33,528 bases of DNA from the NCBI GenBank assembly GCA_020627685.1, contig JAHDGK010000035.1:20191-53718 (forward strand), in the 5' to 3' direction. The notes beneath the pieces were generated by a model that searched no databases, was not told the DNA's origin, and saw only the letters and a program-made list of their open reading frames with translations. This stretch comes from Granulosicoccus sp. GTDB taxonomy: Bacteria; Pseudomonadota; Gammaproteobacteria; Granulosicoccales; Granulosicoccaceae. Positions 1 to 33,528 of the stretch are shown here, piece by piece. Position numbers and translations under genes: made by a program. Positions within the stretch are counted from its first letter, which is position 1, and every line of letters starts with the position of its first letter.

Positions 1-581
1 GTAAGCGCATAGAAGAGCATCGTCGTATTCCAATTAAGCCGGATGGCTGGGCAATCGGTGGTACTAACAAGCACCCGGTTGAAACTATTAAGTACTTTGA
101 CTTCTGGTTCACTGAGAAAGGCCGACGTTTGGCTAACTTTGGTGCCGAAGGCGTTCAGTACGACATGGTTGATGGTAAGCCGATCTTTAAAGATTCAGTG
201 CTCAACAGCGATCAGCCTGTCAACAACCAGTTGTACGCGGTTGGTTCACAGCTGCAAGCCCGTGGGTATTTTCAGGATTACAACTACGAAGCTCAGTGGT
301 CTAATAAGTTCGCATTGGAAGGCATTGCGCTTTACGACCAGGGCGACTACCTGATCGATCAATTCCTCGGTGTGGCCTTTAATGCTGATGAGCAGAAAGT
401 CTATGACAAGTACTGGGGTTCAGTACGTGATTACATGCTAGAACGTCAGCAGACTTGGATTCTAGGTACTGGCGATGTAGAAGCTGAGTGGGACGAGTAT
501 CAAGCTCAGTTAGAAAAGAAAGGTCTTGGCGACGTGTTAGCTGTTATGAACACTGCATACAAGCGTCAATACGGAAACTAA
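1..581 (+). CDS. ABC transporter extracellular solute-binding protein, C-terminal part (partial)
   Basis: The window opens inside this gene. The reading frame starts at base 3 and runs 192 codons to TAA at 579-581; no true start is visible. The sequence is rich in Tyr, Trp and Asp. Its end (WILGTGDVEAEWDEY, then LGDVLAVMNTAYKRQ) resembles the C-terminal helices of family 1 solute-binding proteins of the LplA/YtcQ/AlgQ type, which bind oligosaccharides for an ABC importer. The signal peptide and N-lobe lie outside the window, so export cannot be checked. The next genes on the same strand are an oligoalginate lyase and an SDR reductase. By analogy with the Agrobacterium Atu3020-3026 alginate locus (from memory), the ligand is probably an oligo-uronide. 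The substrate is inferred from neighbours only; a binding protein for another oligosaccharide remains possible. Confidence 0.8.
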   Translation, partial: KRIEEHRRIPIKPDGWAIGGTNKHPVETIKYFDFWFTEKGRRLANFGAEGVQYDMVDGKPIFKDSVLNSDQPVNNQLYAVGSQLQARGYFQDYNYEAQWSNKFALEGIALYDQGDYLIDQFLGVAFNADEQKVYDKYWGSVRDYMLERQQTWILGTGDVEAEWDEYQAQLEKKGLGDVLAVMNTAYKRQYGN

Positions 582-605
582 TCTACCCGGTTTTCGACAA
601 CTACG

Positions 606-629
606 GGGGCAGTACATTCGTGCTGCCCC
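606..629 (+). terminator. Strong hairpin after the binding-protein gene (attenuator or mRNA-end stem)
   Basis: A 10-bp stem (606-615 with 620-629, one T-G pair) closes a 4-base ATTC loop. It starts 24 bases after the stop codon of the binding-protein gene and ends 34 bases before the lyase start. There is no run of T after it, so it is not a textbook intrinsic terminator. Hairpins at this place in ABC operons often protect the binding-protein message and lower downstream expression. Confidence 0.6.
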
Positions 630-663
630 TGATCTCAATTTACAGATAGCAATTCACGCAAAC

Positions 664-3006
664 ATGCAAAGTGGCGATACGAATAATTCAAACCTTGGCT
701 ATTTAGACGAACCCGCAACAGGTCGTCTTACTATCCAATACTCGCCAAATGCCAGCACGGAAATAACTGAAAACCCTCCAAGGTTTACCTGGTTACCAAC
801 CATAGAAGATGGTGCGCAGTATATTCTTCGCATCGCTAAGAACAGCCAGTATGAATCGGAGAGCACTCTTCAGTTCTCCAGTATTTCGCTCAATTTTTTC
901 ACCCCCGATACCGTGTTAACAGCGGGAGACTATGTTTGGTCTTACGCGGTCTGGAACAGCGAAACCAAATCAGTTGCAAGCAACTGGAGTGAGGACAGAT
1001 CGTTTACGGTTCCCGCTGATTTGCCGGAAACTCCCATACCGTCTCGCCAGACGCGCTATCAAACATCGAATTTGGATCATCCGCGACTATGGATGACGAA
1101 AGAACGCATAAGCTCTTTCAAGGAAGATCTTGCCAAAGATCCGACTCATTGCACATGGGATGTGTTTTTCAGTAAATCAGTAGCTCCATGGATGGATCGT
1201 GAAGTCATGAAAGAGCCTGCTGGATACCCGGATCATAAGCGGGTGGCTAGCGTCTGGAGACAGACCTACATTGATTTACAAGAACTAATTTACGCCATCC
1301 GGCACTTAGCCGTCGCCGGAGTTGTCCTAGAAGATGCGGAATTAACTGCCCGTGCTAAGGAATGGTTGCTGGAAGCAGCCTCATGGAACCCCACAGGTAC
1401 GACATCCCGCAGTTACACGGACGAATGGGCGTTCAGGGTTAATGGCGCCTTAGCGTGGGGCTACGATTGGTTATACGATGAATTGACCGCTGAAGAGCGC
1501 GATCTGGTTAGAAACGCGCTATTGGTACGAACCAGAGAAACGGCTGACCATATTATCAAACATGCGAATATCCAACTGTTTCCGTTTGATAGTCATGCGG
1601 TTCGTGCAGTTTCAGCGGTTTTAATTCCTGCATCTATCGCGTTACTTGATGATGAGGAAGAAGCCGAAGAATGGCTTAACTACGCCATTGAATTTTTAAG
1701 CACTGTGTATTCGCCATGGGGAGATGTGCAGGGCGGATGGGCTGAAGGGCCACACTATTGGATGACGGGCATGGCGTATCTCATTGATGCTGTCAATTTG
1801 CTAAAAAGTTACACAAACATCGATTTATATAAACGTCCGTTTTTCCAAAACACGGGAGACTTCCCGTTATTTACCAAAGCGCCGGATACTCGCCGAGCAA
1901 CATTCGGTGATGACAGCACCATGGGCGATTTACCGTCTCTCAAGATCGGTTATAACCTGAGACAATTTGCAGGTGTCACGGGTAATGGTGCGTACCAATG
2001 GTATTACGACGAAATCAAACGTAATGACCCGGGTACTGAAATGGCGTTCTATAACTACGGATGGTGGGATCTAAATTTTGATGAGTTGGCTTATCGAACA
2101 GACTTTCCCATTGTTGAAGCTAAGCCTCCCGCTGCGGACGACACGCTACGCTGGTTTAAGGGGGTAGGCTGGGCCGCTATACAAACGAATATGGCAGATC
2201 CTGACAATCATATTCAGTTTGTCATGAAGTCGTCAAAGTATGGTTCTATCAGTCATAGCCATGGCGATCAAAATGCTTTTTGTCTCGCAGGTTACGGCGA
2301 AGATTTAGCCATTCAGTCGGGTTATTACGTAGCGTTCAACAGTACGATGCATCAGAACTGGCGTCGTCAGACTCGATCAAAAAATGCCATTCTTATCGAT
2401 GGCAAAGGCCAATACGCCGGAAAGGACAAGGCCATGGCGATGCGATCTGCCGGGAATATCATTCAGGCAACGCAGCATGACGATCACGTATTTATTCAGG
2501 GTGATGCAACGGCGGCGTATCAAAGCTTAACGCCGGAAGTCACAAAAGTACTGCGTGATATCTACTTTGTTAACAATACGTACTTTGTCATTGTAGACGC
2601 AATTGATGCCGATTCTCCGGTTTCCATTGATTGGTTGCTACATGCGAATGCGCCCATGGACTTAAGTGCAACAACATTTCGGTATACCGGAGAGAAAGCA
2701 GGATTTTACGGACAGATTCTCTGGTCGGAAGCAGGTGCGGCAACCTTGAGTCAATCAACCGAGTTTCAAGATGTAGATCCGGTTGACTATGAGGGACTCC
2801 CAGTTAGCACGTGTTTAACCGCACGATATCCCAAAGCAATACGGCATCGTATTGCCACGTTAATCGTTCCTTACTCCGTGTCAGCGCCCAAACGTATTTT
2901 TAGTTTTCTAGACGACCAAGGATATGACTGCGATTTGTATTTAACAGATTCTGAAGATCGCAGTTTTAAGGTCGTCGTTCCAAAAACCTTTGATGTTGGT
3001 GCTTAG
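664..3006 (+). CDS. Heparinase II/III-family PL15 exo-oligoalginate lyase
   Basis: 780 residues, close to the 776 of Agrobacterium Atu3025, the reference PL15 exo-type alginate lyase. There is no signal peptide, so it should act in the cytoplasm on imported oligosaccharides, releasing unsaturated uronate monomers by beta-elimination. Residues ~20-115 form a fibronectin-III/DUF4962-like beta domain; ~125-420 is the alpha-toroid; the rest is the heparinase II/III beta-sandwich. His311 (FDSHAV), Tyr365 (EGPHYW) and His531 (SISHSHGDQ) fall at exactly the positions I recall as catalytic in Atu3025. The start is the first ATG after the hairpin; no good Shine-Dalgarno is visible. The SDR reductase follows after 43 bases, as Atu3026 follows Atu3025. 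Activity on another uronan cannot be excluded, but alginate is the best reading. Confidence 0.85.
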
Positions 3007-3049
3007 GGTACCCAAAGCACACGCACAAAACAAAACCAAGGATAAAGCA

Positions 3050-3793
3050 ATGAGTTTAAGTAACAAAACAGCAATCGTGACAGGCGCCGGCCGGGATATC
3101 GGACTTGCTTGCGCAATACGGCTTGCTGCGGAAGGAGCCAACGTTGTACTCAGTTATCACTCTAGTGCTGAGGGAGCTGAGAATGGTGTTAAGGAGATAA
3201 CAGCTAACGGTGGTAAAGCCATTGCAGTTCAAGCCAATCTAGACAACCCTGAAGGTGTTGAATCCCTTGTTAAAAAGGCGGTTGATACATTCGGTGGTGT
3301 GGACATTCTTGTTAACAACACGGGTGGTCTGGTAGCGCGTAAAACAGTTAAGGAAATGTCTTTGGAACATTGGAACAACGTTATGGCGTTGAACACAACC
3401 AGTACATTTTTGATGGTTAAAGCGTGTTTAGAACACATGACCAGTGGCACAATCGTCAACTTAGCTTCCCAAGCCGGACGTGACGGCGGCGGCCCCGGTG
3501 CGGTTGCTTATGCCACGTCAAAAGGTGCTGTTATGACCATGACCCGTGGATTGGCAAAAGAACTTGGACCGGATATTCGAGTCAATGCAATTTGTCCGGG
3601 CATGATCGATACCGATTTTCATAATGTCTTTACCAAGCCGGAAGTACGAACACATGTGGCTAATGCATCACCGGTTAAACGTGAAGGCGTACCTGAAGAC
3701 GTCGCTAACTTGGTTTACTTTCTGGCAAGCGATCAGTCTGGTTTTATTACAGGTGCGAACTTCGACATTAACGGCGGAATGTTGTACAGCTAG
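3050..3793 (+). CDS. SDR-family NAD(P)-dependent oxidoreductase, probable DEH (uronate) reductase
   Basis: 247 residues from the ATG at 3050, which has AAGGAT about 7 bases upstream. An in-frame ATG at 2990 overlaps the lyase and lacks a binding site, so I reject it. This is a classical short-chain dehydrogenase: cofactor motif TGAGRDIG at 11-18, NNTGG at 89-93 (Thr where Ala is usual), Asn115, Ser140, Tyr154 and Lys158, and the ICPGMIDTD loop at 181-189. In the analogous Agrobacterium locus the SDR next to the PL15 lyase reduces 4-deoxy-L-erythro-5-hexoseulose uronate (DEH) to 2-keto-3-deoxygluconate, and I infer the same role. A mannonate/fructuronate-type oxidoreductase is the main alternative, given the ManD-like dehydratase next door. 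The gene converges with that dehydratase 7 bases later. Confidence 0.8.
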
Positions 3794-3800
3794 GTAACTC

Positions 3801-5027
3801 TCAGTAATTCCAAAGAGTACCGTCTTCCAGTCTGACGATAGGGTGGCTGCCCGGTTTGTATTCATAACGAGCAGCTTCCTTTTCATCAAAATCGACTCCC
3901 AAACCGGGTGCGTCGCTCACGTACATTAATCCGTTTTCTACGCGATGCTCTGACGGGAATAAGGCATCACATTCAGGCGTACCGAGTACCAGATATTCCT
4001 GAATACCGAAGTTGGGAGCCCAAGCATTCAGATGTGCTTGTGCTGCCATACACAGTGGTGAGTGGCTTGGTGCACCGTGGAACCCAGTGCGCACATTGTG
4101 CATTCCGGCTAAGTCTACAATGCGTTTGACGTGTGTTATTCCACCGGCATAAGTCACGGCAACCCTAATGTAATCGATCAATTCATTTTGAATGATTTTG
4201 TTGCAGTCCCAAATTGAGTTGAATACTTCTCCGATAGCAATAGGAACTGTTGAGTGTTGTCTTATCAATTGAAGTGCTGATTGATCATCGGCTGGTGTGG
4301 GGTCTTCTAGCCAAAACAAACGTACGGGTTCGACTTCTTTAGCAAATTCCGCAGCTTCTCTGGGGAGTAGGCGATGATGCACATCGTGAAGAATTTTTAA
4401 TTCGGGTCCGAACCTGTCACGAATTTCAGCCAATGCACCGGGCATGTACCGCATGTATTTATCCGTATCCCAGATTTCTGTCTTGGGTCTGATACCGCTG
4501 AAATCGGTGATGTAATTTTTAACATCACCTTTGTTCTCGGTGACTCCGTAGCTAGCTGTTGGCATACCTGGGATGCCGCATTGCACGCGGACCGCCTTGT
4601 AGCCTTGCTCCTGATAGTAGGCAATGGAATCCATTAGATCTTCAAGATCAGACCCGGTTGCATGTGCATAGACTAGAGCGCCATCACGACTTTTACCGCC
4701 AAACAATTGATACAGCGGCATGTCTGCAAGCTTGGCTTTGATATCCCATAAAGCCATATCGATGGCTCCGAACGCTGCCATTGCGATAGGACCGCGCCGG
4801 AAGTAGGCTCCGCGGTAGAGAAATTGCCAGATGTCCTCGCTATTTCGAGGGTCCATGCCAATTAGGCAAGGAATGAGATAGTCCTGCAAATAAGCAGCAG
4901 GAAGCGTTTCACGGTTGTTTAGCGAGGCATCCCCTAAACCATAGATACCTTGATCGGTTTCTATTTTCAGAGTGACGTAGTTTTTTTTCGGACCTGCTAC
5001 AAAAACCTTAGCGTTCGTGATTTTCAT
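3801..5027 (-). CDS. ManD/RspA-type mannonate dehydratase-like enzyme (enolase superfamily)
   Basis: 408 residues, the usual length for the D-mannonate dehydratase subgroup, with AAGGAC as ribosome binding site. Enolase-superfamily landmarks are present: Mg ligands Asp215 (HDVHHRL), Glu241 (WLEDPTP) and Glu267 (IGEVFNS), general acid/base His217, Arg147 and Tyr160 of the ManD active site, and a C-terminal LEDGTLWNY that caps the pocket in this family. It should dehydrate an acid sugar to a 2-keto-3-deoxy acid, feeding the same KDG pool as the lyase and reductase. Oddity: after His317 the loop reads HGAPSHSP rather than the HGxTDLSP typical of characterised ManD enzymes, so D-mannonate may not be the substrate. 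It lies 51 bases behind kdgF on the same strand, so the two are probably one operon. Confidence 0.8.
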   Translation of the reverse strand: MKITNAKVFVAGPKKNYVTLKIETDQGIYGLGDASLNNRETLPAAYLQDYLIPCLIGMDPRNSEDIWQFLYRGAYFRRGPIAMAAFGAIDMALWDIKAKLADMPLYQLFGGKSRDGALVYAHATGSDLEDLMDSIAYYQEQGYKAVRVQCGIPGMPTASYGVTENKGDVKNYITDFSGIRPKTEIWDTDKYMRYMPGALAEIRDRFGPELKILHDVHHRLLPREAAEFAKEVEPVRLFWLEDPTPADDQSALQLIRQHSTVPIAIGEVFNSIWDCNKIIQNELIDYIRVAVTYAGGITHVKRIVDLAGMHNVRTGFHGAPSHSPLCMAAQAHLNAWAPNFGIQEYLVLGTPECDALFPSEHRVENGLMYVSDAPGLGVDFDEKEAARYEYKPGSHPIVRLEDGTLWNY

Positions 5028-5078
5028 AATTCTTGTCCTTTTTAAACTGTTGTTGGCGCCTCGCTAGGTAACTTCTCT

Positions 5079-5390
5079 TTATAGAAAATCGTCGCGTCGA
5101 GGCGTAAAACAATCGATCAGTGTGCCGGGTTCTAAACACACACAGCCGTGCTCCGCATTGGTAGGAATGACAAAGCTATCACCTGGACCAACCTCCGTTT
5201 TAACGTTATCGACAGAGAATACAAAGCGACCAGACTTTACAAAGGTAGACTGAATATGAGGGTGATGATGTAACTTTCCTTCAGCGCCTTCTTCTTTAAA
5301 GTTGAACGCTACAACCATTAAATCTGGGTGGTCGGCCAGGACTTGTCGCGTAACGCCAGGGTCAGCATCAACAACTGGAAAATCAGACAT
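5079..5390 (-). CDS. kdgF: KdgF-type cupin, linearises unsaturated uronates
   Basis: 103 residues with GGAG before the ATG; a single cupin domain of KdgF length. KdgF turns the cyclic 4,5-unsaturated uronate made by polysaccharide lyases into its open-chain ketone, which the DEH/DKI reductases or isomerases then use. The metal cluster is visible as HHHPHIQ at 41-47 plus His81. The KdgF signature Asp93, Phe95 and Arg99 (LIDCFTPRR) has the spacing of the catalytic Asp/Phe/Arg of characterised KdgF. With a PL15 lyase and SDR beside it this fits alginate breakdown, though KdgF also serves pectin pathways. It is the first gene of a probable kdgF-dehydratase operon with a possible operator upstream. 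Confidence 0.85.
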   Translation of the reverse strand: MSDFPVVDADPGVTRQVLADHPDLMVVAFNFKEEGAEGKLHHHPHIQSTFVKSGRFVFSVDNVKTEVGPGDSFVIPTNAEHGCVCLEPGTLIDCFTPRRDDFL

Positions 5391-5434
5391 AAATTGCTCC
5401 TGTGTGAGACGGGATTTTAAACCCCCGTCACGAA

Positions 5435-5448
5435 TTATATCGGTATAA
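5435..5448 (-). promoter_or_regulatory. Inverted repeat over the probable -10 box of the kdgF operon
   Basis: TTATA-TCGG-TATAA is a perfect 5-4-5 inverted repeat about 45 bases upstream of the kdgF start. On the minus strand it contains TATAAT (5434-5439), so a bound regulator would block or shape transcription. No good -35 box stands at the right distance. Between this site and the Shine-Dalgarno lies a 6-bp stem (5408-5413 with 5424-5429), perhaps part of the leader. A GntR- or KdgR-type regulator is plausible but none is in the window. Confidence 0.4.
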
Positions 5449-5532
5449 CAGATGCAATTATTCTACTAGATTACGCGCCAGCTCTTGCTGCATTTAGTCT
5501 AATGAATGCCTGAGGTTTCGCGCATGAAATAC

Positions 5533-5558
5533 GGAGGGAGCCTAAAACAGCTCCCTCC
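5533..5558 (-). terminator. Hairpin terminator after the creatinase gene
   Basis: A perfect 9-bp GC-rich stem (5533-5541 with 5550-5558) and an 8-base loop lie 14 bases beyond the creatinase stop codon. The bases after the stem on the minus strand (GTATTTCATG) are only mildly T-rich, so termination may be partial. It separates creatinase from the kdgF operon on the same strand. Confidence 0.6.
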
Positions 5559-5571
5559 AGGCTAGTTCAGA

Positions 5572-6786
5572 TCAAATATCGATAATGTTGGCTTCAGGGC
5601 CATAAGCAAAGCCTGTAATATTTTCTGAGGAGTCCTCACCGACTAACAAAATGTCGTGTTCTCTATAGCCTCCAGCACCGGGCATGCCCTGCGGTATCCA
5701 AAGCATGGGCTCCATTGAAACGACCATTCCAGCTTCAAGGACCGTGTCTATATCTTCACGAAGTTCCAGTCCCGCTTCTCGGCCATAATAATGACTGAGC
5801 ACACCAAACGAATGCCCGTAGCCGAAAGATCGGTATTGCAGAAGATCCTTCTCAGCAAGGAAGTTATTGAGTTCTTCACAGATCTCTGAGCAGCTTAATC
5901 CGGGTCGGATGAGTGATAAACCCAGCTCATGAGCCTCTACATTGGCTTTCCAGTAGTTCAGACTTGCGTCATCTGGCTCGCCCACGAAGAGTGTTCTTTC
6001 CAGTGCAGTGTAGTAACCAGAAATCATTGGGAATGTGTTCAAGCTGAGTATGTCGCCAGCTGAAAGCTCTCGGGTGGTTACCGGGTTGTGGGCTCCATCG
6101 GTATTTATTCCGGATTGAAACCACACCCAGGAATCCCGCAGTTCGCTATTAGGATGTGCACGTGCTATTTCTAATTCCATTGCATCACGGCCAGCCATGG
6201 CAACATCGATTTCACGAGTACCAACGCGGATAGCTTGACGAATGGCCTCACCGCCAACATCAGCGATACGCGCACCTTCTCTGATGAGTGCGATTTCCTC
6301 ATCCGATTTGATCATACGTGCTTGCATGGTATCGCCGGCAAGGTCAATAAGTTCGCGCGCACCTAGCATCTGCTCAAGCGTTGAACGTGCAGCTAACGTC
6401 AAGTGATCTGCCTCGATCCCTAAGCGAGTGGATTGACCAACGAGTTCTCCAACTGCTCGCCAAAAATTGTCTCGTCGCCAATCGGTATAAATGACATTGT
6501 CTGCAATTGATCGTCGCCACGGCTGACTACCGTCAATATTGGCAGACACGACAGTACATGCCTCTTGTGTGACCACGCACGCATAGGGACGTCCAAACGC
6601 ACAGTACAGAAAACCTGTGTAGTAGGACACGTTGTGCATAGAGGTGAAAACGACTGCGGGTACATCACGAGCGGCCATGATGGAGCGCAATGAACTGAGT
6701 CGTCTTGCGTATTCAGTAGATGAAAATGGGAGTATTTTCTCGCCGTCTTCGCGGGAGAAGAAGTCAGGGCGGTTTGCCTGGGCCAT
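5572..6786 (-). CDS. Creatinase (creatine amidinohydrolase, M24 fold)
   Basis: 404 residues, against 403 for Pseudomonas putida creatinase, with close similarity along the whole length from memory. The enzyme splits creatine to sarcosine and urea in the cytoplasm. The N-terminal domain (1-160) carries the substrate arginine in FGRPYA (Arg66). The C-terminal pita-bread domain carries catalytic His233 (TDGAHNPVTT), Glu263 (ALERTLF), Arg336 (YYGREAG) and Glu359 (VSMEPM), each offset by one or two from the P. putida numbering. These residues and the full motif set separate it from proline peptidases of the same fold. The start has AGGAT ten bases upstream. No sarcosine oxidase, urease or creatininase is in the window. 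It is transcribed from its own promoter through a structured 130-base leader, divergently from tcuAB. Confidence 0.9.
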   Translation of the reverse strand: MAQANRPDFFSREDGEKILPFSSTEYARRLSSLRSIMAARDVPAVVFTSMHNVSYYTGFLYCAFGRPYACVVTQEACTVVSANIDGSQPWRRSIADNVIYTDWRRDNFWRAVGELVGQSTRLGIEADHLTLAARSTLEQMLGARELIDLAGDTMQARMIKSDEEIALIREGARIADVGGEAIRQAIRVGTREIDVAMAGRDAMELEIARAHPNSELRDSWVWFQSGINTDGAHNPVTTRELSAGDILSLNTFPMISGYYTALERTLFVGEPDDASLNYWKANVEAHELGLSLIRPGLSCSEICEELNNFLAEKDLLQYRSFGYGHSFGVLSHYYGREAGLELREDIDTVLEAGMVVSMEPMLWIPQGMPGAGGYREHDILLVGEDSSENITGFAYGPEANIIDI

Positions 6787-6918
6787 AGTATTTAATCCTG
6801 ATCAATGCCGAGATACATTGATGCACCCGGCGATTATCCGGGCGTACAGGACTGAATCCGTCGGCAGACGGTCTCTGGTGGTGGGTCTGTTTCTCGACGA
6901 CGCCATCGCCGATCACCG
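6787..6918 (-). promoter_or_regulatory. Hairpin-rich 5' leader of the creatinase gene
   Basis: About 130 bases lie between the predicted transcription start and the ATG. They contain four consecutive stems: 6895-6900 with 6906-6911 (one T-G pair), 6858-6862 with 6867-6871, 6826-6830 with 6838-6842, and 6801-6807 with 6816-6822. The last is a perfect 7-bp stem ending just before the AGGAT ribosome binding site. This could be a metabolite- or protein-sensing leader or simple mRNA structure. I could not match it to a known riboswitch consensus. Confidence 0.4.
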
Positions 6919-6924
6919 AGGTGG

Positions 6925-6953
6925 AAGATAGCCAGTATAAAATGTGGCGTCAA
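6925..6953 (-). promoter_or_regulatory. Sigma-70-type promoter of the creatinase gene
   Basis: On the minus strand TTGACG (6948-6953) is separated by exactly 17 bases from TATCTT (6925-6930). It lies about 140 bases upstream of the creatinase ATG and points toward it. Between it and the tcuA start (6954-7170) I see no gene; a weak plus-strand pair, TTGATG at 7083 and TTTAGA at 7106, could serve tcuA. Confidence 0.5.
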
Positions 6954-7170
6954 GCCATATGCCGGCCAAATTCATACCCGGTAGCGACATCTTGCGAATA
7001 ATGAGCAATGGTGGGTTTTGGCTTAGTGTTTTGTTGACGGATACGCAAGGGTAATCAGTGTTCAGGAAGAAATTTCGAATTATTGATGAAACCGTTTTTA
7101 TAAGGTTTAGAATATTCGGTACAGGCTTGAATTAGCTTTCAATCCACCGTTTAACCTGGAAACTTCCACA

Positions 7171-8613
7171 GTGTCCAAAGCGATTAAAACCCCAAAACCC
7201 GATTATTCAATAATGACGCCGGGCCAAGGACCTGTGCTTGCTGATTTGATTGTCATAGGTGGTGGTAATGCCGCCCTTTGTGCCGCCATCTGTGCCGCCG
7301 AAGCCGGCCTTAGTGTCACGCTGCTAGAGCGTGCACCTAGAGTATACAGAGGGGGTAATAGCCGTCATACGCGTAATTTTCGGTGCGCTCACGATGCACC
7401 TTTGGGTGTGCTCGTTGACGAATATGCCGAAGACGAGTTCTACGATGATCTCTTACTCGTTACTAAAGGCAACACCGATGAAGCCTTAGCAAAACAAGTG
7501 ATTGCTAGCTCACCCGAGGCGTACGAGTGGATGACGAAGCAGGGTGTTATGTTCCAGCCATCGCTCTCGGGCACGCTGTCTCTGTCTCGCACAAATGCGT
7601 TTTTTTTAGGGGGTGGAAAAGCGTTGGTAAACGCGTATTTCCAACGGTGTGAGGCACTCGGTGTACGTGTTGTCTATCAGGCCACTGTATTGGATATGCA
7701 TATTGAACAAGGTCGGTGCGATGGCGCGCTTGTCGATGTGGATGGGCGGCAGGAATATATGCGGGCAAAGTCGTTTGTGGTTGCTTGCGGCGGGTTTGAA
7801 TCGAATAAAGAATGGTTACAGGAAGCATGGGGACCTGCGGCCAAAAATTTTCTTATTCGTGGAACACCCTACAACCGTGGTGAAATACTTAAACAACTCT
7901 TAGAAAAAGGAGCAGATAGTATCGGTGATCCTACTCAATGCCACGCTGTGGCCATTGACGGTAGATCCCCCGAGTACGACGGAGGAATCGTGACACGATT
8001 GGATTGTGTTCCGTTCTCTGTTGTAGTTAATAAAGACGGTAAACGCTTCTACGATGAAGGCGAGGACGTCTGGCCGAAACGATACGCTATCTGGGGACGA
8101 CTGGTTGCACAGCAGCCTGATCAAGTCGCGTATTCCATCATCGACAATAAATCCAGTGAGCTATTTATGCCTTCGGTATTTCCGGCAACTCAATGTGACT
8201 CTCTGCCCGAACTTATCGACAAGCTCGGGTTGCCCGCTGAAGAAACCCTGGCCTCTATTGAAGCATTTAACAATGCCTGTGCCGACGGAGAATTCAAAGC
8301 AACTGAGCTTGACGGATTAGCCACAAATGGGGTGACACCTGCTAAAACAAATTGGGCGAGACCTATTGATACACCGCCATACTTCGGTTACAGCTTGCGC
8401 CCCGGTGTGACTTTTACCTATTTAGGGGTCAACGTCGATAGCAGTGCAAGAGTGACATTTGATGGACATGAGTCTGAAAACGTCTGGGCAGCCGGAGAGA
8501 TTGTCGCTGGAAACATTCTCGGACAAGGGTATTTAGCAGGTTTCGGAATGACTATTGGAACTGTGTTTGGACGCATTGCTGGAATGGAGGCTGCGAATTA
8601 TGCAAACCAATAA
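7171..8613 (+). CDS. tcuA: FAD-dependent tricarballylate dehydrogenase-like flavoprotein
   Basis: 480 residues from a GTG start; an in-frame ATG at 7213 (residue 15) is possible, and neither has a strong Shine-Dalgarno. The fumarate reductase/succinate dehydrogenase flavoprotein fold is clear: the dinucleotide-binding LIVIGGGNAALCAAICA near residues 28-44, then RGGNSRHTRNF, which holds the FAD-histidyl/TcuA-specific region. VVACGGFESN lies mid-protein, and the C-terminal NVWAAGEIVAGNILGQGYL closes the FAD site. In Salmonella TcuA oxidises tricarballylate to cis-aconitate and passes electrons to TcuB. tcuB overlaps its 3' end by 14 bases, so the two are translationally coupled. No TcuC transporter or TcuR regulator is here, so the true substrate (tricarballylate or a related acid) is open. 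Confidence 0.8.
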   Translation: MSKAIKTPKPDYSIMTPGQGPVLADLIVIGGGNAALCAAICAAEAGLSVTLLERAPRVYRGGNSRHTRNFRCAHDAPLGVLVDEYAEDEFYDDLLLVTKGNTDEALAKQVIASSPEAYEWMTKQGVMFQPSLSGTLSLSRTNAFFLGGGKALVNAYFQRCEALGVRVVYQATVLDMHIEQGRCDGALVDVDGRQEYMRAKSFVVACGGFESNKEWLQEAWGPAAKNFLIRGTPYNRGEILKQLLEKGADSIGDPTQCHAVAIDGRSPEYDGGIVTRLDCVPFSVVVNKDGKRFYDEGEDVWPKRYAIWGRLVAQQPDQVAYSIIDNKSSELFMPSVFPATQCDSLPELIDKLGLPAEETLASIEAFNNACADGEFKATELDGLATNGVTPAKTNWARPIDTPPYFGYSLRPGVTFTYLGVNVDSSARVTFDGHESENVWAAGEIVAGNILGQGYLAGFGMTIGTVFGRIAGMEAANYANQ

Positions 8614-9667
8614 TTATGATGAAGCGGTACGTCAGCTCACTGTTTGCAATTCATGCCGTTATTGCGAAGGCTATTGCAATGCGTTTCAAGCCTTAACGCG
8701 CTACCGTAGTTTTGACAAACCTACGGTTTCTCATTTGGCGAATTTATGCCACAACTGTCGGGGTTGTTACTACGCCTGTCAATATACCGAACCCCATGAG
8801 TTTGCGTTAAACATACCAGCGTTGCTAGCCGATATTCGTGCGAAGAACTGGGAGCAACATGTAAAGCCAAGTGCAATCTCAAAAATTATGCAAATCAGTA
8901 TTTGGCCGTATGTCGCTCTAACTGCCATGTTTACTGTTTTACTGACAGTAGTATCGCAAACTGGCTGGAGTTCCTCTGAAGCGTTCTATACGTCTATTAG
9001 CCACACAACGCTAGTCAGTATTTTCCTACCGTTGTTTATATTGCCTTGGGTTTCGTTGTCCTTGGGCGTTCGTAGTTACTGGAAGTCGGTAGGCGGATCG
9101 AAACTTGCGCTAAGTGATTTAAAAACTGCGTTTGGTTCTGCAGCTTCCATGAAAAATCTGTCCGGTGGGCAGGGGCAAGGCTGCAACTACGAATCTACTG
9201 AGCGATATACACACAACCGCCGATGGGCACATCATGCCACCATGTACGGATTTCTATTGTGTTTTGCCAGTACCTCTGTTGCTACTGTGTTGCACTACGT
9301 ATTCAATATGCCAGCGCCGTACTCGCTCTTCAGTTTGCCGAAACTATTAGGTATTAGTGGAGGGCTGCTACTATCTTACGGCACCTTCATGTTGGCTTTA
9401 CTGAAATGGAAGTCCGATTCTGCATTAGGTTCAGTGTCCAGAACCAGCGGTGAATATGCGTTCATCGGATTACTTTTTTTAGTGTCAACGACAGGTCTTA
9501 TTTTGTACTGGAGCGGTGGTACAAGTTTCGCAACCGGTTGGCTTGTTTTTCATTTGGCCTTAGTGGCTACCTTCTTTGTATCGATTCCGTACTCAAAAAT
9601 GGTGCACGGTATATTTCGGATAGCCGCACTTTCACGCGAGGCACAAATTCAGAGACTAGCTGGCTGA
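8600..9667 (+). CDS. tcuB: TcuB-like iron-sulfur membrane electron-transfer protein
   Basis: 355 residues from the ATG at 8600, chosen because GGAGG stands 9 bases upstream inside tcuA; the open frame extends 45 bases further up without a binding site. Two cysteine clusters, C16/C19/C22/C26 and C50/C53/C56/C60, each of CxxCxxCxxxC form, should hold two [4Fe-4S] centres. After residue ~90 there are about six hydrophobic segments with histidines (HHATMYGF, VLHYVF, FHLALV, MVHGIF) that could ligate heme. It takes electrons from reduced TcuA and delivers them to the membrane quinone pool. Its last 12 bases overlap the end of the convergent 2-hydroxyacid dehydrogenase gene. Confidence 0.82.
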   Translation: MQTNNYDEAVRQLTVCNSCRYCEGYCNAFQALTRYRSFDKPTVSHLANLCHNCRGCYYACQYTEPHEFALNIPALLADIRAKNWEQHVKPSAISKIMQISIWPYVALTAMFTVLLTVVSQTGWSSSEAFYTSISHTTLVSIFLPLFILPWVSLSLGVRSYWKSVGGSKLALSDLKTAFGSAASMKNLSGGQGQGCNYESTERYTHNRRWAHHATMYGFLLCFASTSVATVLHYVFNMPAPYSLFSLPKLLGISGGLLLSYGTFMLALLKWKSDSALGSVSRTSGEYAFIGLLFLVSTTGLILYWSGGTSFATGWLVFHLALVATFFVSIPYSKMVHGIFRIAALSREAQIQRLAG

Positions 9668-10648
9668 TATTAGGCGTATCGGTGTGCCTGCGTAATACGC
9701 TTCAAATGCTTCTAGCATTTGTGAGTAAAACACGTCAAAGGTCTCATTAGTACAGTAGCCGATATGAGGGGTAGCCAGCACTCTCGGATGATTGATCATC
9801 CAATGATCTTTTGGCGTTGGTTCTACGTCAAACACATCGAAAGCCGCGCCTGCAATGACATCGTTATCAAGTGCCTGTTGTAGATCATCCAAGTTAACTA
9901 TCTCGGCTCTGGACGTGTTGATGATATAGCCGTGCGAGCCAAGTCTTGACAGATCATCGGCATTAACCATTCCATGTGTCCGCGCAGAATGGCGTAAATG
10001 TATGGAAATTGAATCTGCTTGTTCGAAGAGCGCCTCTCTACTCACATACTGAACATTGTGCGGTACACAATTCTCTTCAGTGAGATTTTCGCTCCAGGCT
10101 ATGACGTTCATGCCCATGGCATTGGCGAAACCAGCTAGCTGCTGTCCTAATCGGCCAAGTCCTAGTATGCCCAGTGTTTTGCCTCGCAAATCGCTGCCCA
10201 TGACAGATTGCCAGTGGTTGTCGTTTTTCAGATCATTCACGAGTGGAATGAGTTGGCGTGTCAGCGTCATCAAGAGTAAGAAAGCAAGCTCTGCCGTTGC
10301 GTGACCGGGAGACTCCGTGCCGCAAACAGTGACGCCATGTTTCTCAGCTGCTGCTACGTCTATGGATGCATTTTTTTTTCCGCTTGTCACAATAAGTTTT
10401 AGGTTTGGCAGTCTTTGGATGACGCTAGCCGGGAAAGGCGTCCGTTCGCGCATGAGTCCAACCGCTTGTACATGTTGCAGAGCTGCGATCAAAGAATCTT
10501 CATCGGTGAACGGTTTGGAGAAAAATTCTACATTGGCAAAGGTTTGCCCCTGCCAGTCGGCAAACTGGTGTGCTCGATTGGAGTAGTCATCTAATAGCGC
10601 AATGGTAGGCAGCAAGGTTCCGACCTCGTTGTTTGTCTCTTTTGCCAT
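9656..10648 (-). CDS. D-2-hydroxyacid dehydrogenase, NAD(P)-binding
   Basis: 330 residues from the ATG at 10648. A start at 10720 would leave two bases to the divergent Nudix gene and add a non-conserved 24-residue tail, so I prefer the shorter form. The family hallmarks are present: Rossmann loop GLGRLG at 163-168 and the catalytic triad Arg247 (NTSRAE), Glu276 (DVEPTP) and His295 (TPHIGYCT). It reduces 2-keto acids to D-2-hydroxy acids or the reverse, as in the phosphoglycerate/glycerate/hydroxypyruvate group. The exact substrate cannot be told from sequence. The gene converges with tcuB with a 12-base overlap, so the two transcripts collide; no hairpin separates them. Confidence 0.82.
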   Translation of the reverse strand: MAKETNNEVGTLLPTIALLDDYSNRAHQFADWQGQTFANVEFFSKPFTDEDSLIAALQHVQAVGLMRERTPFPASVIQRLPNLKLIVTSGKKNASIDVAAAEKHGVTVCGTESPGHATAELAFLLLMTLTRQLIPLVNDLKNDNHWQSVMGSDLRGKTLGILGLGRLGQQLAGFANAMGMNVIAWSENLTEENCVPHNVQYVSREALFEQADSISIHLRHSARTHGMVNADDLSRLGSHGYIINTSRAEIVNLDDLQQALDNDVIAGAAFDVFDVEPTPKDHWMINHPRVLATPHIGYCTNETFDVFYSQMLEAFEAYYAGTPIRLISAS

Positions 10649-10722
10649 TCTACCCGCTACTTCGAGATTTTCCTGCGGTTCGGGACTAAAATGCACCGCA
10701 CCCCCTCCATTGCATCCCATTT

Positions 10723-11259
10723 ATGCAGCTTCTAAAAACGGCCTTTCACCCGGATCTGTCTATCTCGGATATTCGTGAAGACAGCGGGTTGATTATCGTT
10801 GAGAGACTGGCGGCGAGGGGGATCGTTTTACGTGGCGATGATATCTTGTTGTTGTATACGGAGCGCTATGATGACTACAGCTTGCCCGGCGGTGGAATTG
10901 ATCAAGGGGAAGATAACGAAGCCGGTTTAATACGCGAGATGAAGGAGGAAACCGGGGCGAGATCGGTCCGCAATATCGTTGAATTTGGCCGTTACGATGA
11001 GTATCGTCCTTGGTACAAAGACGATGCAGATATTATCTATATCAAATCCTTTTGTTTCGTCTGTGATATTGACGCTGAATTAGGTGAGACCTCGTTGGAA
11101 TCGTATGAAATCAGCAACGGGATGAAACCAGTCTGGGTGAATATCGACAGCGCCATTGCCCACAATGAACAAGTCAGTGCTAGTAGCCCTAAAAAGGGTC
11201 TTTCGATAGAGAGAGAAACGTTTTTGCTTCGACTAATTGCTGAACGGCTTCGAGATTAA
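10723..11259 (+). CDS. Nudix hydrolase
   Basis: 178 residues. The Nudix box fits the consensus GX5EX7REUXEEXGU exactly (GGIDQGE, then seven residues, then REMKEETGA), which binds the metals that cut a nucleoside-diphosphate-X bond. The lead-in ARGIVLRGDDILLLYT and DYSLPGGGID is typical of MutT-like housecleaning enzymes. Substrate unknown; ADP-sugar, oxidised nucleotide and related compounds are all possible. The N-terminal ~25 residues, before the conserved strand, support the ATG at 10723, although no Shine-Dalgarno is visible. The gene diverges from the hydroxyacid dehydrogenase and is followed 55 bases later by the membrane-anchored Mrr-like gene. Confidence 0.85.
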   Translation: MQLLKTAFHPDLSISDIREDSGLIIVERLAARGIVLRGDDILLLYTERYDDYSLPGGGIDQGEDNEAGLIREMKEETGARSVRNIVEFGRYDEYRPWYKDDADIIYIKSFCFVCDIDAELGETSLESYEISNGMKPVWVNIDSAIAHNEQVSASSPKKGLSIERETFLLRLIAERLRD

Positions 11260-11314
11260 ATGTGACTCGATGTAGGGTAAAATTAAGCAGATCATTCATT
11301 AAGCCACGTAGACG

Positions 11315-11884
11315 ATGTTAAAAAATTCTTTATTTGCCGTGTTGCTTCGCTCACCGTGGTGGTACAGCGTCTTAATTGGGGTGTTTTTTGTTCTGATTAG
11401 CGCCGCTATTGCCAATGGACAGTACATTATTCTCGGTGTTTTTACCTCGTTGCCGTTTTTCGGGATCGCAACTTATTCTGCTTATAAGCAAGCGCAACTT
11501 CCTAGTCAAAAAAGGGTCATAGAAGTTGCAGAGCAGGTGCAGAAGATGCGCCCTATCCAAATTGCCGAGAAAATAGCTGAGCCGTATGTAGAGGCAAGGT
11601 TTGATTCGGAAGCTTTTAAGGGACAAGCAGCCAACCTTATGTTGGTCCGGGGAAATCGCACCATATTAGTCAATACCAAACGCTTTAAAGCTGCCAATAC
11701 CGGCATTGATCCACTGGAGAAAATGGTGGCTGAGGGAGAGAAGGCAGAAGCGACTGAATACTTATTCGTTGCACTGGGCGTAATTTCAGATGCGGCGCGA
11801 AAATATGCAAGCCAGAACGATATCTCCATTCTCCAAGCACCGGAGCTGGCTCTGTACTTTGATGGAAAAGCCGATATAAGTTAA
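11315..11884 (+). CDS. Membrane-anchored restriction-endonuclease-like (Mrr-type fold) protein
   Basis: 189 residues. Two hydrophobic segments at ~18-35 and ~38-55 are followed by a soluble domain. That domain follows the pattern of the Mrr_cat nuclease fold: a helix (IQIAEKIAEPYVEARF), then strands NLMLVRGNRTILVNTKRFKAA, a long helix, and the C-terminal LFVALGVISDAARKYASQNDISILQ typical of Mrr-like proteins. The catalytic motif looks degenerate: the Asp before the first strand is missing (AANLML) and QxK is replaced by NTK, though the lysine remains. I recall a group of proteobacterial proteins with this same two-TM plus Mrr-like layout and no known function. It may be an inactive nuclease fold or a DNA-binding membrane protein. 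Confidence 0.6.
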   Translation: MLKNSLFAVLLRSPWWYSVLIGVFFVLISAAIANGQYIILGVFTSLPFFGIATYSAYKQAQLPSQKRVIEVAEQVQKMRPIQIAEKIAEPYVEARFDSEAFKGQAANLMLVRGNRTILVNTKRFKAANTGIDPLEKMVAEGEKAEATEYLFVALGVISDAARKYASQNDISILQAPELALYFDGKADIS

Positions 11885-11937
11885 GTGTTTACATAGAGTC
11901 GGAAAATTACAGCATTTGCTTTCACGGATGATAAACG

Positions 11938-12591
11938 ATGACCTGGATTGACCAATTCTCAGAGCTAGCCAGTTTAACGAGCGACGATCGATCTCTGCTT
12001 CTGAGCAGCAGCCACATATTGGCTGTGCCCGAAAATACTGTTGTTTTTGGGCCTGGAAAAACGCCCGACCATCTTTTGTTGTTAATCGATGGAACAGTGC
12101 GTGTTCAACAGCTATCAGAATCGGGTCGTGAAATTGTGCTGTACAGAGTGCGAGCCGGTGAAAGTTGCGTATTAACCTCAGCCTGTATGCTCGCGTTTGA
12201 AGACTATTCTGCTCAGGGAGTGACGGAAACCGATTCTAAAGCGGTCACCATACCGCTTGATGTATTTGATCGCTTAGTTGCCGAGTCCATCGTCTTCAGA
12301 CGTTTCGTGTTTACCGCTTTCTCAAAACGCATTGTCGAATTGTTTCAAGTTGTTGAAGACGTTGCCTTCCAGAGAATAGATGTCAGATTGGCTGAACGAC
12401 TGATAGAACTTGCTCATGGTAATAAAAGCGTCAAATTGACACACCAGCAGTTCGCTGCCGAATTGGGTACAGCGCGTGAAGTGATTTCACGACAACTCGC
12501 CGAGTTCCAACGCAGAAACTGGATTAAACAGTCGCGTGGACTTATAGAATTGTTAGATATAAGAGCGTTGGAGCGGCTCTCACACGTATAG
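11938..12591 (+). CDS. Crp/Fnr-family transcription regulator with a cysteine pair
   Basis: 217 residues: a cyclic-nucleotide-binding-type beta barrel (~25-110), a dimer helix (~120-145) and a winged helix at ~165-205 (FAAELGTAREVISRQLAEF). The phosphate-binding cassette of true CRP (GExxxRSA) is not preserved. Instead the turn reads GESCVLTSACML, placing Cys77 and Cys83 where the effector would sit. I recall this pattern in Crp/Fnr proteins next to DUF2892/YgaP-like or rhodanese genes, and infer redox or sulfur sensing. The gene converges with exactly such a DUF2892 gene. A perfect palindrome 61 bases upstream of that gene (12907-12921) could be its operator. Confidence 0.82.
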   Translation: MTWIDQFSELASLTSDDRSLLLSSSHILAVPENTVVFGPGKTPDHLLLLIDGTVRVQQLSESGREIVLYRVRAGESCVLTSACMLAFEDYSAQGVTETDSKAVTIPLDVFDRLVAESIVFRRFVFTAFSKRIVELFQVVEDVAFQRIDVRLAERLIELAHGNKSVKLTHQQFAAELGTAREVISRQLAEFQRRNWIKQSRGLIELLDIRALERLSHV

Positions 12592-12611
12592 TGTTTATTG
12601 TGAGAGCTGCT
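12572..12611. terminator. Bidirectional hairpin between convergent crp-like and DUF2892 genes
   Basis: A 13-bp stem (12572-12584 with 12599-12611, one G-T pair) and a 14-base loop. The left arm is inside the last codons of the regulator gene and the right arm ends 11 bases before the DUF2892 stop. There is no clear T-run on either side, so it may act as a transcription barrier or mRNA-end stem in both directions. Confidence 0.55.
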
Positions 12612-12621
12612 ATAAATTGCG

Positions 12622-12846
12622 CTATTCAGTACTGGAATCCTGCTTCTTTGCAGACCCAATTCCCAACAGATGATACGCAGGGCAAAAATTAACGAGCCCC
12701 GTTATTAGAAGCACTACACCAACAATGAGTGCGACCACGCCCAAGGTGGTATTGAATCCTCCTAACACGAGAAAAGACACCGCTAATAAAATTGCACCTG
12801 CGACTAGACGAATTTTCTTGTCTGATGAACCGATATTTGTGACCAT
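12622..12846 (-). CDS. DUF2892 small inner-membrane protein (YgaP-like transmembrane domain)
   Basis: 74 residues with two transmembrane stretches (~13-30 and ~34-53) and the family signature NFCPAYHLLGIGS, containing Cys55 of the CPxY motif. The N-terminus NIGSSDKKIRLVAGA is the usual start of the family. In YgaP this membrane hairpin is fused to a rhodanese; here it stands alone. GGAAGT-like bases precede the ATG. Its function is not established; association with rhodaneses and Crp-like regulators suggests thiol or sulfide chemistry at the membrane. It converges with the Crp/Fnr gene. Confidence 0.8.
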   Translation of the reverse strand: MVTNIGSSDKKIRLVAGAILLAVSFLVLGGFNTTLGVVALIVGVVLLITGLVNFCPAYHLLGIGSAKKQDSSTE

Positions 12847-12906
12847 AACTTCCTCTCAAAAAGATAACTACTGAGAGGCATCATGCGCGGCCTACACAAT
12901 TGATAC

Positions 12907-12921
12907 AGTGACATTGTCACT
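12907..12921. promoter_or_regulatory. Perfect palindrome upstream of the DUF2892 gene
   Basis: AGTGAC-ATT-GTCACT, a 6-3-6 inverted repeat, lies 61-75 bases upstream of the DUF2892 start. Its size and symmetry suit a dimeric winged-helix regulator, and the Crp/Fnr protein encoded next door is the obvious candidate. It is not the classical FNR or CRP consensus. Confidence 0.45.
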
Positions 12922-13221
12922 TAAAGCACTCGCAGGGGCATGACGAATATCGATATTCAGCTCGGTTCCCACTTTTACTGGTCACTTGCATTTCCCTGGC
13001 AGCTTGCAGCATGTCTATGCCGAGCTGGACCCTTGGACCCAATTCAGCGAAGGGCTCAGTCCGTTCCAGTATTTCAGGGTGCTCATTGCAAAGACTTCAA
13101 CGCTCTTGAGCGGTTCCACAACATGTCGCATTGCGGAAACTGCTAATTCATCCTGCATAAACGGTATTCAGCTACCATTGCCGGCGACAGCTGTCTAAGA
13201 CACTTAGGGATTTTCCAAATC
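12922..13221. other. Gap before the PLP decarboxylase: no convincing gene
   Basis: About 300 bases without a gene I can support. A plus-strand ORF (12940-13146) has no family pattern. A minus-strand ORF of 47 codons (13015-13158, starting MQDELAVSAMRH and followed in the next frame by more open sequence) has a protein-like composition. It might be a decayed gene, but I do not recognise it and see no ribosome binding site. The decarboxylase promoter presumably lies here. Confidence 0.4.
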
Positions 13222-14559
13222 ATGAAGGCGTTTCCACCCGATAAGGTCACACTGGAGCGAATATTTGAGTGGGCACGAGATCGTATTGAGAACGGACCGG
13301 ATCCTCGTAACGGTGCTCAGACGAACGCCGTATTGCAAGACAGGATGTCAGGCTCTATTACGACAAAGGGTTTGAGCGGCACTGAGGCCTTTGCCTTGTT
13401 CACGGATGTCATTGCGCCTTCTACGCGGCCATTTAATCATCCTACCAGTCTGGCATTTGTGGCAGCAGCTCCGACACCTGCCTCATTTGGTATGGACATA
13501 GCGCTAAGCGCCGCTGAAATATTTGCCGGTAACTGGGACGGTGGCTCGGGTGCGATACATGCAGAAAATCAAGCTTTGGCATGGCTAGCGAATTTGGCTG
13601 GTTGGTCTGATAAAGCCGGTGGAGTTTTTGTCTCTGGCGGCACCATGGGCAATTTATCTGCATTGCATGCTGCGCGAGTGAGTTACCGTTCAGAGCATGA
13701 CAATCCGGCTCTCGGCTTACAGATTCTGTGCAGCGATGAGGCGCATAGCAGTATCGAAGCTGTTGCGAAAGTCATGGATGCGACTATCGTTAAAGTGCCA
13801 ACGGATTCCAACGGGGTGATGTCAGCGAGTGCTGCTCGTCAGGTGCTGGAATCCAGCGATGCTGTTTTTGTCATCGTCGCAAATGCAGGCGCGACGAACT
13901 GCGGTGCAATAGATGATCTACCGGGCTTAGCCGCCTTAGCGCAAGAGAAAAACATTTGGTTGCATGTTGATGGCGCATATGGATTAGCGGCTATGGCATC
14001 TCCTCATACAAGAACAGCCTTTAATGGTATTGAAAAAGCGGATAGCTTTATCGTAGACCCTCACAAATGGCTCTTTGCACCGTACGACAGTTGCGCTTTG
14101 GTTTACCGCGATGCTGCTAAAGGGGCGCAGGCTCACGGTCAAAAGGGTGCCTACCTGGACACACTGGATAAGTCTGAATGGAACCCATCAGATTACGCCT
14201 TGCATTTAACTCGAAGAGCCCGCGGTTTACCGCTATGGTTCTCTTTAGTCAGCTACGGCACAGACGCGTACGCAACGGCTATAGATCAAACGGTATCTGT
14301 TGCCAACGCTATAGCTGAGGGTATAAAAGCGCAAGACGGACTTGAACTCGTACTGGGACCTCAGCTGACGGTAATCTTATTTAAAACGACTCGCCTAAGC
14401 CCCACTGAAGTTGATGACTGGGCCGAAAAACAACGTCGCTCCGGTGCCTTGTTATGCCTGCCGACAACCTGGCGAGATCAAAAAGTACTGCGTATATGTG
14501 TGGTTAATCCTCAAACCGATGCCGAGTATGTTCTTGGAGTTTTAAAAACTCTGGCTTAA
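13222..14559 (+). CDS. Group II PLP-dependent decarboxylase (aromatic amino acid/glutamate decarboxylase family)
   Basis: 445 residues, a little short for the ~470-residue group. The fold-type I landmarks are in order: substrate/PLP loop FNHPTSLAFVAA near 72-83, SGGTMGNLSAL, His175 (DEAHSSIE, stacks on PLP), Asp250 (HVDGAYG, binds the pyridine nitrogen) and Lys282 (DPHKWLF, the Schiff-base lysine). It should decarboxylate an L-amino acid, perhaps aromatic or a diamino/acidic acid; the substrate is not readable from these motifs. The gene converges with an EamA transporter gene 11 bases downstream, so any functional link to it is only positional. Confidence 0.85.
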   Translation: MKAFPPDKVTLERIFEWARDRIENGPDPRNGAQTNAVLQDRMSGSITTKGLSGTEAFALFTDVIAPSTRPFNHPTSLAFVAAAPTPASFGMDIALSAAEIFAGNWDGGSGAIHAENQALAWLANLAGWSDKAGGVFVSGGTMGNLSALHAARVSYRSEHDNPALGLQILCSDEAHSSIEAVAKVMDATIVKVPTDSNGVMSASAARQVLESSDAVFVIVANAGATNCGAIDDLPGLAALAQEKNIWLHVDGAYGLAAMASPHTRTAFNGIEKADSFIVDPHKWLFAPYDSCALVYRDAAKGAQAHGQKGAYLDTLDKSEWNPSDYALHLTRRARGLPLWFSLVSYGTDAYATAIDQTVSVANAIAEGIKAQDGLELVLGPQLTVILFKTTRLSPTEVDDWAEKQRRSGALLCLPTTWRDQKVLRICVVNPQTDAEYVLGVLKTLA

Positions 14560-14570
14560 ACGCTAAGAGG

Positions 14571-15449
14571 CTAGTTACGATTTGCGACCGATTCTCTATG
14601 CGCGATATAGCTGGTAGAGACGACTAATATGGCACCACCAATAAACACGTAAATATCGATTGATTCGCTGAACAACAGTGCGCCGAAAAGTATCGCCCAG
14701 AGTAATTGCAGAAAGCTTACCGGCTGAAGAACCGATAGCGGTGCTAAGTGAAATGCTTTTGTCATGGTGTAGTGACCGACTGTTGCCAATATAGCGGTTA
14801 GCGCAAGCAAAAGAACCTCAGTCATATTGGGTGTGACCCAGTGGGCTAGGGCGGGTAGGAGCATCGTTAAGGTGCACACTATCGATAGCCCGGTAACAAT
14901 GACCGATAAGCTTTCTGTTGACGTCATCTTTTTGGTCATCAGCATAGAGGCTGCAAACAGAGGGGCTGCCATGAGCTGTGCAATTTGGCCGCTAGAAATC
15001 CCACTAAAACCAGGCCGTAGAATAATCATGACGCCTAGCAGTCCGAAAACGACGGCAAGGATTCTTCGAATGTGCAATTTCTCACCTAGAAATAGGGCGG
15101 CACCCACAGTAATAAGCACAGGCGTGAGATAACCGAGTGCGGTGACTTCTGCAATAGGAATACGTGCCATGGCATAAAACCAAAAAATCACACCGATACC
15201 GTGTAATACGCCTCGACACAACATCACGCGCCAGGAATGTATTTTTTCGGTTCCCTTGAGCAGTTGAATAATGACAGGCAGCATGAGCAAGGTGCCCAAT
15301 GCGTAACGAATAAACGCCGCCTGAGGCGCCGGAATTCGTGTTCCGATATACCGCACAACAATCGTGACGCCGACAAAGCAAAAACCTGTCATTAGCATCC
15401 AAAAGATGCCTCGGGAAATGTCGGAAAACGGTTTCTGATTGCTACTCAT
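14571..15449 (-). CDS. EamA-family (DMT) transporter
   Basis: 292 residues from the ATG at 15449. The open frame reaches back to 15524 but would then overlap the regulator gene and begin with a hydrophilic, non-conserved stretch. About ten transmembrane segments are present in two EamA repeats (~12-140 and ~150-285), with the usual EALxxxxLGEKL-like motif (GAALFLGEKLHIRR) at the end of the first. Members export amino acids, nucleobases or other small metabolites; the substrate is unknown. A small stem (15452-15456 with 15462-15466) lies immediately before the start codon. The gene is 52 bases behind the crp-like gene on the same strand, probably one operon. Confidence 0.82.
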   Translation of the reverse strand: MSSNQKPFSDISRGIFWMLMTGFCFVGVTIVVRYIGTRIPAPQAAFIRYALGTLLMLPVIIQLLKGTEKIHSWRVMLCRGVLHGIGVIFWFYAMARIPIAEVTALGYLTPVLITVGAALFLGEKLHIRRILAVVFGLLGVMIILRPGFSGISSGQIAQLMAAPLFAASMLMTKKMTSTESLSVIVTGLSIVCTLTMLLPALAHWVTPNMTEVLLLALTAILATVGHYTMTKAFHLAPLSVLQPVSFLQLLWAILFGALLFSESIDIYVFIGGAILVVSTSYIAHRESVANRN

Positions 15450-15501
15450 GAGGCAGTATACCTGCCGGATGAAATACGGGTTGCTTTGAACAGAGCATTG
15501 C

Positions 15502-16101
15502 CTATTGGGCTTTGTACCGTCCATAACCTATTTTCATAACTCGTCCGGATTTGGTCAGCGAGTTCAACGAGCGATAAACGACCTCAGGTGATAACCCTAT
15601 TTCATGTGCCATTGATTTAACACTGCCTTTACACAGTCCTTCGGTTAGGGCCCGAAAAACACGATCGTCGGCGCTACGAATTGAAAAAATTTCTAGTTTG
15701 CTTCTGGCCTGTTGCACCTGGTGAGCGAAACGTTGACACATAGCTAAAGCGAAATCAGGGTCATCTCGATAGTGTGAAATGACGGCTTGTTTAGAACACT
15801 CAATGACCTCAGAAGAGTTTGTGGCAACCGCGCTACAGTGATAGTGACTATGAAAAAGCGATGCTTCGGCGAATGTATCCCCGACGTTGGCTTTTTGAAC
15901 CAAGACCAAATGTCCGGCTTCGGTTACCCGTTGAAGTTCGATTGATCCAGCCAAGATGAAAAAAAGTCCGCGCGTCGCGTCTCCCTGGCTAAACAGGTTT
16001 TTCTGTGTATCGATTGTGCGCAATCTAATCGCTGAGGATGGAAGGCGATTTAATGGGGCGGGTAAGGAATCTGTATGCGAATCAAACATGATTATGATCA
16101 T
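15502..16101 (-). CDS. Crp/Fnr-family transcription regulator (second copy)
   Basis: 199 residues if begun at 16101; an ATG four codons in (16089) is equally possible. An N-terminal cNMP-binding barrel (~18-120, with LFFILAGSIELQR and GDTFAEASLF) is joined to a short C-terminal winged helix (SVKSMAHEIGLSPEVVYRSLNSLTKSG). GDTFAEAS retains part of the Crp cassette but lacks the arginine that binds cAMP phosphate. The effector is unknown. It diverges from the His-rich exported protein with 58 bases between, and leads the EamA transporter operon, so it may control either side. It is not closely related to the other Crp/Fnr protein in the window. Confidence 0.8.
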   Translation of the reverse strand: MIIIMFDSHTDSLPAPLNRLPSSAIRLRTIDTQKNLFSQGDATRGLFFILAGSIELQRVTEAGHLVLVQKANVGDTFAEASLFHSHYHCSAVATNSSEVIECSKQAVISHYRDDPDFALAMCQRFAHQVQQARSKLEIFSIRSADDRVFRALTEGLCKGSVKSMAHEIGLSPEVVYRSLNSLTKSGRVMKIGYGRYKAQ

Positions 16102-16159
16102 ACTTCTTATGGTGAAAAATCGATATCGTTAGACCTCTATTTTTTCAAACGCTCGTGTC

Positions 16160-16729
16160 ATGAATCATCGAATAATCTTGCTTGGTACTATTTTTTCTCT
16201 ATCAATTGTCTTTATTACTAAGACAATCGGCCAGTCGCATTCGGAGCATGCTAATGGCGTGGGACATCATCAGGCTGATACTGAATTGCCTAGCGAGACA
16301 GGACAGTCAGCGTTTGCAGCCATTGCTGAAATTGTTGCCAAGCTGGAAGGTGATTCCAATACTGATTGGACAACGGTCAACATCGATAGTTTACGTACGC
16401 ATCTGGTGGATATGAACGAACTGACTCTCAATGCTTCGGTAACCACACAAGAGCTCGATGCGCGAACAATTCAGTTTCGAGTTGAAGGTACAGCGCGGAC
16501 GCTCTCAGCTATCAATTCTATGGTTCCGAGACATGCGCATATGGTTCGCAATTTGAAAGACTGGGACATTGTCGTAAACAGTCAACCCCAAGGCGTAACA
16601 CTTACGGTGTCTACAAGCTCAACCGATGAATTCGTAAAGCTCAAAGCACTAGGATTTTTTGGTTTCATGACAATCGGTGCGCATCACCAACTTCATCATT
16701 TTCAGATGGCGATGGGGGCTGGACACTGA
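16160..16729 (+). CDS. His-rich exported protein of unknown function, near copper genes
   Basis: 189 residues. A signal peptide (~1-24, hydrophobic IILLGTIFSLSIVFI, then a probable cut near IGQS) is followed by a His-rich patch (HSEHANGVGHH). A conserved-looking domain follows, with TDWTTVNIDSLRTHLVDMNELTLNA, a later MVPRHAHMV and a C-terminal GAHHQLHHFQMAMGAGH. I recall similar unnamed proteins with the phrase HLVDMN in other proteobacteria but no function. The many His and Met residues and the position beside cueR-copA suggest periplasmic copper binding; this is inference. It converges with cueR 30 bases downstream. No Shine-Dalgarno is obvious. Confidence 0.65.
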   Translation: MNHRIILLGTIFSLSIVFITKTIGQSHSEHANGVGHHQADTELPSETGQSAFAAIAEIVAKLEGDSNTDWTTVNIDSLRTHLVDMNELTLNASVTTQELDARTIQFRVEGTARTLSAINSMVPRHAHMVRNLKDWDIVVNSQPQGVTLTVSTSSTDEFVKLKALGFFGFMTIGAHHQLHHFQMAMGAGH

Positions 16730-16759
16730 CGATAAATTCATAGATAGCCGTCAGTTCCT

Positions 16760-17146
16760 TCACCTCTTGCCAAAATTATCCAAAATAGGACAGTCTGGTC
16801 GAGAATCCCCCGCGCATTCATTGATTAGATGCGACAAGGTATCGCTCATGGTATTGAGCTTGGCAATTTTTGCTTTTATTTCAAGTAGGTGCTGATTGGC
16901 AATGCGCTTGACGTCTGCACTTTCGCGAGCATCGTCCTCATAGAGTGCCAGTAAGGTGCGGCAATCCTCTATGGTAAAACCCAAGGAACGGGCTTGGGCA
17001 ACAAAGGTGAGTTTGTGCAAGTCGTTATCGCGAAAATCACGATAACCGTTATGGTCCCTGGGCGGATTGATAAGACCGATATCATCGTAATAGCGAATCG
17101 TTTTTACCGGCAACCCTGATTCTTGTGCCGCTTGTTTGATATTCAT
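16760..17146 (-). CDS. cueR: CueR, Cu(I)-responsive MerR-family activator
   Basis: 128 residues. An N-terminal MerR winged helix ([23 protein letters not shown]), a long coiled-coil dimerisation helix and the C-terminal metal loop with Cys111 and Cys119 in [12 protein letters not shown] match the two-cysteine Cu(I)/Ag(I)/Au(I) site of CueR. The ATG overlaps the copA stop as ATGA (17143-17146), so it is translated with copA. As copA has a CueR-type promoter, cueR should be raised by its own product when copper is present. In E. coli the two genes are separate; here they are one operon. Confidence 0.93.
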
Positions 17147-19605
17147 GGCGTCGATTCTACTCGCGTATTAATCCATCGAAGTCTTAACGCATTGGCCAAA
17201 ACGAAAATACTCGATAAAGACATGGCTGCTGCGGCCAGCATCGGCGATAAAACAATGCCGTAAAACGGATACAGAACTCCGGCGGCAATGGGTATCAGTA
17301 GAATGTTGTAAGCAAACGCCCAAAATAAGTTCTGCTTTATATTCCGTATTGTTTGCTGACTGACATTGATAGCGCTAACGACCCCTTTCAGGTCTCCAGA
17401 CATCAGCACTACATCGGCGGCTTCTATGGCGACGTCGGTCCCAGTGCCAATGGCGATACCTACATCTGCGGTTGCTAGTGCTGGTGCATCGTTAATACCA
17501 TCACCAACAAAAGCAACGTGTTGCCCGTTCGTTTGAAGGTCTTGAACGGTGTTGACCTTCCCACCGGGCAGAACGCCTGCAATGACGCGATCAATGCCTA
17601 ATTCATCCGCTATGTTTCGTGCTGTGAGCGCGTTGTCGCCTGTAATCATTACCGGTGTCAGGCCCATTTTCTGAAGCGTTCGGACGGCTGTAACAGCGCC
17701 TTCTTTTATAGGATCTGTGACACCGATGACAGCTGCAAGCTGACCATCAATAGCGGCATAAAGCGGCGTAATGCCTTGCTCGGCCAGGGCTTCACCTTTT
17801 TCCAACAGTTGACCCATCGGGATGTTTTCTCGACTCATCAAACGATCGGCTCCGATGAGTACGTCACGCCCATCAACAAGTGCCTGAACACCGTACCCGG
17901 TGTGCGACAAGAAATTTTCGGGTTCTCGTGTAGGTAAGTCTCTAGCGGTTGCGGCCCTGACTATGGCATCGCTAATCGGATGTTCCGATAAAGCCTCGAC
18001 TGAGGCAATCAGAACCAAGACGTCTTCCTCTGAGAATCCGTTGGTTAATTCGAAATGAGTAAGTTCAGGAGCGCCCTGAGTCAGTGTCCCTGTTTTGTCG
18101 AATGCGATGGTATCCACGCCTTGAAGTCGTTGCAAGGCATCGCCTTGACGAAACAGCACACCCTTTGACGCAGCTGTGCCCGTGCCAACCATGATAGAGG
18201 TTGGAGTCGCTAACCCCATTGCACAGGGGCAGGCAATGATCAACACAGCAACACCCGCCACCAGTGCATAGCTTAGTGACGGTTCTGGGCCAACCGCAAA
18301 CCAGACGGCCATTGTGATAAATGCGATGAGGATAACCACAGGCACAAACCAGGCACTGATTTGATCAACCAAACCCTGTATAGGCAGTTTCGCCCCTTGT
18401 GCTTGTTCCACCATCGTGACAATTTGAGCCAGCAGCGTGTCCTTACCAACGGCAGTAGCGCGGTAAGTTAGTGAGCCTGTTCCATTGATGGTGCCTCCAC
18501 TGACGTGTGCGTCTGTTTGTTTCTCAACAGGGATAGGTTCGCCGGTGATCATGCTTTCGTCGACGAAGGATTGACCCGCTAGCACAATCCCATCAACGGG
18601 GAATTTTTCACCCGGCCGGACATGAATCTTGTCCCCTTGGACAATCTGATCTATTTCTAAATCAACGATGACATCGTCACGTTCCACTCGTCCTGTTTTT
18701 GCTTGCAAGCCAATCAATTTCTGAATTGCGCTGCCGGTACGACCCTTAGCACGAGCCTCCAAGTAACGGCCAAAGAGAATCAATACCACGATGACCGCGG
18801 CCGCTTCGTAGTAGACGTTTGCCGTACCGTCGGGCAGTAAATTTGGGGTAAACGTTGAAACCACAGAAAACGCATATGCTGCGGACGTCCCTAAGGCAAC
18901 TAAAGAGTTCATTGTGGGTGCACCGCGAATGAGGGCAGGAAAGCCGGTGCGGTAAAACTGCAAACCCGGTCCAAACAGCACTACGGTGGTGAGTAAAAAT
19001 TGTACATAGTGGCTGTTTGTTGCCCCTAAGGTAGTTGTGATCAATTCCCGGAATGCCGGAAACAGGTGCGATCCCATTTCAAGTATGAAAACTGGAATAG
19101 CAAAGATTGCCGCTATAAGGGTGGAGCGTTTGAGCTGCGCTATCTGATCAGCGCGATGATCGGAATTTTGTCCAGACTGCTCATCCCGGACACTGGATGC
19201 GTAGCCTGCGTCTGTTAAGATTCCGGCAATAGCAGAGGTATTGAGTGTTGTTCCGGTAAAACGTACATCAGCCGTCCCTGTCGCCAAATTAGCGCTGGCG
19301 GAGGTCACGCCATCAATGTTGAGCAGGGTCTTCTCAATTCGACCCACACACGATGCACAGCTCATTCCCTGAACATCGAGCACCACCGATTGGGTTCTTG
19401 CCGGATACCCTGCATCTGACAAGGCTGCTATGACAGGCGATAAAGCGTTGCTCTCAACAAAGCTAACGGTTGCGGATTCCTGAGCCAGATTAACGGACGC
19501 GTCTGTAACACCATCCACCGCTAACACTGCCTTCTCCACTCTAGAGACGCAGGATGCGCAGTTCATTCCCTCTATCGGTATTGTTAGCGTCTTAGACGTC
19601 TGCAT
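17143..19605 (-). CDS. copA: Copper-exporting P1B-type ATPase
   Basis: 820 residues, the usual size for CopA with two N-terminal heavy-metal domains: GMNCASC (Cys16, Cys19) and GMSCASC (Cys83, Cys86). The membrane metal site is Cys459-Pro-Cys461 (IIACPCAMG). The ATPase core shows the phosphorylated Asp503 (DKTGTLTQG), SEHPISDAI with the P1B histidine, and [10 protein letters not shown]. It pumps Cu(I) out of the cytoplasm using ATP. Its promoter just upstream carries a dyad in a 19-base spacer, as expected for CueR control. cueR follows with a 4-base overlap, and a c-type cytochrome diverges from the same intergenic space. Confidence 0.95.
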
Positions 19606-19638
19606 CGCTCTCTACCCAATAATCGCCACTTTGATCTT

Positions 19639-19669
19639 ATAATGAAGGCTCCAGTGACTGGAATGTCAA
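19639..19669 (-). promoter_or_regulatory. CueR-type promoter of copA
   Basis: On the minus strand TTGACA (19664-19669) and CATTAT (19639-19644) are 19 bases apart, the over-long spacer that MerR-family activators correct. The spacer contains a perfect dyad TCCAGTGACTGGA (19650-19662), similar to CueR operators. It lies 34 bases upstream of the copA ATG. Confidence 0.85.
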
Positions 19670-19728
19670 ATAATAATTGGGTGGATAACTATAGAATAGG
19701 GAAATCAGCGGTAAGGAGGAAAATGGTA

Positions 19729-20244
19729 ATGAGAAGAATCTTAGTTGCGGTAGCAATAGGCCTACCCGTTATAGCCAGCTCATTGATGGCCGCGACCGGT
19801 ACAGATGGCGTACAGACCCGCTTGCAGGCTGACAATTTGGCTGTTGTGGCAAGAGGCGAGATAGTCTACCAAGCGCACTGTGCATCTTGCCATGGTGTTC
19901 AGCTGGAGGGACAAGCAAATTGGCGACAACGCAATGCGCAGGGTCGGTTGCCTGCACCGCCTCATGATGCTACTGGACACACTTGGCATCACGCTGATGA
20001 TCTGCTATTCGAAATTACCAAGTTTGGGCCAGGAGTCGTTATCGGCGACACAAGTTATCTATCTGATATGCCTGCTTATGCCAATATCCTTAATGATGCA
20101 GAAATTGTAGCGGTGCTGTCATTTATCAAAAATACATGGCCTGACAATGAGCGCCAATGGCAGGAAGAAGTCAACGGCACACAGATCGATTGGCAGTTGC
20201 CCGAAACGGATAAACCATCCTTGTTAGACAAAATATTAAAGTAG
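19729..20244 (+). CDS. Class I c-type cytochrome, exported
   Basis: 171 residues from the ATG at 19729, which has AGGAGG nine bases upstream. The frame is open back to 19642, but that start would lie inside the copA promoter. A signal peptide (MRRILVAVAIGLPVIASSLMA) precedes the heme motif CASCH (Cys51, Cys54, His55). A probable distal Met is Met114 in LSDMPAY. One heme, periplasmic. The domain between holds a His/Trp stretch (GHTWHHADD). It diverges from copA across the CueR promoter, suggesting a copper-related electron-transfer role, for example in Cu(I) oxidation or respiration, but the partner is unknown. Confidence 0.82.
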   Translation: MRRILVAVAIGLPVIASSLMAATGTDGVQTRLQADNLAVVARGEIVYQAHCASCHGVQLEGQANWRQRNAQGRLPAPPHDATGHTWHHADDLLFEITKFGPGVVIGDTSYLSDMPAYANILNDAEIVAVLSFIKNTWPDNERQWQEEVNGTQIDWQLPETDKPSLLDKILK

Positions 20245-20300
20245 ATAAGGGTAGTTATCCGTTCGGGTTTTCCCTAATTGTCTTATTCTTTTAATCCTAA

Positions 20301-22631
20301 TCAAGGCACATTTTTCTGTTCATCAGCTGCCTCAATGGCGGCTCCCGCCAATTTGGAGAGTTTTTCAGGTTCCAAATCTTCGGCAGATTCGCCGTCGAGT
20401 TGTACTCGTACCTCTTTACGGGCGAACTGAATACCATTGGCTTCGAATTCTTTTTGAACTCTCTGGTAGAGCTCTTTTCGCATCATAAATTGTGTGCCTG
20501 GCTTTGCCATGAACTTACCGCCCACAACAATACCAACGTCGTTCACTTCAAGGACACCTTGCGATTTAAACGGTTGTAGAAAATCATCTTTCAGGTGTGG
20601 AATTTCTAACACTTCAGCGCCAATTTTCTTAAACAGTTTTTTAATCAGCTTTACATCGGTATTAAACGGCACGGTAAATTTAAGTTTCATTAACACCCAG
20701 TCGCGGGAGTAATTTGTCAGCTTAGGAATTTCACCGTAAGGAATCGTATGTATGCCGCCGCGATGATGGCGTAGTTGCATTGAGCGTAGGGATATCTTCT
20801 CAATGGTGCCCACCGTTCCATCGACCGAAATATATTCTCCGGCTCTGAAGGAGTCGTCGATAAGGAAGAACACACCGGATACAACGTCTTGCACAAGTTT
20901 CTGAGCACCGAAACCTAAAGCAATACCCACAACACCAGCACCAGCCAAGAGTGGCGTTACGTTAATTCCAATATTACTCAGGCCAATAAGCACAGTCATA
21001 ACAATGACCACCGCTTGGATAGTGAAACGCATAAGCGGCAATATAGTGGACAGGCGTGAAGAGCCAGCACCACCACCTTCACCGCCAAAATCCTCTGCGT
21101 TGGGGTCTAAGCCGGCAGCGGTTTGTTCAGCAGCAAGTTTCTGGTTAATGACCAGAGAAACGACTTCCCAAATAAGATACCCAATGGACAATATGATGAG
21201 TAGCTGACTCAGTCGAGATGCGAATGTTGCGCCTACGACGTCGGAGGCCGCACCTCCAAGTTTAATTTGCCAGAGGTCGGTGATCACGAAGATCAGTATG
21301 CCTAATACGATAACCCGCCCGATTCGCAAATAGCTTCTTTTAGCCGCGGCGTGAGCCTGCAGGGCGATCATGCCATCACCTAGCATCGGAGGTGAAAGCA
21401 CTGCAACAACGGTTCTTATAAGCGTGTCTAGTGCAGGAATAAACAGCAAAATAACAAGGCTGATGTAGTGAGGACGGTGGCGAAGCAATTCAAAATTCCC
21501 TTCATAGGCAATAAGTTGAATAGCCAGCCAGATGATAATAGTTGCACCAATGACAAACGTTGGGTAATTGCGTGCAATCTTGGCTTCCATCGGGGTGACG
21601 TCACCGTATTTGCCAATAAGCATTTGCTCCAGGCCATGTCGCCTGTTCCAAACCACATAGACGACGTAGGCATGAACAATAAGCGTCACCCAGTACCCCA
21701 GTTTTAGTTGACCGACAGGAAGCCCGTTAACCCGATTAAATTCGATAAGAAAGCTACCGACACCCATCAGTACGAAAAGGCCAAGCGTGTGTTTATAGAG
21801 AAAGTTAGCGGTGTCGTCGTCAGTATGAATTAGCCGGAGTTCCGGTCGATGGGGTGCCAACAAAAATCGATTAAACGCTAAAAGAAAACGCGGGATAAAG
21901 ACAATTGCTATAAAAAATTTACGGGCGATGTCCTCATCGACGTCATTAGGCATCTGCCCGGTAACCGATAAGCCCACCACTAAAAAAGCGAGTAGTCCAC
22001 CCAGTTCCAGCACCATCCGTAATCCGAGTAGTTGGAATGACTCGCGCGTTGGCTCGGAGGCATCGGGAATAGTGATACGTTCCAGCCAGGGTTTTGATAC
22101 CGTGCGCACCAAGTACTCAGCTGCAAGTCCCATAGCAATGGCAAGTGCGAGAATGCCGACGAATCTTAAGGTGCCTTGCCCACCGCGTGAGGTATAGAAA
22201 TTGTTGAATGCCTGGAACTGGCCGCTCAATAAATTAGGAGCGACCATTGCAGAATCACGAGTTAAGACCCAAGTAGCCAACGCCCAGTTTTGAATAAAGC
22301 CAAGCGCTCCAGCCACGGAACTCGTCTGTGTCGTTGTCTGCTCGCTTTGTGAGTCTAAGTCTGACTCCAGGTGCTCAAGCAACAGTGTTCTAACATCAAT
22401 GAGCGCTTTGATTTCCTTGTCGGATAAACGATCCAACATAGCTTTGGCCGATTCTGCAGAATCGGGAATTTGTTCGGCAGAGTCAGTATCACTATTACCC
22501 GAAAGAAGGCCGACACTTTGTGCGTGAACATTACCCGCCAAAACAAACAGTAAAAGCGAAAGAACTAAAAAGCCGCGGTGCATGCTTGTCACAACCCGTG
22601 AATCCCGGCAGATAGTGTTGAGTATATTCAC
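20301..22631 (-). CDS. Large MscS-family mechanosensitive channel (YbiO-like)
   Basis: 776 residues from a GTG start with GAGGG about 9 bases upstream. An ATG 16 codons later (22583) would give a cleaner signal peptide (MHRGFLVLSLLLFVLAGNVHA) and is a fair alternative. A periplasmic N-terminal region with low-complexity Ser/Gln/Asp is followed by several membrane helices. Then comes the MscS core: the glycine/alanine-rich pore helix PLLAGAGVVGIALGFGAQKLVQD near residue 560, the beta domain DSFRAGEYISVDGTVGTIEKISLRS, and the C-terminal vestibule. It opens under membrane tension to release solutes on osmotic downshock. It converges with the cytochrome gene. Confidence 0.85.
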   Translation of the reverse strand: MNILNTICRDSRVVTSMHRGFLVLSLLLFVLAGNVHAQSVGLLSGNSDTDSAEQIPDSAESAKAMLDRLSDKEIKALIDVRTLLLEHLESDLDSQSEQTTTQTSSVAGALGFIQNWALATWVLTRDSAMVAPNLLSGQFQAFNNFYTSRGGQGTLRFVGILALAIAMGLAAEYLVRTVSKPWLERITIPDASEPTRESFQLLGLRMVLELGGLLAFLVVGLSVTGQMPNDVDEDIARKFFIAIVFIPRFLLAFNRFLLAPHRPELRLIHTDDDTANFLYKHTLGLFVLMGVGSFLIEFNRVNGLPVGQLKLGYWVTLIVHAYVVYVVWNRRHGLEQMLIGKYGDVTPMEAKIARNYPTFVIGATIIIWLAIQLIAYEGNFELLRHRPHYISLVILLFIPALDTLIRTVVAVLSPPMLGDGMIALQAHAAAKRSYLRIGRVIVLGILIFVITDLWQIKLGGAASDVVGATFASRLSQLLIILSIGYLIWEVVSLVINQKLAAEQTAAGLDPNAEDFGGEGGGAGSSRLSTILPLMRFTIQAVVIVMTVLIGLSNIGINVTPLLAGAGVVGIALGFGAQKLVQDVVSGVFFLIDDSFRAGEYISVDGTVGTIEKISLRSMQLRHHRGGIHTIPYGEIPKLTNYSRDWVLMKLKFTVPFNTDVKLIKKLFKKIGAEVLEIPHLKDDFLQPFKSQGVLEVNDVGIVVGGKFMAKPGTQFMMRKELYQRVQKEFEANGIQFARKEVRVQLDGESAEDLEPEKLSKLAGAAIEAADEQKNVP

Positions 22632-22950
22632 CCGTATTTACCCTCAATATGCATCGTCTTGCCTGTAGGCACCTGCTCGGTTTTATATCACGAAAACACG
22701 ATAAAAGCAGCTGTATGAAGTTGTGTATTGCAGGCGTGATTTTGTGTGCAAATTTGTCATTTTCAGGTCAGAAAACGATCATGTTAGTACTTTACAGAAG
22801 GTCATGATGATTGATCGTGGCGAGTACTATTAATGCTATAACTACGGACATGCATGTGATTAATGACGGTGTGTAATTTGGCGACTATGTCGCTAACCAT
22901 CATCTTCCTATATCCTAGCCGTGGGTTTTTAGTTCAAAGGGAAAAACACG
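22632..22950. promoter_or_regulatory. Divergent control region between mscS-like and DUF3604 genes
   Basis: 319 bases without a gene. For the plus strand there is an extended -10, TGCTATAAC (22834-22842), with TTGATC twenty bases ahead. Downstream of it a perfect palindrome GCGAC-TAT-GTCGC (22881-22893), flanked by TT and AA, could be an operator in the DUF3604 leader. The rest is AT-rich with no further structure that I can support. Confidence 0.4.
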
Positions 22951-25197
22951 ATGCCAAATCATGATTACCGTCGAGATTTAATGGGCTCTGCCCGTGTATC
23001 TCCGCAGCAGCCCGTCGAAGCTGGCTCGTGGCAGAGTTATACCCTGATCTATACAGCGGGAAAATTTGGTATTGATGACCAGGGTGGGGTAAAGCTTGCG
23101 TTTCGTACCCATTCGGACATGACCCCATTACAAATGGACGACCCCACAGCACCCGGTTACTTAACGGTCGAGACGTCCAACAATGCGTTGATTGAAGTCG
23201 ATATCAGCTACAAGCGAAACTTGAGGCCATGGGGACATAGCATCACGGTTCTATGTAAGGAGTTTCTTAAACCGGGAGATGAAATTACGTTTCGTGTGGG
23301 TGACCAACGACAAGGGTCTCCCGGCGTTCGTACTCAAACACATATAGAGGCTGAACATCAGTTCCGAATAACGGTTGATGCTTTCGCAACAGTTGATTAC
23401 ACACCTCTGGAAGAGGATAAACAACCATTCATCACTATCGTACCGGGCAAGGCTTCCGTGTGGAAAGCGCTATTGCCCACGTTACGGCAAGTCGGACAAC
23501 CTTTTCGGTTTATCGTTAAACCTGAAGATCGTTGGGGAAATCCATCTGATCAGTTTACTGGCGTCGTGTCTTTGAAAGCTAACAACCCAATAAAAGGGTT
23601 ACCTGAAAAGGTCACTTTTAATAGCGGCGATTTTTCCGTCGTGCTGGATGATTTAGTGATAGACGAAGAGGGCGACTACCACATTGACGTACTGATTGAT
23701 GATGCTGTTGTTGCTCGCTCAAACCCTTTACGTATTAAGATCAGTTCGCCCTTTAGTCACTATTGGTCAGACATGCATGGTCAATCAGGTGAAACCATCG
23801 GGTCAGGGTCAGCGCGAGATTACTTCTTTTTTGCGAAATACCGTTCCTTTGTCGATATCACAGGACATCAAGGTAATGACTTTCAAATTACTGATGACTT
23901 CTGGTCGGAGATAAACAGCCTAACCGCCGAATTTAATGAAGAAGGAAAATTTCTAGCCCTTCCCGGATACGAATGGTCTGGAAACACAGGGTTAGGCGGT
24001 GATCACAACGTATGGTACCGAACAGAAGGACGCCCCATATATCGCTCTTCACGAGCAATCATTCGGGATAAGACCCGGCCGGAATCTGATTGTCACGATG
24101 TCACTGAATTATTCGAAGCGCTGGAAGGAGAGGATGTGCTTGTCGTGCCGCATGTTGGTGGTCGATTTGCTGATGTAACCTATGCGCACGATGCGCGCGT
24201 TGAACCCTCGGTTGAAGTACATTCCAGTTGGGGAACCTTCGATTGGATTGTTCATGATGCTTTAGCGATGGGTTATCGCATTGGTATCGTTGCAGGGTCC
24301 GATGGCCACAAGGGGCGGCCTGGTGCGTCATATCCTGGTGATGCGAAATTTGGCTCCTACGGTGGTCTGACTTGTCACCTACTACCTGAATTGACGCGCG
24401 ATAGTTTGTTCAAAGAATTTCGTCAAAGACACCATTACGCCACCACGGGTTGCCGATTGTATCTGGCAGCACAGATGAATTATGGGCAGCCCGCTAAGAT
24501 CTTTTTCAGGAACCCATCATTGGGCAATGACGAGCATACACTTAGCCAAACGGCAATGATGGGCGACATCGTTCAAACCGACCAAGAGACTGCTACGTTC
24601 AGTTTGGATGTCCTAGCGCACGCACCGATTGAAAAAATTGAACTCTATGATGGGACAAAACGAATAGAGTGCATTAGGCCGTATTCAGAATCTGACTTGG
24701 GTGCGCGCTATCGAATAAGTTGCAAGGGGCAGGAAACACGAGGCCGTCAGCGCTTGGTCAAATGGACGGCCTCAGCTAATTTGACGGGCGCTACCATTGC
24801 CAGAATAAAAGCGACTAACTTCTACAACCCTGATAAGCAGCCGGAGCTTACATCTGCAACGTGCGTGGAATGGACCAGCGTTACCACAGGTGGTGCACAA
24901 TCGATTGATCTATGGGTAGAGAACGAAACCGCTGGTTCCTCAATAGACATTAGAACGAATCAAGGCGTTATGAACATAGCGTTAGCAGATGTCACTATTG
25001 ACGGTACAGAAGTTTCGTGTGGCGGCATCGATAAAGCACTGGTCATACAACGTCTGCCCGAGCAACTCAACGAGACACAGCTGTCAATAAGCCGTGATGT
25101 GACGATTCCCGCGAAAGGCGATAGCGTGATTTACGCGCGTATTACTCTAGAAGACGGGCACGTTGCCTGGACAAGTCCGGTATACAGTTTTAAGTGA
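22951..25197 (+). CDS. DUF3604-domain protein with PHP-like metal site
   Basis: 748 residues; ATG with AAGGG about 9 bases upstream; no signal peptide. Residues ~1-265 form two or more beta-sandwich domains. From Tyr271 the DUF3604 core begins with YWSDMHGQSG (Asp274, His276), then ITGHQGND (His306), PGYEWSG, VVPHVGGR (His401), EVHSSWG (His424) and GSDGHKGRPG (Asp451, His453). These His/Asp sets match the metal-binding pattern of PHP/amidohydrolase-like phosphoesterases. The C-terminal ~190 residues are again beta-rich. Biochemical function of the family is not established as far as I know; a hydrolase acting on a small organic ester or amide is a guess. It converges with a TetA-like pump 7 bases downstream. 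Confidence 0.82.
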   Translation: MPNHDYRRDLMGSARVSPQQPVEAGSWQSYTLIYTAGKFGIDDQGGVKLAFRTHSDMTPLQMDDPTAPGYLTVETSNNALIEVDISYKRNLRPWGHSITVLCKEFLKPGDEITFRVGDQRQGSPGVRTQTHIEAEHQFRITVDAFATVDYTPLEEDKQPFITIVPGKASVWKALLPTLRQVGQPFRFIVKPEDRWGNPSDQFTGVVSLKANNPIKGLPEKVTFNSGDFSVVLDDLVIDEEGDYHIDVLIDDAVVARSNPLRIKISSPFSHYWSDMHGQSGETIGSGSARDYFFFAKYRSFVDITGHQGNDFQITDDFWSEINSLTAEFNEEGKFLALPGYEWSGNTGLGGDHNVWYRTEGRPIYRSSRAIIRDKTRPESDCHDVTELFEALEGEDVLVVPHVGGRFADVTYAHDARVEPSVEVHSSWGTFDWIVHDALAMGYRIGIVAGSDGHKGRPGASYPGDAKFGSYGGLTCHLLPELTRDSLFKEFRQRHHYATTGCRLYLAAQMNYGQPAKIFFRNPSLGNDEHTLSQTAMMGDIVQTDQETATFSLDVLAHAPIEKIELYDGTKRIECIRPYSESDLGARYRISCKGQETRGRQRLVKWTASANLTGATIARIKATNFYNPDKQPELTSATCVEWTSVTTGGAQSIDLWVENETAGSSIDIRTNQGVMNIALADVTIDGTEVSCGGIDKALVIQRLPEQLNETQLSISRDVTIPAKGDSVIYARITLEDGHVAWTSPVYSFK

Positions 25198-25204
25198 CGG
25201 CGTT

Positions 25205-26401
25205 TTAGTGTGCAGGCTTCCACCGGCTAAACAGAATAAACGCCACAATCACCGACAACGCTGACACCAAAAAGGGGGCTGAGGGTAGATACAAGGGTGT
25301 GTCGCTCTTGGTAAAAAAGCTGAACACCTGTGTCATTACAAACGGGCTGATGATAGTCGCAAGCGCCGTCAAGGAACTCATGGCCCCTTGCAATTCACCT
25401 TGTGCGTTTTCGGGAACACTATTACTCATTAATCCTTGTAAGGCTGGCACCGCAACGGCACTGAACACACTAATGGGCAGAAACGCAAAGACATGCCACG
25501 TTTCAGTCATTAACGGATAGGCTAGAAATGTCAGTAAGTGCATGCACATGCCGAACAAGGCCGTAACTTTCTCACCGAAACGAGCGAGTATGGGTCTGAT
25601 TAATACGCCTTGTACAATCACGATACCAAAGCCATAAGCTGCGAGTGACAAGCCAACCATGCGAGCATCCCAGTTGAACTGTGCACGCCCGAAAAATGCC
25701 CAGATGGATGGGTACACAAAGAATGCGATACTCAGCAGTAGGAACACCAATAGCATGGGCATAAGCCCCGGCAGTTTTTTCATTTGCTTGAAAGCACCGA
25801 AAGGACTCGCCCGCCGCCAGTCAAACGTGCGTCGTTTATCCTTACTCAGCGATTCAGGTAGAACAAAGTAACCAAACAACATATTGATGAATGCGAGCGC
25901 CGCTGCCGCATAGAAAGGCGCACGTGCCCCGTACTCTGCCAGCAAACCGCCCAACATGGGGCCTAGTACAAAACCCACTCCAAACGCCGCTCCTAAGAGT
26001 CCGAAGTTTTTCGCCTTGTCCTTAGCGGTGGAAACGTCTGCCATATAAGCGGCAGCGGTGGAATGCGTAGCGGCTGTGATACCACCAATAAAACGCCCGA
26101 CAAACAAAAGCCAGAGTGTCTGTGCGAAAGCCATTAACAGATAGTCGAGTGACATAACCAGCAATGCAATCAACAATACTGGCCTGCGCCCATAGGCATC
26201 GGACAAGCCCCCTACAGTGGGAGAGAATAGAAACTGATTAATGGCGAAAACGACGGTTAACGCGCCACTCCATAGTGCTGCCTGACTGAGATCAACGTTC
26301 CCGACCTCCTGAATTAGGTCTGGCATCATCGGCATGATGATGCCGATGCCCATGGAGTCGAGCACCACGGTTATAAAAATGAAGATAACAGGTAGACGCA
26401 T
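25205..26401 (-). CDS. MFS drug/metabolite:proton antiporter, TetA-like
   Basis: 398 residues with twelve hydrophobic segments. The MFS signature GGLSDAYGRRPVLL lies after helix 2 and motif C, GAAFGVGFVLGPMLGG, in helix 5, which marks antiporters. MGIGIIMPMMPDLIQ at the N-terminus is typical of the TetA/MdtG-like branch. It would exchange a cytoplasmic compound for protons. Tetracycline resistance should not be assumed: many environmental members of this branch transport other molecules. It diverges from an EamA transporter gene (79 bases). Confidence 0.85.
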   Translation of the reverse strand: MRLPVIFIFITVVLDSMGIGIIMPMMPDLIQEVGNVDLSQAALWSGALTVVFAINQFLFSPTVGGLSDAYGRRPVLLIALLVMSLDYLLMAFAQTLWLLFVGRFIGGITAATHSTAAAYMADVSTAKDKAKNFGLLGAAFGVGFVLGPMLGGLLAEYGARAPFYAAAALAFINMLFGYFVLPESLSKDKRRTFDWRRASPFGAFKQMKKLPGLMPMLLVFLLLSIAFFVYPSIWAFFGRAQFNWDARMVGLSLAAYGFGIVIVQGVLIRPILARFGEKVTALFGMCMHLLTFLAYPLMTETWHVFAFLPISVFSAVAVPALQGLMSNSVPENAQGELQGAMSSLTALATIISPFVMTQVFSFFTKSDTPLYLPSAPFLVSALSVIVAFILFSRWKPAH

Positions 26402-26480
26402 AGTTATACAAAATTCGCATTTAGTTAGGCGTTTCCGCCGTTTGGGCAGTATAGCTGAGCTAGCTTAGTATCATTCAGCT

Positions 26481-27440
26481 ATGCTACGAGCCATGACAAA
26501 CACGGCATCTTCGGCTCCATCCACTGACAACATTCTCGTAGGTGTTGTGCTGATGCTTGGTTTTTGCGTAACCGCACCCTTGCTGGATGTTGCGGCTAAA
26601 CTGGCGTCCTCCAGTGTGCCGGTAGGGCAGATTACCGCTGCTCGCTTTATGATTCAGTGTGCGCTCATGGCGCCGTTTATAAAAGTCATGGGGTTGTCCT
26701 TACACGTGCCTCGCGCGCAATGGCTGCCACTGATATCAAGAGCACTACTCTTGCTCGTTGCAACCTTTTGTTTCATTGCCGCGATCCGTGTAATGCCGCT
26801 TGCCGATGCATTAGCCATCGTGTTCATAGCGCCTTTCATTGTTTTGTTATTCGGTAAATTTTATTTAGGTGAAGATGTCGGCCCGCGCCGTATTGCAGCG
26901 TGTATGGTGGGTTTCGTTGGCGTCCTGTTCGTAATCCAACCAAGCTTCGCGGCCTTTGGTGCGGTGGCACTAATTCCACTGGGTACTGCAGTCGCTTTCG
27001 CTTTCTACATTCTTGTCACGCGGGGTCTGTCGCGCCAGTTGCATCCGGTGGCTTTGCAATTCCATACCGGTCTGGTCGCTAGTTTATTTTGCCTACCAGC
27101 GCTACTGCTGGCCCAAGGCTCCGGCTCCGATTTATTCGATCCCGTTATGCCGGTGGGAATTGCCTGGCTATGGCTCTTTGGTGCTGGATTCTTCGCTACC
27201 GTGAGTCACATGATGATGACTTACGCATTGTCCTTAGCGCCATCTGCCACCTTGGCTCCGTTACAGTATTTTGAATTACCAGTAGCCACCATCTTCGGTT
27301 ATCTGGTTTTCCAAGACTTTCCTAACGCGCTTAGCCAAATGGGCATAGCCATTATTATCGGTGCCGGGCTGTATATGATTCACCGGGAGAGAGTGACCGC
27401 CAGAGAGTTGATGACTGAGCGAGCAGCTCCGCCTATTTGA
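26481..27440 (+). CDS. EamA-family (DMT) transporter
   Basis: 319 residues, or 315 from the ATG at 26493; neither start has a clear Shine-Dalgarno. Ten transmembrane helices fall in two EamA repeats, the first ending in the usual FGKFYLGEDVGPRR. The second includes HMMMTYALSLAPSATLAPLQYFELP, the conserved core of this group. It is probably an inner-membrane exporter or facilitator of a small metabolite; substrate unknown. It is only distantly similar to the other EamA gene in the window, so these are not recent duplicates. The LEA14-like lipoprotein follows after 47 bases and may share the transcript. Confidence 0.82.
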   Translation: MLRAMTNTASSAPSTDNILVGVVLMLGFCVTAPLLDVAAKLASSSVPVGQITAARFMIQCALMAPFIKVMGLSLHVPRAQWLPLISRALLLLVATFCFIAAIRVMPLADALAIVFIAPFIVLLFGKFYLGEDVGPRRIAACMVGFVGVLFVIQPSFAAFGAVALIPLGTAVAFAFYILVTRGLSRQLHPVALQFHTGLVASLFCLPALLLAQGSGSDLFDPVMPVGIAWLWLFGAGFFATVSHMMMTYALSLAPSATLAPLQYFELPVATIFGYLVFQDFPNALSQMGIAIIIGAGLYMIHRERVTARELMTERAAPPI

Positions 27441-27487
27441 TGGTTTGTTAATTTCACAACTGTGTTCTGCTTGGACTCTTTGACGAT

Positions 27488-27976
27488 ATGAATCGATATT
27501 TATTACCCTTTACAGCCTTTATCATCGCCTTGCTCAGTGGCTGTGCCACGCTGTCGGGCGTCGACAGACCCAATGTACAGGTAGTCGGCATGGAGGCCCT
27601 GCCCAGTGAGGGATTAGAAGTCCGCTTCGAATTAAAACTTCGTGTGCAAAACCCTAACGAAACACCGCTGGCGTACGACGGTATGTCAGTTCGGCTTGAT
27701 CTTGATGGTAAGGGCCTTGCCAGCGGCGTTAGCAATATCGCTGGCGAAATTCCACGCTTTAGTGACGCGGTATTAACTGTGCCCGTCAGCATCTCCGCAT
27801 TCAGCGTTGTTCGCCAACTGTTAGCACGAGCCGACGCAATGGGGAAGGAGGGAGGCACGAATCAGCCAATAGCCTACTCGCTAACTGGAAAGCTGGGTGC
27901 ACCTGAAGGCAGTTTTGGCGCTGTTCGATTTAGCGATAAGGGTGATTTAAATTTATTTGCCTCTGAGAATGAATAG
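27488..27976 (+). CDS. LEA14/WHy-domain lipoprotein
   Basis: 162 residues. The signal peptide ends in a lipobox, LLSGC (Cys19), so the mature protein is lipid-anchored. The body is a single LEA type 2/WHy beta-sandwich: VQVVGMEALPSEGLEVRFELKLRVQNPNET with the NPN motif, then an amphipathic region and a C-terminal strand YSLTGKL. Such proteins are linked to desiccation or membrane stress, but the role in bacteria is poorly defined. The ATG has GACG only as a weak binding site. It converges with the broken metallo-beta-lactamase gene, 29 bases apart. Confidence 0.82.
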   Translation: MNRYLLPFTAFIIALLSGCATLSGVDRPNVQVVGMEALPSEGLEVRFELKLRVQNPNETPLAYDGMSVRLDLDGKGLASGVSNIAGEIPRFSDAVLTVPVSISAFSVVRQLLARADAMGKEGGTNQPIAYSLTGKLGAPEGSFGAVRFSDKGDLNLFASENE

Positions 27977-28005
27977 CGTTTTTCGACAACGACTAGTGGC
28001 CGATG

Positions 28006-28582
28006 CTACAGCTCAATCGTTTTTAGGAGATCGCCTAAATCGAGGATTTGACCGGGTTTAGGTGTTTCGATTATACCTGTCGCTGCGGCACGTTCAGCTG
28101 GCTCGTTAATGGGTTCGTCAGTCAGTGAGAAGGTACCCAAATGCATTCCTATTGCGCGCTTAGCTCCCACATCTTGCACCACTTGCAGTGCTTCTTCCGG
28201 ATTCATATGGGCGGCCTTCATAAACCAGCGGGGGTCGTAGGCGCCAATAGGTATTAAGGCTAGGTCGACCTTGCCCAGCCGTTGTGCGATGGCTTTGAAG
28301 TCGTCTGAGTAGCCACTATCCCCAACAAACAAGGTGCGAAGGCTCGGTGAGTCGATGAGAAACCCCGCCCACAGCGTTTTGTTCCGATCGAACGGGCTCC
28401 GGCTTGTCCAATGTTGAACAGGAACCACATGCATTGTGATATTACCGATTGCCGTTAGTGTTGACAAAAGTACCGTCTTGCCGGTGATGGGCAGGTGCGT
28501 TTTCTTCCAGCTCTATAATTGTGGTACAACCGGCAACAAGGCCTGCCAGAAGGATTGTGGGTCCGGCTGAGCGTTCTGGCGC
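28006..28582 (-). pseudogene. Broken MBL-fold (UlaG/NAPE-PLD-like) lipoprotein gene
   Basis: Two pieces of one gene are visible in different frames. The 5' piece (28582 to the stop at 28442) reads a lipoprotein signal end, ILLAGLVAGCTTIIE, and then APAHHRQDGTFVNTNG, the usual start of this MBL-fold family, but it has no start codon. The 3' piece (28467-28006) holds the C-terminal half: GNITMHVVPVQHW, NKTLWAGFLI, FVGDSGYSDDF (metal Asp) and IGMHLGTFSLTDEP (metal His). The middle, including the HxHxDH zinc motif and roughly 170-190 residues, is missing, and the frames do not match across the join near 28445-28456. An ORF from TTG at 28467 exists but would encode an inactive half-protein. The 5' end is overrun by the DUF222/HNH gene. 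Confidence 0.8.
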
Positions 28583-30228
28583 TTACTTGTGTTGCTGGAT
28601 AATAATTGATAAGTGTTCCGCGTATTCCTCAACTGGTAATAACCAGACTTTGGTTCCGCACACTCCACACGTGTGGAGCGGTCTGGACCCAATCCATAGT
28701 GATGGACAGGTTTTGACAGTTTTTGACGGGTTTCAGAATCACGCTGAGTTGGAATATCAGCTTTACACGTTTTAGTATAATCATTGACGTAAGCATGATG
28801 TCTTCCACGTATGTCGCGTCCGTCATTATCAAACACTCGAAACCGGTAAGTTGTCGGCGATAGCTTGCGTATCTTGTTGAAAGACTTATTATTATTTCGC
28901 AGCTCCTTTTCGAAGTCGAACATACTGGCATCGCTAACGTGCTGTTGCATAGAAAACTGTTCGTTTAAGCTGGTTTGATTATTGGCAACTGCCCGGATGC
29001 TATAGCCACCTTCGTGTACCAGTGTATGGTGGTAATGACAAAGACACACCCCATTCTCTACAGAGGTTGTTCCACCATTGGCCCAATGAACAATATGGTG
29101 AATCTGCAAGTTTTGGGTATGAGTACAACCATAAAATTGACAATGCTGATCGCGATCTTTAATAGCGCGTGTCATGGCGTTTGGCCAAAGTCTTGATTTT
29201 CTACCGATGTCTGTCGGTTCGCCGTCAGTTTTAGTGATAGTGCTGATACTGCAATCACAAGCAATGCGCTTTGCAGTTTCTTGTGCGATGGTGCTTGCAC
29301 CTTTTACAGCGGGTCGTTTCGAAGGTAGGTAAGAAGGAGTTGGATCTTCAGGTACGGCTTCAGATGAGGCTTCAGTTGCCTCCATTGATACGATGACCTG
29401 GTACCGATCGGCTGTGGCTATATCTCTGCCAGCCACTTGTAAGCTAGTTTCGGCCATCAGAATGGCTGCATCGGCACGGCGCTGTGAGATCTTTGTCTCT
29501 GAACTATCTGAGTCTAATTGATTTAATGAATGTTCTACGCTATTGAGAAAAGCTTGAGCTATTTCAGGTGGCAATATTAATTGAATACGGGTACTGCCGG
29601 TGCTTAGCTCATCCCACAAAAGGGCGCGGGCGTCCCATTGTTTTAGGGCTCTTTGGTTTTCGGATTCTCCACTATCATCTTGCGCCCATCGGAATTCGTT
29701 GCACAGCCTTTTAACTTCTGTGACAGATGCATCGAGAGCAGCATGGCATAGTGTTTTCTCATTATCCGCATCGGCAACATTAACTATCAGGCGAATTTTG
29801 GACCAGGAGAGTTTGCCAGCTCGGAACAGTGCGGTTGTGGTGGGTAGCAATCGAAGTTTACGCCCTACGCGTAAGAACTCCCAACCTAGCTGCATGCTGA
29901 TGCCCAATTCAAGATTCATCCAGGCGGCGCAATGACTAGCACCGGATGTTTTCCAGCCTTCTAGTTCATCGTACCGTACTAGAAGTTCGAGTAAATCGGC
30001 GTGGGAGGAGGTGATTTCTTGTGAGAGTGCCTTTAGGCGGTGGTGGATAGTCGCCTCATCGGAAGGCATGGCTTTAGAGTTTGTTGGCTTTGTGGGGCTC
30101 TCGATACACGCCATAGCGAGTCGCACGTTTTGCCCGAATTTCTGCCGTTCTGTTGTACCGAATGAACTCATGCCGAATGATGTTTGGCTATGAGAGTTTA
30201 GGGTGTTTAGTCTTGATGAGTCTTCCAT
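28513..30228 (-). CDS. DUF222/HNH endonuclease (13E12-repeat family)
   Basis: 571 residues. An N-terminal DUF222-type helical region (~60-260) is followed by an HNH nuclease at ~355-410: CQFYGCTHTQ, then LQIHHIVHWANGGTTSVENG (His377/His378) and CLCHYHHTLVHEGGY, with Cys and His residues for a structural zinc. The family includes the REP13E12 repeat proteins of mycobacteria, suspected to be mobile. ATG with GAGG about 8 bases upstream and an extended -10 box 27 bases upstream. The last ~16 residues are encoded by DNA that in another frame is the signal peptide of the broken MBL lipoprotein, so the tail is run-in, not family sequence. The protein looks otherwise intact; the ~160 residues after the HNH domain are not recognised. 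Confidence 0.85.
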   Translation of the reverse strand: MEDSSRLNTLNSHSQTSFGMSSFGTTERQKFGQNVRLAMACIESPTKPTNSKAMPSDEATIHHRLKALSQEITSSHADLLELLVRYDELEGWKTSGASHCAAWMNLELGISMQLGWEFLRVGRKLRLLPTTTALFRAGKLSWSKIRLIVNVADADNEKTLCHAALDASVTEVKRLCNEFRWAQDDSGESENQRALKQWDARALLWDELSTGSTRIQLILPPEIAQAFLNSVEHSLNQLDSDSSETKISQRRADAAILMAETSLQVAGRDIATADRYQVIVSMEATEASSEAVPEDPTPSYLPSKRPAVKGASTIAQETAKRIACDCSISTITKTDGEPTDIGRKSRLWPNAMTRAIKDRDQHCQFYGCTHTQNLQIHHIVHWANGGTTSVENGVCLCHYHHTLVHEGGYSIRAVANNQTSLNEQFSMQQHVSDASMFDFEKELRNNNKSFNKIRKLSPTTYRFRVFDNDGRDIRGRHHAYVNDYTKTCKADIPTQRDSETRQKLSKPVHHYGLGPDRSTRVECAEPKSGYYQLRNTRNTYQLLSSNTSKRQNAQPDPQSFWQALLPVVPQL

Positions 30229-30254
30229 GACTTTGCCTCATTTTATGAAGTTTT

Positions 30255-30263
30255 ATTATAACA
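30255..30263 (-). promoter_or_regulatory. Extended -10 promoter of the DUF222/HNH gene
   Basis: On the minus strand TGTTATAAT, a TGn-extended perfect -10 box, lies 27 bases upstream of the ATG, giving a leader of about 20 bases with a GAGG binding site. No -35 box is needed for such a promoter, and none is clear. Confidence 0.55.
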
Positions 30264-30286
30264 TTGATAGGTCGCCGTTCCAGTCA

Positions 30287-30430
30287 TTAACTGGCAATAT
30301 GTACAGTTATAATATATGGGTGAAATAGATCGTAGATTCGATTGTTTCCTCCATCGAATAGTGTCAACCGAAGCATGTCATTCACTTCTTGGATTTCACG
30401 TTCACGCTCCTTTAGCTGCCCCCAAAGTTC
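30287..30430 (-). pseudogene. Possible gene fragment, 47 codons, upstream of DUF222/HNH
   Basis: An open frame bounded by stops reads like coding sequence: a charged helix (ELWGQLKEREREIQEVNDML) and then LTLFDGGNNRIYDLFHPYI. It has no start codon at its head and no Shine-Dalgarno. I do not recognise it. It may be a remnant of a gene damaged when the DUF222 segment arrived, or chance. The rest of 30229-30494 holds only the promoter of the DUF222 gene. Confidence 0.25.
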
Positions 30431-30494
30431 TTAATTAGTTTTGCAGTTCCCAAGATTTATGTGGAAGCAGGGTAAGCCATGAATATTATTCTTG

Positions 30495-31475
30495 CTAACC
30501 ATGCCAGCTAGGTAACGGGTCATATCCCAGTTGCAGCAATGCATGCGGGACATCGACAAAAACCCAGTTCTCAACAAGAAGCTCGTCTTCTCGCCGCCAC
30601 CAGTCGCAGACACGCATGAAGATTCGTTCTTGTGTGGGGCCTTGTCCGAGGAATGGTTTTACGTTGATACCTGTCACGGATGGCCAACCACCCGAGCACG
30701 TATAATTTCCGTCGCCATATCTTGTGAAGTGCTTGGTCAACCCGTTGTTTGAGGATCCACCTGACCATCCGTTAAACTGTGATTCAAAGGGAACTTGAAA
30801 CGACGCAAACTCGTCGATACCCACAAAGCTTCCAAATGCGCCCGGGCCATACCACATCATGTTTTTGTGCCAATAGGGTCGCCACGCTTCATCCTTGGTC
30901 GCCAACCCAGCGAGCATATTCGTCACGATCTGATAACTGCGTTGACCCTCGGCAGGATCGGTTGCGTTCATCATGACGCCGTCTCTGCTTGCAGGGCCGT
31001 GGATCAGACCGGTATAACCGCGTGACAGACCCGGCCCCATGGCCAATGGCCATTGATTGCAGGCAATCATCAGTTCGGGTATGTCCAAGTAGATATAGCT
31101 TTCTACAGCTATACGGTTCTCAATGCGATGGAACTCACCATAGCGTAAATAGCTCAGCGTGCCTGTGGCCTTCAGACCGATCCAGTCCTGAGCAAAGCGT
31201 CCGACATAGTAACCGGTGGAACTAATCCAGTTTTGTCCTTCAAACTGGCCAGCCATGAATATATCGTCGCGTCTGTAAAGCCCTTCAAAGGCTTGTTGTA
31301 ACGGACGCAAGAATTTATCGACGTATACGTCTGCCCCTGCCAATTCATTGAATGGATGGACAACGTTTATGCTGGCGTCTTCAGCGAAAAACTCTGAAAC
31401 TGCGCCTGAAAAATCGCTTGGGTGCTGCAGGGCCTCTGCGTAGCGCAGATAAAGTGAACGGTCATGTGGTGACAT
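30495..31475 (-). CDS. Double SnoaL/NTF2-like domain protein, paralogue 1
   Basis: 326 residues from the ATG at 31475, chosen for AAGGAA seven bases upstream; the frame extends to 31526 without one. The protein appears to be two SnoaL-like cone domains in tandem. The first (~10-150) has FFAEDASINVVHPFNEL and ends in VESYIYLDIPELMIA. The second (~190-320) has YWHKNMMWYGPGAFGSFVGI, GDGNYTCSGGWPSVTGI and ends LVENWVFVDVPHALLQLG. Single SnoaL proteins are cyclases, hydratases or binding proteins; I know of no assigned role for this double form. There is no signal peptide. It is clearly homologous to the divergent gene at 31678, sharing long blocks around WYGPG, FQVPFE, GDGNY and CDWWR. Confidence 0.75.
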   Translation of the reverse strand: MSPHDRSLYLRYAEALQHPSDFSGAVSEFFAEDASINVVHPFNELAGADVYVDKFLRPLQQAFEGLYRRDDIFMAGQFEGQNWISSTGYYVGRFAQDWIGLKATGTLSYLRYGEFHRIENRIAVESYIYLDIPELMIACNQWPLAMGPGLSRGYTGLIHGPASRDGVMMNATDPAEGQRSYQIVTNMLAGLATKDEAWRPYWHKNMMWYGPGAFGSFVGIDEFASFQVPFESQFNGWSGGSSNNGLTKHFTRYGDGNYTCSGGWPSVTGINVKPFLGQGPTQERIFMRVCDWWRREDELLVENWVFVDVPHALLQLGYDPLPSWHG

Positions 31476-31677
31476 GATATTTCCTTGAGCGCACCTCGAG
31501 CAAACGCGTGGCAACGCTCTCGGCAATTGTACGAGCAGATTGAAGGCTTATTGTCCCCATGCGCTGACTATAACGGTTTAGACCTGGTAGTCAATGGAGG
31601 TTAATATTTTGCTGCGAGCTATGACGGAAACTGCAGTATCATCTTTGCTGGATTGGCCCTCATTCTAACTTCACAGC

Positions 31678-32697
31678 ATGCCTACACGATCTCCCCGTCC
31701 CGAAATGGGTATTGCGACAGAACAGTCCCATACCAACAAGTTGCGCTACAAATCGTTTCTGAATAGTTTCGAGCAGTCATCAGCTGTTGCAATAGAAAGC
31801 GCTTCGCACGCGTTCTTTGAAACGGATGCTCACATCGATATTGCCCATCCGATAAACAAAATGACGGGTGGCACAGGCTATTTCGAGGATTTTATACATC
31901 CGTTGTATCAGGCATTCTCTGGCTTACAACGTCAGAACAGCATTTTGCTCGGTGGACAGTATCTCGATAGTGAATGGGTAACCACAACGGGTTACTACAC
32001 TGGTCATTTTAACAAGCCCTGGTTGAACATAGCACCCAGTCATAATTTGGCCTTTCTACGTTTCGGAGAGTTTCACCAAATAAAAAACGACAAGGTTGTC
32101 GCTTCACAGATTTTTTTAGGAATAGCAGAGTTGATCATTGCACTTGGACGGTGGCCACTGGCGCCTAGTCAAGGTTATGAAGGTGTCGTACCGGGTCCTG
32201 CGACACAGGACGGTCTTGCACTCGCTCCTGCCAACCGTGAGCTTTCGACACGTTCCGGCAAACTGGTTGAGTCAATGCTCATGCAACTTACCTCTGAAGA
32301 TGCCGCATGGAGGCAGTACTGGGATGAAAAAATGCTGTGGTATGGCCCCGGAGGGTTCGGTTCATATGCGACCATCGACGCGTTCCATGATTTTCAGGTT
32401 CCGTTCGAGAAGACGTTTGAAGGGTGGGGCGACGGTCGTCAAGACGGTATTAGCGGTGTCGGCATTCAGTGCAAATCAGGCGATGGCAACTATGCGTTTT
32501 TAAGTGGCTGGCCAGCCATTACCGGCATACAACGCCAACCTTTTATGGGTATAGACACAACCAACACGCGAATCTATCTCAGGGACTGCGACTGGTGGCG
32601 ATGTCAGAACGGCAAGATTATGGAGAACTGGTGCATGGTTGATACGCTTCATCTGGCAAAACAACTGGGGCGTGATGTTATTGAGGAGATTGGGTAA
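31678..32697 (+). CDS. Double SnoaL/NTF2-like domain protein, paralogue 2
   Basis: 339 residues. The ATG at 31678 directly follows an in-frame TAA but has no Shine-Dalgarno; ATG at 31705 (residue 10) is an alternative. It has the same two-domain layout as paralogue 1, about 40% identical by eye: TTGYYTGHF and FLRFGEFHQI in the first half; KMLWYGPGGFGSYATID, FQVPFEKTFEGW, GDGNYAFLSGWPAITGI and RDCDWWR in the second. There is no signal peptide. The 200 bases between the two paralogues are a shared divergent control region with no gene. Divergence of this depth points to an old duplication with both copies kept, perhaps for different ligands or as a heterodimer. Confidence 0.75.
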   Translation: MPTRSPRPEMGIATEQSHTNKLRYKSFLNSFEQSSAVAIESASHAFFETDAHIDIAHPINKMTGGTGYFEDFIHPLYQAFSGLQRQNSILLGGQYLDSEWVTTTGYYTGHFNKPWLNIAPSHNLAFLRFGEFHQIKNDKVVASQIFLGIAELIIALGRWPLAPSQGYEGVVPGPATQDGLALAPANRELSTRSGKLVESMLMQLTSEDAAWRQYWDEKMLWYGPGGFGSYATIDAFHDFQVPFEKTFEGWGDGRQDGISGVGIQCKSGDGNYAFLSGWPAITGIQRQPFMGIDTTNTRIYLRDCDWWRCQNGKIMENWCMVDTLHLAKQLGRDVIEEIG

Positions 32698-32812
32698 CTA
32701 GTCATCGTATGTTGCCAAGGAAACCTTGAGGTAGTGTTTCAGCGGATCTCGGATATCACGACGTGGCGAAATTAATTGAATACGTGTGCTGTCGGTGCTT
32801 GGCTCATCATCA
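32698..32812 (-). pseudogene. Remnant of a second DUF222 gene
   Basis: The stretch 32764-32808 matches 29569-29613 inside the intact DUF222 gene at 39 of 45 bases, in the same orientation. Translated, DEPSTDSTRIQLI stands for DELSTGSTRIQLI. The homology ends sharply on both sides. The frame continues to a TAG at 32698-32700 with unrelated codons (RRDIRDPLKHYLKVSLATYDD), perhaps the end of some other lost gene. Confidence 0.65.
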
Positions 32813-33212
32813 TTGATGTTCAGTATTTATCGTTTTTTCCCATTCAATAAGACAAAACCAAGCATGTTCGTACAGAATTGACCATTACCAGTTATTAGAT
32901 GAAGTATTTTTTAGGTTTGTTAAGTCTTGGGTCAATGAACTAGAAGCGAAAAGTATTCGGGTAAATGCTTCGTTTCCTGTGTTGATACAATGGAAAGCTG
33001 TGTATCACAACAGATTTAGTAGTACGCATAATTCAATACCTATCATTAGTTATAGGTTCTTGTAAAATTGCGTAGTATAAAAAATAAGCCTGTATCCTAT
33101 TGTTATTACAAGGTATACTTTTTGCGCCGATTGGTTTCAGACTGTAATCGATTTCTAATTAGCAGGATTTTTGCAATCCCGCAAAAGTCGTCGATTACAT
33201 GGAGTAACCGAT
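32813..33212. other. AT-rich gap before the restriction-like gene
   Basis: 400 bases without a supportable gene. An 82-codon plus-strand frame (32817-33065) is open but has no ATG. Part of it looks protein-like (HYQLLDEVFFRFVKSWVNEL, then EAKSIRVNASF), so it could be gene debris. A 6-bp inverted repeat sits at 33038-33043/33052-33057. TATACT at 33114-33119 could be a -10 box for the nuclease gene. The nested inverted repeats at the end are listed separately. Confidence 0.35.
33143..33199. repeat. Nested inverted repeats upstream of the nuclease gene
   Basis: Perfect 9-bp arms TGTAATCGA (33143-33151) and TCGATTACA (33191-33199) enclose 39 bases. Inside are two stems that exclude each other: GGATT/AATCC (33165-33169 with 33175-33179) and TTTTGC/GCAAAA (33169-33174 with 33181-33186). 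The right outer arm ends just before the GGAG ribosome binding site at 33201. It could be an operator pair, an attenuator-like leader or a recombination site. Confidence 0.5.
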
Positions 33213-33528
33213 ATGGATTTTGTTGATAAGTTTCGTGCCCTAGCTGAGACCGCTGAGAATTCGCGGGACAGACTTCAGACCGAAGAAGCCACCAAGAACG
33301 CGCTGGTCATGCCGTTCATCATGAACGTGCTGGGTTATAACGTATTTGACCCTAAAGTAGTAATCCCCGAATTTATTGCAGATGTCGGCAACAGGAAAGG
33401 GGAGAAGGTTGACTACGCAATTCTAAATAAATCTCAAGAAGTTATTTTTCTGGTTGAGTGCAAGCGTATTGGCGATGAACTATCCCTTAAACACGCGCAG
33501 CAATTGATCCGTTATTTTCATTCGAGTA
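33213..33528 (+). CDS. Type I restriction-like nuclease (HSDR_N family), N-terminal part (partial)
   Basis: The first 105 residues are inside the window and the gene continues past its right edge. ATG with GGAG 8 bases upstream. The sequence QTEEATKNALVMPFI, then LGYNVFDP, VVIPEFIADVG, GEKVDYAIL and IFLVECKR fits the PD-(D/E)xK fold of the restriction R-protein N-terminal domain, with catalytic Asp in VDYAI and Glu-x-Lys in ECK. I recall many standalone proteins of about 350 residues with this start, annotated type I restriction endonuclease but lacking the helicase. Whether a modification subunit follows cannot be seen. Confidence 0.8.
   Translation, partial: MDFVDKFRALAETAENSRDRLQTEEATKNALVMPFIMNVLGYNVFDPKVVIPEFIADVGNRKGEKVDYAILNKSQEVIFLVECKRIGDELSLKHAQQLIRYFHSS

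Follow-up and report, generated by a model that had tools for sequence, protein, structure and literature searches.

A DUF222/HNH nuclease gene of Granulosicoccus ending in the signal-peptide DNA of a decayed lipoprotein gene: a probable deletion scar

Genes and features at the locus

The window – the whole stretch of 33,528 nucleotides of Granulosicoccus sp. DNA analysed here – carries on its minus strand a DUF222/HNH gene (28513–30228), which encodes 571 amino acids between an ATG start and a TAG stop (28515–28513). DUF222 (PF02720) is the only Pfam match of the protein, over residues 82–360 (60.9 bits against a gathering score of 24.4), and a search of the source genome returned a single DUF222 match, the window gene itself. 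Residues 358–425 (28954–29157, minus strand) form what we identify as a C-terminal HNH nuclease motif: the matches to solved HNH parts are weak (IscB, E 0.0012; McrA, E 0.014), PHROG HNH families are also matched and the H-N-H residues, as judged by eye, are present. A structure prediction of the protein was of no use (mean pLDDT 34.3).

Upstream lies the 5' non-coding part of the DUF222 unit (30229–30358, minus strand), shared with another DUF222 copy in the relative G006 (L062 1–323) and in part with a remnant there (L062 2164–2267). It includes, 62 nt before the ATG, the SOS (LexA) box-like site CTGTACATATTGCCAG (30291–30306, minus strand), which agrees with 7 of 8 consensus positions. Within the ORF, a perfect 16-bp palindrome, CTCCAC-ACGT-GTGGAG (28663–28678, minus strand), encodes STRVE in frame and represents a stem-loop of the family; Rfam found nothing at gathering scores in window positions 27000–31500. 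HNH residues, SOS-like site and stem-loop are all preserved in the gene, which to judge from its sequence is probably still expressed and may yield an active protein. By its codon substitutions, the HNH part is under purifying selection relative to the copy on G006 contig C60 (dN/dS 0.08, dS 0.65, 170 codons), with a dS close to that of a flanking gene at 26481–27440 (0.685), which we take to encode a transporter. The first 64 DUF222 codons, compared with the copy on C77, give a higher dN/dS (0.28).

Further along the window stand two divergent ORFs (30495–31526, minus strand; 31678–32697, plus strand) that appear by eye to be paralogues of each other; the former has no NCBIfam match at E 0.01.

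The junction with the lipoprotein gene

The final 16 codons of the nuclease gene consist of the signal-peptide DNA of an MBL-fold lipoprotein gene, read out of frame, and the two genes have this stretch (28513–28563, minus strand) in common as C-terminal tail and signal-peptide region – an overlap that the preliminary description had proposed and that both the ORFs and the G006 orthologue bear out. In the other frame, the DNA under the tail reads GPTILLAGLVAGCTTIIELEENAPAHHRQDGTFVNTNG, where the orthologue reads MLRPTLLLASLLASCTTTTEPEENAPAHHRLDGTFANTNG; the intact gene in G006:C77 (L062) begins MLRPTLLLASLLASC. The stretch encoding GPTILLAGLVAGCTTIIELEENAPAHHRQDGTFVNTNG and the C-terminal MBL half have their open frames out of register with each other; the DUF222 stop codon, which lies inside the signal-peptide DNA, is in the frame of the MBL half.

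What remains of the lipoprotein gene extends on the minus strand to about 28006, in two pieces. The first (28451–28563; 85% to G006:C77 1790–1902) comprises the signal peptide, a lipobox recognised by eye and the start of the mature part; the second (28025–28454; 90% to G006) is the C-terminal half, in a frame disjoined from the signal peptide, and Lactamase_B_2 scores 89.1 bits on 28006–28467. Homology to G006 ends at 28563, equivalent to L062 1902 and to the second base of codon 3, and the first 7 nt of the gene, ATG included, are absent from the window. The loss of the start codon had been noticed beforehand, as had the end of a rearrangement, placed near 28560; the end is real, but the breakpoint is 28563/28564.

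There is also a second lesion: 461 bp are missing out of frame from the middle of the MBL gene, with the 4-bp microhomology GCCG at both ends (28451–28454, where two BLAST pieces, reaching L062 1332 and 1790, overlap). Because of this deletion, the signal-peptide and MBL frames are no longer joined. Where a functional MBL-fold lipoprotein gene has a start, a signal peptide and a full MBL domain in one frame, the window copy has no start codon, has lost its mid-domain and lies in two frames: it is a pseudogene. At synonymous sites the MBL remnant (28025–28454) is closer to G006 (dS 0.37) than the flanking gene is (0.685), which hints at an exchange of the lipoprotein gene among lineages that would make its history harder to trace.

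The end of family similarity, which the preliminary description had suggested seeking in DUF222 homologues, was located by comparison with the copy on G006 C113 (L070): homology is secure to about 28606, with weaker similarity that may extend toward 28581, and about 42 bp of unassigned DNA (28564–28605, minus strand) separate the secure part from the lipoprotein homology. DUF222 tails vary between copies, and the 16-residue tail is unique to the window copy. Its conservation in DUF222 homologues elsewhere, named beforehand as the finding that would speak against a fusion, was seen in no other compared ORF, and among the ORFs of the compared loci the best other match (7 of 16 residues) falls in non-DUF222 ORFs.

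Deletion or insertion

An uninterrupted lipoprotein gene, likewise sought in relatives as had been proposed, is present in G006, where about 100 bp of the DUF222 unit's 5' end lie 254 bp upstream of it, in the orthologous place. This upstream DNA matches the region upstream of the window's DUF222 gene (30256–30385) at 79% over 130 bp (E 6e-25), and its nearer part matches the DNA upstream of a second G006 DUF222 copy at 78% over 72 bp (E 3e-7). Across 46 genomes, with matches accepted to an E of 0.001, the sequence hit itself and those two places only; as only DUF222 upstream regions were matched, we read it as a remnant of a DUF222 unit.

Beyond the unit, the window is collinear with G006 over the same 30256–30385 and in a 27-bp match at 30420–30446 (minus strand; 85%, collinear with L062 2318–2344), weak on its own, which is possibly a remnant of the 3' end of the gene that flanks this site in G006, presumably of the TetR type. 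The missing 5' end of the lipoprotein gene is not there: G006 1895–2170 gave only a 15-bp chance hit in window positions 28401–30600, and a comparison of window positions 24500–33528 with G006 matched C77 only at 1–323, 903–1332, 1790–1902 and 2164–2295. No target duplication could be defined, and the source genome offers no further DUF222 copy for comparison. As the left flank (25203–27436) is orthologous to a different G006 contig, C38, the wider neighbourhood may differ between the two genomes too.

We consider the junction to be a deletion scar, with a probability of roughly 0.7, because of the 5' remnant in G006, the collinear outer flank and the absence of a lipoprotein 5' end beyond the unit. 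The frames, breakpoints, microhomology, remnant and collinear flank can be read directly from the alignments, and from them we infer an order of events. An ancestor shared with G006 would have carried, on one strand, a DUF222/HNH unit – a promoter region with an SOS-like box and an ORF with its 3' stem-loop – between the MBL-fold lipoprotein gene and the TetR-type gene. In the window lineage, a deletion would have run from the 3' part of the DUF222 ORF to codon 3 of the lipoprotein gene, leaving the nuclease ORF to read 16 out-of-frame signal-peptide codons until a stop; a separate 461-bp deletion at the 4-bp microhomology would have gutted the MBL domain. G006 would have met the opposite outcome, keeping the lipoprotein gene intact and losing the DUF222 body except for about 100 bp of its 5' end. 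A remnant upstream of an intact gene fits such a later deletion between two neighbours; as the 254 bp before the G006 lipoprotein gene yielded no 3' DUF222 sequence, the deletion in G006 is one that we infer. Also weighing against this scenario are the 42 bp between the two homologies, for which it does not account, the lower dS of the MBL remnant and the higher dN/dS of the first 64 DUF222 codons.

A direct jump of the unit into the lipoprotein gene's 5' end is improbable. The break within codon 3 would suit such an event, as would the dispersal of DUF222 genes and the intergenic place of one copy in the relative G023 (L075), which measures about 2 kb less in G024, G012 and G018. The remnant upstream of the intact G006 gene speaks against it, and an insertion predicts the lost ATG and the DNA upstream of it on the far side of the unit, where they are absent. 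Of the earlier suggestion that the HNH segment had moved into the lipoprotein gene, the rearrangement end and the dispersed, repeated character of the gene stand and the move into the gene does not. An assembly artefact is very improbable: DUF222 copies do lie at contig ends in relatives (for example G006 C60, C77 and C113), where the repeat breaks assemblies, and the eight named relatives' loci come from metagenome-assembled genomes (MAGs) of Granulosicoccus or Granulosicoccaceae, but with one DUF222 match the source genome offers no second copy to mis-join, and the DNA on either side of it comes from one and the same neighbourhood in G006.

A dispersed family with an SOS-like box

DUF222 matches were found in 28 of 115 genomes, the source genome included, and in 25 of the 27 within the genus. 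The largest number is that of G023, a single 7.78-Mb contig with 11 matches, fragments among them, spread over 10 places. Five G023 copies, when aligned, are homologous from just before the SOS-like box to the last ORF codons and then diverge. At the L075 site, the same two flanking genes, recognised by homology, stand 151–155 bp apart in G024, G012 and G018, against about 2155 bp in G023; the flanks are too diverged for placing the ends and hence any target-site duplication. A possible second empty site, where two other genes are neighbours with no DUF222 ORF between them (G006 C113 compared with G016 C64), is weak, the G006 contig beginning inside DUF222. Class-wide the family is rare: at least 8 of 370 genomes have it, our own and G017 included, a lower bound since some Granulosicoccus genomes, G014 for instance, escaped the family-profile search.

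Upstream of DUF222-type ORFs (65 regions, seven from outside the genus), at least 7 of the 8 positions of CTGT-N8-ACAG are matched in 46, against 8.7% of random pieces, and all 8 in 19, against a background of 0.26%. On this sequence evidence, DUF222/HNH genes in Granulosicoccus are dispersed and mostly preceded by an SOS-like, putative LexA, box.

Two copies in G023 appear decayed. L080 (G023:C1 4656939) seems to consist of the N-terminal part with a palindrome of the 3' type close behind, and L227 (G023:C1 4431460) of the 3' end alone. The copy on G006:C60 (L069) leaves the family at the apex of the stem-loop, at about 2395–2410 (CACTCCAC|GTGTAAGC).

An in-frame stem-loop near the 3' end

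Close to its 3' end, the ORF of many DUF222 copies contains a palindrome whose apex is AC-N4-GT. Stem arms in copies other than that of the window include CACTCCAC/GTGGAGTG, CAGTCTAC/GTAGACTG, GAGGCTAC/GTAGCCTC, AGGATAC/GTATCCT, TATAC/GTATA and GCGTTTAC/GTAAACGC; joint changes of the arms alter amino acids on both sides (S..D/E, A..A, D..S, Y..Y, F..N). Hairpins with this apex and arms of at least 5 number 28 in 18.7 kb of ORF tail, against 23 in the 269 kb of these loci outside the tails, where some fall within the HNH core. A tail hairpin is present in 23 of 55 ORFs – 20 of the 28 closest to the window copy, a group for which we set the limit at 49% identity or more, and 3 of the remaining 27. 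The fragment L070, which has no HNH core, stands outside the 55, and the C-terminal set comprises copies whose match reached query residue 440.

Pairing was assessed in an alignment (A2) of 29 copies, chosen by hand because their tails have a T-x-V/I/G site and entered with one site each; the site of L158 was re-chosen by hand, the rule's pick being wrong, and L171 kept the non-pairing site that the rule gave. The alignment speaks to pairing among motif-bearing copies, the frequency of the motif being the 23 of 55 given above. Paired cells make up 83.6% against 72.2% after shuffling, and the covariation score is 0.328 against 0.142, with neither value reached in 500 shuffles; pairs changed on both sides are less striking (6 against 4.2, reached by 31 of 500), and versions slid along the alignment pair at 57.8% at most. 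When right arms were permuted over 40 sites, none of 20,000 permutations had as many pairs, and between 0 and 36 of 20,000, depending on arm length, had as many wholly perfect arms; the sequences in all these statistics are related, and the events behind them are not independent. Mapped on a 27-row tree, the nine labels given to the arms, broken ones counted, require nine changes where the minimum is eight. Synonymous Ser and Val positions covary as well, TCC going with GTG in 3 of 3 cases and TCT with GTA in 13 of 14 (Fisher p 0.006). Pairing is incomplete in L073, L084, L086, L090, L091, L152, L163 and L164. Taken at the level of sequence, the shared place and the co-changing arms suggest upkeep rather than decay.

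Tandem 15-bp repeats of the stem motif occur in the DUF222 tail of L043 (G012:C3, 1409–1467) and also of L091 and L164, as STHVE four times over or as repeats of the DSTRID type.

Outside the genus, the final 450 nt of DUF222 ORFs showed no hairpin of the Granulosicoccus type, and a Rhodococcus plasmid copy has no hairpin of 7 bp or more. Among the papers found on DUF222 and 13E12, no title or opening of an abstract describes such a hairpin, which is not proof of its absence.

Whole-ORF comparison revealed different in-frame palindromes in the DUF222 genes of three other gammaproteobacterial genomes (G140, G306 and G212). An identical 20-mer, GACGTTACCGCGGTAACGTC, lies in one linker of the G140 and G306 genes, and in G212 a variant of it occurs in five copies, in a different linker that precedes the HNH core: ACGTTAC-CGCG-GTAACGT in L295, the covaried ACGTTCC-CGCG-GGAACGT in L294, shorter arms in L283 and L289 and one mismatch in L292. 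These five copies are paralogues that have the palindrome in common by descent. In 247 kb of G212, partly chosen around DUF222, one copy of the palindrome lies far from its contig's DUF222 ORF, just after a gene that we take to be NhaA-like. In two G212 copies of the gene (L202 and L203) another palindrome follows the HNH core at a distance of 278 nt. The linker of the same five paralogues also contains an inverted repeat, in frame, with arms like AAAGGGGTCGGATC.ATTTTTTC, around a spacer that takes opposite orientations in L283/L289 and L295/L294 and is open in frame both ways – apparently a REPIN-like, invertible coding segment.

Palindromes outside DUF222 genes

The pattern TCTACNNNNGTAGA was searched for in ten genomes with a reversed-pattern control; the genome-wide search concerned this arm type alone. 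G023 has the most sites, 20 (control 4), ten of them in DUF222 ORFs and ten outside; five of the latter have an ACGT loop and one other is the DUF222 3' relic L227. G002 has 7 sites (control 2) and G007 has 6 (control 4), each with five outside DUF222, all with ACGT. No excess over the control (in brackets) was seen in G000, with 1 site (4), G006, 3 (4), G009, 2 (7), G012, 6 (7), G018, 1 (2), G024, 3 (4), or G026, 3 (12); arms of 8–9 occur at two G026 sites and one G024 site, and also at one G000 site with an unrelated loop. Like palindromes stand alone elsewhere in the genome clearly in G023 and G002 and less so in G007. By chance, 7.8 Mb should contain an exact 14-mer about 0.03 times, and thirteen of the solos have in common the 18-bp palindrome ACTCTACACGTGTAGAGT.

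Some solos lie downstream of 5S rRNA genes and some between convergent ORFs. Among the 21 palindrome sites in 18 of the 20 fetched loci (L240 and L241 were left out), 16 fall outside ORFs of at least 90 aa. Three solos lie within long ORFs (L225, L228 and L232), where the palindrome is possibly native coding sequence. In samples of G000 (0.33 Mb) and G023 (0.40 Mb), degraded palindromes showed no excess over shuffled ones, and three palindrome patterns had 0 matches in viral contigs.

Two further settings deserve mention. A group I intron identified by Rfam (L229 1453–1729, G002:C53) carries ACTCTACACGTGTAGAGT, with the palindrome at 1537–1550, and its G023 homologue, L266, does not; by our reading of the sequence the intron splits a tRNA gene, and ARAGORN found no tRNA in five solo loci, this one included. 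In G007 and G026, palindrome pairs, some degraded (L234 1515–1575, L235 1477–1577, L237 1483–1543 and L236 1009–1049), flank a shared spacer (AAAA.CGTGACGTAGTTCC) and make up a BIME-like element of about 60 bp.

Possible roles of the stem-loop

The stem-loop could be a passive REP-like guest, a regulatory hairpin or a recognition site of the nuclease. It may be unconnected with the nuclease, the linkers and tails of DUF222 genes being merely tolerant hosts for in-frame REP-like palindromes, a plausible reading to which we give somewhat less than even odds: the linker in G212 houses a REPIN-like inverted repeat (arms with GGGGTCGGATC) as well, 16 of the 21 sites in the fetched loci lie outside ORFs of at least 90 aa and REPs within genes are known (PMC3733652), but a passive guest accounts poorly for the same relative place in many divergent copies and for arms that have repeatedly changed together.

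It is less likely that the stem-loop has a regulatory role, as operator or RNA hairpin, for its own gene and a few more. Perfect 18-bp palindromes at few sites per genome, with degraded versions in no excess over the 0.73 Mb of G000 and G023, would suit such a role; the several solos that sit in a group I intron, downstream of 5S rRNA or where two genes converge would not, nor would the loops, which are non-palindromic in many gene copies. More speculatively still, and with a rather low probability, the DUF222/HNH nucleases and the palindromes would be cognate partners: in every subfamily the gene would keep, in frame within a linker or tail, a copy of the hairpin that its own protein recognises, and SOS-induced cutting there would drive gene conversion and the spread and loss of genes and solos alike. 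If this were true, the family would form a mobile system of the REP kind, with an HNH nuclease in the place of the tyrosine transposase, and 13E12 would gain a function.

Known systems and significance

The closest likeness is to 13E12/REP13E12, which also combines DUF222 with HNH but is mycobacterial, from a phylum different from that of the window. It has several dispersed copies per genome; the source genome has one match, G023 as many as 11. LexA control has been proposed for it (PMC4181829) and, according to one recent paper, gene conversion between its copies is frequent, it contains a putative prophage attachment site and its regions are without a defined biological function (PMC13061034). 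The REP/BIME/RAYT systems share with the present family short dispersed palindromes, mostly outside genes, some inside them and some paired round a spacer, and a gene associated with its own palindrome (PMC2817692, PMC3733652). They differ in their tyrosine (HUH, IS200/IS605-like) transposase, where the window protein, by its Pfam match, is DUF222/HNH; in numbering more than 100 palindromes per genome, against at most 20 TCTACNNNNGTAGA sites here (G023); and in having two inverted palindromes flanking the gene, whereas DUF222 ORFs have one near the 3' end and none was found with hairpins at both ends.

Rickettsia palindromic elements are in-frame palindromes in coding DNA; those described here are in frame too, but in one nuclease family. 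A homing endonuclease gene lies inserted in its own recognition site, which it interrupts. The window palindrome is intact within the ORF. The C-terminal half of the window's lipoprotein gene belongs to the MBL-fold (Lactamase_B_2) family, and both remnants match whole orthologues, from which the window copy differs in being a pseudogene. Deletion-born gene fusions join two gene fragments in the same manner (PMC12803068), but the fusion in the window adds only 16 out-of-frame codons.

As a scar of gene decay, the fusion is ordinary. The family may matter more, as DUF222/HNH (13E12-like) genes are repeated and recombining, and a covarying coding stem-loop, solo palindromes and the in-frame palindromes of other families offer a concrete, testable substrate.
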